NCBI GenBank assembly: GCA_024635625.1
Contig: JAGXIQ010000084.1
Span: 1-64,000, forward strand
DNA from: Loktanella sp.
GTDB lineage: Bacteria > Pseudomonadota > Alphaproteobacteria > Rhodobacterales > Rhodobacteraceae
Length of the DNA stretch: 64,000 nucleotides
Direction: 5' to 3'
The position numbers were made by a program, and so were the translations under genes. This document shows positions 1 to 64,000 of this stretch, in pieces (the stretch's first letter is position 1; every line of letters starts with the position of its first letter). Below the pieces are notes generated by a model, which had not been told where the DNA came from, did not search any database, and saw only the letters and a list, made by a program, of their open reading frames with translations.

Positions 1-445
1 CCGTCAGGCCGACGGCCATTAGATCGACACTATGGATCGCTGCAAGCGTTTGGTTCATCGCATCCATAATCGCCGTTCTTTCCTCTGGCGATTGGTCTTG
101 AAGGCGGGGATCGTCAAAGCTGCGGCCTGCGACATGATCCATCAGGTAGAACGGCGCGCCGATGACGCTGTCGTCTTCACAAAGCAAATGCATGCACGGT
201 ACTGGCACAGCCGTGTCCTGCAAAGCGCGCTGTACTGCGAACTCGCGCTCGACCGCATGGGCGGATTTCAATAGAACGCCGCCGGGTTTACGGCGCAGGA
301 CGTAGTCGCAAGCATCGGTCTGCAACCTGAACGTTGGGTTTGACTGGCCAACTTGAAAACGGTGAACAGTCACTGGGCCATCCAGCCCCGGCAGGCGTCC
401 ATTCACCCAAGTAGCGACAGCCTTTACGTCAAGATCATCAGACAT
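1..445 (-). CDS. Aminoglycoside phosphotransferase-family protein (APH/ACAD10-like), truncated by window edge
   Basis: Reverse-strand reading from ATG at 445 gives MSDDLDVKAVATWVNGRLPGLDGPVTVHRFQVGQSNPTFRLQT..., typical of phosphotransferases adjacent to acyl-CoA dehydrogenases; runs off position 1. Confidence 0.75.
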   Translation of the reverse strand, partial: MSDDLDVKAVATWVNGRLPGLDGPVTVHRFQVGQSNPTFRLQTDACDYVLRRKPGGVLLKSAHAVEREFAVQRALQDTAVPVPCMHLLCEDDSVIGAPFYLMDHVAGRSFDDPRLQDQSPEERTAIMDAMNQTLAAIHSVDLMAVGLT

Positions 446-1678
446 TTAACCCTCGTTCTTAAGGTGTTTTTTAAGTTCGGCACGCGCTACTTGCCTGCGA
501 TGCACCGCATCTGGGCCATCAGCAAAGCGTAGGGTACGCAATTGTGTCCACATCCACGCCAACGGTGTGTCCTGCGAAATACCCATCCCGCCATGCATTT
601 GCATCGCCTGATCCACAACCTCGAGTGCCATCAAAGGGGCGGCGACCTTGACCATGCTAATCCAGGGCTGTGCTGCACGGGTGCCTTGCGTGTCCATCAT
701 CCACGCGGCCTTTAGGCACAGCAGTCGCGTCGCCTCTATTTGGATGCGAGCGTTGGCGATGATGTCGTGGTTCGCGCCAAGATCGGCGAGTGGCTTGCCA
801 AAAGCACGGCGGGTCAATGCGCGGTCACACATCAGATCGAGGGCACGTTCCGCCTGACCAATGGCGCGCATGCAATGATGAATGCGCCCCGGTCCCAAAC
901 GGCCTTGCGCCACCTCGAATCCGCGCCCTTCACCCAGCACAAGCTGAGCCGCTGGAATACGCACGTCGGTAAATCGCAGGTGCATATGACCGTGCGGCGC
1001 ATCATCATGACCAAAGACTTGCATGGGTCGCAGTATCTCGATGCCCGGCGTGTCCATATCCATCAGAAAGATGGTGTGCTGGCGGTGGCGGTGCGCCTCC
1101 TGATCTGTCTGCGCCATAACGATCAGCAGCTTGCAGCGTGGATCGCCTGCACCAGAAATCCACCACTTTTCGCCGTTCAGGATGTAGTCGTCACCGTCTC
1201 GGACTGCTGACAGCGCGATATTCGTGGCGTCCGACGATGCCTGGTCCGGCTCTGTCATCGCGTAGGCAGAACGGACTTTGCCTTCAAGCAATGGAGTTAG
1301 CCAGCGTTCTTTATGCGCTGACGTACCGTAGCGTTCCAGCACCTCCATATTGCCAGTGTCTGGCGCACTGCAATTAAAGACCTCTGCAGCCAGCGTGGAT
1401 TTACCCATCTCCTCGGCCAGATAGGCGTATTCCACTGTGTCAAGCCCCTGCCCCTTATCGCTGTCCGTCAGCCAGAAATTCCACAGACCGCGGTTCCGGG
1501 CTTCTGCCTTAAGGCCTTCCATAATTGCGATCTGACGATCGGTCAGTGCAAAGCGACCGCTGGGATGTTGGCCCACTTCAGCGGCGTACTCGGCCTCTAG
1601 TGGTGCGATGTGATCCGCTATCATTGTCTTGACGGCGGCGATCAACGGCGCGGCGCGGTAAGTAATGCCAAGATCCAT
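446..1678 (-). CDS. Acyl-CoA dehydrogenase family protein
   Basis: ORF 446..1720; likely start [11 protein letters not shown] at 1678; [17 protein letters not shown] and [19 protein letters not shown] motifs of the ACAD family. Confidence 0.9.
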
Positions 1679-1679
1679 C

Positions 1680-2648
1680 TCAGGCCTCCAACAATCGCGT
1701 ACGGGCGGTCGAATATTCACGGCCTATACGCGCCACCAATGCGGCGGCGGGCACGACGTCACGCACGGCACCGATGCCTTGCCCGGCCCCCCAGATCGTG
1801 CTCCATGCCTTGGGCTTGGAACTGCCTTCGGCAAAGCTCATCTGCGTGGCATCGGTGGGCAAATCGTCCGGGTCCAGCCCGGCGTTCCGGATAGAGGCGG
1901 CCAGATAATTACCTGAAATCCCTGTGAACAAAGCCGAGGTGACAATATCCTGCGCGCCGCTGTCCACGATCATCTGCTTGTAACCGGCTGCTGCGTTCGC
2001 CTCTTGCGTTGCGATGAAAGGAGAGCCGACATAGGCCAGATCCGCACCCATCGCCTGCGCGGCTAAAACCGCGTCGCCCGTGGCAATCGACCCGGACAGC
2101 AGGAGTGGACCGTCAAACCAATCGCGAATTTCGCGGATCAGGGCGAAAGGCGATTGCGTTCCCGCATGCCCCCCTGCACCCGCTGCGACAGCGATCAACC
2201 CATCAGCACCCTTTTCGATCGCCTTGTGGGCAAAGCGGTTGTTGATCACATCGTGCAGCGCGATACCGCCGCAGGAATGAGCGGCCTCGTTCACTTCTGG
2301 TCTTGCACCAAGCGAAGTGATCCAGATTGGTACTTTCCATTTCGCGCAAATTTCAAGATCACGCTCTAACCGTGAGTTGGAGCGATGGACGATCTGGTTC
2401 ACCGCATAAGGCGCCGCAGGCGTATCAGGGTGTGCTTGGTTGTAGCGATCCAGCGCCTCTGTGATCTGTTTCAACCACGCCTCTAGCATGATCGGGTCGC
2501 CGTCCTTTTCGCGCGCGTTCAGCGCTGGAAAGCTGCCGACGATACCTGCACAGCACTGGGCAATCACCAATTCGGGGTTGGATACAATAAACAGCGGTGC
2601 CGCCACCATCGGCACACGCAAGTGCGAAAGAACATCTGGTAACATCAT
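1680..2648 (-). CDS. Nitronate monooxygenase / NAD(P)H-dependent flavin oxidoreductase
   Basis: Start [20 protein letters not shown] at 2648; [22 protein letters not shown] and [19 protein letters not shown] motifs; the 542 aa track ORF is over-extended upstream. Confidence 0.88.
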
Positions 2649-3115
2649 GTCTCCGTTGGATAATGTCGATGAAGCCACCGCGCGACAATCGCTGGTTTGG
2701 CATTGTCTGCAATTTCGACCGTCACGTCCCAAGCCAGTTGCACCTGTCCGGCGACGGACGTGTCTATATTTGCCAAAAGCAATTGCGCCCGTACCGCGCT
2801 GCCCGCCCGAACGGGTGCTACAAAGCGCAGACTGTCGAAACCGTAATTGATGCTCATGGCAAGGTTGGCAATGGGCGGCAGCGCCTCTTCTGCCATGACG
2901 CTCAGCAGTGAAAGCGTTAGAAAACCGTGGGCGATCGTCGCGCCAAACGGCGTATGCGCCGCGCGTGTGGTGTCTAAGTGAATGAACTGACGATCTAGGG
3001 TCAGGTCTGCGAAACGGTTGATCATATCCTGATCGATCAGGTGCCAGCCTGATTGCCCAACGACGTGTCCAACCTGCGCTGCCAGCGCGGCTATTGTGAT
3101 CGTCTGATCTGTCAT
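2645..3115 (-). CDS. MaoC family (R)-hydratase/dehydratase
   Basis: MTDQTITIAALAAQVGHVVGQSGWHLIDQDMINRFADLTLDRQFIHLD...PFGATIAHGFLTLSLL hot-dog fold signature; overlaps next gene by 4 nt. Confidence 0.85.
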   Translation of the reverse strand: MTDQTITIAALAAQVGHVVGQSGWHLIDQDMINRFADLTLDRQFIHLDTTRAAHTPFGATIAHGFLTLSLLSVMAEEALPPIANLAMSINYGFDSLRFVAPVRAGSAVRAQLLLANIDTSVAGQVQLAWDVTVEIADNAKPAIVARWLHRHYPTET

Positions 3116-3234
3116 GCGGTCCCCTCGCCTTGATCGCCACTCTATGGGTTCGGTCCTCAGGGGCAACCCTCGGGGTCTGTTGTTTCCCTACGTCACGCGC
3201 TAGACGGACTTGTAACATCCACGCGGAGACGACC

Positions 3235-4635
3235 ATGAGCAAGAGTGAAATCGGCCTTCTGGGCCTTGGTACGATGGGCGCGGCACTTGCGCTGAACATC
3301 GCGGACAATGAGTTTGATATCGCGGTTTACAACCGCACGACTCAGGTCACTCTCGATTTCAAGGCAGGCGCTGGCGATTTGTCTGACCGCATCACTGCTA
3401 CCGAGACGCTAGAAAAGTTTGTGGGCGCCCTTTCTACGCCTCGCGCGATCATCCTGATGGTGCCTGCGGGGGATGCAGTCGATCAACAGATCGCGGCGCT
3501 TCGCGCGCTGTTAAATGACGACGACCTGATCATAGACGCGGGGAACGCGAATTTTCACGATACCAACCGTCGCGCAACAGAGGCAGGCGACATGCCGTTC
3601 CTTGGTATTGGCGTGTCCGGCGGTGAAGAAGGTGCGCGTTTTGGCCCGTCGATCATGGGCGGCGGCAATCGGGCCTCTTGGGACCGCGTCGCACACATCC
3701 TGACCGCCATCGCAGCCGATCACGACGGCACGCCTTGTGCCACTTGGATGGGCGAGGAAGGTGCAGGGCATTTTGTCAAAGCCGTTCACAACGGCATCGA
3801 ATACGCCGACATGCAGATGATAGCCGAGGTGTATGGAATCCTGCGAGACGGTATCGGGATGGACAGCGCTGCCATCGCGGCGGTGTTCGATCAATGGAAC
3901 GCGGGCCCGTTGGCATCCTACCTGATCGAAATTTCGGCCCGTGTGGCCGAGGCGAAGGACACTAAAACGGGCGCGCCGCTGCTGGATATCATCACTGATG
4001 CGGCTGGCCAAAAAGGCACTGGCCGCTGGACTGCAATCGAAGCGCAGCACCTAGGTGCGCCCGTCCCTGCGATCGAAGCTGCCGTCGCCGCACGCAATCT
4101 GTCTGCTGCAAAAGATCTGCGCAAACGCGGCGAGGATCTGTTCGGCGCTGCCCCGCAACCGCTGAATGGTGCATTGACCGTTGATCAGTTGGAACAAGCC
4201 CTGATCGCCGGCAAGATCATTTGCTATGCGCAAGGCTTTACGATGATCAGCGCGGCATCTACGCAATTTGGATGGAAGTTGCCCCTGCCAGAGATTGCAA
4301 AGGTCTGGCGCGCAGGCTGTATCATCCGCTCTGTTATGCTGGATGACATGGCAACGGCCCTGACTGAAGCGCCGGATCAAAACTTGATGCTGTCCGGTAA
4401 ATTTGCTGAAGATCTGAAGGCAAACCATAACGGCCTGCGTCAGGTCGTGGCGCAAGCGTCACTGCATGGTCTTGCCGTACCTGCGCTGTCATCGAGCCTT
4501 GCTTACTTTGATACCATGCGGACCCACCGTGGGACTGCGAATATGCTGCAAGGTCAGCGCGACTATTTCGGCCGTCACGGGTTTGAGCGTCTGGACCGCG
4601 ACGGCAAGGGCTTTCATGGCCCTTGGGCTGACTAA
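3235..4635 (+). CDS. gnd: 6-phosphogluconate dehydrogenase (decarboxylating)
   Basis: MSKSEIGLLGLGTMGAALALNIADN; FLGIGVSGGEEGARFGPSIMGGG; HFVKAVHNGIEYADMQMIAEVY; YFGRHGFERLDRDGKGFHGPW. Confidence 0.95.
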   Translation: MSKSEIGLLGLGTMGAALALNIADNEFDIAVYNRTTQVTLDFKAGAGDLSDRITATETLEKFVGALSTPRAIILMVPAGDAVDQQIAALRALLNDDDLIIDAGNANFHDTNRRATEAGDMPFLGIGVSGGEEGARFGPSIMGGGNRASWDRVAHILTAIAADHDGTPCATWMGEEGAGHFVKAVHNGIEYADMQMIAEVYGILRDGIGMDSAAIAAVFDQWNAGPLASYLIEISARVAEAKDTKTGAPLLDIITDAAGQKGTGRWTAIEAQHLGAPVPAIEAAVAARNLSAAKDLRKRGEDLFGAAPQPLNGALTVDQLEQALIAGKIICYAQGFTMISAASTQFGWKLPLPEIAKVWRAGCIIRSVMLDDMATALTEAPDQNLMLSGKFAEDLKANHNGLRQVVAQASLHGLAVPALSSSLAYFDTMRTHRGTANMLQGQRDYFGRHGFERLDRDGKGFHGPWAD

Positions 4636-5813
4636 GACTTTACGATCAAACCGGGGGGCGTGGCGCAAAGACGCTCCGCCCCTTGGTCGGTGATCAGGAT
4701 CGGTTCCGTAATCTCTATCCCGCCGTCATCCAACCAAAGTGCCGGCATGAAATGGAACGTCATCCCTGTCTGAAGCGCTGTGGTGTCGCCAGCCCGAAGT
4801 GACATGGTCCGCTCTCCCCAGTCCGGGGGATAAGACATTCCGATGGAATAGCCGACACGGCTGTCCTTGTGAAAGCCATGGCTCGCCAGCGTCCCGTTGA
4901 AGACCCGCGCCAAATCCTCGCAGCGAATACCGGGTTGCGCCATGGCAATCACTGCAACCGTCGCCGCGTTTACGGCTTCTTCTGCGCGCAGATAGGTGTC
5001 GGGCACCTGCCCCAAAAACAACGTGCGGGACTGTGGGCATTGGTAACGCCGATAAGCCCCAGCAATTTCAAAAAATGTCGGGATTCCACGCGAAAGCGGA
5101 CTGTCGTCCCATGTCAGATGCGGTGCAGTGGCATCCCGGCCGGACGGTGCCATCGGTACGATGGCTGGATAGTCCCCCCAATGACCGTCGGCCCCTTCGA
5201 TACCTGTCGCCATAATCTGGGCCACAAGATCGTTTTTGCGCATACCCACCTCTGCCACCTCAGCGATATGGGCATGCATACGTGTGACGATTGCCCCAGC
5301 ACGGCGCAGATAAGTGATCTCTGTCTCTGACTTGATTGCGCGACACCAGTTCACAAGGCCGGTCGCATCTACAGTCTCAGCTTGCGGAACGCCTGTCAGG
5401 ATCGTCTCGTAAGCAGCTGCAGTGAAATAGTAATTGTCTTTTTCGACACCAAGCCGGCCTGTGTCCCACCCGCAGGCACGGAGCAGGCTGCACAAATCCA
5501 GCATGGCGTGCTTGATCGGGTTTTGTACAAAGCTGTCATCATAGCCGTGGATATGGTCATCGGGCATCCAGGCTGTGCGCAATGCGCCTGCCGCGTCCAT
5601 TCCGCGACCCCACCAGCGTGGTGGCCCCTCAGGCCCAACGAGCACCCCCTGATGTACGTAGAACGACCAACCGTCATAGCCGGTCAGCCAACCCATATTA
5701 CTGGGGTCGGTGATGAACAAACAACCAAGTCCGGCACGGTCCATCGCGGCCCGCACGCGGGCCAAACGATCAGTGTATTCGGCTGGCGCAAAAGCGGGAT
5801 TCGGGTGGGTCAT
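4632..5813 (-). CDS. doeA: M24-family metallopeptidase, ectoine hydrolase (DoeA)-like
   Basis: MTHPNPAFAPAEYTDRLARVRAAM...MGWLTGYDGWSFYVHQGV; DSRVGYSIGMSYPPDWGERTMSLRAGDTTALQTGMTFHFMPALWLDDGGIEITEPILIT strongly resembles DoeA/EutD. Confidence 0.75.
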   Translation of the reverse strand: MTHPNPAFAPAEYTDRLARVRAAMDRAGLGCLFITDPSNMGWLTGYDGWSFYVHQGVLVGPEGPPRWWGRGMDAAGALRTAWMPDDHIHGYDDSFVQNPIKHAMLDLCSLLRACGWDTGRLGVEKDNYYFTAAAYETILTGVPQAETVDATGLVNWCRAIKSETEITYLRRAGAIVTRMHAHIAEVAEVGMRKNDLVAQIMATGIEGADGHWGDYPAIVPMAPSGRDATAPHLTWDDSPLSRGIPTFFEIAGAYRRYQCPQSRTLFLGQVPDTYLRAEEAVNAATVAVIAMAQPGIRCEDLARVFNGTLASHGFHKDSRVGYSIGMSYPPDWGERTMSLRAGDTTALQTGMTFHFMPALWLDDGGIEITEPILITDQGAERLCATPPGLIVKS

Positions 5814-5852
5814 GGGGCGAATATGCGCCCACAACCCGCTCGCTGGCAAATA

Positions 5853-6539
5853 TTATCCTAGCGCGTAACCCGCCCCACGCACCGTTCGTACTGGATCGCT
5901 GCCTCCGGTGGCAGTCAGGGCTTTTCGCAGGCGGCCAACGTGTACATCAACGGTGCGCGTGTCGACGTATATGTCACGACCCCAGACCCGATCCAGCAAC
6001 TGATCGCGCGACCAGACCCGTCCCGGTTTTTCCATGAAAGTCGATAGCAGACGAAACTCTGTCGGGCCCAGCTTTAGCGATTCCCCGTCACGGGACACCC
6101 TGTGGGTTTCGGCGTCCAGCAGAATGTCGTCATAGGCCAGCACCTGTCCTACAGTTGTGGGTCGTACCCGGCGCAACTGGCTGCGGACGCGGGCCATAAG
6201 TTCTGTCACGGAATACGGTTTGGTGACATAATCATCAGCGCCGGTTTCCAGACCGCGGACTTTGTCCACTTCCTCTGTCCGCGCTGACAGCATGATGATC
6301 GCAATGCCGCGGGTGGCCGGATCGATCTTGAGCCGCCGACAAACCTCGATCCCTGTGACGCGGGGCAGCATCCAGTCTAACACCATGACGTCCGGTGCAT
6401 CCTCGGCCACCATCAAAAGCCCCTCTTCGCCGTCTTCGGCGCGGGAAACCCGAAAGCCTTCGGCTTCTAGGTTGTAGGCCAGCACTTCGCGCTGCGCCTC
6501 TTCGTCTTCAACGATAAGGACGTGCGGTTGTGCCGACAT
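5853..6539 (-). CDS. phoB: Phosphate regulon response regulator PhoB
   Basis: Receiver domain plus winged-helix output (PGRVWSRDQLLDRVWGRDIYVDTRTVDVHVGRLRKAL); adjacent to phoU and pst. Confidence 0.95.
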   Translation of the reverse strand: MSAQPHVLIVEDEEAQREVLAYNLEAEGFRVSRAEDGEEGLLMVAEDAPDVMVLDWMLPRVTGIEVCRRLKIDPATRGIAIIMLSARTEEVDKVRGLETGADDYVTKPYSVTELMARVRSQLRRVRPTTVGQVLAYDDILLDAETHRVSRDGESLKLGPTEFRLLSTFMEKPGRVWSRDQLLDRVWGRDIYVDTRTVDVHVGRLRKALTATGGSDPVRTVRGAGYALG

Positions 6540-7258
6540 TACTTCGGCTCAGTCATGTAAGAGGTCTTGTCGCTTTTCGGACGCGCCTCTTCGGGCATCT
6601 CTCCGGTGATCAGATAGATCACCTGTTCAGCCATATTCGTGGTCAGGTCGCCCATGCGTTCGATGTTCTTTGCCATGAAATGAAGGTGCATGCAGGGGGT
6701 GATGTTCCGCGGGTCTTCCATCATGAAAGTCAGAAATTCGCGGAACAGGGCATTATACATCTGGTCAACGTCTTGATCGTGTTGACGTACATCTTCGGCC
6801 AGTTGCGCATCACCTTTGATGTAGGCATCCAGCGTGTCTTTCAGCATCCCCTGCACTTCACGGGCCATGCGACGCAGCGATGATTCTGCCCCGGCAATCG
6901 GCGTCATGTCCACAAGCACAGAGGTGCGCTTCGCCATGTTCTTGGCGTAATCGCCGATCCGTTCAAGCGCCGCTGCCAGTCGCAGCACAGTCAGCAGGGA
7001 TCGCAGGTCTTTGCTAACCGGTGCGCGCAGGGCGATGGTCCGCGCGGCAGCCTCTGAAATTTCAAGTTCCAGCGCGTCGATGACCTTGTCGGCCTTACGG
7101 ACCCGTTCGGCCAGCTCGACATCGCGGGTGGCAAGACTTTCGGCGGCTTGCAAGATCGCATCTTCGACCAGCCCGCCCATCTTCATGATCAGCGTTGTGA
7201 TCGCGTCAAGATCGCGGTCATAGGCCGAAGAAATGTGTTGTTCGCTCATGGTCGCCAT
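6539..7258 (-). CDS. phoU: Phosphate signaling complex protein PhoU
   Basis: HISSAYDRDLDAITTLIMKMGGLVEDAI... with repeated three-helix PhoU motifs. Confidence 0.94.
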   Translation of the reverse strand: MATMSEQHISSAYDRDLDAITTLIMKMGGLVEDAILQAAESLATRDVELAERVRKADKVIDALELEISEAAARTIALRAPVSKDLRSLLTVLRLAAALERIGDYAKNMAKRTSVLVDMTPIAGAESSLRRMAREVQGMLKDTLDAYIKGDAQLAEDVRQHDQDVDQMYNALFREFLTFMMEDPRNITPCMHLHFMAKNIERMGDLTTNMAEQVIYLITGEMPEEARPKSDKTSYMTEPK

Positions 7259-7261
7259 TCC

Positions 7262-8062
7262 TTATCCGATCCTGCCAGAGATATAACTCTCTGTGCGGGG
7301 GTCTTCGGGGTTGGTGAAAATCTTGTCCGTGACACCGTATTCCACCATGTTGCCAAGGTGGAAAAATGCTGTCTTTTGGCTGACGCGGGCCGCTTGCTGC
7401 ATAGAGTGGGTAACGATTACAACAGAATAGCTTTGACGCAATTCGTCGATGAGCTCTTCGACCTGTGCGGTGGCAATGGGATCAAGTGCCGAGCAGGGTT
7501 CGTCCATCAGCAAAACCTCGGGTTCCGTCGCCACAGCGCGGGCGATGCACAAGCGCTGCTGCTGACCGCCAGACAATCCAGTGCCAGGTTCCAGCAAGCG
7601 GTCCTTGACCTCGTCCCAGATCGCTCCGCGGCGCAGCGCGCGCTCGACGATCTCGTCGAGGTCCGATTTGTTACGCGCCAGACCGTGAATCTTTGGCCCG
7701 TAAGCCACGTTGTCATAGATCGACTTTGGGAACGGGTTCGGCTTCTGAAATACCATGCCGACCTTGGCGCGCAGTTGCACTGGATCGACCCGTGGATCTG
7801 TAATATCCTCACCATCAATCAGGATGTTGCCGGTGACGCGTGCAATATCAATTGTATCGTTCATCCGGTTGATGCAGCGCAAAAAAGTAGATTTGCCGCA
7901 GCCCGATGGGCCGATAAAAGCCGTGACCGTTTTGTCTGCAATCTCTACGCTTACGTCTTTGATCGCGTGCTTGTCGCCATAGTAAACGTTCACGTTCCGG
8001 GCCGAAATCTTGGTGTCCTGCTGCGCGTTCATCGCCTTGTCCATTCGATACATGTCTTCCAT
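7262..8062 (-). CDS. pstB: Phosphate ABC transporter ATP-binding protein PstB
   Basis: [36 protein letters not shown]; start at [15 protein letters not shown] or shortly downstream. Confidence 0.96.
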
Positions 8063-8072
8063 TTCAGCACTC

Positions 8073-9392
8073 CTACCAGCGACGTTCAAAGCGGCGGCGC
8101 AGGATGATGGCCACCGTGTTCATGACAAGCAGGAACACCAGCAGCGTGATAATAGCGCCCTGTGCGCGTTCCACAAAGGCCGGGTCGGCCCGTTGGGTCC
8201 AATTGTAAATCTGCACCGGCAGTGCTGTCGACGGATCGCCAAACAGGCCGGTTGCGCTTGAATAGGCCTCTGGGTAGTCGCGAACGAAAGCGACCATACC
8301 AATCAGCAGCAGCGGTGCGGTTTCGCCCAATGCCTGTGCCAGACCGATGATCGTGCCGGTCAGGATGCCAGGCGCAGCTAGTGGCAGGACGTGGTGGAAC
8401 ACACTTTGCATTTTCGATGCACCGACGCCCAATGCCGCATCGCGGATCGACGGTGGTACCGCTTTTAGCGCCGCCCGGGTCGAGATGATGATTGTTGGTA
8501 ACGTCATCAGCGCCAACACCATGCCGCCAACAAGGGGCGACGACTGGTTGAACTGCATGAAGTTAATAAAGATGGCGAGGCCGAGAATACCGTAAACGAT
8601 TGACGGTACTGCGGCAAGGTTTGCGATGTTCACCTCAATGACGTCAGTCCAGCGGTTCTTTGGCGCAAATTCTTCGAGGTAGATCGAAGCGGCCACACCA
8701 ATCGGAAGCGCCAAGACCAACACAACGATCATCATATAAAGCGAGCCAAGGATCGCGACGCCCAGACCTGCCGCCTCTGGCCGTTGGTCGGACGCGTCCG
8801 GTGCAGTCAAAAAGGCCCAATTAAACTTGACGTTCATAATGCCAGCGTCGCGCAGTTTGTCCGCCAGCTCCAGTTTTCCGGGGCTGGTATTCTTGTCCAA
8901 TGCGGCACTGGCCATGGTCACACGACCCTTAAAATAACCGTCAATGCGACCGTCCGCCAGCAAAGTGAATCGGTCGGTCCCACCGATTAGGTCAGGGTTC
9001 GCTAAAACCCGATCACGCACAGTTGCTGGCGCTTCCTTAGAGATCAGGTCGCCGATTTCTTTATCGGACAGATCTGTCTGGATGCCAGCCTCTGCAATTG
9101 CATTGACTAGACCGTCACGCAGCAAGGGTGCGTAGCCGATGGTCGTGACCTTACTCATCACAGCCATGTCGCGGGTGCCAGATTTATCCAACTTCGCTTC
9201 CGGCAGCGGCACGTCGATTGTGATATAGGTCTGGCGGAACGCGCCAATGCCTTGCGACACAACAGAGGTCAGCAGGATCACTAGCGCGACCATCGCAATG
9301 CCGATGGCTATGGCACCGTAAGCCTTGAAACGCCGCTCGGCCGCGTTGCGCCGCTTGGTCCGGGCGTCCTCGGTATAAAGCGACTTTGTCAT
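8073..9392 (-). CDS. pstA: Phosphate ABC transporter permease PstA
   Basis: C-terminal permease signature [46 protein letters not shown]. Confidence 0.95.
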
Positions 9393-10594
9393 TCGTATTG
9401 CTCCCGGTAGCGGCGCACGATGTAGAGGGCCAGGACGTTGAGTGCGAGGGTGATGACAAAAAGCGTCAGACCGAGCGCGAAAGCGACCAAGGTTTCGGGG
9501 CTGGCGAAGTCCGTATCGCCGGTCAACTGGCTGACGATTTTAACAGTCACTGTCGTCATCGCCTCGAACGGGTTCAGGGAAATGCGGGCCGCAGCCCCTG
9601 CCCCAAGGACGACAATCATCGTCTCGCCGATCGCGCGTGATGCGGCTAGCAGGATCGCACCGACGATGCCAGGCAGTGCGGCCGGCACTACGACCTGCCG
9701 GATCGTCTCGGATTTGGTGGCACCGAGGCCCAAGGAACCGTCACGCATCGATTGTGGTACGGCGTTGATGATGTCGTCGGACAGCGAACTGACGAAGGGG
9801 ATCAGCATGATGCCCATCACAAGACCAGCAGTCATGACCGAGGAGGCCGAGTCGCCAAATCCCAGCGGCTGGGCAAAGTAGTCGCGCAGGAATGGGCCAA
9901 CGGTGACGAGGGCAAACAGACCGTAGACGATGGTCGGGATGCCGGCCAAAATCTCGATGGCGGGCTTGGCAATGCTGCGGATTCGGGGGGTTGCGTATTC
10001 CGACAAGTAGATCGCGGCGAATAGACCCGTTGGTACTGCAAAGGCCAGCGCAATAAAGCTAATATAGAGTGTACCCCAGAGCAACGGCAGGATGCCAAGG
10101 TCAGAGTTTCCGCGAAAGTTCGGGGACCAGTCAGTAGAGAAAAAGAAGCTCGTCCACGAATACTGACGGAAGAAGTTGATACTTTCGAACAGCATCGAAA
10201 ATACGATGCCGACGGTCGTCATGATGGCAATCGTGGATGCGCCGATCAGCAGACCCTTGATCCACGTCTCGGACGCTGTGCGAGCGCGAAAGGTGTTCGA
10301 TACCTTCATCACCGACAAAACCAGACCCAACAAAGCCAACGCCATGATACCCAGCGGCACCCAGATTGGTGCAGCGCCCCGGTATTCCATGATGCGCGCA
10401 GCGAATAGCCAAACGATAATCGCAAGCATCGCCGGGACGGCGGTGGACAGGATCGCGTTCAGACCGTGCTGTTTTGGCAAAGATGCAAGGTGGCGGATGT
10501 CACCCCCAGATACCGACAACGCGCGGCGACGTGCTAAATAAGACCCGATGATCGACAAAACGATGATGACCAGCAGGGGGAGCGTCAGGGACAT
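9389..10594 (-). CDS. pstC: Phosphate ABC transporter permease PstC
   Basis: LGATKSETIRQVVVPAALPGIVGAILLAASRAIGETMIVVLGAG; overlaps pstA by 4 nt. Confidence 0.95.
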   Translation of the reverse strand: MSLTLPLLVIIVLSIIGSYLARRRALSVSGGDIRHLASLPKQHGLNAILSTAVPAMLAIIVWLFAARIMEYRGAAPIWVPLGIMALALLGLVLSVMKVSNTFRARTASETWIKGLLIGASTIAIMTTVGIVFSMLFESINFFRQYSWTSFFFSTDWSPNFRGNSDLGILPLLWGTLYISFIALAFAVPTGLFAAIYLSEYATPRIRSIAKPAIEILAGIPTIVYGLFALVTVGPFLRDYFAQPLGFGDSASSVMTAGLVMGIMLIPFVSSLSDDIINAVPQSMRDGSLGLGATKSETIRQVVVPAALPGIVGAILLAASRAIGETMIVVLGAGAAARISLNPFEAMTTVTVKIVSQLTGDTDFASPETLVAFALGLTLFVITLALNVLALYIVRRYREQYE

Positions 10595-10628
10595 GGGGCA
10601 GCTTTCTGTCTGACGGACTTCAAGGAAT

Positions 10629-10658
10629 GGACCGGGGGCACAATGGCACCCCCGGTCC
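10629..10658. terminator. Strong GC hairpin between pstS and pstC (attenuator or processing/stabilising hairpin)
   Basis: GGACCGGGGG-cacaatggca-CCCCCGGTCC, 10-bp perfect stem in the pstS-pstC gap. Confidence 0.7.
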
Positions 10659-10681
10659 GGATTTCAAGCCAAGTGGCCAGA

Positions 10682-11716
10682 TTACATGGTAGCTTCGTCA
10701 GCCACGGCCGTCTGCGTGGCAGCCAGCTCCGGATCGGACACCAGACCGTATTCGGCCAGCGGGCCGTCGGGGCCTGCCATGTCATCGCTGACAAAGAATT
10801 CTGTGAATTCCTTCAGGCCGGGAATGACGCCGATGTGTGCTTTTTTGACGTAGAAGAACAGCGGACGCGACACTGGATACTCACCGGTCGAGATGGTCTC
10901 GGTGGATGGCTCTACGCCGCCCATCGTCGCGACCTTCAGCTTGTCGGTGTTGTTTTCGTAGAAGGCCAGACCGAATACGCCGACGCCATTCGGATTTGCA
11001 TCGATGCGGGCCAGCGTTTCAGTGTAGTCGCCGTCGATGTCCACCGATGCACCATCGGTGCGGATCGCCATGCAGGCTTCTGTCGTGGCGTCCTCGTCAG
11101 AGGTGATCGCCATGATCTCTTCCATCGCGCCGGACGATTCGCACCCAGCTTCGATCACGTTGACCTCGAACACTTCACGGGTACCGTGCTTGGTGCCGGG
11201 AATGAACGCCATGATGTCTTCGGCGGGCAGGCTCGGGTCGACGTCAGCCCAAGTTTTGTTCGGGTTTGCGACCATCGCGCCGTCAACCGGCAGTTCGGCG
11301 GCCAGTGCTTTGTACCATTGGTCCTGCGTGAAGGCCGTGAACTCTGGTCCGTCAAACTGGCTTGCAAAGACGATGCCGTCATAGCCGATGCGGACTTCCA
11401 TGATGTCGGTGACGCCAGCTGCGGCACAGGCTTCACGCTCTGAGTCTTTGATGGGACGGGACGCGTTGGCGATGTCGACAGTGTTTTCACCAACGCCTTC
11501 GCAGAAACGTTTCAGACCGGCCGACGAGCCGCCAGATTCCACGACCGGTGTCGGGAAATCGAAGTTCTCGCCAAAGGCTTCAGCGACGATGCTGGCGTAT
11601 GGCAGCACGGTAGAAGATCCGGCAACCTGCACGTTGTCGCGCGACTGGGCACTGGCGATGGTGACTGTGGCGGCAGAGATCGCCAAGGCAGAGGTGGCGA
11701 GTTTCATGAATGACAT
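10682..11716 (-). CDS. pstS: Phosphate ABC transporter substrate-binding protein PstS
   Basis: Signal peptide; VQVAGSSTVLPYASIVAEAFGENFDFPTPVVESGGSSAGLKRFCEG; precedes pstC. Confidence 0.95.
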   Translation of the reverse strand: MSFMKLATSALAISAATVTIASAQSRDNVQVAGSSTVLPYASIVAEAFGENFDFPTPVVESGGSSAGLKRFCEGVGENTVDIANASRPIKDSEREACAAAGVTDIMEVRIGYDGIVFASQFDGPEFTAFTQDQWYKALAAELPVDGAMVANPNKTWADVDPSLPAEDIMAFIPGTKHGTREVFEVNVIEAGCESSGAMEEIMAITSDEDATTEACMAIRTDGASVDIDGDYTETLARIDANPNGVGVFGLAFYENNTDKLKVATMGGVEPSTETISTGEYPVSRPLFFYVKKAHIGVIPGLKEFTEFFVSDDMAGPDGPLAEYGLVSDPELAATQTAVADEATM

Positions 11717-11796
11717 TTGTTGCTCCTGTCAGGCTTCATGGGTTGAACCTTGTCCGGCCCAACCGCTGCCGACCACCTATGGCCCGGCAACTACGC

Positions 11797-11829
11797 TTTT
11801 GTGACAGTCCTGTAAAAGTTTTATGACAG
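11797..11829 (-). promoter_or_regulatory. Pho box (three consecutive 11-nt direct repeats) upstream of pstS
   Basis: Minus strand reads CTGTCATAAAA|CTTTTACAGGA|CTGTCACAAAA, matching the PhoB 11-nt direct-repeat architecture, about 80 nt upstream of the pstS start. Confidence 0.88.
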
Positions 11830-12005
11830 AGCGAAAGTTAATGTGTCGGTAGGCAAACTATTGTCGGCTAGCTTTCTGTTGGCCTGCATTATTAAAGGTT
11901 ATCAAAAACCCGCAAAAATGCTCAATGGCTCTTACCAGCCTCGGTGGAATTCAAATTTCGAGATAGGGTATGAGCGTGGCTATGTTGGCTGCACAATAGT
12001 GATCC

Positions 12006-13034
12006 CTAGATCGTCGGCAGGATAACAGTACAGGTCGTACCCTGCCCTAACGTGCTGTCGATCACCAGCCGGCCCCTGTGCCGGTTCACAATATGCTTAA
12101 CGATGGCCAGCCCCAGACCGGTGCCGCCCAACGCGCGGCTGCGGTGGGTGTCGACGCGGTAAAATCGCTCTGTCAGGCGCGGAATATGATGCTGGGCGAT
12201 TCCCGGTCCGTGGTCCTGCACGTGCAGGGCCAATCCCTCGCTTCGCAGGCCCCGGTGATAGGTTGCCGAGTCTAGATTAATATTGAGCACCCCTGCACTG
12301 CCGCCATATTTGATCGCGTTTTCAATCAGATTACCGATCACTTGTCGGATTTGGTTGGCATCCGCCCGCACCTGCGTCCCGTTGCTGGCATCGGTTAATG
12401 TAACGACGACACCCGACGCCGCGATCACCGGTTCCAAATCGCCAAGGGTCGCCGCGACAAGCGCGCCCAGATCAACAGCTGCGACCGGGCGCATCCGCTC
12501 GCCCTCTTCGACTCTGCTAAGTGACAACAGATCGTCAACAAGCTGGGTCATCCGTAGGGTTTCACGCTCCATGATTCCCAAAAAACGCTCGCGGGCGGTG
12601 GCGTCGTTCCGGGCAGCACCGCGCAACGTCTCTATGAAACCCTGAAGCGCCGTCAGGGGTGTGCGCAGTTCGTGGCTAACGTTTGCTACGAAGTCGCGGC
12701 GCAATTGACCTACCTCTTCGGCGGCGGTTCGATCCTCAAACGTCAGAATGACACGACGGCCTTCAGGCACGATATGGACCGCCCAAGTCGTATCACGTGC
12801 ACCATCACGGCCCAACCAGCGAGTTTGGAGCGGTTGGCCGCTGCGCAAAGACGTCTCTATCGCCTCCAGCGTGATCGGTTGGCGCAGCGCATTGATATAG
12901 TGCCGCCCCACCACGTGACTGCCTAGTACCCCTGCAAGGGCTGGACTGATGGCGGCTACGGTTTGGGTTTCGTCAATTAACATCACCGGAAACGGAAGTG
13001 ATGTAACGGAAATCATTGCTAATTCGGTTTTCAA
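12006..13034 (-). CDS. phoR: Phosphate regulon sensor histidine kinase PhoR
   Basis: H-box FVANVSHELRTPLTALQGFIETL, N-box NLIENAIKYG, G-box GTGLGLAIVKHIVNRH; upstream of pst operon. Confidence 0.9.
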   Translation of the reverse strand: MKTELAMISVTSLPFPVMLIDETQTVAAISPALAGVLGSHVVGRHYINALRQPITLEAIETSLRSGQPLQTRWLGRDGARDTTWAVHIVPEGRRVILTFEDRTAAEEVGQLRRDFVANVSHELRTPLTALQGFIETLRGAARNDATARERFLGIMERETLRMTQLVDDLLSLSRVEEGERMRPVAAVDLGALVAATLGDLEPVIAASGVVVTLTDASNGTQVRADANQIRQVIGNLIENAIKYGGSAGVLNINLDSATYHRGLRSEGLALHVQDHGPGIAQHHIPRLTERFYRVDTHRSRALGGTGLGLAIVKHIVNRHRGRLVIDSTLGQGTTCTVILPTI

Positions 13035-13167
13035 CTAGGATATCCGTGCGACACGGTGGACCTGCGACATCATGATACTATGTGGCTTCACTAGAACGAC
13101 CTCTGCATGTTTCACGAGTCCATGTCACTTTTTTTGACGTTACCACGACCAGAAAAGGACAAGGCAC

Positions 13168-13542
13168 GTGATTGTCTTGACGAACCCGGCGCCGATACGC
13201 GCGCAGGCCAAAGCCCGGCTGTTGATTGTCGGAGATATTGCGATCTGGCAGCGGGCCGGGCGCAGGATACCCGCGTCCGTCGGCGTACAATTCGCCAACT
13301 TGTCAGAGGTTACCACCTGCTTCCTACATACGATCAGTCTGGAGATCGTGATTTCTCCGGTTATTGGGCAAGGTTACGATGCCATTGACGTAGCCGCGGT
13401 ATTGGCAAACTGCGGTTACCGCGGCCGCTATCGCTGCTTGGCGGATTGCCTGCCGAACCTGGACTTGATCCGGCAGGAGGTCGCTATGATTGCACCTGAC
13501 CTCGATTTCGAAATTGTCAGGGCGGCAGACTTGGCCATTTAG
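13168..13542 (+). CDS. Hypothetical protein (124 aa), GTG start
   Basis: Intergenic ORF not covered by another gene; well-formed sequence ARLLIVGDIAIWQRAGRRIPASVGVQFANLSEVTT...; family not recognised. Confidence 0.55.
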   Translation: MIVLTNPAPIRAQAKARLLIVGDIAIWQRAGRRIPASVGVQFANLSEVTTCFLHTISLEIVISPVIGQGYDAIDVAAVLANCGYRGRYRCLADCLPNLDLIRQEVAMIAPDLDFEIVRAADLAI

Positions 13543-14735
13543 CCTTGCGTTGCTGCAGCAACGGCAGCACGTAATTCCCCGATCAGTAAATCCGGATCCT
13601 CTACGCCGACCGATACGCGAAAGAATCCCTCGGTAATACCAAGGGCCGCGCGGCCTTCCGGTGTCAGACCACGATGAGAAGACGACGGGGGATGCGACAG
13701 GGTCGTGCCAATGTCGCCAAGCGTGGGTGCAAAAGCGATATCTGGGGCCGCACGCGTCAGCCGGTTCGCCGCGTCGCGTCCACCTTGAAGGGCAAACGAC
13801 AGCATGTTGCCGCCCTGCCCGCCCAGCAACGCCACGGCACGGTTATGGTCCGGATGATCGGGCCGCGTGGGGTATAGAACCTGCGCCACACCGGGCATCT
13901 GCGCAAGCGCATCCGCGAGCAGGCGCGCATTGTCCTGTGCCGCACGATACCGAAGATGGAAGGAATGCAGCCCCCGTTCGGCCAGCCAGCAGTCGAAGGG
14001 GCTTGGTGTCAGACCCCACGTCACGTTGGCATCATTGATCTGCCGGCGTAGGTCTGCGTCTTGCGTTGCGACATAGCCCAATGTTGCGTCTGAATGCCCG
14101 GCCAACAGCTTCGTCACCGAATGTACGACAATATCGGCGCCAGCCAGCAACGGCTTGTAAGCTACGGGAGTCGTGAATGTATTGTCGACAACCAGCAGGA
14201 TGCCGCGATCTTTTGCAAGAGCAACGATGCCTTCCATATCGGCAACACGGATCGTGGGATTTGACACGACCTCTACTAAGATCATACGCGTATTTGGCCT
14301 AATCGCCGCCGCCATTGCCCCGGCATCGGTGGGATCGGCCAGGGACGTTTCTATACCCAATCGCGGCAGGTCCTGCGCCATCAAGCGCAGGCTGCGGCCG
14401 TATAACTGATCACCACCAAGCACATGATCGCCGGCTTTCAGCAGTCCGAGGAACACCGCGCCGATGGCCGACATACCGGACCCGGTCACGATACCACCGC
14501 CAGAGGCGGCCTCTACCCCCTCCAACATGTCGATCTTTTCAGCCAGAACCTGCGCGTTTGGGTGACCTTCGCGAGAGTAGGTGTAGCCGGACTTGTCCGC
14601 ATACTGCGCATCAAGCGCGTCGGGATCGGGCGAGCTATAGACGACAGAAGGTTGCAGTGGCGTCACGACCGGACGAGAAACCGAAGTCGGCCATTCCGTG
14701 CGGCGGACGATACTCTTTAGTGGCGTTTTCATCAA
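13539..14735 (-). CDS. PLP-dependent cystathionine gamma-synthase/beta-lyase family enzyme
   Basis: [18 protein letters not shown] lysine motif; [49 protein letters not shown]. Confidence 0.88.
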
Positions 14736-15253
14736 ATTTCTTTCAGTTTGCGTGCAAAGCGCGCGGCGTTTTCACTGTAATGTAAAGCAGAGGCGCGCAA
14801 CCCGTTGATTGCCGCTTCGTCCAACTGGCGCACGACCTTACCGGGCGCACCGACGACCAAAGACCCGTCAGGGATTACTTTGCCCTCCGTTACCAGCGCA
14901 CCGGCACCGATTAGGCAGTTTTCACCAATTATGGCGCCATTCAGGATTGTGGCGCCCATCCCGACCAGACTGTTGGCCCCAATGGTGCAGCCGTGAAGCA
15001 TCGCTTTGTGTCCGATGGTACAGCCGGCGCCAATTGTCATTGGGAATCCCATGTCGGTGTGCAAAACGCTGTTTTCTTGAATATTTGTGCGAGCGCCGAC
15101 CGCGATCACCTCGTTGTCGCCGCGCAATGTCGCGCCGAACCAGACACTGGATCCTTCTGCTAACGTCACGCGGCCCATGACATTTGCACCGGGTGCAATC
15201 CATACGTCCGCAGCGATGTCAGGCGATGCATCGCCCAATTTATAGACGGCCAT
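14732..15253 (-). CDS. Gamma carbonic anhydrase family protein
   Basis: Left-handed beta-helix hexapeptides: [54 protein letters not shown]. Confidence 0.92.
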
Positions 15254-15254
15254 T

Positions 15255-15890
15255 TTAGCGCTCCTCGAATTCGCGTTGCAGGGTGCGAACGTGATCTAGC
15301 AGGTCAGGCTGTTGCGCCCGGCGCAGACGCTCTGCACTGATGATTGTGCGCAATTGCGCTTCGGTGGTATTTAAATCGTCGTTCACAAGGACGTAGTCGT
15401 ATCCGTCCCAATGGCTGATTTCATCCCAGCTTTTTTGCATCCGGCGATCGATGGTATCAGGGTCGTCCTGTCCCCGTTCCACCAACCTGCGATGTAGTTC
15501 CGTAATCGACGGCGGCAGAATAAATATCGATAGAACAGCATCTTGCAGGTCAGAGTTACTGATTTGCTGTGCCCCCTGCCAATCCACGTCGAACAGCACA
15601 TCGCGTCCCAGCTCGATCGCCGTCTGAACGGGTGCCTTGGGGCTGCCGTAATAATTATCAAAGACGCGGGCATGTTCCAGCATCCCGCGATCATCGACCA
15701 GCTTGCGGAAGGCGGGTTCAGTCACGAAATGATAATCCGCGCCGTCCACCTCTCCGGCCCTCGGCTGCCGCGTTGTTGCCGAAACTGAAAACGACAACGC
15801 TGTATCCCAGACCATTAGCCGCTTGGCGAGAGTGGATTTGCCGGCGCCCGAAGGCGACGACAGAATAATCAATAAACCACGTCTTGCCAT
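15255..15890 (-). CDS. gmk: Guanylate kinase
   Basis: [47 protein letters not shown]. Confidence 0.95.
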
Positions 15891-15894
15891 GGGG

Positions 15895-16782
15895 TTATTC
15901 CACGTTTTGTATCTGTTCGCGCATCTGGTCAACGACCAGTTTCATCGCAAGGCCGACCTGCGTCAGGTCAATGTCCTGCGATTTGGCGCATAGGGTGTTG
16001 ACCTCGCGGTTGAATTCCTGAGCCAGAAAATCAAGGCGACGACCCGCGGGGCCTTCGTCTTCTACGATATCCCAGGCCGCGGCCACGTGGGCTTGCAGTC
16101 TATCCAATTCCTCGGTCACGTCCTGTTTGATCGCTAGCACAGCAAGTTCCTGAACAAGTCGTGCATCGTCGTCGCCGGTGACTTCAATGATCCGTGCATA
16201 AGCATCGCGCAGGGCATGACGGACCTTTGGTTGGCGCGCGGTGGACAGTGTTCTGGTTTGATCAATGAGCGCGCGCATCCGGTCCAACTGGTCGGCGAGG
16301 ATCTGTTGCAATGCAGCCCCCTCGTGAGCGCGCATGGAACGAAAGTCTGATAGCAGGGGCGCAATATCCGTCGATAAAGCTGCGATCAGTCCTGCATCGT
16401 CTGGTTGAGAGGCCGTTTGCGACCAGACACCACGGGCGGCCAATACGTCTGCCGCAGTCGGCTGGCCCAACGTCACACCGGCGGCAAAGGCCCGTTCTTG
16501 GACAAGGTCAAGAGCACGCAACACCCTGTCCAGCTGGGCCTCGTCAATGTTAAGATCGACAGCTTCAGACGTCCGGGTAAGCCGCAGATTGACCGTCACC
16601 GTTCCACGTTCTAGCGCTTTACCAAGGGCTGCACGCAGCGTTTGGTCTAGCTTATCCATACCTTCTGGCAGGCGCGTCCGGATGTCGAGGCCGCGCCCGT
16701 TCACCCCGCGCATGTCCCACTGCCAAGTGGCATTCTCTGTCTGGCCGGTGCGGCTGGCAAAAGCCGTCATCGAATGGGTCAT
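15895..16782 (-). CDS. yicC: YicC family protein (stress-linked endoribonuclease family)
   Basis: [14 protein letters not shown]...[16 protein letters not shown]-term [49 protein letters not shown]. Confidence 0.94.
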
Positions 16783-16977
16783 CTGTCACTTTCCTGTCGC
16801 GATACACGCACCTAAGTGAATTCTGGCGACGGGGGCAAGGGGGCCGCTGCGTCCTAAGGGCATTAACCCCTTAAGACTTTCTTAAGTGATTTTGCTAAAA
16901 TCAAAGTTTAATATTCTCTTAACAGCAGCCGGACAAATCTCGGATCGGCGGCGTCGTTTGATAGAGAAAGATGTATC

Positions 16978-17619
16978 ATGTTTGATCGGATCGACCTGCC
17001 CGGTAGCCACAACCCTCGTCGTTCCCGCCTGCCCGAGACAGAACAGGCCGTTCTAAACCTGTTGGAAACCGATTGGCGGCAGATGTGCAGTGGCGACGTG
17101 ATCCCGTCCGATGCCCAACTTGATCCTCACGCGTTGCACGATGCTCTGCCGCACGCGTTCTTGCTGCACCGTACTGCCCCCCCCGGCGCGGTACGTGTTT
17201 GGGTGGCTGGGCAACGCTTGCATGACCTGCTGCGAATGGACCCGCGCGGCATGTCTTTTGGTGCCTTTTTCACCGCTGCCGCCCGCGACATCGCAATGAA
17301 TATTGTTGATAGCGCGTTCGACGAACCCGCCATCGTTGGGTTGCCCCTAACCGCTGCACGCGGGCTGGGCCGCGAGCCGATGCTGGCAGAATTACTTCTC
17401 TTGCCAATGCAGGACGCTGCCGGGCAGACGACACGGATGATGGGCGCGCTGGTCGCTGGCGGACCGTTGAATAACCGTACTTATCGGTTCGATATCGCGA
17501 GCGACGCTGTTCTGCGCCACGATAGCATGAGCTTGCCGTTTCGCGATCGTCGCAGCAATCGCAGCCAACCTATGCCGACGCAGCGACCAAAGTTGCGCCT
17601 TGTCGTCAATAACAGCTAG
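16978..17619 (+). CDS. PAS domain-containing protein (alphaproteobacterial PAS_5/DUF1457-like)
   Basis: LLETDWRQMCSGDVIPSDAQLDPHALHDALPHAFLLHRTAPGAVRVWVAGQRLHDLLRMDPRGMSFGAFF. Confidence 0.75.
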   Translation: MFDRIDLPGSHNPRRSRLPETEQAVLNLLETDWRQMCSGDVIPSDAQLDPHALHDALPHAFLLHRTAPPGAVRVWVAGQRLHDLLRMDPRGMSFGAFFTAAARDIAMNIVDSAFDEPAIVGLPLTAARGLGREPMLAELLLLPMQDAAGQTTRMMGALVAGGPLNNRTYRFDIASDAVLRHDSMSLPFRDRRSNRSQPMPTQRPKLRLVVNNS

Positions 17620-17641
17620 TTCGAACCGAGGCTAAAATGCA

Positions 17642-17667
17642 GAAAGGCGCGCCATCGGGCGCCTTTC
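17642..17667. terminator. Bidirectional intrinsic-type hairpin between convergent PAS gene and DAHP synthase
   Basis: GAAAGGCGC-gccatcgg-GCGCCTTTC, 9-bp stem between convergent genes. Confidence 0.75.
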
Positions 17668-17687
17668 AATAAATCAGTTTTGATGAT

Positions 17688-19058
17688 TTAGCTGGCTTTC
17701 GCTTCGGCCATTTTCTCGCGTCGCGCGCCCAGTTCCTCGGCGACGAGGAAGGCCAGTTCGAGCGACTGGCTTGCGTTCAAGCGGGGATCGCAAGCGGTGT
17801 GATAGCGGCTGGACAGATCTTCGTCGGTCACCGCGCGAACACCACCGGTGCATTCGGTCACATCCTTACCGGTCATCTCGAAATGCACGCCACCGGGTAT
17901 CGTGCCCTCGGCGTTGTGAATGTCAAAGAACTCGCGGACTTCACGCATGACAGAATCGAAGGGCCGCGTTTTATAGCCCGTCGATGACTTGATCGTGTTC
18001 CCGTGCATCGGATCGCAGGACCAGACGACCTTGGCGCCCTCTTCCTCGACCGCGCGGATCAAGCGCGGCAAGTGATCGCCTACCTGCCCTGCGCCGAAGC
18101 GTGCGATCAAGGTCAGACGACCGGCTTCGTTGTCGGGGTTCAAAGAACTCATAAGCGCCTTGAGGTGACCAGAGGTCATGCTCGGCCCGCACTTCAGACC
18201 GATCGGGTTCATCACACCCTTGCAGTATTCCACGTGTGCCCCGTCTGGCTGGCGTGTGCGGTCACCGATCCAGATCATGTGACCTGAACCCGCAAGCCAC
18301 TTGCCAGATGTCGAATCGACGCGTGTCAGCGCCTCTTCGTATTCCAGCAAAAGCGCCTCGTGGCTGGTGTAGAACTCTACCGTCTGCAATTCATGGTTCG
18401 TCTCGGTGCTTAGGCCCGCTGCCTCCATGAAGTCGAGCGTGTCACTGATCCGGTTCGCCAGATCGCGATATTTTTCGGCTTCTGGCTTATCGGTGAACCC
18501 AAGCGTCCATGCGTGGACTTTGTGAACATCTGCATAACCACCCGTCGAAAACGCACGCAGCAAGTTAAGCGAGGCGGCAGCCTGCAAATAAGCCTGTTCC
18601 ATGCGCGAGGGATCCGGAATCCGCGAAGCCGACGTGAAGTCGAAGCCGTTGATGATATCCCCACGGTAGCTGGGCAGCTCTACGCCATTGACGACTTCGG
18701 TTGGGGCGGAACGTGGCTTGGCCATCTGGCCCGCCATGCGGCCCAGCTTTACCACAGGCACCTTGGCACCGTAGGTCAGTACCATCGCCATTTGCAGCAT
18801 CACCTTAAAGGTGTCGCGGATCGTGTCAGCGCTGAACTCAGCAAAGCTTTCAGCGCAGTCGCCGCCCTGAAGCAGGAACGCCTCGCCACGGCTAACCTTG
18901 GCCAAGTGCGACCTCAGGCGTCGCGCCTCACCGGCAAACACCAGCGGCGGGTAGCTGGACAGCTTGCCTTCGACAGCCTGCAGGGCTGCAGCGTCGGTAT
19001 AATCCGGCATCTGCACTCGTGGCTTGCTGCGCCAATCCGATTTTTTCCAGTCGGTCAT
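17688..19058 (-). CDS. aroG: Class II 3-deoxy-7-phosphoheptulonate synthase
   Basis: [89 protein letters not shown]. Confidence 0.95.
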
Positions 19059-19228
19059 CTGCTACTCCCGTGGCCGGTCCTTGAACATTCGAGGGGCGCT
19101 TATAGCCTGCGTGCCCTTGCGGGCCAATGGCTAATCGCGGGGCGAAAACGTCATTATGTGTCGGGAAAAGAGCATTCCTTCCCGAATGCCCCTTGTCGCC
19201 GTGCCGTGAAAACTGTCTGGTTTGGCGC

Positions 19229-20248
19229 ATGTCGCAAGGGAATATCATGCAAACCGCACCGCAAATCTTAGACGTCATACATGTGGGTAAACCGCGCCGT
19301 TTCGTCTTTGTGCTGCTGGATCAGTTTACCATGCTGTGCTTTTCAGCGGCCATTGAAAGTCTGCGGATTGCAAACCGGACGGCGGGCCGCAAGCTGTATG
19401 ACTGGATCATCGTTGGCGAAGGTGGCGAAACCGCGACCTGTTCTAACGGCTGCACCTTTCAGTTAGACAGCGATCTGATCGAACTGGACCGTGACGATAC
19501 AATCATGCTTTGTGGCGGCATCAATATTGGTGACGCAACAACCCGTAAGGTCTTGAATTGGTTGCGCCGCGAATCCCGACGCGGCACGACGGTGGCGGGC
19601 CTGTGCACTGCAGGTTATACAATGGCCAAAGCAGGCTTGCTGACTGGCAAGCGCGCAACAATTCACTGGGAAAATCAGGACAGCTTCCTTGAAGAATTCG
19701 AAGACGTAAATCTGACGAAATCGATCTTTGTGATCGACGGAAACCGGATTACGACCGCAGGAGGCACTGCCTCTATCGACTTGATGCTAAAGATTGTGGC
19801 GGACGACCATGGAGAAGATCTGGCGAATGCTGTCGCTGATATTCTTATCTATTCTTCGATACGCACCGATCAGGACACCCAGCGTTTGTCCATTCCGACC
19901 CGCATCGGCGTGCGCCACCCAAAACTATCCCGGGTCATCCAGTTGATGGAAAGCAATATCGAGGACCCGATCAGCCCGGCAACCCTTGCGCAAGAAGTCG
20001 GCATGTCCACGCGCCAGCTAGAGCGTTTGTTTCGCCGTTATCTGACCCGCAGCCCTAAGCGCTACTATATGGAACTGCGCCTGTCGAAGGCGCGAAACCT
20101 TCTGATGCAAACGGATATGACAGTGATCAACGTTGCACTTGCGTGCGGATTCGCGTCGCCGTCGCATTTTTCAAAGTGCTACAGGGCGCATTATGACACG
20201 ACTCCCTATCGTGAACGCGGCACTCATGCGACGCGACTGACCGAATAG
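19229..20248 (+). CDS. GlxA-type AraC-family transcriptional regulator (DJ-1/PfpI-like N-terminus plus AraC HTH)
   Basis: RFVFVLLDQFTMLCFSAAIESLRIANR; TVAGLCTAGYTMAKAGLLTGKRATIHWE; C-term LERLFRRYLTRSPKRYYMELRLSKARNLL. Confidence 0.9.
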   Translation: MSQGNIMQTAPQILDVIHVGKPRRFVFVLLDQFTMLCFSAAIESLRIANRTAGRKLYDWIIVGEGGETATCSNGCTFQLDSDLIELDRDDTIMLCGGINIGDATTRKVLNWLRRESRRGTTVAGLCTAGYTMAKAGLLTGKRATIHWENQDSFLEEFEDVNLTKSIFVIDGNRITTAGGTASIDLMLKIVADDHGEDLANAVADILIYSSIRTDQDTQRLSIPTRIGVRHPKLSRVIQLMESNIEDPISPATLAQEVGMSTRQLERLFRRYLTRSPKRYYMELRLSKARNLLMQTDMTVINVALACGFASPSHFSKCYRAHYDTTPYRERGTHATRLTE

Positions 20249-20377
20249 GCAGCGGCCGGGCGTTTTACCCGTGAACCTTGCGTTATTCGGGCAAAAGTGT
20301 GGGCGATGCCCGCTTCACAATCCGAAAACGCCTGTTAATCTATCCGACAGAATAAAAAACAAACTGGGAGTTTCCAC

Positions 20378-21574
20378 ATGAACAAACTGCTGCTGGCCAC
20401 TGCGGCCACCGCATTGATGACGGGCGCGGCTTTTGCCGAATCCCACACCGGCGACGTGAAGATCGGGATCGAGCTTGGCTTTACCGGCCCGCTGGAATCC
20501 ATCACCCCCGCTATGGGCGCCGGTGCTGATATGGCCATCGCTGAAGTAAATGCTGCAGGCACCCTGCTGGACGGCGCAACCGTCACGGCAATCCGTGCGG
20601 ACAGCACTTGCATCGACGCTGGTGCAGCCTCTGCCGCTGCCGAAGGTTTGGTGACTGGCGACATGGTCAACGCGATCATGGGTGCAGATTGTTCCGGCGT
20701 AACAGGCGCAATCCTGCAGAACGTCGCACGTCCTAATGGCATCGTGATGATCTCGCCTTCGGCCACCAGCCCCGCGCTGTCGACAGCCGAAGATGACGGT
20801 CTTTTCTTCCGCACAGCCCCTTCTGACGCGCGTCAGGGTGTCGTGATGACAGAAGTCCTGATGGATCGTGACATCAAAACTGTCGCGCTGACCTATACCA
20901 ATAATGACTACGGCAAGGGTCTGGCTGATGCGTTCCAAGCCGCGTTCGAGGCCGCTGGCGGAACGGTAACGATCTCTGCCGCTCATGAAGACGGCAAGGG
21001 TGACTATTCATCCGAAGTCGCAGCACTGGCCGCTGCTGGCGGCGACGTGCTGGTGGTCGCTGGTTACACCGACCAGGGTGGCAAGGGCATCATCCAAAAC
21101 TCGCTCGACACGGGCGCGTTCGACACCTTCGTTCTGCCGGACGGTATGGTCGGTCAGCAGTTGGTTGATGATATCGGTGAGGGCCTGAACGGGTCATTCG
21201 GCCAGTTTCCCGGCACCGACAGCCAAGGCGCTGAACTGTTCCAAGCAATGGCGACCGAGGCCGGCTTTGATGGCACTGGTGCATTCGCACCAGAATCTTA
21301 CGATGCGGCAGCGCTGATCATGCTTGCGATGGAAGCGGCTGGTTCTAACCAGTCCGCAGACTTCAAAGGTAAGGTCATGGACGTCGCTAACGCACCGGGC
21401 ACCGAGATTTTCCCGGGTGAGTTGGCCAAGGGGATCGAACTGCTGAAAGCTGGCGAGGACATCGACTACGTCGGCGCGACTGCAGTCGAGCTGATTGGCG
21501 AAGGTGAATCCGCTGGCAACTACCGCGAGATCGAGATCAAGGACGGCAAGATCGAAACTGTGAAGTTCCGCTAA
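20378..21574 (+). CDS. Branched-chain-amino-acid-type ABC transporter substrate-binding protein
   Basis: Signal peptide; periplasmic-binding type 1 fold motifs; adjacent livGFHM genes. Confidence 0.9.
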   Translation: MNKLLLATAATALMTGAAFAESHTGDVKIGIELGFTGPLESITPAMGAGADMAIAEVNAAGTLLDGATVTAIRADSTCIDAGAASAAAEGLVTGDMVNAIMGADCSGVTGAILQNVARPNGIVMISPSATSPALSTAEDDGLFFRTAPSDARQGVVMTEVLMDRDIKTVALTYTNNDYGKGLADAFQAAFEAAGGTVTISAAHEDGKGDYSSEVAALAAAGGDVLVVAGYTDQGGKGIIQNSLDTGAFDTFVLPDGMVGQQLVDDIGEGLNGSFGQFPGTDSQGAELFQAMATEAGFDGTGAFAPESYDAAALIMLAMEAAGSNQSADFKGKVMDVANAPGTEIFPGELAKGIELLKAGEDIDYVGATAVELIGEGESAGNYREIEIKDGKIETVKFR

Positions 21575-21583
21575 GGGCCACAG

Positions 21584-21611
21584 AACGGCGCGGGTGAAAA
21601 CCCGCGCCGTT
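21584..21611. terminator. Strong hairpin between substrate-binding protein gene and livG
   Basis: AACGGCGCGGGT-gaaa-ACCCGCGCCGTT, 12-bp stem with GAAA tetraloop. Confidence 0.75.
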
Positions 21612-21655
21612 TCAATAATTTACGGCGCGCTTTGAATGCGCCGACGGGGACGCTC

Positions 21656-22441
21656 ATGATTGTCGTTGAAAATCTGGTGAAGACCTTTGGTGGTTTTCAC
21701 GCCGTGGATGGTGCAAGCCTGATGATCCGCGAAGGCTCTATCACTGGTCTTATCGGTCCCAACGGCGCTGGAAAAACCACTCTTTTCAATGTCATCGCCG
21801 GCGTCCTGCAGCCGACATCCGGGCGTGTGACGATGCAGGGCAAGGATATTACCGGCCTTCCGCCGCATGACCTTTTTCATCGCGGACTGTTGCGCACGTT
21901 TCAGATCGCCCACGAATTTCCTTCTATGACGTGTCGCGAAAATCTGATGATGGTTCCCGGTGCGCAGTCGGGGGAAAGCTTGTGGAACACTTGGTTCGGT
22001 CGCAAGCGGATTGCCGACGAGGAGCGCGCGCTACAGGCCAAAGCCGATGAAGTACTTGATTTTCTTACTGTTTCCCATCTGGCGGACAATAAGGCAGGGC
22101 AAATTTCTGGTGGACAGAAAAAGCTTTTGGAATTGGGTCGAACCATGATGGTGGACGCAAAAATCGTGTTTCTGGACGAGGTGGGTGCAGGTGTGAACCG
22201 TACCCTTCTGAATACTATTGGCGACGCAATCATTCGACTGAATAAGGAACGTAACTACACCTTCGTCGTCATCGAACACGACATGGATTTCATCGGCCGC
22301 CTGTGCGACCCGGTCATCTGCATGGCAGAAGGACGGGTTCTGGCCGAAGGCACGCTGGCCGAAATCAAGGCCAACGAGCATGTAATTGAGGCGTATTTAG
22401 GCACTGGCCTGAAAAACAAGAATCAAGTGGCTTCTGTATGA
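21656..22441 (+). CDS. livG: ABC transporter ATP-binding protein (LivG family)
   Basis: GPNGAGKTTLFNVIAGVLQPTSG; ISGGQKKLLELGRTMM; upstream in-frame TTG at 21632 possible. Confidence 0.9.
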   Translation: MIVVENLVKTFGGFHAVDGASLMIREGSITGLIGPNGAGKTTLFNVIAGVLQPTSGRVTMQGKDITGLPPHDLFHRGLLRTFQIAHEFPSMTCRENLMMVPGAQSGESLWNTWFGRKRIADEERALQAKADEVLDFLTVSHLADNKAGQISGGQKKLLELGRTMMVDAKIVFLDEVGAGVNRTLLNTIGDAIIRLNKERNYTFVVIEHDMDFIGRLCDPVICMAEGRVLAEGTLAEIKANEHVIEAYLGTGLKNKNQVASV

Positions 22442-22561
22442 TCAGTGGCCCGAGCGTGGAACAGGTAGCATCAGCAGGCTTTTTTGCACCTATGCCCTTG
22501 TGCTTGTTGACCCCCAAGGATTCTCTCATCGAGAAAAAGACCCAACAGAGAGGGCGCCGCA

Positions 22562-23386
22562 GTGTCTGACAATCCCTACCAGGACGATCGCGGCAACAAG
22601 GATCGGTCCATCACGAAGTCCGGTGGCGGCACGGCGCAGCCAGTGGCCAAAGGCGGCAAGACATCACCTGCCCCCGGCACGCCGTTCTTGATCGGTGACT
22701 CGATGACCGGCGGCTATGGCAAAGGTCCGGACATTTTGCATGGCTGCACCATCGCCGTGGAGCCCGGAGAGATCGCCGTCATCGTGGGGCCGAATGGCGC
22801 CGGGAAATCGACCGCGATGAAGGCGATGTTTGGAATGCTCGATGTGCGATCCGGCCATGTGATGCTGGACGGAGAGGATATCACCGCCCTATCGCCGCAA
22901 GACCGCGTGGTGAAGGGCATGGGATTTGTGCCGCAGACCCACAACATCTTTACGTCGATGACGGTAGAAGAAAACCTTGAAATGGGTGCCTTTATCCGTC
23001 GCGACGATTTCCGTGATACGATGGCGCAGATCTATGACCTCTTCCCGATCCTTAAGGAAAAGCGGTTGCAGCCAGCAGGAGAGTTGTCCGGTGGTCAGCG
23101 CCAGCAGGTCGCCGTCGGCCGTGCGCTTATGACAAAGCCGAAGGTGTTGATGCTCGACGAGCCGACCGCCGGGGTCAGCCCCATCGTGATGGACGAGCTT
23201 TTCGATCGCATCATAGAGGTCGCCCGTACAGGTATACCAATCCTGATGGTGGAACAAAACGCGCGGCAAGCACTTGAAATTGCTGATAAAGCATATGTGC
23301 TCGTGCAAGGTGCTAACGCCCATACCGGAACCGGCAAGGAACTGCTGGCTAACCCGGATGTACGCCGCAGCTTTTTGGGCGGATGA
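22562..23386 (+). CDS. livF: ABC transporter ATP-binding protein (LivF family), with N-terminal extension
   Basis: VGPNGAGKSTAMKAMFGML; ELSGGQRQQVAVGRALM; LMVEQNARQALEIADKAYVL. Confidence 0.9.
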   Translation: MSDNPYQDDRGNKDRSITKSGGGTAQPVAKGGKTSPAPGTPFLIGDSMTGGYGKGPDILHGCTIAVEPGEIAVIVGPNGAGKSTAMKAMFGMLDVRSGHVMLDGEDITALSPQDRVVKGMGFVPQTHNIFTSMTVEENLEMGAFIRRDDFRDTMAQIYDLFPILKEKRLQPAGELSGGQRQQVAVGRALMTKPKVLMLDEPTAGVSPIVMDELFDRIIEVARTGIPILMVEQNARQALEIADKAYVLVQGANAHTGTGKELLANPDVRRSFLGG

Positions 23387-23418
23387 CAATGACTGCAATG
23401 ACTTACGGGGACCACTGA

Positions 23419-24429
23419 ATGGAATTTCTCAACGGCCTCGTGTTCCTCACGAATTTCGTCATCGTACCTGCGCTCGCCTATGGCGCTCAGTTAGCTATCG
23501 GCGCGCTGGGTGTCACGCTGGTCTATGCAATCCTGCGATTTTCAAATTTTGCACATGGCGACACGATGGCGTTCGGGACGGCTGTCACCATCAAAGTGAC
23601 GGCGGTGTTGGTGGGGATTGGGGTGACCCTTGGCCCCCTTCCGACGGCATTGCTGGCGCTGCCAGTCGGGATCGCGGCGACAGGGTTGCTCGTATTGGGG
23701 ACCGATTGGTTGGTCTACAAGTTCTACCGCGTGCAAAAGGCAAAGCCAGTAATCCTCGTTATTGTCTCGCTGGGCGTCATGTTCGTATTGAACGGCCTAA
23801 CCCGCGTTTTCATCGGTGTCCGTGACATCCAATTTGCCGACGGCGCACGGTTTGTTATCACTGTGCAGCAGTTCAAGGCAGCGACGGGTCTGGACGAGGG
23901 CCTCGCAATCCGCACGACGCAGGCCATCACAATGGTGACGGCGGCAATCACTGTGGCGGCGTTGTTCTGGTTCCTGAATAAAACCCGCACTGGCAAATCT
24001 ATGCGCGCGTTCAGCGATAACGAGGACCTTGCCCTGTTGTCCGGTATTGATCCGGACCGGGTCGTTCGGGTTACATGGTTGATCGTAGCAGCGCTGGCGA
24101 CCATCGCTGGTGTGCTTTATGGCCTAGATAAATCGTTCAAGGCTTTCACATACTTCCAACTGCTTTTACCGATTTTCGCGGCCGCCATTGTGGGTGGTAT
24201 CGGCAATCCCGTCGGTGCCATCGCCGGTGGTTTCTTGATCGCCTTCGCCGAGGTGACCGTGACGTATCCGCTGAAAAAGGTTCTGACCTACTGGCTGCCG
24301 GAAAGCATGGCACCAGAAGGGCTCGTTCAATTGCTTTCAGGCGACTACAAGTTCGCCGTCAGCTTCATGATCCTACTGATTGTGCTGCTGTTTAAACCTA
24401 CCGGCCTGTTCAAGGGGCAATCCATATGA
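23419..24429 (+). CDS. livH: Branched-chain amino acid ABC transporter permease (LivH family)
   Basis: Hydrophobic; GALGVTLVYAILRFSNFAHGD; AAAIVGGIGNPVGAIAGGFLIAFAE. Confidence 0.9.
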   Translation: MEFLNGLVFLTNFVIVPALAYGAQLAIGALGVTLVYAILRFSNFAHGDTMAFGTAVTIKVTAVLVGIGVTLGPLPTALLALPVGIAATGLLVLGTDWLVYKFYRVQKAKPVILVIVSLGVMFVLNGLTRVFIGVRDIQFADGARFVITVQQFKAATGLDEGLAIRTTQAITMVTAAITVAALFWFLNKTRTGKSMRAFSDNEDLALLSGIDPDRVVRVTWLIVAALATIAGVLYGLDKSFKAFTYFQLLLPIFAAAIVGGIGNPVGAIAGGFLIAFAEVTVTYPLKKVLTYWLPESMAPEGLVQLLSGDYKFAVSFMILLIVLLFKPTGLFKGQSI

Positions 24430-25760
24430 CCGACAGCCTTCGCACCGGCCTGTTCACGGGCTTCGTCGCCTTGTTGATCCTTGGTACCGGATTTCTGGAT
24501 AACTGGAACCTTGCGCTGGTGATCCTGAATTATGGGCTGATCTCGGCGATCATGGCACTGGGGGTGAACCTGCAATGGGGCCTCGCCGGGTTATTTAACG
24601 TAGGCGTCATGGGTTTTGTGGCGCTTGGAGGGCTCGCTTCTGTCCTGATTTCAATGCCGCCAGTGGCAGAGGCGTGGGCTGCTGGCGGTGGACGGACACT
24701 GCTTGGCTTGGCCATCGGTGCTGCTGTGATTGTAGGTCTGGTTGCCGTTTACAAGCGAATGACCAAGGGACGTGCGCGCAATATCATTCTGTTGTTGCTG
24801 ACGGTCGCAGGCTTCTTTGCCTTCCGCACTGTTTTTGACGGCGGTGTCGCAGCGATCGAGTCGGTTAATCCATCGCTGACTGGCTACTTGGGCGGTCTGA
24901 ACTTTGGCGGCGACGCTGGGCGCGACTGGTGGTGGATGCCGATCATTGCATGGCCTGTCGGTGGGTTGTTGGCTGCTGGTGCGGCTTGGGCAATCGGCAA
25001 AACGGCGCTTGGGTTGCGGTCAGACTATCTGGCCATCGCGACGCTGGGGATTGCAGAGATTATTATCGCGGTTCTGAAAAACGAAAACTGGATGTCGCGT
25101 GGCGTTCTTAACGTGACCGGCCTGCCCCGGCCTGTTCCCTACGAGACTGATTTGCAGGCTGATCCCGGCTTTCTTTCAGCGGTGCAGGACCTCGGCGTCG
25201 ATCCGACGACGGCATCTACGATCGCCGTGAAACTTGCCTATGCAGGTCTGTTCGCAGTGTTTCTAGTCGTGCTGTTGATCCTTGCGCAGCGTGCTTTGCA
25301 CAGCCCTTGGGGGCGTATGATGCGCGCAATCCGCGATAACGAGGTCGCTGCCGAGGCGATGGGTAAAGATGTGACCCGCCGCCACTTGCAGATCTTTGTC
25401 ATTGGTTCGGCCATTTGCGGTTTGGCGGGTGCGATGATGACCACGCTGGATGGTCAAATGACACCCGCAGCGTATCAGCCCTTGCGGTTTACCTTTCTCG
25501 TATGGGTCATGGTCATCGTTGGCGGATCCGGCAACAATATTGGTGCGGTACTGGGTGGCCTGCTGATCTGGTGGCTATGGGTGGCCGTTGGCGAATATGG
25601 ACCTGACCTGATGATATGGGCAACCTCTGGACTGCATGCGGACAGCGCGTTGAAAGCCAGCCTCATCGATTCTGCACCCCAGATGCGGTTCCTTGTAATG
25701 GGCACCGTGCTGCTGCTGATCCTGCGGTTTAGTCCGCGCGGGATACTGCCTGAAAAATAG
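24426..25760 (+). CDS. livM: Branched-chain amino acid ABC transporter permease (LivM family)
   Basis: [23 protein letters not shown]-like core; [42 protein letters not shown]; overlaps livH by 4 nt. Confidence 0.9.
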
Positions 25761-25840
25761 GTACAAAGCCCGTATCGCCTTGCGTTTCAACGTGTCGCGC
25801 CTATGACGGAACCGACCGGTTTCGGAAGAGGAGCGACACG

Positions 25841-26506
25841 ATGAATATGGCCAGCACCTTCATCAAGCCGATGCACCCAGAGGGTCGCCGCTTTGTCGCG
25901 ATCTTTGCTGCAATCACATTAGTCTTGTTCTTGATATGGGATCCGCTGGGGTGGTTGGGCGTCCTGCTGACCGTCTGGTGCTACTACTTTTTCCGCGACC
26001 CAGAACGTGTGACGCCACAGCGCCCCGACCTTGTCATCAGCCCGGCTGACGGGATCGTGTCGCTGATCGAACTCACGGTGCCCCCAGTAGAACTGGGCAT
26101 GTCCGATGTGCCCCTGACCCGTGTCAGCGTGTTCATGAACGTGTTTAACTGCCATGTGAACCGCGCGCCCGTTGGCGGCACAGTGAAGGCGATTGCATAT
26201 CGTCCGGGTAAATTCTTTAACGCTTCGCTCGACAAAGCCAGCGTGGATAACGAGCGTAATTCGCTGCGTATCACGATGGCCGATGGTCGCGACATTGCTG
26301 TGGTACAGATTGCGGGCCTCGTCGCGCGGCGCATTGTATGCTTTGTCAAACCTGACGCGACACTTGCCGCTGGCGAACGATTTGGTCTGATCCGGTTCGG
26401 ATCTCGGCTTGATGTTTATTTGCCTGAAGGCGTCGTGCCACTGGTTGATATCGGTCAGACCATGGTGGCCGGAGAGACGATCATCGCTCATCTGACGGAG
26501 TCCTGA
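25841..26506 (+). CDS. psd: Phosphatidylserine decarboxylase (short alphaproteobacterial type)
   Basis: [53 protein letters not shown] pyruvoyl-site region. Confidence 0.94.
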
Positions 26507-26510
26507 CTCC

Positions 26511-27248
26511 ATGGGTCGCACCTCGCGTCGTGATATACCGCTGCTGCAGTTGCTGCCGAACGCCCTGACGATGACGGCTATCGGCGCCGGTCTGTCCGCC
26601 ATTCGTGCGGCAGTGGAGCATGACTTTAAGACAGCCGCCCTGTTGATCCTGCTGGCCGCCTTATTGGACGGTGTCGATGGACGCGTGGCGCGGATGTTAG
26701 GTAGCCATTCCAAGGTCGGGGCAGAGCTGGACAGCCTTGCAGATTTTGTGAACTTTGGGGTGGCAGCACCTTTGATGCTGTATTTCTGGGCCTTGCAGGA
26801 TTATCGTAAAATCGGCTGGATTGCGGTACTGATCTTTGCGGTTTGCTGCGTATTGCGCCTTGCACGATTCAATGTTGACGCCAAATCTGATCAACCGACC
26901 GCAGCGTCGGCCTATTTCACGGGCGTCCCCTCGCCGGCTGGGGCCATGTTGCTTTTGTTGCCGATGTTCATGTCCTTTGCCTTCGCCAACGCTGCTGTGC
27001 TTCCAGATCCATTGCTTTGTATTTACACCACCGTTGTCGGACTGCTGATGATCAGCACCATTCCAACGTGGTCGTTCAAGACCACGCGGATTGCCCCCGG
27101 CAATGTGCGCTATTTTCTTTTGGGCGTCGTTGTACTGGCCGCTGCCGTGCTGACATACCCTTGGATTACGCTTGTCGCACTTTGCATGGCCTACATTTGC
27201 GCCGTCATCTGGGGCTTTTTCCTATGGCGTAAGCGGATGCGGGGCTAA
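26511..27248 (+). CDS. pssA: CDP-diacylglycerol--serine O-phosphatidyltransferase
   Basis: LDGVDGRVARMLGSHSKVGAELDSLADFVNFG CDP-alcohol phosphatidyltransferase motif; follows psd. Confidence 0.93.
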   Translation: MGRTSRRDIPLLQLLPNALTMTAIGAGLSAIRAAVEHDFKTAALLILLAALLDGVDGRVARMLGSHSKVGAELDSLADFVNFGVAAPLMLYFWALQDYRKIGWIAVLIFAVCCVLRLARFNVDAKSDQPTAASAYFTGVPSPAGAMLLLLPMFMSFAFANAAVLPDPLLCIYTTVVGLLMISTIPTWSFKTTRIAPGNVRYFLLGVVVLAAAVLTYPWITLVALCMAYICAVIWGFFLWRKRMRG

Positions 27249-27265
27249 CCCGGGAATGGATTTTC

Positions 27266-27886
27266 ATGGAACTGTCTGCTGTTGAAAAAACCTACGCCCG
27301 CTGGGCACCGGTCTATGATCACACTTTTGGGGCATTGACCCGGAACGGGCGTAATTGTGCGGTCAGCCATATTACCGAACGCGGCGGCAGTGTATTAGAA
27401 GTCGGTGTCGGTACTGGGCTGGCCCTACCATTGTATGATGACCGGGTCGCCGTAACGGGTATCGATTTCAGTCAGGACATGTTGGCTAAGGCCCGCAAGC
27501 GGGTGGCAGAGCATTACCTGTCCCACGTCAAGGACCTCCGGCAGATGGATGCGCGCGCCCTCGACTTTCCTGATGATCATTTTGACACCATCGCGGCTAT
27601 GCACGTCCTGTCTGTCGTACCAGAGCCGGAACGCGTCATGGCAGAGATCGCCCGCGTCTGCAGACCGGGTGGGCAGGTTGTCATTGCCAATCACTTTCAG
27701 CGCGATGAAGGATTTCTTGCCCGGATCGAACGGCTTTTCGCGCCTTTGGAAAACCTGCTTGGCTGGCACTCTGACTTTCCGATGCAGACTGTGCTGTCGG
27801 ACAGTCGGCTTTCGCCTGTCATCGAACGCAGTTTGCCGCCCCTTGGCATGATGACCTTTCTTGTACTGCAAAAGGCAGAGAGCTAA
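27266..27886 (+). CDS. pmtA: Phosphatidylethanolamine N-methyltransferase (PmtA-like SAM methyltransferase)
   Basis: YARWAPVYDHTFG; VLEVGVGTGLALPLY SAM motif I; downstream of psd-pssA. Confidence 0.82.
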   Translation: MELSAVEKTYARWAPVYDHTFGALTRNGRNCAVSHITERGGSVLEVGVGTGLALPLYDDRVAVTGIDFSQDMLAKARKRVAEHYLSHVKDLRQMDARALDFPDDHFDTIAAMHVLSVVPEPERVMAEIARVCRPGGQVVIANHFQRDEGFLARIERLFAPLENLLGWHSDFPMQTVLSDSRLSPVIERSLPPLGMMTFLVLQKAES

Positions 27887-27914
27887 CCCCTTGCCACCGC
27901 CGCCCTTGACGCCT

Positions 27915-28255
27915 ATCTGTAGGATGTCCTTTGGGACTATGGACATAAACGCGCTCGTAATACGCGGATCGGACCCGGGGGCGGTACCCGGCGTCTCCAC
28001 CAACACTCTGGTCATTTGCCAGCGATGGGGACGAAATAGGATCGACGAACGTCTAAAGGGGTATTGCTTTGGCCCGGTGAGTTACCACCGTTATCGGTAC
28101 AAAAAAGCTAGTTGCAAATGACAACAAAGCACCGATGGCCCTCGCAGCGTAAGCTGTGCGGAATATCGAACCTTAAGTCCTTAGGTTTTGCGACCTAAGG
28201 CGGGGTCCGCAGGTACCTGGCAACAGAAACCTGCACCTACCCCCCTTATTTTGCC
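27915..28255 (+). ncRNA. ssrA: Two-piece (circularly permuted) transfer-messenger RNA, acceptor piece then coding piece
   Basis: Encoded CCA end CGTCTCC-A-CCA (27992-28002), then 24-nt spacer, then GGGGACG (28027-28033), which pairs as a 7-bp acceptor stem with G3-U70; GGATCGACG core; T stem CCGGG/CCCGG; tag GCA AAT GAC AAC AAA GCA CCG ATG GCC CTC GCA GCG TAA = ANDNKAPMALAA* (28114-28152). Outer ends approximate. Confidence 0.92.
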
Positions 28256-28324
28256 ACTTCGCCAGATCGTGACGCCGCACTAGCGTGGCTTCTGTTGAAA
28301 AGTGTCATGGATAAGGAAATTACG

Positions 28325-29062
28325 ATGCGCTGGGTGCTTCCTCTGATTATTTTGGCTGGACCTTTGGCGGTGCAGGACGCGCAGCCCAAGCTGGGGCCGA
28401 ACGCCGTGCCGATTACGGCTGATAATACCTCTATTCGTAGCCAAGATGCGCTGGATTACTGGGCCTTCGCATCCTTCGTGAAGCCGCAATTCACGACCTC
28501 TGCTTGTTTCATCGCGACAGTGACCGCGGCACTGAACGGGTTGAATGGCCTTGCCCCCCACGCCGAAGACACCGTGATGACGCAGCAAGCCCTGCTAGAA
28601 CTGACGGATAACGCCGATTGGGCAGGTCTGTCCGCCGAAGGCGGCGATGGCGTGACCTTCCAGCAGCTCGTTGATTTCACCAAACTGGCCCTTGCAGCCG
28701 ATGGCATGGCAAAGCGTAGTGTGACCGTGCTGCACCCGACCGAGGCAACCGATGCCGCGATGAAAGACGTCCGGGCGATGTTAGCCGCTAACGAGGCCAG
28801 CGCAGACAACGCTGTGATGTTGTATTTCAATCAGGGTGTTGTCACGGGCGACTGGGATGGACCGCATATCTCTTTGATTGGGGCATATGATGCTGAAAAG
28901 GATAATGTGCTGATCCTCGAGGTCGATCAGGAGTGGTATATCCCCTATTGGACGCCCGTCTCTGTGCTGATGGAGGCTATGGTAAAGCCCACGTCGGCAG
29001 AGCATGGCCCGCTAGAGGGCGAGACCGGCGGCCTTGTGATGATCGACGCCATAGCGGGATGA
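28325..29062 (+). CDS. Phytochelatin synthase-like (peptidase C83 family) protein with signal peptide
   Basis: Candidate Cys/His/Asp triad: FTTSACFIATVTAALNG, DWDGPHISLIGAYDAEKDNVLILEVDQEWYIPYW; N-term MRWVLPLIILAGPLAV resembles a signal peptide; start could be 28307. Confidence 0.7.
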   Translation: MRWVLPLIILAGPLAVQDAQPKLGPNAVPITADNTSIRSQDALDYWAFASFVKPQFTTSACFIATVTAALNGLNGLAPHAEDTVMTQQALLELTDNADWAGLSAEGGDGVTFQQLVDFTKLALAADGMAKRSVTVLHPTEATDAAMKDVRAMLAANEASADNAVMLYFNQGVVTGDWDGPHISLIGAYDAEKDNVLILEVDQEWYIPYWTPVSVLMEAMVKPTSAEHGPLEGETGGLVMIDAIAG

Positions 29063-29090
29063 TTGACGAAGGGGGCCCGCGCCGTGCAGC

Positions 29091-29747
29091 ATGGGCCTCA
29101 TGATCCTGCGATTGATTGCCAGTCTGTCCCTGTTGCCACTGCACCTTGCCGCCTGCGATACGGCGTTATTGCTGACAATAGATGTATCGAACTCTGTTGA
29201 TCAGGCCGAATATCGTTTGCAGGTTGATGGATTAGCTGACGCACTCACCGATCCGAATATCGTTGATGCGCTGATTCGTGGGCAAAGTGCGGTGGCGGTG
29301 GTGCAATGGGCGGGCTTTGATCGCCAACAACTTGTCTTGCCATGGACGCGTATACGCACGGCGCTGGACGTCGCGGCCCTGTCAGAAGCCGCAGCACTGA
29401 TGCCGCGCGCTTACACGCTTTCCGGTACGGCCCCGGCAGAAGCTATCTTGTTTTCGGTGTCGAACTTTGCGCCCGTAAGCGACTGCAAGCGCCGGGTGAT
29501 CGACATCTCTGGTGATGGGACGCCCAATAGCGGCGGTGACGTCAGCGCGGCGCGCCGTCAGGCAGAACGCGACGGTATCACGATCAATGCGATAGCCATT
29601 GAATCCATGGGTCTTGCGATCACGAATTTCTACAAGCGTCATGTCATCACGCGTGGCGGGTTCGTGGTCACCGCCCGCACGCACCGCGACTATCCGCGCG
29701 CGATCAGGGCAAAGATCATTCGGGAACTGGCGCAGCCCATTGGCTGA
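29091..29747 (+). CDS. DUF1194 (VWA-like) domain-containing secreted protein
   Basis: ACDTALLLTIDVSNSVDQAEYRLQVDGLADAL; RRVIDISGDGTPNSGGDVSAARRQAERDGITINAIAI; signal peptide. Confidence 0.85.
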   Translation: MGLMILRLIASLSLLPLHLAACDTALLLTIDVSNSVDQAEYRLQVDGLADALTDPNIVDALIRGQSAVAVVQWAGFDRQQLVLPWTRIRTALDVAALSEAAALMPRAYTLSGTAPAEAILFSVSNFAPVSDCKRRVIDISGDGTPNSGGDVSAARRQAERDGITINAIAIESMGLAITNFYKRHVITRGGFVVTARTHRDYPRAIRAKIIRELAQPIG

Positions 29748-29815
29748 CCGGATGCCCTTTCATCCCGCCGCAATTTGGGTATGGTGGGGACCAACTGCCA
29801 CAAGGAAGATCCGTC

Positions 29816-30292
29816 ATGTCGCGAACTATCGACTATGGAAACCTCATGCACCGCGCTATGCGGAGTCTGATCCAGAACGTCTTGACCGACATTCAAAAGA
29901 CCGGACAACTGCCCGGTTCGCATCATTTTTTTATTACGTTCGATACACAGCATCCGGACGTTGAAATCGCCGACTGGCTGTCTGACCGCTATCCGGGAGA
30001 GATGACGATCGTCATACAGCACTGGTTCGATAACCTTGAAGTCACTGACGAAGGGTTTTCGATCACGCTGAATTTTGGCAATGCGCCAGAGCCGCTGTAT
30101 ATCCCCTATGACGCGATCAAGACATTTGTCGACCCATCCGTCGAATTCGGCCTGCGGTTCGAAACCCAGCCCGAATCTGATGATGAAGACGATGACGCCG
30201 AGGCGCCGATGGACGAAATGGTCGAGCCTGATGACGCCGAAGCGCCTCGTAAAGAGGCAGAGGTCGTCAGCCTTGATAAATTCCGCAAATAA
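29816..30292 (+). CDS. sspB: SspB family protein (ClpXP adaptor, alphaproteobacterial type)
   Basis: [70 protein letters not shown]; acidic linker and C-term SLDKFRK. Confidence 0.92.
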
Positions 30293-30330
30293 GCGGACGA
30301 CACCTAAAAATAACAAGCCGGGACAGACAC

Positions 30331-31722
30331 ATGACCGACCAACGCAGCGAATCCGACAGCTTCGGACCCATCGACGTGACAGCAGATCGCTATTGGGGCG
30401 CACAGACCCAGCGCAGCTTGCAGAACTTTCCAATTGGCTGGGAAAAGCAGCCGGTTGCCATCGTGCGCGGTCTTGGGGTGATCAAGCAGGCCTGTGCGAC
30501 AGCCAACATGGCGCGCGGTAAGCTGGATGCTCGCGTCGGTGACGCCATCATCGCCGCTGCGAAAGAGGTTGTGGCCGGAGATCTTGACGATCATTTCCCA
30601 CTTGTCGTCTGGCAAACTGGGTCCGGAACCCAGTCGAATATGAACGCAAACGAGGTAATCTCTAACCGCGCGATCGAAATGCTGGGCGGTACCATTGGGT
30701 CCAAAGATCCGGTCCACCCTAACGATCATGTTAATATGGGGCAGTCGTCCAACGACACGTTCCCAACGGCCATGCATATCGCTGTTGCGCGCACCGCGCA
30801 CGATGTGACGATCCCCGGTCTGGAGCATTTGCGCGCTGCGTTGCAGGCAAAAGTCGAAGAATTTGACGATATCATCAAGATCGGCCGCACCCACACGATG
30901 GATGCCACGCCGCTGACTTTGGGACAGGAATTTTCTGGGTACACTCATCAGGTTGCCATGGGTCTGCGCCGTATCAAGGCGGCCCTGCCCGCGATCTACG
31001 AACTGGCCCAAGGCGGCACCGCCGTCGGCACAGGCCTTAACACGCCTGTAGGCTGGGGAGAGACCGTCGCGAAGGAAATCGCCGATATTACCGGCCTGCC
31101 CTTCGTCACCGCACCGAACAAGTTCGAGGCACTGGCTGCTCATGATGGTCTGGTAGAGATATCTGGTGCATTGAAAGTCATCGCTGGTTCCCTTTACAAG
31201 ATCGCCTGCGATATCCGCATGCTAGCCTCTGGCCCGCGTTGTGGTTTGGGCGAATTGATCCTGCCTGAAAACGAACCCGGTTCGTCCATTATGCCGGGGA
31301 AAGTGAACCCGACGCAGGTCGAAGCGATCACACAGGTCTGCGCCCATGTGATGGGTAATGATGCCGCCGTTGGCTTTGCGGGCTCTCAGGGACATTTTGA
31401 ACTGAATGTGATGAAGCCTATGATGGCCTATAACGTTCTGCAATCATTGCAGCTTTTGGGCGATTCAGCGGTTGCCTTTACCGACAATTGCGTCGTTGGC
31501 ATCAAGGCTGATCGCACCCGCATCGAAAAGCTGATGCGTGAATCGCTGATGCTGGTAACGGCCCTTGCGCCGACTATCGGCTATGACAATGCGACGACAG
31601 TCGCCAAAACGGCCCACAAAAACGGCACCACTCTGAAAGAAGAGGCGATCGCTTTGGGCTTCGTCGATGCGGAAACCTTTGATCGTGTCGTTCGTCCCGA
31701 AGACATGATCGGCCCGAAATGA
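30331..31722 (+). CDS. fumC: Class II fumarate hydratase
   Basis: [28 protein letters not shown] signature; [17 protein letters not shown]. Confidence 0.96.
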
Positions 31723-31901
31723 CTGACCACACGCCAATCAACCTGAACAAGGTCCGCAAAGCCCGTGACCGCGCAGCGGAAAAAGCCGAGGCGGATGCGA
31801 ACGCAGCAAAGTTCGGGCGTAGCAAGGCAGAGCGTATGCTAGACGCTGCCCGCGCAGATAAAGCCCGGCTTGCCTTAGATCAGTCAAAGTTCGAAGAATG
31901 A
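31719..31901 (+). CDS. DUF4169 family small protein (60 aa)
   Basis: [48 protein letters not shown]; 4-nt overlap with fumC. Confidence 0.85.
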
Positions 31902-32143
31902 ACGTGTCGGTGTCCGCGCGCCCGGTCAAGCATTCGCTGACCCTGCGTGGGCACCGCACGTCTGTGTCGCTAGAGGACGCTTTTTGGCAGGCCTTTCGGT
32001 CATTGGCAGTGCGCCGAAATTTGACAATCAACGCCCTGGCCGCCCAAATTGACGCGGACCGTGGCGATGTCGGCCTAGCTTCTGCCATCCGTGTTTACGT
32101 GCTGCGCGACCTGCAGGCCGCAAGTGTTCAATCCAACGGGTAA
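31898..32143 (+). CDS. Ribbon-helix-helix domain-containing protein
   Basis: KHSLTLRGHRTSVSLEDAFWQAFRSLAVRRNLTINALAAQID; 4-nt overlap with preceding gene. Confidence 0.85.
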   Translation: MNVSVSARPVKHSLTLRGHRTSVSLEDAFWQAFRSLAVRRNLTINALAAQIDADRGDVGLASAIRVYVLRDLQAASVQSNG

Positions 32144-32349
32144 TAGACGTTATTCCGGGCCGTCATAACGACGGGCCGCCGCATTTCATTTCTAAATGTG
32201 TGCGGACGGTGTTGTGGTGGCCGTGTCATAAGCGCGGCCATGTATAGCGGTTCACGCTCGTATGGGTCGTAGGCATGCGGTTGCGCTGTCGCTTTGATCC
32301 ATACCATGCCTCGTCCTATAGCAGCAGAAAGTTTCGCAAGTGCCGTCAT
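32128..32349 (-). CDS. Possible small basic protein (about 73 aa), uncharacterised
   Basis: MTALAKLSAAIGRGMVWIKATAQPHAYDPYEREPLYMAALMTRPPQHRPHTFRNEMRRPVVMTARNNVYYPLD; otherwise empty region; convergent 16-nt overlap with RHH gene. Confidence 0.4.
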   Translation of the reverse strand: MTALAKLSAAIGRGMVWIKATAQPHAYDPYEREPLYMAALMTRPPQHRPHTFRNEMRRPVVMTARNNVYYPLD

Positions 32350-32473
32350 GGTGCCGCCTCTGATTGCCGATCCAGAGGCAGTTTTGGGCAATAATATTGT
32401 AAAGCCCGGTTAATGCGACAACGATCCTGTGGCCGCGTTTCCGTCAAATACGATGCGTATTAGTTAAGTGATT

Positions 32474-33832
32474 CTAAGCCGCAGATCGTGGCGATATCCG
32501 CAACCACATGCCGCCCGCTGTCCGAACTGTCAGGTGTGCCACCGGAACCGGCGGCCGCTCTTTCACTAATTCGAAACGATAGGCGCTTAGCAGTTGAGCC
32601 AGCAATACCACCCCTTCGATCATAGCGAACCCGGCCCCTGTACAGACGCGCGGTCCGGCCGAAAATGGCATGTACCCAGTACGCTGCCCGTTTTTTCCGT
32701 TCTCTGTCTGCCATCGGTTCGGGTCAAAGGCATCCGGGTTGTCCCAGATCCTTTCGTGGCGATGCAGATGCCATGGTGAAAGCACGACTTGCGCACCTAC
32801 TTTCACGCTGCGCTTGCGGAACACCTCTGGCCTCTTTGTTTCCCGCACCATCATCGGAACGGGAGGATACAGGCGAAGACTTTCTCGAAACACATCCCGC
32901 ACGGCCCGCAAGCCCGATAACCCTGCAAAGCTTCCGTCCCAAGCCTGCGATTCCAATGCTAACCGATCCTGCCAGTCGGGGTGCATGGCCAAAAGGTATA
33001 GCGTCCATGACAGCGCCGCGGCACTTGTCTCGTGACCCGCCAAAAAGAAGATCGCGACCTGATCAACCATCTGTGGCACGTCAAATGTTTGTCCCGTTTC
33101 AGGATCAGCCGTTGTCATAATCTTAGTCGCAAGATCATCGGGGGCTATCCCTGCTGTGATCTCTGCCAGCCGCCGGGTTGTCATGTCAGTTATAAGCCGA
33201 CGGATCAGCCGTGCCGTCATCCGCGTGTCCCGCCGGAAAAAACGCGGCATCCAACGTGGACCGGGAATAAAAGCCGCAAGGTTCAGGATTGGCTGTGTGC
33301 GTTGGTAAATCTTGAAGGCGGCAAAAACGTCGGTCGCGACCCGGTCCTCAATTGGGACAGAAAAAAGCGTCCGAAAGATAACGTCAGCGGCGGCATGGCT
33401 TGTTTCTGGCTCTATATCCTGTGGTGTACCGTCGGCCAACGGGGCCATGCGGGCAACAGCGGCGTCGCCTGCCGCCTTGATTGCCGGAAAGGTGTCACGC
33501 AGTCGGCCGCCCGCGAAAGCGGGATCGATGATGCGTCGCTGCTGCTTCCACAGATCGCCGTTCGTCAAAAAGACCGATGCCCCCAGCAATGGTCGCAATC
33601 CGGCGCCAATCCTGTCTGATTTTGGAAAGTCGTCGGGCCGCTCGTTCAAAATCAGACGGATCAGATCGGGATCGTTGATCATATAGCTGCGAAAGAATGG
33701 TGTTTTGAATTCTGCCATCCGCGCGCGATATAGCTTCGCAGGTTGCGCAGATAATATATCCGCCCGAAACAATCGTAGATAGCGGAACAAAGAGACCTTT
33801 GCTGGTCGCGCGGGCGGCTTCGCTGGAATCAC
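32474..33832 (-). CDS. Cytochrome P450
   Basis: Heme-binding loop FSAGPRVCTGAGFA, I-helix FFLAGHETSAAALSW, ExxR FRESLRLYPP. Confidence 0.95.
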   Translation of the reverse strand: MIPAKPPARPAKVSLFRYLRLFRADILSAQPAKLYRARMAEFKTPFFRSYMINDPDLIRLILNERPDDFPKSDRIGAGLRPLLGASVFLTNGDLWKQQRRIIDPAFAGGRLRDTFPAIKAAGDAAVARMAPLADGTPQDIEPETSHAAADVIFRTLFSVPIEDRVATDVFAAFKIYQRTQPILNLAAFIPGPRWMPRFFRRDTRMTARLIRRLITDMTTRRLAEITAGIAPDDLATKIMTTADPETGQTFDVPQMVDQVAIFFLAGHETSAAALSWTLYLLAMHPDWQDRLALESQAWDGSFAGLSGLRAVRDVFRESLRLYPPVPMMVRETKRPEVFRKRSVKVGAQVVLSPWHLHRHERIWDNPDAFDPNRWQTENGKNGQRTGYMPFSAGPRVCTGAGFAMIEGVVLLAQLLSAYRFELVKERPPVPVAHLTVRTAGGMWLRISPRSAA

Positions 33833-35070
33833 GGGGCCATGTCAGTGTATTTTGAGGCTGGAACATCAATGCGCGAAGTCGAAGGGGCGCGATTGCGAAA
33901 CCGATCACCAAGCGTCCGCGGACCGGCGGTGATGCGGAAATAATCGTAGTCGCCGGGACGGTCAAAGGCGCAGAGGTACTGGAAGTGGAGGCGGAAAAAC
34001 TTCCACCGCAAAGTGTTCCATCTTTCTGGAGAAAGCGTTTGCGAAAATGCGGCCGAAATGACAAGCGGCCACCGTTTTCCCGGTGCCTCTACGCCTGATA
34101 CGCTGACCGGATCGCAAAGCGCGAACGCGCAGCCGTCGCCGGGGGCTGTGACGTCGACCCAAGGCATGTTTTGGAGCGATAGAAAATGAAGATCACGCCG
34201 TAACCTTTTGGCGTCAGGCAGAAAAGAAACCATAGGCACAACTTGCCCCAACGATAGGAACGACAAGGTCGGACCATTTGTTGGCACGCGTCCGTCGCGA
34301 TGTAAATCCGACAAGACCGACACACCGAGATGCGCGCCGGATGAATGCCCGACGACAAGCACCTCATTAACCTCGGTCGTCAGCGCCTCTGCAATCTGAT
34401 CCGCGAAATCGGCCATCCGAGTCTCAAGCGCAGGTGGATTGGCACCCTTCCACCGGGCGGAATAGGCAAAATCGTGCATCAGGTAATAGGCGAAAAACTT
34501 GCCGTCTTTCTTTTGGCACCAACGCAACACCGCAACTGTAACCCCTGTCCCGGCGATCCACGCCAAAGCTGTCACGATCACGCCTAGGAAACCCTGCCCG
34601 GGGAGTTGTTTCACGACACTTGATGCCAGCAGCCCTAACAGCACCGCCACGACCAACTGCAACAGTAGCATCCCAACGGGATATAGTGCTGCGATCACCG
34701 GCCCCTTGCGCAGCCACATCAGCCGCCGCAGCGTACCACTTGTAATATAGGTCCAGGCCGTACGAACCAATTGCCAGTAGGTTGCGGGAATAGAATTCGA
34801 CATGCTGTCGCGGACTATGTCGGACCAGACAAGCACATCGACCTCTGCCGCGACATCGGCACCTTCGATCTTGGCATCAACCTTCCAGCCAAAGGTCTTG
34901 CCGCGTGTTTTCGGCTTAAGCGAAATTTCATAGCCGCTAATCGTAGCCTGCGCGGCACCTTCGGTACGATACAGCTCGCGGTATCGGCGCGCGTGGATAG
35001 GGTCGTAACCGGGGATGTAAAACACCCGCCGGCGCATCACCTGACCGTATTGATCGTCTGTCCTATTCAT
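33829..35070 (-). CDS. Membrane-associated alpha/beta-hydrolase-like protein
   Basis: Nucleophile-elbow-like VLVVGHSSGAHLGVSVL; two hydrophobic segments (ALYPVGMLLLQLVVAVLLGLLA, FLGVIVTALAWIAGTGVTVAVL); 4-nt overlap with P450. Confidence 0.7.
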   Translation of the reverse strand: MNRTDDQYGQVMRRRVFYIPGYDPIHARRYRELYRTEGAAQATISGYEISLKPKTRGKTFGWKVDAKIEGADVAAEVDVLVWSDIVRDSMSNSIPATYWQLVRTAWTYITSGTLRRLMWLRKGPVIAALYPVGMLLLQLVVAVLLGLLASSVVKQLPGQGFLGVIVTALAWIAGTGVTVAVLRWCQKKDGKFFAYYLMHDFAYSARWKGANPPALETRMADFADQIAEALTTEVNEVLVVGHSSGAHLGVSVLSDLHRDGRVPTNGPTLSFLSLGQVVPMVSFLPDAKRLRRDLHFLSLQNMPWVDVTAPGDGCAFALCDPVSVSGVEAPGKRWPLVISAAFSQTLSPERWNTLRWKFFRLHFQYLCAFDRPGDYDYFRITAGPRTLGDRFRNRAPSTSRIDVPASKYTDMAP

Positions 35071-35109
35071 TGGGGCACGCTAAGCGGCAATGCTGGCGAA
35101 ATTAAGCCT

Positions 35110-35865
35110 CTATCCAATCGAACCAAGCGCCGGAAACTGCTCTAGCAACCAAAAACTGAAGGCGCTGAACTGGCCTGTCACCATCATCAATCCGACGGTC
35201 CAAAGCAGCAGTCCAGAGGTCCGCTCGATCCTCTCCATGTGACGCTTCATCCAATTCATCGGCCCCTTTAATCGGGGGAAGAATGCGGCGACCGCAAGGA
35301 ACGGTAGTCCAAGCCCCAATGCATAAACTGCTAAAAGGATCGTGCCCCGCGCAACGTCGCCTTCTGACGCGGCCAGTCCAAGTATTGTGCCAAGGATTGG
35401 ACCAAGGCATGGGGTCCAGCCAAAGGCAAAGGCCAGCCCAAGGACATATGCACCAAATGCGCTGCCGCCATTGTCGCCAGTGGCCATACGAGCTTCTCGG
35501 TCTAGGAACCGCAAGCGGAAGATGCCGATGAAATGGGCGCCAAAAATCATCACGACGACGCCTGCAATTGGCACGAACCACCCTTGCCATTGCAACAAGG
35601 CCCGGCCCAGCGTCGAAAACGCCATGCCCAGCAGCAGAAACACCGTAGACAGGCCAAGTACGAACATCACCGCAGCCAGCATCACACGGCGCCGGGCGGT
35701 GGCGGTTTCGTCCAATTCGGTCACCGACACACCGCCCATATACGCAAGATACGGCGGTACGATTGGCAACACACAGGGTGACAGGAAAGACAGCAGGCCA
35801 GCGATCAGGGCAATGGCCATAGCGGGCAATAGGCTCGCATCCATCAGGGCGACGTTTTCGAACAT
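35110..35865 (-). CDS. ccdA: CcdA-family cytochrome c biogenesis / thiol-disulfide transmembrane protein
   Basis: LIAGLLSFLSPCVLPIVPPYLAYMGG; FAFGWTPCLGPILGTIL. Confidence 0.92.
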   Translation of the reverse strand: MFENVALMDASLLPAMAIALIAGLLSFLSPCVLPIVPPYLAYMGGVSVTELDETATARRRVMLAAVMFVLGLSTVFLLLGMAFSTLGRALLQWQGWFVPIAGVVVMIFGAHFIGIFRLRFLDREARMATGDNGGSAFGAYVLGLAFAFGWTPCLGPILGTILGLAASEGDVARGTILLAVYALGLGLPFLAVAAFFPRLKGPMNWMKRHMERIERTSGLLLWTVGLMMVTGQFSAFSFWLLEQFPALGSIG

Positions 35866-35977
35866 GGGGCCTCCTTTGGTTGTCGTGACAGGCTTAGGTC
35901 ATCAAAGGTCCAAGGTCACGAGGGGATGCGTCACGAGGGCGTTTACAAATTGACACATGCGCCCTAGCTCTGTGGTC

Positions 35978-36205
35978 ATGGATCATGATGCCGAACTTGA
36001 TGCGGTGGGCCTGCTGTGCCCACTGCCTGTTTTAAAAGCCCGCAAGCGTTTGCAGGCGCTTTCCAGCGGCCAAGTGCTGCGGGTACGCGCCGACGACCCG
36101 GCGGCGATTATTGACGTGCCCCACTATTGCTTCGAGGCCGGCCATACTCTTGCCGGGACCGAGGATGAAGGCGCAGTGCAAGTCTATTATATCCGCAAAG
36201 CATAG
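35978..36205 (+). CDS. tusA: TusA-family sulfurtransferase
   Basis: LDAVGLLCPLPVLKARKRLQAL CPxP motif; about 75 aa. Confidence 0.92.
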   Translation: MDHDAELDAVGLLCPLPVLKARKRLQALSSGQVLRVRADDPAAIIDVPHYCFEAGHTLAGTEDEGAVQVYYIRKA

Positions 36206-36244
36206 GTCGGTTTCGTCAGACGCTGAAACGTCAGATTGTCGAAC

Positions 36245-36276
36245 AAAAAAGGCGGGCCATGTAGCCCGCCTTTTTC
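36245..36276. terminator. Bidirectional terminator between tusA and rne
   Basis: AAAAAAGGCGGGC-catgta-GCCCGCCTTTTTC between convergent genes. Confidence 0.88.
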
Positions 36277-36295
36277 AAATTTAATTGACAGGTGA

Positions 36296-39094
36296 TTAAC
36301 GCCCCAACGACCACCAGCCGCGTTTTTTCGGCTTGGATTCGGCGTCGTCGTCTGTCGTCGATGCCTCATCGGCGACTTGCGCTACTGTGTCCGCAGACTT
36401 CGTCTCCGGCGCGGGGACCACTTCGGCGGGTGCAGGTTTCGAGACTTCTGCCGCTGCAGGTGCTGCTTCGGGTGCGACCGGGGTCGGTGCAACCTCCGTC
36501 GTCAGATCTGCGGTTGGCGCCGCTGACACGGCCTCTGCAGCTTCGGCTTCTGTTGTCACGACAACAGTTTCGGCCGAACCCTCTGCCGCGGGCTTCTTAG
36601 CCCGGCTCCGCCGCTTGGGCTTGGGCTTTTCCTCGGCCGCAGCCTCAGTCGTCGTGGGTATCGCTTCGCCTTCGGCCTCGGTGACCTTGGGCTTGCGGCG
36701 TGACCGGGCGCGGGGCTTGGGGGCTTCCTCTGCAGTAACTGTGCCTTCATCGGCAGCAGAAGGCACCTCTTCGGTTGCACTGATTGCAGCAGCTTCGGTC
36801 ACCTCTGCAGGTGCCTCAGCGACGGCCTTCGGCTTGCGGCTCCGCGAACGGGTGCGCTTGGGCTTCTCGGCGGGCTCTGCAGCGTCGGCACTCTGCGGTT
36901 GGTCCGCCTCGTCTGCGGCATCATCTGCATCGTCGTTGCCGTCTGTCTGGTCCTGATCGCTACCCTGTTCGCCAGCAGCACCGTTCTTCCGACGACGACG
37001 CCGACGACGCTTTTTCCGCGGCTGATCATCGGCCTCGCCATCTTCGTTTGTGGTGCGGGCTTTCTGTTCGGTAGGTGCCTGGGCCTCTGTCGCTTCGGGT
37101 GCTACAACGACCGCTTTTTCTTCCTCGACCTCGTCGAAGACATGTTCGTCGGCCTGATCCGCCGGGTCCATTTCCGGGGCAACGAACGGCTGTGCCTCTG
37201 GCACCACCCGCGTCGCGGTTTTGAACTTGTCGATGGCAAAATCCGGCGAAACAAGTGTCACATCGCATTCGACGCGCACGGACATTCCATAGCGTGTTTC
37301 TATACCGGCGACATGATCACGCTTGCCGTTCATGAGCGCATTCGCGATCGACACTGGTGCACGCACCAGTACTTCTTTGGAACGGGCGCGGACGCCTTCT
37401 TCTTCGATTTGGCGCAGAATGTTCAGCACAACGTTGTCATCTGACCGCAGCAGGCCCGTGCCGTGGCAATGTGGGCAAGGCTGCGTTGTCGCCTCTAGCA
37501 TGCCGGGACGTAGACGCTGACGCGACATTTCCAACAGACCAAACCCCGAGATACGACCCACCTGAATACGCGCGCGATCGTTTTTCAACGCATCCTTAAA
37601 CCGCTTTTCAACGGCCGCGTTGTTGCGACGCTCGTCCATGTCAATGAAGTCGATAACGATCAGACCTGCAAGGTCACGCAGGCGCGCCTGACGGGCAACC
37701 TCGTCGGCGGCCTCTAGGTTGGTCTTCAGCGCAGTTTGTTCGATCGAGCCTTCTTTGGTCGCCCGGCCGGAGTTGACGTCGACTGCAACCAAGGCCTCTG
37801 TCACGTCAATCACGATGTAGCCACCAGACGGCAGTTGCACCGTTGGATTGAACATACCAGCCAGATAGCCTTCGACCTGATAGCGCGCATAAAGCGGCAT
37901 CTGCTCAGCGTATTGCTTCACGTTTTTCGCATGCGACGGCATGATCATCCGCATGAAGTCTTTAGCGTTGCGATAGCCTTCGGACCCCGCGACGACGACT
38001 TCATCGATATCCTTAGAATACAAATCGCGGATCGTCCGCTTGATCAGATCGCCTTCTTCGTAAATCTTCGCCGGTGCGATGGATTTTAGTGTCAGCTCTC
38101 GGATCGTTTCCCACATACGCTGCAGGTATTCGTAATCGCGCTTGATTTCATTCCGGGTGCGCTGGCTGCCGGCGGTGCGGATGATCAGACCGGCGCCTTC
38201 GGGCACCAGCATCTCTCCGGCGATATCCTTCAGCTTCTTGCGGTCGGCGGTGTTCGTGATCTTGCGTGAAATGCCGCCACCGCGTGCGGTGTTCGGCATC
38301 AGGACGCAGTAGCGACCGGCCAGCGAAAGATAAGTCGTCAGTGCTGCGCCTTTATTGCCGCGCTCTTCCTTAACGACCTGTACCAGCATGATCTGGCGGA
38401 CTTTTACGACCTCTTGGATCTTATAACGCTTGGGGCGAGGCTTGCGAACGGGGCGGACGTCATCGCTGTCGTCGGCATCTGCCACGACGTCGATATCGTC
38501 GTCTTTGTCCGACGCAGACTGCAGATCGTTGTCATCGTTTTCGCCATTGTCGTCGTTTTGGTCTTCGTCGTGCGCAGGGGTATCAACGGGTGTCTCGCCG
38601 ACAAGCTCCATCGGGCTCGAACCTTCTTCAGGATCGTCTAGGTCAATCGTCTCCATGCCTGCCACGTCGCGTGACGTTGTCGCGTCGTCGGACTGGGTGC
38701 CCGCGGCTCGTGACCGGGGCTTGCGGGTACGGCGGCCACGGCTGACCGTTTCCTCTGCTGCATCATCCTCGGCGTCGTCGTCAGCTTTCTGGCTGTCGGC
38801 ATAGGCCTTTTCTTCAGCGATCAGCGCTTGGCGATCAGCGATCGGGATTTGATAATAATCGGGGTGAATTTCCGAAAAAGCGAGGAAACCGTGGCGGTTG
38901 CCGCCGTAATCTACGAAAGCGGCCTGCAACGAGGGTTCAACCCGCGTGACTTTGGCCAGATAGATGTTCCCAGCAAGCTGACGCTTGAACTGGCTTTCGA
39001 AATCAAATTCTTCGACTTTGTTTCCGTCCACCACAACGACGCGGGTTTCTTCCGCGTGGGTGGCGTCGATTAGCATTTTCTTCATGTTGTCCAT
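36296..39094 (-). CDS. rne: Ribonuclease E (RNase E/G family)
   Basis: MKKMLIDATHAEETRVVVVDGNKVEEFDFESQ; S1 and catalytic domains (IDFIDMDERRNNAAVEKRFKDALKNDRARIQVGRISGFGLLEMSRQRLRP; CPHCHGTG); low-complexity C-term. Start could be 39085. Confidence 0.95.
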   Translation of the reverse strand: MDNMKKMLIDATHAEETRVVVVDGNKVEEFDFESQFKRQLAGNIYLAKVTRVEPSLQAAFVDYGGNRHGFLAFSEIHPDYYQIPIADRQALIAEEKAYADSQKADDDAEDDAAEETVSRGRRTRKPRSRAAGTQSDDATTSRDVAGMETIDLDDPEEGSSPMELVGETPVDTPAHDEDQNDDNGENDDNDLQSASDKDDDIDVVADADDSDDVRPVRKPRPKRYKIQEVVKVRQIMLVQVVKEERGNKGAALTTYLSLAGRYCVLMPNTARGGGISRKITNTADRKKLKDIAGEMLVPEGAGLIIRTAGSQRTRNEIKRDYEYLQRMWETIRELTLKSIAPAKIYEEGDLIKRTIRDLYSKDIDEVVVAGSEGYRNAKDFMRMIMPSHAKNVKQYAEQMPLYARYQVEGYLAGMFNPTVQLPSGGYIVIDVTEALVAVDVNSGRATKEGSIEQTALKTNLEAADEVARQARLRDLAGLIVIDFIDMDERRNNAAVEKRFKDALKNDRARIQVGRISGFGLLEMSRQRLRPGMLEATTQPCPHCHGTGLLRSDDNVVLNILRQIEEEGVRARSKEVLVRAPVSIANALMNGKRDHVAGIETRYGMSVRVECDVTLVSPDFAIDKFKTATRVVPEAQPFVAPEMDPADQADEHVFDEVEEEKAVVVAPEATEAQAPTEQKARTTNEDGEADDQPRKKRRRRRRRKNGAAGEQGSDQDQTDGNDDADDAADEADQPQSADAAEPAEKPKRTRSRSRKPKAVAEAPAEVTEAAAISATEEVPSAADEGTVTAEEAPKPRARSRRKPKVTEAEGEAIPTTTEAAAEEKPKPKRRSRAKKPAAEGSAETVVVTTEAEAAEAVSAAPTADLTTEVAPTPVAPEAAPAAAEVSKPAPAEVVPAPETKSADTVAQVADEASTTDDDAESKPKKRGWWSLGR

Positions 39095-39494
39095 TCGCAT
39101 GACGCGGGCAACCGGCCCCGGGGGGCGCGGTCGTGCGGCTGTCATGTCTGATTAAGGCAATGGAAGCGCGGGCCATGATGACACCCCTTGGGGCGTCTTT
39201 CCGTTGGCCTAAATCTTGCGCGCCTTGCATCGCGGTCCTTGTCTGGCCCATGCACCGCACTGACCTGTTCATGTTGCCCGGTCACGATATTTCACATGAA
39301 AACCAGGGCGTTGTTACGGTCGAATTCGACCTTCGTCAGCTGCGCGGGACCGCAGGCGCAATGCCGTGGTTAACCAACGCAGAGAATCTCACCGGGCTTT
39401 TGCACATATCGTCATGGCAACCGCCCGTAGCACCTACATAGGGTGTAAAACTGTCACATGACAATCACAAACTGCATTTGTGGACGGGCGAACG

Positions 39495-40151
39495 TTATTG
39501 CCCGATTGCAAAGCCACCCGCAAAGAAGGTGTCTGCGCCCTGCCCGGTCAAAGTGGCGACGGCATTGACCGGCCCCAACTGGCCCACGAATTTGCCAGCC
39601 GTTCCCGCATAGGTCGCGTCACCGGCAAATCCTTTGCTGAACCCCGCGTCGCCCGAAGCGGTCAGGGTCAGTGCCCCATCGTCGGACTGGCCTGTCAAAC
39701 GACCTGCGGCAAAGTCGATGGTGGCGTTTAAGTTCCCCATAGGCCGTGTCACTTTCCACAGCGTCGGGTCTGTTGCCGCATTCGCGTTTGCAACGCGGAC
39801 GATCTGATATGTCCCCGTCATCAGCGCGTTACCGGTGGCGGGTGTGGTGCCCAAATCAGTTCCGGGTAGCAACCCAGCAATCGCAAGGTTGGCGCGCCCA
39901 GAGCCATTGCCGAAATCGGCAGCGTTGACGTTTCCGTAAGCCAAAGCATAGCCGTTTCCAGCTGCATCCTGCACGACCGTCGTGTCGCTTGCCGCGACGC
40001 CTGCAAAGCTGCCAGCGTCGGTCGGGACGGCCAACGTCGCACCAAAAGCAGAGGCCGCGCCAGATGGGGCACCAAACTGTTCTGAAAAGCTGCCGCTATC
40101 ACATCCCGCAAGCATGAAAAGTGTAGCTGTAGTCATTATCGTGCGGATCAT
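39495..40151 (-). CDS. Putative lipoprotein, TbpB-like beta-barrel domain suspected
   Basis: Lipobox MLAGC; C-term YAGTAGKFVGQLGPVNAVATLTGQGADTFFAGGFAIGQ resembles transferrin-binding-protein-like repeats. Confidence 0.6.
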   Translation of the reverse strand: MIRTIMTTATLFMLAGCDSGSFSEQFGAPSGAASAFGATLAVPTDAGSFAGVAASDTTVVQDAAGNGYALAYGNVNAADFGNGSGRANLAIAGLLPGTDLGTTPATGNALMTGTYQIVRVANANAATDPTLWKVTRPMGNLNATIDFAAGRLTGQSDDGALTLTASGDAGFSKGFAGDATYAGTAGKFVGQLGPVNAVATLTGQGADTFFAGGFAIGQ

Positions 40152-40182
40152 CGGCGCGGTCCTTGGCTAAGTTGCCGCGACC

Positions 40183-41502
40183 CTACAGGTAATCAGACCG
40201 ACTGAGAGTATACTTCGCCATCTTTTCGTTCAGGGTGCGGCGCGGCAAGCACAGCTCTTCCATGACGGCGGTGATGCTACCCTTGTGACGCCGCATGGTA
40301 TTGTCGATCAGCATCCGCTCGAAAGCCTCTACGAATTCCTTCAAAGGCTTGCCTTCGGTGGTCATCGCCGGACGGCTGTCATCATTGTCGGCCATCAACA
40401 AAGATGCGATGGACCCGGTGCCGCGCCGATTTTGCAGCACGGCGCGTTCGGCCACATTGATCAACTGCCGCACGTTGCCGGGCCACGGGGCCTGCAATAG
40501 CTGTGCCGCTTCCTGCGCACTTACTTCAGGTGCGTCACACCCATATTCGTCAGCAAATTGATCAGACAGGCGCGTGAACAGCGTCAGGATATCTTCACCT
40601 CGTTGACGCAGTGGTGGAACGACGATCCGCAACGCACTGATCCGATAGTACAAATCGGGGCGCAGCACGCTTTCGCAGGTTTTGTCTTGCTCTTGCAGAT
40701 TGCAAATCGCAACGATCCGCGTTTCTGCAGGTGTTCCTTGATCGTTGATCGCCGTTAACAGCCGCGCTTGCAGTGTCTGCGAAAGGCTCTCTATGTCTTC
40801 TAGGACAAGCGTGCCGCCACGGGCTTCTTCCATAGCGGGGATTGGCTCGTCCTCTCCTGCTGGGCCGAACAAGCGGCGGGTCAGGCTCGCCTCGTCAAAG
40901 GCCGCGCAAGCGATCAGAACGAATTTCTTTGCGGCGCGGGCGCCGACAGCATGAAGGGCGTGCGCGACCAGTGTTTTACCTGTTCCGGTCTCACCTTCGA
41001 TCAGCACGTGTCCGTCGGCTTGTCCGAGATCAAGAATATCTTCTTTCAACCGCTCCATCGGCGCGCTTTGCCCAATCAGCTTTTTGATCAATGCAGATCC
41101 GTCAGACAATTCTTTACGCAGTGCACGGTTGTCCAGCGTCAAGCGGCGCGCGTTACAAGCCCGTTTCGCCAGTTCGGTCATACGATCCGGGTTAAACGGC
41201 TTTTCAAGAAAATCGAAGGCGCCAACACGCATTGCCTCGACCGCCATAGGTACATCGCCGTGACCAGTGATCATAATGACAGGCAGTGCCGAATCAACAC
41301 CGCGCAGCTTTTTGAGAAACTGCATCCCATCCATACCGGGCATCTTCACGTCGCTGACGACGATACCAGGGAAATCAGGGCCGACACTGCGCAGGGCTTC
41401 TTCTGCGCTGGCATAGGCCTCAGTTTCAAAGCCCGATAGGGCAAGCCACTGGCTGATGGACTGGCGCATATCCTTTTCGTCGTCGACGATGGCGATTTTC
41501 AT
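40183..41502 (-). CDS. DctD-like response regulator (receiver, AAA+, Fis-type HTH) lacking GAFTGA
   Basis: MKIAIVDDEKDMRQSISQWLALSGFETEAYASAEEAL; Walker A GETGTGKT; RQLINVAERAVLQ; LPRRTLNEKMAKYTLSRSDYL HTH; paired with DctB-like kinase. Confidence 0.88.
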   Translation of the reverse strand: MKIAIVDDEKDMRQSISQWLALSGFETEAYASAEEALRSVGPDFPGIVVSDVKMPGMDGMQFLKKLRGVDSALPVIMITGHGDVPMAVEAMRVGAFDFLEKPFNPDRMTELAKRACNARRLTLDNRALRKELSDGSALIKKLIGQSAPMERLKEDILDLGQADGHVLIEGETGTGKTLVAHALHAVGARAAKKFVLIACAAFDEASLTRRLFGPAGEDEPIPAMEEARGGTLVLEDIESLSQTLQARLLTAINDQGTPAETRIVAICNLQEQDKTCESVLRPDLYYRISALRIVVPPLRQRGEDILTLFTRLSDQFADEYGCDAPEVSAQEAAQLLQAPWPGNVRQLINVAERAVLQNRRGTGSIASLLMADNDDSRPAMTTEGKPLKEFVEAFERMLIDNTMRRHKGSITAVMEELCLPRRTLNEKMAKYTLSRSDYL

Positions 41503-41525
41503 GGCTTTGCTCATGGATTTCATCC

Positions 41526-43286
41526 TTATTCCGCAGCTTGTGCTGCTGACTTGAGACGCGGAAGCTGAACTTCGAAAACAGCGCCTCCGCCTGCCCCGTT
41601 TCGCGCGGTCATTCGCCCGCCAAGATCGTTCACGATCCCCGAAGAAATCGCCAGACCCAGACCCACGCCATCGCCGGGTTGCTTCGTAGTATAGAACGGT
41701 TCGAACAGCGAATCGAGGTCCTCGATGCCGGCGCCATTATCGCGCACGGTTAGGGTCACGGTTTCGCCCACAGCCAGAATAACGTCAATGCGGGGATCGT
41801 TCACAGTTTTGGTGGCGTCGATCGCGTTACGTAACAGATTGATGATCACCTGTTCTAGCCGCAGGCGGTCGCCAAAAATCAGTGCGGGGCCGCCGGGCAT
41901 GGTGCGACTGATCTCGACATGACGGGTTTTTAGCTGCGGTTCCATCATGGATAACGCCGAAGATACGGCGGCACGGGTATCCACCGCTTCGAATGCCTCG
42001 GACCCTTTTCGGGCGTAAGATTTAAGTTGGCGCGTGATCGCGCCCATGCGGTCAATCAAGTCGTCGATTCGTTGAAAGGACGACAGGGTTTCTTCGGGGC
42101 GTTTGCGTTGCAACAAAAGGCGTGCACCCGCCAGATACGTTTTCATCGCCGCCAGCGGCTGGTTCAACTCGTGACTGACCGCAGCAGACATTTCACCCAA
42201 TGCTGCAAGTTTCGAAGTTTGCGCCATTGTTTGTTCGGCGACTTCAAGATTGCGTTCCACTTTTTTGCGGGCCGCAATTTCGCGCTGCAAAGCAGCGTTC
42301 AGACTACGGAGTTGGGCAGATTCGGCCTCGAAAACCGCCATGCGAGTCGTCGCCTTGCGAGAGGCAAACCAGAATAGAAGCGCGAGTAATATCGCAAAGC
42401 CCATGACTTCCAGCGCCAATACCCCGTTCACACGTTCGCGAACCGATGAATAGGCGGTGTAACTGACCATGCGCCAGCCTTGGAACGGCACGCGAGTCTC
42501 GCGGCGCAGCACAGCCTCGCCACGCAGGTAGGCATCAATTGGCAGCGCGGCCCAGTCCTGCGTCGCTCGCAGCGCCATTTCGATGGCACTGGGCGGTGTT
42601 TGACGTTGCAGCGCCGTCGCTTCGTCCAGACCACGCCAGCGCGGCTCGGTGCTTAGGATAATCTCGCCTTGCGAATTTGTGACGTAGATCGCGTCCGACA
42701 CCCCTGCCCAGCCGCGTTCCAGTTTGGCCAGATCGACCGCAACAGAAATCACGCCAAGTACGGTCCCATTCGAATCAATTCGGCGGGAATAGACAAATCC
42801 ATACCCACCCTGCTTTGTTTCGTTGAGTGTAAAGATCGTCGCGTTGCTGCGCAGCGCATTGACAAAGGACGCGTCAGAACGATGCGTCTCGCCTAGTCTG
42901 TTGCGATCTGTCGCCGCCACGGCGCGCCCGTCACGGTCCAAAAGCATCAAAGACGCCGCGCCGATCTCGTCCACAAAAGACAGCAGTCGCTGGGTCGAAA
43001 GTGTAAAGTTGCCTTCGGACAGTGCGTTGATCAGCTCAGGGTCACGGGCAAGCAGTTGGGGCACAATGGAATTGCGCTGCAACTCGCTCATCAGGTTGGC
43101 GACGTAAAGCGTCAGACGCAGCTCTGCCCGGTTGCGTGTCGTTTCGGTGAAGCGTTGGGTCAAAAATAGGTTTGTGGTGTAGATCGTGGCGATGCCCAAC
43201 ATGCAGACGAAAAGCACCGCCAGGCGCAAAAGCCATCGGCCCTGCACCTTGGAGGATTGGTCTGTCGTCGCGCCATCGCTTTTCAT
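41526..43286 (-). CDS. DctB-like sensor histidine kinase
   Basis: Periplasmic sensor domain between two TMs; AALGEMSAAVSHELNQPLAAMKTYLAGARLLL; GVGLGLAISSGIVNDLGG. Confidence 0.88.
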   Translation of the reverse strand: MKSDGATTDQSSKVQGRWLLRLAVLFVCMLGIATIYTTNLFLTQRFTETTRNRAELRLTLYVANLMSELQRNSIVPQLLARDPELINALSEGNFTLSTQRLLSFVDEIGAASLMLLDRDGRAVAATDRNRLGETHRSDASFVNALRSNATIFTLNETKQGGYGFVYSRRIDSNGTVLGVISVAVDLAKLERGWAGVSDAIYVTNSQGEIILSTEPRWRGLDEATALQRQTPPSAIEMALRATQDWAALPIDAYLRGEAVLRRETRVPFQGWRMVSYTAYSSVRERVNGVLALEVMGFAILLALLFWFASRKATTRMAVFEAESAQLRSLNAALQREIAARKKVERNLEVAEQTMAQTSKLAALGEMSAAVSHELNQPLAAMKTYLAGARLLLQRKRPEETLSSFQRIDDLIDRMGAITRQLKSYARKGSEAFEAVDTRAAVSSALSMMEPQLKTRHVEISRTMPGGPALIFGDRLRLEQVIINLLRNAIDATKTVNDPRIDVILAVGETVTLTVRDNGAGIEDLDSLFEPFYTTKQPGDGVGLGLAISSGIVNDLGGRMTARNGAGGGAVFEVQLPRLKSAAQAAE

Positions 43287-43329
43287 TAAAGATAGATAAG
43301 CTGCAGTCCGGCGACCAGCAAGCGATGGC

Positions 43330-43995
43330 TCACGCGTCGGCGAGTTGCTGCACAAGTCCACGGAAAAGAGGTAGTCCCTCGGTGCCGCCGGTCGCTGCGT
43401 CAACCGCACGTTCCGGATGCGGCATCATGCCCAATACGCGACGGTTTTCCGACAGTACGCCAGCAATCTCGTTCTGGCTGCCGTTGAAATTGTCGCCATA
43501 AGTAAAGGCCACGCGGTCTTGATCACGCAGCGCGGAAAGCGTCGCTGCGTCGGCGGTATAGTTTCCGTCATGATGTGCCACCGGCAAAGCGATGCTTCTC
43601 CCAGCGTTATAGCCTTGGGTAAACGCAGAGTCGGATGTGGCAACAGTCAAAGGTACCGTCCGACACACGAACTTCAGCCCGGCATTGCGCATCAGCGCGC
43701 CCGGCAGCAAGCCTGTCTCGGTCAACACTTGAAAGCCGTTGCAGACCCCCAGCGCATAGCCACCACGGTCAACGTGACGCTTTAGCGCCTGACAAACTGG
43801 TGATTTCGCCGCGATTGCTCCGCAGCGCAGATAGTCACCAAACGAAAATCCGCCGGGGACAGCCACCAGATCGACGTCCCCGATCTCGGCATCTTTGTGC
43901 CAGACCATCGTGACATCAGCGCCAGCGGCCCGCAGGGCGACAGCCATGTCGCGGTCGCAATTGGAACCTGGAAAGACAAGGACGGCGGCCTTCAT
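43330..43995 (-). CDS. purQ: Phosphoribosylformylglycinamidine synthase subunit PurQ
   Basis: [47 protein letters not shown]. Confidence 0.96.
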
Positions 43996-44522
43996 GCGTG
44001 CATCTCCTGCAAGGTGGTATGAACGTGGTCCCAATGGGGCAGGCGCTGCGGCCAGTCCACATTGGCGTTGTGCAAAGCATTAAATAACAGCCCATGCCCG
44101 CAAAAGCCTTCAAAGTGCCGCGCATGATCGTCGATCAATACGTCTGCCCTAATGATGCTTTTGTCACCGCACAGCACAAGGTGGCTGATGTCAAAGAACG
44201 GAAAGTGGCGTTGCATCCAAGCGATTTTGTGTACGCAAGACGCGGGGTATTCCATAGCAGCCGAAATGACCCAGACATCATGATCCTTACAAAGCCGCTT
44301 TAGCGCGGCCAATGCACCGGGCATCATGTCAAGATTCGCGAAAAACGCGCCCTGATGCATCTGCGTTTCGACTTCGGCAAGGGCGACTGCGGGAACTGCG
44401 TCACGCAATTTGCGTCCACGCAGTTCTATATCCGTCAGCGTCACCCCTAGCGCGGCATAAAGCTTGCGCTGACCGGCATGGGCGTCGGCCAAAACCTCGT
44501 CCATGTCGATGGCGATCCGCAT
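43992..44522 (-). CDS. HAD-superfamily 5'(3')-deoxyribonucleotidase-like (NT5C family)
   Basis: [84 protein letters not shown]. Confidence 0.85.
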
Positions 44523-44752
44523 TACAGCAATTCGATCCGGTAGGATTCGATGACTGTATTTGCCAACAGCGCTTCGCACATCTCTTTGATTTTCGCCTCG
44601 GACGTGCCATCGGCCAGATCAAGTGCAATAACCTTACCCTGCCGTACCCCGTGAACGCCCTCGAATCCCAGCGCACCCAGTGCGTGACGCACAGCTTCGC
44701 CCTGTGGATCAAGTACGCCGTCTTTCAGCATCACATGAACATTTGCTTTCAT
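44522..44752 (-). CDS. purS: Phosphoribosylformylglycinamidine synthase subunit PurS
   Basis: MKANVHVMLKDGVLDPQGEAVRHALGALGFEGVHGVRQGKVIALDL. Confidence 0.95.
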   Translation of the reverse strand: MKANVHVMLKDGVLDPQGEAVRHALGALGFEGVHGVRQGKVIALDLADGTSEAKIKEMCEALLANTVIESYRIELL

Positions 44753-44765
44753 GGCGTTGATTTCC

Positions 44766-45527
44766 TTAGTTGATCAGCGTGGGCTTGGGGCGGTGCGTGA
44801 CGTTACTGGGAAGTACACCCAGACGACGGGCAACTTCCGTATAGGCGTCGGCAAGGTTGCCAAGGTCCTGACGAAACACATCTTTGTCCAGCTTTTGGCC
44901 GGTTTCCACGTCCCACAGTCGGCAGCAATCAGGGCTGATTTCGTCGGCTACGACAAGGCGTGGGAATTCATTGTCCCAAACGCGCCCGATCTCGATTTTA
45001 AAGTCGATCAGCTTGATGCCGACGCCATACATGACGCCTGACATGAAATCGTTCACCCGCAAGGCCATGGAAACGATGTCATCCATATCCTGCTGGCTCG
45101 CCCAACCGAATGCGATGATATATTCCTCTGGAACGAGCGGGTCGCCCAGCTTGTCGTCCTTGTAGGAAAACTCGACGATGGGCCGCGGAAGTGCCGCACC
45201 CTCTTCCATGCCCAGCCGTTTGGCCATCGAACCGGCAGCGAAATTGCGCACGATCACTTCAAGCGGAATAATTTCCACCTGGCGGATCAATTGTTCGCGC
45301 ATATTTAGCCGGCGGATAAAGTGCGTCGGGATGCCGATATTGGCCAAACCGAGCATAAAGAACTCGGACAGGCGGTTGTTCAACACGCCCTTGCCCTCGA
45401 TCACGTCCTTCTTCGCACCGTTGCCGGCAGTCGCATCGTCCTTGAAATACTGGACGTATGTGCCCGGCTCGGGTCCTTCGTACAGGATCTTTGCCTTGCC
45501 TTCATAGATCAATTTTCGGCGTGCCAT
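44766..45527 (-). CDS. purC: Phosphoribosylaminoimidazole-succinocarboxamide synthase
   Basis: [56 protein letters not shown]. Confidence 0.96.
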
Positions 45528-45661
45528 GGAATGCCTCGCGTCTGGGGGCGGCCCCGTTGGCGGGCCACCGCTTTCCGCCTCTTACGCCAAGCCCCCCTTG
45601 CGGGCAAGCGGTGCGAACCCCATAGTTTGCCTGACGGAACACGCAGACAGGATTTTGCCCC

Positions 45662-45976
45662 ATGACAAGCATGAAAGACCGCGAAAACGCCTTTGAAAAC
45701 AAATTCGCTCACGACGCGGAAATGCAGTTCAAGGCCGAAGCCCGCCGCAACAAGTTGCTGGGCCTGTGGGCAGCAGACCTGATGGGCAAGTCCGGCGATG
45801 ACGCGCAGGCTTATGCCAAAGAGGTCATCAAGTCCGATTTCGAAGAAGCCGGCGACGAGGATGTCTTTCGCAAGGTGCACGGCGATCTGGGTGACAAGGT
45901 CAGCGAGACCGACCTGCGCGCCAAGATGGCAGAGCTTATGATCGCCGCGAAAGCGCAGTTGATCGACGAAGTTTGA
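45662..45976 (+). CDS. DUF1476 protein / ATP synthase zeta-subunit-type inhibitor
   Basis: MKDRENAFENKFAHDAEMQFKAEARRNKLLGLWAADLMG. Confidence 0.92.
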   Translation: MTSMKDRENAFENKFAHDAEMQFKAEARRNKLLGLWAADLMGKSGDDAQAYAKEVIKSDFEEAGDEDVFRKVHGDLGDKVSETDLRAKMAELMIAAKAQLIDEV

Positions 45977-46077
45977 ATTAGCCTGTTAAGATCGGGATCG
46001 CTGCGCCAAACGCGCATCTTTACCCGGTCTTCACGCCAAGCACCCTAAGCCTCCTGCATTATTGTCAGGGGGCTCTT

Positions 46078-48015
46078 ATGCAGCATGGACCATCGTTTCT
46101 ACGGGCATGGATTCCAAAGTTGCTCATCCCGGCAGTGGGCTGCGCCATTACGGTCTGGGCGTTCGGGTTACTGCCGCAGGATGCCATGTCTGCCGCATGG
46201 CAGGGACTGCCGGATATCGCGCCTTGGCGCTGTTGTCTTGCCATTTTCCTGACAGCGGGTAGCTATTTTGCTATGGGCCGCCTTGAACAGCTGTGGCATG
46301 TGACGCTCCGCCTAAACACACAGGATTACATTGCACGGCGCACGGGCCGGATCGCGGTCGCGATTGGACAATGTGTCGGTGCTGCCAGCCTCATTGCCGG
46401 TGTGCTACGGTGGCGGTTGCTGCGCGACACTGCGCGCGCCTCTGATGTCGCACGGGTTTCGCTGGCGGTCTCGCTGTCGTTCACATTTTGCTGGGCCTTG
46501 TCAGCGCTCGCGGCGCTTTGGTGGGTGACGCAGGGCTGGCATCCCGTTCTATCATGGCCGCTTGTCGCGGTGGGCATTGCCGCTGCCGGGCTGGCGCTGC
46601 ACCGCTATGGCCCCAAAGTCTGGTATCAACGGCGATTGTTGCTATCCGTGTTGGGCTGGGCGCAGGCCGACCTTTTGTGCGCCGGACTTGTCTTTACCTT
46701 GCTCGCGCCGCCAGACCTGCCGCTGGTTCAGGTTCTGGCTGTCTTTCTCTTGGCGTTCGGCGCGGGGTTGGCAAGCCATGTACCGATGGGCCTTGGTGCC
46801 TTTGATCTGATCGTCATCGTCTTTTCACCCGCCCCCGTGGCCGCCATGCTGCCCGCGTTGCTGGCGTTTCGCCTTGTCTATTTCGTGCTGCCAGCGCTTT
46901 GCGCAGGGGTCGCATATTGGCGGCCCCGCCGCCTGCCCGGCCGCGATGCGGTGCGACAGCTGCTGCGCGCTGATGCCCCTGCAATATGGGCGTTGTCGGA
47001 TCAGGGGGCGACGATCTGGCGCGACACGGGCGGTGCCGCGCTGGTCGGGCACACGCCAGTTGCCCGCGTCCTGATTGGTGATCCGATCGGAACGGTCCCA
47101 CGCGTCCTGCGCACGGCTGCCCGCTACAAATGCAGCGCCCGCAGCGCATCCCGGCTGCGCCTACAAGGCTGGTCCGTCATGCGCATCGCGACAGAGGCGT
47201 TGATCGATCCGTGCACTTGGACAACCGACGGGCCGGCGCGCGCCAGCCTGAGGCGAAAGTTGCGTCAGGCACAGGCGGCCGGCGTCCGGGTCCGGTTGAT
47301 CGCGCCAGATGACATGGTGCAAGATGTCACGCGCGTCGCGAAAGTTTGGGCGCGATCCCAAGGTGGAGAGCGCGGCTTTTCCATGGGCCGGTTTGCAGTT
47401 CCGCATCTGCGCGGTCAGATGGTCTATGGCATCTTTGAGAACGACACGCTGCACGGCTTTGTCAGCTTTCAAACCGGACCGCACGACTGGTGCCTCGACC
47501 TGATCCGTCACGATGGTACCCTGCGCGCTGGCGCTATTCAGTCGGCCATCGTCGCTGGTTTTGACGATGCCGCCGCCGCTCGCGTATCCCGGGTAAATCT
47601 GGCCGCGACCATCGCCCAAACCGGCCCTTTCGGCTGGCTTGGGCAGCGCTTGGGTGGGTTGCACCAATTCAAGCGCAGCTTTGATCCACAATGGTCCCCG
47701 CTGTATCACGCGGCCCCAGACCCGCAGCGCTTTTTATGGACCGCCGCTGCGTTGCTGTGGTCCGTACAGCGACCCCATGCCCGGCTGACAAACTGGGCCT
47801 GGCAATTGTGTTTTCCCGCGCTTCATGCGACGGAAGATGCAAACGTCCGCTCCGGACCCACGCCACAGACCGAGGTCACCCATGACAAACGCATTCTCCC
47901 AACTGCTCGCCGCGCGCGACTGGATCCTCGCCGATGGCGCAACCGGGACAAACCTGTTCAACATGGGGCTTTCTTCCGGCGACGCGCCAGAGATGTGGAA
48001 CGTCGATCATCCTGA
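46078..48015 (+). CDS. MprF-like membrane protein with phosphatidylglycerol lysyltransferase (DUF2156-type) domain
   Basis: Multiple TM helices; C-term WARSQGGERGFSMGRFAVPHLRGQMVYGIFENDTLHGFVSFQTGPHDWCLDLIRHDG; 3' end overlaps next gene by 134 nt. Confidence 0.8.
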   Translation: MQHGPSFLRAWIPKLLIPAVGCAITVWAFGLLPQDAMSAAWQGLPDIAPWRCCLAIFLTAGSYFAMGRLEQLWHVTLRLNTQDYIARRTGRIAVAIGQCVGAASLIAGVLRWRLLRDTARASDVARVSLAVSLSFTFCWALSALAALWWVTQGWHPVLSWPLVAVGIAAAGLALHRYGPKVWYQRRLLLSVLGWAQADLLCAGLVFTLLAPPDLPLVQVLAVFLLAFGAGLASHVPMGLGAFDLIVIVFSPAPVAAMLPALLAFRLVYFVLPALCAGVAYWRPRRLPGRDAVRQLLRADAPAIWALSDQGATIWRDTGGAALVGHTPVARVLIGDPIGTVPRVLRTAARYKCSARSASRLRLQGWSVMRIATEALIDPCTWTTDGPARASLRRKLRQAQAAGVRVRLIAPDDMVQDVTRVAKVWARSQGGERGFSMGRFAVPHLRGQMVYGIFENDTLHGFVSFQTGPHDWCLDLIRHDGTLRAGAIQSAIVAGFDDAAAARVSRVNLAATIAQTGPFGWLGQRLGGLHQFKRSFDPQWSPLYHAAPDPQRFLWTAAALLWSVQRPHARLTNWAWQLCFPALHATEDANVRSGPTPQTEVTHDKRILPTARRARLDPRRWRNRDKPVQHGAFFRRRARDVERRSS

Positions 48016-48895
48016 CCGGATTGCGAAACTTTACCAAGGCGCTGTGGACGCAGGGTCTGACTTGTTCCTGACCAATAGCTTTGGCGGAAATGCATCGCGC
48101 CTGAAGCTTCATGATGCGCAGGGCCGTGTCATGGAATTGAACAAGGCGGCAGCGGAAATCGGTCGGAATGTGGCCGATAAGTCAGGCCGTACAGTCATCG
48201 TCGCAGGTTCCGTCGGCCCAACAGGCGATATTATGTGGCCGATGGGCAGCTTGACCCACGAAATCGCTGTCGAAATGTTCCATGAGCAGGCAGAGGGCCT
48301 GAAGGCCGGCGGTGCTGACGTCCTTTGGGTCGAAACCATTTCGGCTTTTGAGGAATACGCAGCCGCCGCTGAAGCTTTCAAACTGGCCGACATGCCTTGG
48401 TGCGGCACGATGTCCTTTGACACCGCTGGGCGCACCATGATGGGCGTTACCTCTCGCGATATGGTGAAATCCGTCGGCAAGCTCGACTACAAGCCGCTTG
48501 GCTTTGGCGCAAACTGTGGCACAGGCGCGTCTGACCTACTGCGCACCATCCTTGGCATGGCAGATGCCGAACCAGATCTGCCCCTGATTTCCAAGGGCAA
48601 CGCGGGCATTCCGAAATACCACGACGGCCACATCCACTACGACGGTACGCCGGAGTTGATGGCCGATTATGCCGAACTGGCACGCAATTGCGGCGCCAAG
48701 ATTATCGGTGGCTGCTGCGGTACAACGCCGGAACATTTGACGGCGATGCGTGAAGCGCTGGAAACCCGGCCAAAGGGCGATCGTCCTACGCTGGAACAAA
48801 TCACGGCCGCCTTGGGCACGTTCTCTTCAGAATCCGATGGTACTGACGGCAACGGCCCGGTTCGTGCTGCCCGCCGTGGCAAGCGGCGCGTTTGA
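47882..48895 (+). CDS. bmt: Betaine--homocysteine S-methyltransferase
   Basis: ADGATGTNLFNMGLSSGDAPEMWNVDHPDRIAKLY; zinc-ligand motif IIGGCCGTTPEHLTAM. Confidence 0.92.
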   Translation: MTNAFSQLLAARDWILADGATGTNLFNMGLSSGDAPEMWNVDHPDRIAKLYQGAVDAGSDLFLTNSFGGNASRLKLHDAQGRVMELNKAAAEIGRNVADKSGRTVIVAGSVGPTGDIMWPMGSLTHEIAVEMFHEQAEGLKAGGADVLWVETISAFEEYAAAAEAFKLADMPWCGTMSFDTAGRTMMGVTSRDMVKSVGKLDYKPLGFGANCGTGASDLLRTILGMADAEPDLPLISKGNAGIPKYHDGHIHYDGTPELMADYAELARNCGAKIIGGCCGTTPEHLTAMREALETRPKGDRPTLEQITAALGTFSSESDGTDGNGPVRAARRGKRRV

Positions 48896-48900
48896 AATGT

Positions 48901-48929
48901 AAAGGGCCGCCCCTGATGGGCGGCCCTTT
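48901..48929. terminator. Intrinsic-type terminator after bmt
   Basis: AAAGGGCCGCCC ctgat GGGCGGCCCTTT immediately after bmt stop. Confidence 0.88.
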
Positions 48930-49030
48930 CATCTGTTTGCGTCGGAACGCTTGACCGGGATCGGTCGCACACCCGGGCAGACAGGCTGCGACAGGCCCGG
49001 GGGGTGCCCGCCGTGTTCCGTGCGACCCTA

Positions 49031-51184
49031 TCACCAAAGATTGGCGTGATTTTGGTTGGTAAAGGCCGCTGAGTCGCGAAAGTTGTAGCGTGCGTGCCGT
49101 TTCGGCTCGACCCTATTGATGACGGTCAAAACGCGATCTGTTCTGTGTTCGCGCAGATCATCCAGCGCAGAAGACGCGATATCACGCGAAGTCCGTCCCC
49201 AGCGCATCACCAATAATACCCGCTGCACCGCACCTGCGATCTGCACAACCGACGCGCTATCATGGGCTGGCGGACCGATGAAGACAGTGATCAGCCCGCG
49301 TGCTGCGGCTCTTTCAATCAGTGTGGAAATTAATGCATCGTCGTGAATCGGCGGCAGCGTACCGGTGCCGTGCCACATGCGTTGGTGGCCGGTCGCCGGA
49401 TCGCGATGCAACAGTTCGTCCAGTTTGGTGTCACCCCGCAGATAATCCGCAAAACCCGGACGTTTGTCGCGCCGATGGAGGAGACCGAACCGACTGCGGC
49501 GCGGAAGAATATCGATGATCAACGCCTCGCGACCGAGCGAAGCAAGAGTCTGACTGATGGCTGCCGCAACAAAGTGGCTGCCGTCGCCACTTCGGGTCGA
49601 AGTGATCAGCAGGCTTTCCGGGAATGCGCCACCGCAGGTGGACCCGATGCTGCGCACGAGTTTGTCGGTGGCATGGTTCAGTCGTGGGTCAGTCGGTTGC
49701 CGACCTAGGCGCCAATCTGGCCAGTTGGCCTTTGGCAGCAAGCCGACTGGCAGGGCTGCGGGTTCGCTGACCATTTGTTGGTGGCTGCGGACGGACCGGT
49801 CCGTCAAATCCAGCACACCGGCAAGTGTCAGCCCCAAAAGTGCGCCACCGAAAAGGACGATAATGACATAAATCTTGCGTCCCTTCCCCTCTGGGTAAAG
49901 TGGGACAGCGGCTGGTGTCAGCACGTCAATCCCAAGGGCAGGACGTTCTAGGACAGTTTCCAGTAACCGGATCTGATCATCCACCGCATCCAAGGCCGTG
50001 GTTTGACTATCGGCCCGGCGTACGAGGTTCGCCATCTGAAGCTCGTTTGCCGAAAGCTGTGACAACTGACCTTGCGCTGAACTGCGCATGCCTTGGATTG
50101 TCGTTTCCTCTTGGTCAATATGCGCCAGCTGTGACCGCATAGAGGCAGCCCAGCCTGTCAGTTCTCGATCAATGGCGCCCTCAAGCTCTGCGACCTGGGC
50201 GCGTTGGGTCTGAACGCCGCCATAGGCTTCGCCGAACTGACCGGTCAAGCGGGCCAATTCACGCTGCTGAATTTCTAGCGAACGGCGCAACTGGGCAAGA
50301 ATTTCTGTCTCGTTCAGTGGCGCGGGGCCATTGTCATTCAGCGCAGCATCCACCGTAGAGACTGTGGCCTTCAGTTCCGCCCGGCGACTTTGCAATTCTG
50401 CAAGCTGTTGGTTCAGCAAAACAAGCTGTGTCTGATCGGCAGAGATGTCGCGCCCACCCGCAAGTCCAGCCTGCGTAGTGCGCAGGGCGGCGATTTCTGC
50501 GTGCGCCTCGGCGACGCGCGCGGCCTGATCCGTCTGGCGCACCCGCAGCTGTGTGAGTGCCTCTTTTACGCGGGCATCGCGGCGGTCGGTCACCTCTTGG
50601 GCGTACGATGTTATAATTGCGTTTGGCACTGCGGCAGCAAGTTCCGGATCAGTGGATTTAAAGCTCAGCTGCAGAATGCTGTCGGTTTGGCGCCATGCAG
50701 AGAGGCGATCATAAACGGCCAAGACGGCGCGGTCGTGCACCTCTGCGGGCAATAGTTCTGGGGCTGGGGCACTGCCGAACAGATTTTGCTTGACCTGATC
50801 CAACACGCTGGGTGGCGCAAGCGTTGGGTTGAATTCGGGCACGGCCCCAAGGTCCAAACTGGATACGACGCGGTCCACAACAGCGCGTGCGCGCAGGCGT
50901 TCGACCTCGTCCACCATGATGAAGACATCCGGGGTGGAATCAGCCTCCATATTTAGGACGGGCGTGATCAAAAAACGGGCTTCGGCACGGTAATTCGGCG
51001 TCATGGCGGCGATGAAAGGCAGTGCCATTGCCGTCATCACGACCATGACGCCCAGAATAAAACCCAGCCGCCGCCGCACGAGCCGGACCAGAACTGTCAG
51101 GTCAAGGTCGCTACTCGTGACGTGGATTGGATCTGGTTCATTCTGCTTTAGCCAGGGAATGGATTTACCTGAAATTTGGTTCAT
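49031..51184 (-). CDS. Wzz/GumC-family exopolysaccharide chain-length/transport protein with degenerate BY-kinase-like C-terminus
   Basis: Wzz N-term (VLVRLVRRRLGFILGVMVVMTAMALPFIAAMTPNYRAEARFLI), coiled coils, second TM, ATPase-like C-term. Confidence 0.88.
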   Translation of the reverse strand: MNQISGKSIPWLKQNEPDPIHVTSSDLDLTVLVRLVRRRLGFILGVMVVMTAMALPFIAAMTPNYRAEARFLITPVLNMEADSTPDVFIMVDEVERLRARAVVDRVVSSLDLGAVPEFNPTLAPPSVLDQVKQNLFGSAPAPELLPAEVHDRAVLAVYDRLSAWRQTDSILQLSFKSTDPELAAAVPNAIITSYAQEVTDRRDARVKEALTQLRVRQTDQAARVAEAHAEIAALRTTQAGLAGGRDISADQTQLVLLNQQLAELQSRRAELKATVSTVDAALNDNGPAPLNETEILAQLRRSLEIQQRELARLTGQFGEAYGGVQTQRAQVAELEGAIDRELTGWAASMRSQLAHIDQEETTIQGMRSSAQGQLSQLSANELQMANLVRRADSQTTALDAVDDQIRLLETVLERPALGIDVLTPAAVPLYPEGKGRKIYVIIVLFGGALLGLTLAGVLDLTDRSVRSHQQMVSEPAALPVGLLPKANWPDWRLGRQPTDPRLNHATDKLVRSIGSTCGGAFPESLLITSTRSGDGSHFVAAAISQTLASLGREALIIDILPRRSRFGLLHRRDKRPGFADYLRGDTKLDELLHRDPATGHQRMWHGTGTLPPIHDDALISTLIERAAARGLITVFIGPPAHDSASVVQIAGAVQRVLLVMRWGRTSRDIASSALDDLREHRTDRVLTVINRVEPKRHARYNFRDSAAFTNQNHANLW

Positions 51185-52410
51185 GTTGCATCTGCCCGCA
51201 CGTCGCGCCCGGCGCGTGCCTGTTGAACGGTGGAGCGATAAAGCGGATCAAGTCGGGCGGCATATGCCGCAATACTGAAATGCCACAGGTAATGCGCGCG
51301 CCCAGCCTGAGAGATTGCCGACCGTTCTTTGTCATGCATGATCAGCCGCCCCAGCGTGTCCGCCAACGCCTTAACGTTTCCTACCGGCACAAAGACACCG
51401 GTGACGCCGTCAGTCAAAACCTCTGTATGGGCACCCACAGGGGTCGTCACCACAGTCAGACCATGTGCCAGGCCTTCCAGTACGGCCATTGCCATACCCT
51501 CGCCGTGGGACGGCAGCACGAGGATGTCAGATTTGCGGCACAGGACTTCAACCTGTGACGCCTTCAGCCATCCCGTGAATGTAACGCGGTCGCCTAGGCC
51601 AAGGGCTTTAGCCTCTTCCTGATACTTATCGACCGGGCCGTCGCCAGCCAGCACAGCCTGCCAAGGTAGCTGGGATAAGGCCGGATCGGCTAGTGCACGC
51701 AATAGCTCTGGCACGCCCTTGCGGGGGCCTAGCTGGCCAAGGAACAAAAGACGGATAGGATCGGATTTGGATTTATTACTCGCGGGTGCAACGCCGGGGT
51801 CTGGCACCGCGTTGTGCTGGATCGTGACCTTCTGGCTGGTGTTGTCCAGCAGATCAAAGATTGTCCGGCGGTCGCGCTGGCCCAGAACCAGTACCCTGTC
51901 GGCACCGTCGAACATCCGGCGGATGGCACGGATTTGGCGTGGTGATCGTTCAGACAGATCGGCAGCATAATCGTAGTCGTGAAGATGTAGCATGTGGATG
52001 CAGCCAAGAGACCGCGCGCAGGCTGACAGGATCAGCTTGCGCCGGGTGCTGCCTCGTCCCGCGACATGGATGTGATGCACTGTCTGCGGCGACACAATAC
52101 GCGTGCCTGCCATTGTCAGGATTGCTTGCGCTAGCCTGATCGATGATATCATGGGGCTGAACCATGGCCCGCGGGTATCGGTGACGCGGTGATCGGCCTG
52201 ACTACCCGATTGACGGATGTAGCCTACCAACCGGCCGATGCCGCCACCGTTCTCTTCGCCACCGGCGACGTAGTGCCTGACTCGCAAGGGCTTTTGTGCT
52301 GTCTGTCGGACCGCATTCATTTCGCAAACACCCTTCTTTTTCGTATCAGTAACTTTAGTCTCTTGCAGGGCCTTTGAATCGACAATCTGAACGACCGATT
52401 TCATGCCCAT
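51181..52410 (-). CDS. Glycosyltransferase family 4
   Basis: RLLFLGQLGPRKGVPELLRAL; VLPSHGEGMAMAVLEGLAHGLTVVTTPVGAHTEVLTDGVTGVFVPVGNVKAL. Confidence 0.9.
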   Translation of the reverse strand: MGMKSVVQIVDSKALQETKVTDTKKKGVCEMNAVRQTAQKPLRVRHYVAGGEENGGGIGRLVGYIRQSGSQADHRVTDTRGPWFSPMISSIRLAQAILTMAGTRIVSPQTVHHIHVAGRGSTRRKLILSACARSLGCIHMLHLHDYDYAADLSERSPRQIRAIRRMFDGADRVLVLGQRDRRTIFDLLDNTSQKVTIQHNAVPDPGVAPASNKSKSDPIRLLFLGQLGPRKGVPELLRALADPALSQLPWQAVLAGDGPVDKYQEEAKALGLGDRVTFTGWLKASQVEVLCRKSDILVLPSHGEGMAMAVLEGLAHGLTVVTTPVGAHTEVLTDGVTGVFVPVGNVKALADTLGRLIMHDKERSAISQAGRAHYLWHFSIAAYAARLDPLYRSTVQQARAGRDVRADAT

Positions 52411-53528
52411 CCCTTTGATCCGATACGCTCGGCCTTTTGGTGGACCTTGGTGTAAAGACTATGCGCCAGATCGCCCACCCGGTCGGCCCCGATGATCGTT
52501 TCCGCCCAATTGCGCGCCGCGTCGCCGTGGTGAATGCACATTTGACGATCAGCGGCCATATGGGCGATTGCGTCGGCCAGCGCAGCCGGATCGTTTGGTG
52601 GGACGACCAAACCCAGATCATAGGGGGCGACTGTGGCCCGCAACTCTCCGACATCGGTGACAACGACGGGCAGACCGAACGTGGCTGCAACAGGCAGGAC
52701 GCCGCTTTGTGAGGCTTCTGTGTAGGGCAGCACAACAAGGTCGGCGTCGCTGAATAAGGTTGCGACGTCTTCGTCGGGGATAAAGCGGTTCTGGATATCA
52801 TAGCGTCCGGGATCGCCCATCAGATCGCGCAGATCATGCGGATCGTCCCCACGCCCAGCGATGGTAATCCGCAGACCGGGAATGCGGTCGTCTAATAAGC
52901 GCTCTGCCCTTAGCAACTGGTCGAGGCCCTTGTAAGCGAAGATGCGGCCGAACAGCAGGACGCGAAAGCTGTCCGCGCGACTGGTCCGGCGCAACCCCTT
53001 CGCGCGCGCAAGCTCCGCATAGCGGCTGATCGCTGGATGCGGCAGGACGTGCACTTGGTCGGTAGGCTTGGCAAAGACAGTCTCTGCCGCCTTTGCCAAG
53101 GTGGGGCCGTGCACGACCACATGATCCGACAGGCGCGCCATCAACTTGGGGCTCCAGTTTGGTAGAACGCCGGTATCGCGGTCGCCGGGATGCAGGCGAA
53201 CGTCGTGCACCGTGGTAATGACTGGCACAGGTCGCCAAAACGGTACAGCAAAGTTCAACCAAAGCTGCGTATTGCTTAGAACGTGGATGACGTCCGGGGC
53301 CTCTGCACGGATCAGCCGGGTCAGGCGCCACAAGAATGCGGGGTTTGCCAGACTGCGATGACGCGGCCAATCGACCAGCTTGATGGTCACATCCGGTGCA
53401 AACCATTCAAGCGCGTTGGCAAAACGATCGCGCGGCAGGATCAGGGTAACAGCACCCCAGCGTGCAACTGCATTGGCATAGGCGATGGTGTAGTCGAAAG
53501 GTTCGCCGCCGATAAGTAGGACCTTCAT
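52401..53528 (-). CDS. Glycosyltransferase family 4
   Basis: FRVLLFGRIFAYKGLDQLLRAERLL; LVVLPYTEASQSGVLPVAATFGLPVVVTDVGELRA. Confidence 0.9.
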   Translation of the reverse strand: MKVLLIGGEPFDYTIAYANAVARWGAVTLILPRDRFANALEWFAPDVTIKLVDWPRHRSLANPAFLWRLTRLIRAEAPDVIHVLSNTQLWLNFAVPFWRPVPVITTVHDVRLHPGDRDTGVLPNWSPKLMARLSDHVVVHGPTLAKAAETVFAKPTDQVHVLPHPAISRYAELARAKGLRRTSRADSFRVLLFGRIFAYKGLDQLLRAERLLDDRIPGLRITIAGRGDDPHDLRDLMGDPGRYDIQNRFIPDEDVATLFSDADLVVLPYTEASQSGVLPVAATFGLPVVVTDVGELRATVAPYDLGLVVPPNDPAALADAIAHMAADRQMCIHHGDAARNWAETIIGADRVGDLAHSLYTKVHQKAERIGSKGWA

Positions 53529-54481
53529 GACGTCTGCGCCCGCGTAGAGGTTTCGCGCGGCATGGGTTTGTGCCCTATGGCACGGGCCGCATTCAAAGAG
53601 TCGCGCAGGCGGCGTAAAAGATGCGGCTCTCCCGGATCACGCAGGCCTTTCATGGCCAGCCGCACCTGCGTGGCGGTGCTGGCCCCATTGAGGCGGGCGC
53701 GGGCAAAGCGGGCGGGCGTATGGTCATCGAAATTTAGGCGATGCGGCAGGCCTTCGCGGGTTAGAAAGTCATTGGTTGCGGTCACCACCGCCTGCCAGTG
53801 ACCGATCCGCTTGCGCAGCATGTCAGCGTCGTCCGTGGCACGGTACCACGCGTTATCGTGGATACGGTAGACACCCAGCGCATCTGGCAGCGCCGCTACG
53901 CGGGTCACGTAGGGCGACAGACCGACTAGCCATGCATCAGCAGAGATACGGAAGGTGTCGGGGATTTCGCCAATCTGGTCCCACACTGTGCGCCGAAGGG
54001 ACACGGCAGAAGTCATTGGGAAAGGCCAACGCCCGCCGGACTTCGTCATGATAGGCGCCAGATCGCCACTGCACAGCGTAGGTGGAATGGCGCGAAAAGC
54101 ATGCGTGCCATCGGACAGCTGCGGCTGCAACCGATGATAGGCGAGCCCGATATCGAAATCCGCATCGAAGGCAGCATTGATCGCAGCCAGCTTTCCCGGC
54201 TGCCACCAGTCGTCGGCATCCAGAAAATGCAGGGTCAGGCCACGACTGTGACGCACCCCCGCGTTGATCGCCGCCGCCTGCCCTGCGTTGTCCTGCAATA
54301 CCGGTCTAATCCGGTCACCGTAGCTTGCGATGATGTCACGGGAATCGTCTGATGACCCATCGTCGACGACGACGACCTCTGCGCTGACCCCGGTTTGGGC
54401 TAATGCGCTGTCTATTGCCTGCGCAAGATAGCGACCGTAGTTGTAGTTGTTGATAATGACGCTTGCGCGTGGCTGTTCCAT
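53525..54481 (-). CDS. Glycosyltransferase family 2
   Basis: SVIINNYNYGRYLAQAIDSALAQTGVSAEVVVVDDGSSDDSRDIIASYGD; LHFLDADDWWQPGKL. Confidence 0.93.
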   Translation of the reverse strand: MEQPRASVIINNYNYGRYLAQAIDSALAQTGVSAEVVVVDDGSSDDSRDIIASYGDRIRPVLQDNAGQAAAINAGVRHSRGLTLHFLDADDWWQPGKLAAINAAFDADFDIGLAYHRLQPQLSDGTHAFRAIPPTLCSGDLAPIMTKSGGRWPFPMTSAVSLRRTVWDQIGEIPDTFRISADAWLVGLSPYVTRVAALPDALGVYRIHDNAWYRATDDADMLRKRIGHWQAVVTATNDFLTREGLPHRLNFDDHTPARFARARLNGASTATQVRLAMKGLRDPGEPHLLRRLRDSLNAARAIGHKPMPRETSTRAQTS

Positions 54482-54495
54482 GGGGGGCTCCGAGA

Positions 54496-55701
54496 TTAGC
54501 CGCGCGGTGCGGTCAAGGGTAGGCTGACGTCAACGACATCGCCGGGATAGATTTCCGTCTCCATCGTGGCGGGCAACGTCTGCGCGCCCAATGCATCCGT
54601 GCGAAAGATGCGCAACACCGGCGCGGCCAAGGCGACAGATGGGTCTTCTGGGATGCGTCCAGCGGCCAACAGATGGCCTTGCAAGGCCTGAAGCTGGGCC
54701 ACCTGCACGGATCGTTCGCCGACTGCACGGCGCAAAGCTTCGCGGGTGGTGATGCGCTGGGCGGTCAGGTCAGCTTGGGTCTGGTGACGGATCGTTTCCC
54801 GGTTCTGACGCGCCCGGGCGGCAAAAGTCTGATTTTCCAATAAATCCCGCGCCAGACGGCTTTCTTCGCGTTCCAGCTCTTGCAAGCGCGACCGCGGTGC
54901 AAGGCCGCGTTCTACAAGGGTTCGCATCGCCTCTACCTCTGCCCGCTGTAGGGCCTGCTCGTCTGATTGATGCGCAGCCAGTTGCGATAGGACCTCTAGT
55001 TCCACATCAGTCAGGGCAAGGGCTGTATCTGCGTAGGCGCGATCAGCGGCTTGTTCGGTCAACACGTCATCAAGCAACGCTGCATCTATGTCGCGCACGG
55101 GCGCGGGGTCGGCATCCGCGCCTGTCTTGGCCGGCGCCTCGGGTATGATGGCCTCTTCGGCCAGTTGGGCGTTCAGTCGGGTGATCTCGCTGTCGAGGGC
55201 TCGCAGGGCCTGCTCCCCCGCTCTTTGCTGCGCAAGCAGTTCAAGGATCTCTCCTAGTCCAGTGGCTGTTTCGGCCTCACCAGCGAACAGGCCACCAGCC
55301 GAGATGATGGCTTGCCGGACGGTCAGGCCGGGCTGATAGGTGACCTCTCCACTCGTTTTGACCTGACCGCCAACATAGACTGGGCGGTATTGCGAAACTT
55401 CAATCAGAACGATGGGATCAAGGAGGATGTCATGGGAGATGAGCGATTGGGCCACACGCTCTTGGATCGCGTCGATGGTCAGTCCGGCGACACTTATGCC
55501 CCCCACCAGCGGTAACCGGATTCGACCATCAACATCGACACGCGCATCGCGGGTCAGTTCAGGGGCCCCGGCGACGGATACGAACAACACGTCGCCACGG
55601 GCCACTGGGGTTTCGGCCAAAGCCGGCAGACCCGTCAGGCACAGCGCAATGGCCCAACCGGCAAACTGGCGGCAGTTTCTGCCTGTGTGCTTTGGGACCA
55701 C
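54496..55701 (-). CDS. Polysaccharide export (OPX/Wza-like) protein with coiled-coil insertion
   Basis: Signal peptide; GDVLFVSVAGAPELTRDARVDVDGRIRLPLVGGISVAGLTIDAIQERVAQSL; YVGGQVKTSGEVTYQPGLTVRQAIISAGG. Confidence 0.9.
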   Translation of the reverse strand: MVPKHTGRNCRQFAGWAIALCLTGLPALAETPVARGDVLFVSVAGAPELTRDARVDVDGRIRLPLVGGISVAGLTIDAIQERVAQSLISHDILLDPIVLIEVSQYRPVYVGGQVKTSGEVTYQPGLTVRQAIISAGGLFAGEAETATGLGEILELLAQQRAGEQALRALDSEITRLNAQLAEEAIIPEAPAKTGADADPAPVRDIDAALLDDVLTEQAADRAYADTALALTDVELEVLSQLAAHQSDEQALQRAEVEAMRTLVERGLAPRSRLQELEREESRLARDLLENQTFAARARQNRETIRHQTQADLTAQRITTREALRRAVGERSVQVAQLQALQGHLLAAGRIPEDPSVALAAPVLRIFRTDALGAQTLPATMETEIYPGDVVDVSLPLTAPRG

Positions 55702-55987
55702 CGGTCTGAAACTCCTTTGGTAAACAAGACCATCGCAGGACTGGACGGTATGTCGTGAAGCCTAGCGCCACGACAGCATGACCCGAACCTGACCATCCGT
55801 CGGAAACGTGGACCTGCGTTCATCCGATCAGGGGACGTTGTTCTTGTTCCCCCCACCGCATGGTCTAGCCATCCACCGAAGGGTGACGTTTGCGCGGGGG
55901 GACAAACCCGGTCTGATGAACCCAACCCTGTTCGACCGCGTCTGCGGTCTGGCTAGGTTTGATGACTGCCGCCGAAAAGGGCCCTCT

Positions 55988-57268
55988 ATGAACCGACCGG
56001 TTGAAAGCTTTACCGCCGTCCACCCCCCAGCGCCGGCCCTGCGGCTGCGCTGGCGCAGGCTGGAATGGTGGGGTGCCTCAATCGCGCTGTTCTTGAATTC
56101 CGGTGCGCTGTTTCCCTTGGTGCTTATGGTCCAGAACGGAGAGATTGGTGACGCCGAGCGCGCGCGCCTGCGTCTGATGCAGCTGCCAGTCATCGCTATC
56201 ACGCTGATTCTGTTATCACGCCACACCGGGGCATTGATGCTGGCTGTCCGTCGGTCCTTGCCACTCGTCCTGCTGATTTTGCTCGCAGCACTTTCTGTCA
56301 CGTGGTCCATCGGGACGGGCGTCACCCTGCGGCGTGCGATCGCCTTAGGGATTACGTGCCTGCTTGCCACCTTGTTGGCGATTCGCTTTACACCGCGCCA
56401 GTTGCTGTTGCTGGTATCGGGTGTGATAGGTTTCTGCCTTTGGCTTAGCCTTGGTGCCGCTGTCCTAACGCCCAGTGCTGCCAATATGCCCGGCGGCGAG
56501 GGCCTGCGTGGCATCTATACACATAAAAACGTGCTGGGTTGGGCGGCCTGTTTGGGTGTGATCTGCGGCATAGCACTTTGGCAGGATAGCCACCGAGCGC
56601 TCCACTGGCGCGGGTTCCGCCTATTGGTAGCAAGCGTCGGTTGCCTGCTGCTGTCCGGATCTGGCACCGGGATCATTTGTTCATCCGTCGCGGTCGTGCT
56701 TTACGGCTTCTACGCCCTTTTAGCGCGGACTCGTGGCATGACGCGGCTGGTTTGCCTTTTGGTCGTGATGGAGCTTGTCGCAGCCATCGTCTTAGGCGGT
56801 AGACCCCTGCTCGTTCTAATACTCGATGGTTTGGGTAAGGACGCGACCCTGACTGGGCGCATACCGCTTTGGGATATCGTAGATATGCGCATCGCAGTGA
56901 AGCCGTGGTTGGGCTATGGTTATCAGTCGTTCTGGACTCCTGGCACTTATGGAAACGATCTGGTCACCACTACGTTGCAATGGCAACCGCCCCATGCCCA
57001 CAACGGTTTCCGTGATACGCTGCTAAGCCTCGGCGCACTGGGATTGACGCTGTTGATGTGGTCCTTGATCCGCGCCTTGCGTCAAGGCGCTGCCTTGCAA
57101 ATGCGGGCACCCAAAGAGGGCTGGGTTTGGCTGAACGTTGTGATCGGTGTTATGATCGCTATGAACCTGACCGAGAGTAATCTGCTAGCCCAAAACGATA
57201 TTCAGTGGCTGTTATTATCCACCGCAGTCATCATGATCGGGCTACGTGCGGCCGACCGGCGCGCCTGA
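55988..57268 (+). CDS. O-antigen ligase / Wzy-like polymerase family protein
   Basis: Polytopic; GLRGIYTHKNVLGWAACLGV, LLLSGSGTGI, GYGYQSFW, PPHAHNGFRDTLLSLGALGL motifs. Confidence 0.85.
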   Translation: MNRPVESFTAVHPPAPALRLRWRRLEWWGASIALFLNSGALFPLVLMVQNGEIGDAERARLRLMQLPVIAITLILLSRHTGALMLAVRRSLPLVLLILLAALSVTWSIGTGVTLRRAIALGITCLLATLLAIRFTPRQLLLLVSGVIGFCLWLSLGAAVLTPSAANMPGGEGLRGIYTHKNVLGWAACLGVICGIALWQDSHRALHWRGFRLLVASVGCLLLSGSGTGIICSSVAVVLYGFYALLARTRGMTRLVCLLVVMELVAAIVLGGRPLLVLILDGLGKDATLTGRIPLWDIVDMRIAVKPWLGYGYQSFWTPGTYGNDLVTTTLQWQPPHAHNGFRDTLLSLGALGLTLLMWSLIRALRQGAALQMRAPKEGWVWLNVVIGVMIAMNLTESNLLAQNDIQWLLLSTAVIMIGLRAADRRA

Positions 57269-57546
57269 CGAAAACCCGCCAAAATCCCGTAAATAAATGG
57301 CCACGGCATGGCTTCGCCTACTCTTGGGCGGGGCCATTTGTACGTGCGCAGTAGTCCCCAAGCCGGTTGGTGTAATGGCATCATCCGAATGGGCCGGGGT
57401 CCTCATCCCTCTGCCGCAGGCGGGGGGTACAGCAGGTGAAGCATTCGGGCGATTGGGGGTGTCTTACTCACCGATCTGTCAGCTTCCCAATGGTCGGTTG
57501 CGGAACCTAGCCTCTTGGCAACCTAACGTATTTCCAGAGGATCCCC

Positions 57547-58413
57547 ATGACACCCAGTTCGACCCCCGTGGTGCAATCCGCACTGGCCCCCCTCGCCAGC
57601 ATCAACGTTCTGGGGGTGGCCGTGTCTGACCTGAACATGCCAAAGGCGATGCAATTTGTATTCGATGCGGTTCATACCGGAACCAAAGGTTATATCTGCA
57701 TCTGTGGCGCCCATGGGGTGGTCGAGTGTCAATCCGATCCCGCCCTGCAACGCGTTTTTAATGGCGCGATGGCGGCGACACCTGATGGTATGCCGCTGGT
57801 CTGGGCGTTGCACGGCGCTGGGCATGCAGACGCGGGACGGGTCTATGGCCCGGACCTGATGCGCAATATGCTGGACAGCGGCCGCGACGCCGGGCTGCGG
57901 CATTTCTTGTATGGCACCACCCCCGCGACCCTTGCAAAGTTAAGCGCCCAGATTTTGCGCCGCTATCCTGGTGCGATCATCTCTGGCACCTACGCGCCTC
58001 CCTTCCGCGCCCTGTCCCCAGACGAAGAGCGTCACGTCGCAGCCGTCATCAACCGGGCCGAGGCTGATATTGTCTGGGTCGGACTAAGCACACCCAAGCA
58101 AGACCGCTGGATGGCGTCGATGAGGGATCGGCTGAATGCGCCGGTACTGGTTGGCGTCGGTGCGGCTTTTGACTTTTTAGCGGGGAATACCCGTGCTGCG
58201 CCCCCGGTGCTGCAACGCGCGGGGCTGGAATGGGCCTATCGCCTGATGACCGAACCGCGGCGGTTGTGGCGGCGCTATGTGCGGATTGTGCCGCTTTATT
58301 TGCTGCTGCGCGGTTTGCAACGCGCCGGCCTGCGCCGGTTTCCAATCCCAGCCAGCGCAATCCCCGTGCCGCCGACCGGCGGCGACCAGCCTGACCGTAC
58401 CGCCACTATCTGA
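57547..58413 (+). CDS. WecG/TagA/CpsF family glycosyltransferase
   Basis: INVLGVAVSDLNMPKAMQFV; TPDGMPLVWAL; DIVWVGLSTPKQDRWMASMRDRLNAPVLVGVGAAFDFLAG. Confidence 0.93.
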   Translation: MTPSSTPVVQSALAPLASINVLGVAVSDLNMPKAMQFVFDAVHTGTKGYICICGAHGVVECQSDPALQRVFNGAMAATPDGMPLVWALHGAGHADAGRVYGPDLMRNMLDSGRDAGLRHFLYGTTPATLAKLSAQILRRYPGAIISGTYAPPFRALSPDEERHVAAVINRAEADIVWVGLSTPKQDRWMASMRDRLNAPVLVGVGAAFDFLAGNTRAAPPVLQRAGLEWAYRLMTEPRRLWRRYVRIVPLYLLLRGLQRAGLRRFPIPASAIPVPPTGGDQPDRTATI

Positions 58414-58440
58414 TGCCATCTGCTGCTCCGAGGTAATGCC

Positions 58441-59814
58441 ATGACCAAGCCGATCACTCTGACCGATCCGACCCCCGTCGCCTACCATATCGGACCACAC
58501 CCTACTTTTAGTGGCACGAAATCCCCGCGATCTTTTCGAAGACCCTTTTGCGGCCTTGCGATCATCGGGGCCGATACCCTTGCAATGCTGATCCCCATGG
58601 GGGTGCTATTTTCACCGTGGGCTGGTGGTTCGATGCCTGCCGCAGTTCTGTCGCTGATCCTTGCGGGTGGCGCGACGGTTGTCTTGAACCTGCTGCAAGG
58701 CCTTTATCCGGGTGACCGTCTACACTCGCAAGAGACACTGCGCCGCCGGGCCCGGACTGTCGCGCTGTCATTGTTGTTGTTGCCTGCATTTTGCACCTAT
58801 GCTGCGCCCGGTGAACTGAACACCGGTATCGTGACAGCGTTGGCGTTGCTGGCGGCCCTTGTGTTGCAGATCCCGCTGCGCCGGGCCGTCCGTGGCCAGC
58901 TTTACCGGTCGGGACTTTGGGGTACGGCGGCGGTCTTTATCGCACCGCGTCAACTGCGTGAAACGCTTGAATCCTTTTTCCAGACCCATTGGCGCTATGG
59001 CCTGCGCCCGGTGCAGGAAGGGGCGCAGATTGCCGTGTTGGCCCGCACGCCAGACACCACTACTGCCACAATGCTGCGTCAGGAATACCACGAGGTCATC
59101 GTGCTGGCCGACATGCCGCACTTGCGGGTGTCTGGACTGCATCCGGCCGATATCGGCGGCGCGATCGGATTTTCCGTTGGGGCTGCTGGCACGCCGGGAT
59201 ACGCGGTGGTCAAGCGGATTATGGACATCGCGATCGCGCTGCCCGCCCTGTTGATACTGGCACCCTTCATGATTCTGGCGGCCTTGTGCATCTACATCGT
59301 CGATCCTGGCCCAGTTCACTACATCCAACCGAGAGAGGGTCTAGGTGGCCGTACCGTTGGCGTCTTGAAGCTGCGCACGATGTATCGCGACTCGGAAGCG
59401 CGCCTGAATACGCTTTTGACGACAGATCCGCAGGCACGCGCCGAATGGGCCCATCATTTTAAGCTGCGTAATGATCCGCGCTTGCTGCCTCGGATCGGAT
59501 CGTTCCTGCGTGCGTCCAGCATCGACGAACTGCCGCAGCTGATCAACGTCCTGCGTGGAGAGATGAGCATCGTAGGGCCGCGTCCCTTTCCTGAATATCA
59601 CCTAAAGGCGATGCCTGCCGCGTTCCGGGCAAAGCGTGCATCCGTCGCGCCGGGCATCACCGGATTGTGGCAAATCACCAGCCGCAGTGACGCCGACCTG
59701 ATCCAGCAACAACAGCTGGACGAACACTACATCGACAACCGTTCTTTGTGGTTCGACCTGCAGATCATTCTGGGCACGTTGCCAGCCCTGCTGCTTGGCA
59801 AAGGCGCCTACTGA
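58441..59814 (+). CDS. Exopolysaccharide polyprenyl glycosylphosphotransferase (initiating sugar transferase)
   Basis: [68 protein letters not shown]. Confidence 0.93.
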
Positions 59815-59855
59815 CATCGCCCTGCATTCCATTCTTCAAACCAAGGACTTTCATC

Positions 59856-60908
59856 ATGCGTAGTGACAAGACCATCCTCGTGACCGGCGGCGCCGGCTTC
59901 CTCGGATCGCACCTTTGCGATCGCCTGCTGGATGCTGGAAACCACGTTATCTGTGTCGACAATTTTCACACTGGTCGTCGGTCCAACGTCGCGCATCTGC
60001 TGCACAACGACCGGTTCGAGCTGATCCGCCAAGACATCACCGATCCGCTACGGGTCGAAGCGCAGGAAATCTACAACCTCGCCTGCCCCGCGTCGCCGGT
60101 GCATTATCAGGCTGATCCGGTGCGTACGGTCCAGACCAACGTGATCGGCGCCATCAACATGTTGGATTTGGCCAAGCGGACCGGGGCACGTATCTTTCAA
60201 GCCTCTACCAGTGAGGTTTACGGCGACCCGCACGTCCATCCGCAGGTCGAAGATTACCACGGCAATGTCAGCCCCACTGGCCCAAGGGCCTGCTACGACG
60301 AGGGCAAGCGCTGTGCCGAAACTCTGTTCTTCGACTACCAGCGCCAGTACGGGCTTGAAATTCGCGTGGCGCGGATTTTTAACACCTATGGTCCCCGGAT
60401 GCGGCCCGACGATGGGCGCGTCGTATCGAACTTTATCGTGCAGGCCCTGAAGGGCGAGCCGTTGACCATTTACGGTACCGGCGAACAGACGCGGTCCTTC
60501 TGCTATGTGGACGACCTGATTTCTGGCTTCGTGGCTCTGATGGCGGCAGACGACAGCGTGCCGCTGCCGGTCAATCTGGGCAATCCGATAGAGTTCACGA
60601 TGCGCCAACTCGCAGAGGCTGTGCTAGAGTTGACAGGATCGCGGTCCAAGCTGGAAACGCGGCCTTTGCCACAGGACGATCCAACCCAGCGCCGTCCCGA
60701 TATCTCTCGGGCTAAGGCACATCTGAACTGGGAACCGGCTGTGGCCCTGCGTGAAGGCCTTAAGCAGACCATCGCTTACTTTGACGCAGAGTTGTCGGGC
60801 CGCCGGATAGAGTCCGCGAATCGCTTTACCAAAGCAGTCCCGATTGTAACGGCTGCACATCTGAATGGTGCTGTGCCTATCGTCGCTCAAAAGGGGCAAG
60901 TTGGTTGA
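59856..60908 (+). CDS. uxs: UDP-glucuronate decarboxylase (UDP-xylose synthase)-like SDR
   Basis: [104 protein letters not shown]. Confidence 0.92.
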
Positions 60909-62101
60909 AACTTCTGGTCTTTGCGCATCGTCTCGAACTCGGCGGCACACAAGTGAACGCCATCGAACTGGCTGCAGAGTTACGCGACCAGCACGGATAC
61001 GATATCATCTTTCACGCCTCTGAAGGTCCCGCACTTGAAATGGTGCGGGACAAAGGCCTGCGCTTTGTGCCGGCACCAGATGTCAGGTTTCATCCTTCTC
61101 CACAGCGTATAAACGCGCTTCGTAAATTGGTCCGACGTGAAAAACCGGACCTCATCCATGCGTGGGACTGGTGGCAGGGGCTAGAAGCCTATTATGGCAC
61201 CTACCTGACCAATGGCGTTCCGCTGTTGATTTCTGACATGAACATGGATTTGACACGCTCCATGCCGCGAAATGTGCCGACGACATTTGGGTTTCCGGAC
61301 CTGACAGAGGACGCGGCTGAACATGGCTGGCAGACACCAATGACGCTGCTGCCACCCGTGGATACGCGTACAAACGCCCCTCAGGCGATCAACAGTTCTG
61401 CGTTCCGTACCCGCCATGGGGCGAAATTGAACGACGTCGTAATTGTTTCTGTTTCGCGCCTGTCGAACGAAATGAAGTCCGACAGCTTGTTTCGCGCAAT
61501 CGAGGTCATCCGTACACTGGGGCAGAACATGCCGCTAAAGCTGATGATTGTGGGTGATGGCGCAGCACGGGCTGCGTTGCAGGAAAAGGCGGATGCTGCG
61601 AACCGCCATCTGTACCGAGAGGCGGTTATCCTAACCGGTGCAATGGCGGACCCTCGTGAAGTTTACGCAGCTGCCGATATCGTTCTGGGTATGGGCGGTT
61701 CCGCCTTGCGCGGATTGGCATTTGGGAAACCTTTGGTCGTCGTGGGGGCGAATGGCTTTGCCGTGGCTTTTACCCAGACCACCGCACCGACGTTTCTGAA
61801 AACAGGCATGTACGGCACCGGGGACGGCAAGTCGGGCAATCCTGCGATGTTCGAAGCGCTACGCCCTCTTGTCCAACGACCGCAACTGCGTGCCCAATTG
61901 GGGCCCTTCGGACGGGATTATGTGATGCAACATCACGATCTGACCCGTGTCACGGCCAGATTGGCCGAATACTGTGAAACGGCTGTAAACCATAAAAACC
62001 TAAGTCGCGCGAACCTCGCGGATGCGGCAAGGACCGCCTTTTACTATATGCGCGAACGGCGTTTTCGGGTCGCGTCACGGGATGCAATCCCTAGCCCATA
62101 A
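60905..62101 (+). CDS. Glycosyltransferase family 4 (TTG start)
   Basis: [46 protein letters not shown]; 4-nt overlap with uxs. Confidence 0.86.
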
Positions 62102-62152
62102 CAACCGCCGAAATTTTTAGTAAATAGACAGATAAAAAGGTTACCCCCGCCC

Positions 62153-63610
62153 ATGATCCGTCGTTCATTCGCCATGGCCTTTGCCGACAAGGCAGCTGGG
62201 GTCGTCATCACGCTGGTCACGATGGCAGTGGTATCCCGCATCCTGACCCCGTCAGAAATCGGCCTGTTCATGGTGGCTAGTACCGTCGTCATTCTAATCG
62301 AAGCTTTTCGCGACTTTGGCGTCGGTGCTTTTATCGTGCAGCAACCGGTTCTGTCGCCCCTTCTGCTTCGCACGGCGGCGACGATTATCACGCTTATGTC
62401 GCTGGTGCTGGGGCTAAGCATTTTTGCTGCAGCTGACCTTCTGGCGTCTTATTACGATAATCCCGACCTGGCCACGTTAATCCGCATCGCGTCCGTGTCG
62501 TTCCTTGTGTCCCCGATCAGTAATCCGTTGCTGGCCCTTCTGCGGCGCGCGATGGCTTTTGATCGTGTCGCGATGATCAGCGTCAGTGCTGCGCTGGGGA
62601 ATGCTGTCACGGCGATCAGCCTGGCATTTAGCGGCTATGGTGCATTCAGCTTAGTCTGGGGATCGGTCACCGGGGCGGTCATCATGACTATCGGTGCCGT
62701 GATCTGCAAACCAGAATTATGGATCTTTCGCCCTAGTCTACGTCATTGGCGGGAAGTCATTCCCTTTGGCGCATGGTCGACCGTCGTGACATTGCTTGGG
62801 ATGCTTTTCGACGCTTTCCCCCGGCTGATCCTTGGCCGCGTCCTTGGATTCGGTGCGGTCGGGCTTTACGCCCGTGCGGTATCAATCACCACCCTGCCCG
62901 ACCGCCTTTTGCTAAGTGCCGTCCAGCCTGTGTTGTTGCCTGCAATGGCGACGCACGCACGCACGGGTGATCTGCGGACGCCGTTTCTGACTGGATTATC
63001 ATTTGTCTCGGGCTTGCAATGGCCGACGTTGGCGATGATCGCAGTTCTGGCTGATCCGATTGTGCGCCTGCTTCTTGGCAACCAATGGATAGAGATCGTG
63101 CCCTTGGTGCGGATCGTGGCGCTTGCATCGTTCTGCCTGTTTCCCGCCTATATCAGCTTTCCTGCGCTGGTCGCTTTGGGCCGCGTACGTGACATGGCGT
63201 TGGCGATGGTGATCGCGTTGCCGCCCTGTTTTGCGATCATGTATTTCGCCTCTTTGTTCGGGCTGCATGCCATGGGTTATGGCCTGTTCCTGACAGGACT
63301 TATTCAGGCGTCTACAGTGTTGTGGTTCGTGCAGCGCCGTGTCGGGTTTACATTGGGCGACATGGGCAACGTCATAAGCCGCAGTGCGGCCGTTACTGTC
63401 GTCACCCTTGCCACGCCCGTGGCGATTGTCGCCTTCAGTGACAGCTGGGTGCAGATGGGCCCAACTGTCCTGATCCTGTCGATCCTGACGGCCGCATTGG
63501 GGTGGGGAATTGGCCTTGTACTGGCGGATCATCCCCTGCGCGCAGAGGTCATGACGATCGCCCGTAGTTTTCGCCGCCCCGTCCTGACCGCGCAGACACA
63601 AGAGGTCTGA
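62153..63610 (+). CDS. Lipopolysaccharide biosynthesis protein, Wzx/MOP-type flippase
   Basis: About 12 TM helices; RSFAMAFADKAAGVVITLVTMAVVSRILTPSEIGLFMVASTVVILIEAFRDFGVGAFIVQQ. Confidence 0.9.
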   Translation: MIRRSFAMAFADKAAGVVITLVTMAVVSRILTPSEIGLFMVASTVVILIEAFRDFGVGAFIVQQPVLSPLLLRTAATIITLMSLVLGLSIFAAADLLASYYDNPDLATLIRIASVSFLVSPISNPLLALLRRAMAFDRVAMISVSAALGNAVTAISLAFSGYGAFSLVWGSVTGAVIMTIGAVICKPELWIFRPSLRHWREVIPFGAWSTVVTLLGMLFDAFPRLILGRVLGFGAVGLYARAVSITTLPDRLLLSAVQPVLLPAMATHARTGDLRTPFLTGLSFVSGLQWPTLAMIAVLADPIVRLLLGNQWIEIVPLVRIVALASFCLFPAYISFPALVALGRVRDMALAMVIALPPCFAIMYFASLFGLHAMGYGLFLTGLIQASTVLWFVQRRVGFTLGDMGNVISRSAAVTVVTLATPVAIVAFSDSWVQMGPTVLILSILTAALGWGIGLVLADHPLRAEVMTIARSFRRPVLTAQTQEV

Positions 63611-63847
63611 ACAATCCCGCCACAGGCGCGCCGTGCGTGTGCCAAACCGCCATGATCGCACCAATCAGACCAATATGGCCGCACGTCAAAATATGACGAG
63701 CGGCCCTTTGGCTGTCGCGTGCACATACTCAAATTTATGGAATGACTTCGCAGCTAGATCGATCCGGTGAAGGATCGCCACTGGTTATTCAGCCCTGTCA
63801 GTCTGTGACCGTGGCACTTGGTCACAACAGGCAAAGGCAGGTCGCGC

Positions 63848-63882
63848 AAATACGGCGGGATCTTATTGATCCCGCCGTATTT
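63848..63882. terminator. Long perfect inverted repeat at end of EPS flippase / LuxR-type gene (bidirectional terminator candidate)
   Basis: AAATACGGCGGGATC-ttatt-GATCCCGCCGTATTT, 15-bp perfect stem between convergent genes. Confidence 0.8.
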
Positions 63883-63897
63883 GCACTGCGCACCACG

Positions 63898-64000
63898 TTA
63901 ATTCCGGTGTGCGTCAGCGGGCCAGCCAGTCATCTGATTTAGCAGATATGCTGCCTCTGTTCGGTTGGTCGCCTTTAGCTTGTGAAAGATGTGCCGGATG
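63898..64000 (-). CDS. LuxR-family transcriptional regulator, C-terminal fragment (runs off window)
   Basis: Minus frame reads IRHIFHKLKATNRTEAAYLLNQMTGWPADAHRN*, typical end of a LuxR-type HTH; missed by the ORF track. Confidence 0.75.
   Translation of the reverse strand, partial: IRHIFHKLKATNRTEAAYLLNQMTGWPADAHRN

Follow-up and report, generated by a model that had tools for sequence, protein, structure and literature searches.

The stretch of DNA analysed (the window, 64,000 nucleotides) harbors between positions 27890 and 28237 what is with near certainty an intact, single-copy and circularly permuted alphaproteobacterial ssrA gene, its promoter included. When the window was scanned with all Rfam families, there were two matches above threshold, both at this locus: one to RF01849 alpha_tmRNA (27887-28237, 293.5 bits, E-value 1.4e-84, model positions 1-355 of 355; gathering score 50 bits), and the other to RF04321 tmRNA_permuted (27941-28152, 136.4 bits, E-value 1.3e-26). 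Independently of Rfam, ARAGORN reported a permuted tmRNA with the tag ANDNKAPMALAA. The gene order is permuted as well: the CCA end (28002) precedes the 5' strand of the acceptor stem, GGGGACG, which starts at 28027. The family was also matched above the cut-off in 56 of the 60 related genomes, which together with the E-values of the two matches rules out a chance match; these 56 relatives and the window make up the 57 genomes compared below. A preliminary description, made from the letters alone, had proposed a circularly permuted tmRNA gene of the two-piece type at 27915-28255 and suggested a covariance-model check. The full-length RF01849 match decides this in its favor, in agreement with ARAGORN and the relatives. 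The letters in that range are as described, but it overshoots the 3' end slightly and starts inside the promoter. We found no evidence against the permuted ssrA reading, the only blemish being an A-G opposition at 27943/28072. The locus is a routine member of an already known RNA family that standard tools detect automatically. The coordinates of its features are listed in Table 1.

Table 1. Features of the ssrA locus and the neighboring sspB gene, in window coordinates.
Feature	Position	Strand	Remarks
Promoter-like element CTTGCC-N17-CTATCT for ssrA	27890-27918 (-35, 27890-27895; -10, 27913-27918)	+	Conserved in relatives
Acceptor RNA (tRNA-like 3' half), predicted, about 78 nt, ending in CCA	27925-28002, start approximate	+	RF01849, RF04321, ARAGORN
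5' hairpin of acceptor RNA, GTCC-TTTG-GGAC	27926-27937	+	Rfam structure
Joining helices, acceptor-side strands	27941-45, 27951-56, 27965-71	+	Pair with 28070-74, 28059-67, 28046-51
T-arm CCGGG-GGCGGTA-CCCGG, 7-nt loop	27975-27991	+	Rfam structure
Acceptor stem, 3' strand CGTCTCC	27992-27998	+	Fully paired (7/7) to 28027-28033 across the 57 genomes, always with G3-U70
Intervening segment, 24 nt, small hairpin CTGG..CCAG	28003-28026	+	Removal on maturation probable by family likeness
Coding (mRNA-like) RNA, predicted, about 211 nt	28027-28237	+	End is that of RF01849 match
Acceptor stem, 5' strand GGGGACG	28027-28033	+	Start of coding RNA
Joining helices, coding-side strands	28046-51, 28059-67, 28070-74	+	Pairing counts in the 28 same-family genomes
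Pseudoknot upstream of tag	28075-28100 (stem 1, 28075-77/28088-90; stem 2, 28081-86/28096-100)	+	
Reading frame of the tag, ANDNKAPMALAA, with TAA stop	28114-28152	+	ARAGORN
Hairpin GCNGC-GUAA-GCNGU holding stop codon	28144-28157	+	Paired in 100% of cells; middle pair covaries (UA, AU, CG)
3'-domain hairpin	28179-28200	+	Paired in 95.5% of cells; 6/8 pairs changed on both sides
Terminal hairpin GCAGGT..ACCTGC, inner CTG/CAG	28209-28234	+	100% of cells paired; two two-sided pairs
sspB, neighbor outside the RNA gene	29816-30292	+	Pfam SspB, E-value 2.9e-46

The tRNA-like end of the gene is as had been described: the letters confirm that the CCA ends at 28002, that the 5' strand of the acceptor stem begins at 28027, and that the stem has seven pairs including the G3-U70 wobble (28029/27996), which is the identity element for alanyl-tRNA synthetase. 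The discriminator A is at 27999 and the encoded CCA at 28000-28002; the G3-U70 wobble and the seven-pair stem followed by an encoded CCA are present in all 57 genomes. Two features had been singled out as unusual, namely, the T-loop GGCGGTA and the short spacer. The loop does depart from the canonical TTCRANN form, and if the gene combined an unusual T-loop with a minimal spacer, it might encode a variant tmRNA working unlike its family. However, the loop reads GGCGGTA, GGCAGTA, GGCGGAA or, once, GGCAGAA across all 57 genomes, and GGCGGTA agrees with the RF01849 consensus, so that this loop characterizes the family at large and is no peculiarity of this gene. Likewise, the spacer length of 24 nt was given correctly, but spacers range from 3 to 53 nt among the 57 genomes and nearly all same-family genomes have one of 21-26 nt, hence we rejected the short spacer as a peculiarity too, and consider a deviant mode of action extremely improbable. 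The small spacer hairpin is kept despite sequence change, folding more stably than shuffled sequences (mean z -1.7, 77% of the values below -1), and in 46 of the 57 genomes a T immediately precedes the predicted RNase P site.

Upstream of the gene, a generic scan for E. coli-type promoters gave no match, but the alphaproteobacterial consensus revealed a conserved element. The sigma70 consensus in the alphaproteobacterium Sinorhizobium is CTTGAC-N17-CTATAT (PMC2873474), and a CTTG-N17-CTATNT element recurs across the relatives with near-fixed spacing, the mean best score being 9.35 of 12 versus 7.44 in dinucleotide shuffles. The RF01849 match opens with 39 unpaired positions that include this element; most of them therefore seem to belong to the promoter and not to the mature RNA, and the boundary of the model seemingly takes in promoter DNA. 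A predicted transcription start about 7 nt past the -10 element leads to the predicted length of the acceptor RNA in Table 1. Two-piece tmRNA has been demonstrated experimentally in Sinorhizobium, with an acceptor piece of 82 nt and a coding piece of 214 nt (PMC2873474), and in Orientia, with pieces of about 80 and 240 nt and cleavage in the loop (PMC7335160).

To evaluate the secondary structure we used an alignment of 28 same-family genomes and a model of 57 pairs, consisting of the acceptor stem, T-arm and joining helices of Rfam plus the pseudoknot and three hairpins read from the alignment. The model is paired in 99.1% of the cells, compared with 31-42% in controls with slid partners, a share biased upward since the model was partly read from the same sequences; the covariation counts, with 18 pairs showing two-sided changes, are the stronger evidence. 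The joining helices are paired in 97.6-100% of the cells per helix and show covariation, and the A-G opposition in one of them, which leaves this pair unformed in the window, recurs in one other relative and is a small local imperfection. All cells of the pseudoknot are paired, and its stem 2 has three two-sided pairs, one of which occurs as UA, AU, GC and CG; covariation is clear both in the pseudoknot and in the stop-codon hairpin. The preliminary description had instead joined the two pieces by a pairing of GTAATAC (27957-63) with GTATTGC (28061-67). The letters are indeed present, but this helix is neither conserved nor covarying: it is paired in 146 of 219 cells in one alignment and in 69.4% of those in the 28-genome alignment, with zero two-sided changes; its last pair, C-G, is found in the window only among the 28 genomes; and it competes with supported, conserved helices for the same 3' bases. 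The comparative evidence assigns the joining of the two pieces to the Rfam helices, although the rejected helix may form in the window RNA alone, in competition with the conserved one. Another guess in the 3' domain, TGCGGA/TCCGCA, was paired in 65 of 213 cells and was rejected; the positions used for this count were shifted by one base, and the model does not include the helix.

The tag is encoded in frame (codons GCA...GCG, 28114-28149) with a hydrophobic C terminus, followed by TAA at 28150-28152. Its proposed ending in LAA is confirmed by the letters as well as by ARAGORN, and the same tag ANDNKAPMALAA occurs in several genomes of the same genus and in one other genus. The gene anatomy, its conservation and its covarying structure are read from the sequence, and the processing, charging and tagging steps that follow are extrapolated from the family, the function of two-piece tmRNA, including that in Caulobacter, having been reviewed (PMC3985003). 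The sigma70-type promoter would give rise to one precursor RNA, which RNase P would cut before G28027; 3' processing, presumably by tRNA-processing enzymes, would expose the encoded CCA at 28002, with loss of the 24-nt spacer. The acceptor stem and the three joining helices would then keep the two predicted products, the acceptor RNA (about 78 nt) and the coding RNA (about 211 nt), in one complex. By analogy with the family, this complex would be charged with alanine via G3-U70, bind SmpB, enter stalled ribosomes and add A followed by ANDNKAPMALAA, and the tagged protein would probably be degraded by ClpXP with the help of SspB.

We identified one ssrA copy, that of the window, in the genome (3.58 Mb in 177 contigs), and one copy of smpB on another contig (PF01668, E-value 3.7e-52). 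The locus might still be a decayed copy, either a pseudogene or the remnant of a genomic island, with the functional gene located elsewhere. Such fragments exist, as one relative (G020) has, in addition to its intact gene, a truncated ssrA piece some 7 kb away; however, the window copy is the sole one found in this 92%-complete assembly, and all of its helices, its tag frame and its CCA are intact, so we give hardly any credence to decay and retain the reading of an intact gene. The fragment in G020 (L043 2195-2346, minus strand) is internally deleted, with the T-arm end, CCA and spacer start fused to the 3' end, and sits in the interval from ssrA to sspB. Its make-up suggests what is left of an island that had inserted into ssrA, although no integrase was identified for this fragment. 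As a separate observation, 14 records of plasmids or large secondary replicons contain permuted ssrA-like sequences (from Paracoccus, Sinorhizobium, Methylobacterium and others), e.g., NZ_CP038206.1 1483349-1483660.

Upstream of ssrA lie psd, pssA and a gene for a methyltransferase; downstream of it follow genes for a phytochelatin-synthase-like protein and a DUF1194 protein, then sspB and fumC (30331-31722, as we take this open reading frame to be), and all these neighbors share one strand. The phytochelatin-synthase-like gene (28325-29062; PF05023, E-value 4.5e-16) also lies between ssrA and sspB in some genomes of the same genus. SspB is the adaptor that hands ssrA-tagged proteins to ClpXP, and the product of sspB in the window resembles the solved alphaproteobacterial SspB-like chains 2nys, 2qas and 2qaz. 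In the window, sspB is 1.6 kb downstream of ssrA. Of the 55 relatives that have both genes, 47 carry sspB no more than 10 kb downstream of ssrA and in the same orientation, and in 22 it is within 250 bp, counts that are not of independent cases as the genomes are related; the linkage spans many families of Alphaproteobacteria. A survey in 2007 described conserved genes flanking alphaproteobacterial tmRNA and held their functional association to be uncertain, and SspB is absent from its main text (PMC2245857). The class-wide downstream position of sspB might mean that the tagging RNA and the adaptor recognizing its tag are transcribed together, by which the capacities for tagging and disposal would be coordinated. 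We regard this as rather unlikely, and the conserved linkage as a small, testable lead on coordinated expression.

The locus thus encodes the housekeeping RNA for ribosome rescue in the form already known from Alphaproteobacteria, and no view is changed by it; in practice, it should be annotated as an RNA gene in place of the spurious open reading frames that overlap ssrA. Its closest likeness is to RF01849 alpha_tmRNA, as known from Caulobacter and Sinorhizobium, with which it shares the gene order, the acceptor stem with G3-U70, the T-arm, the joining helices, the pseudoknot, a tag ending in LAA and the predicted piece sizes, differing only by ordinary sequence divergence and by the one joining pair that is A-G in the window. 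With RF04321 tmRNA_permuted, which covers all permuted forms, it shares the permuted tRNA-like domain, but the score of 136.4 bits is less than half of that with the alpha-specific model, a difference to be expected since RF04321 is general and restricted to the tRNA-like domain. The standard one-piece tmRNA, RF00023, has the same function and a tRNA-like domain, whereas the gene order in the window is permuted; RF00023 is unlisted in the scan, where only the best of overlapping matches from the same clan is kept.
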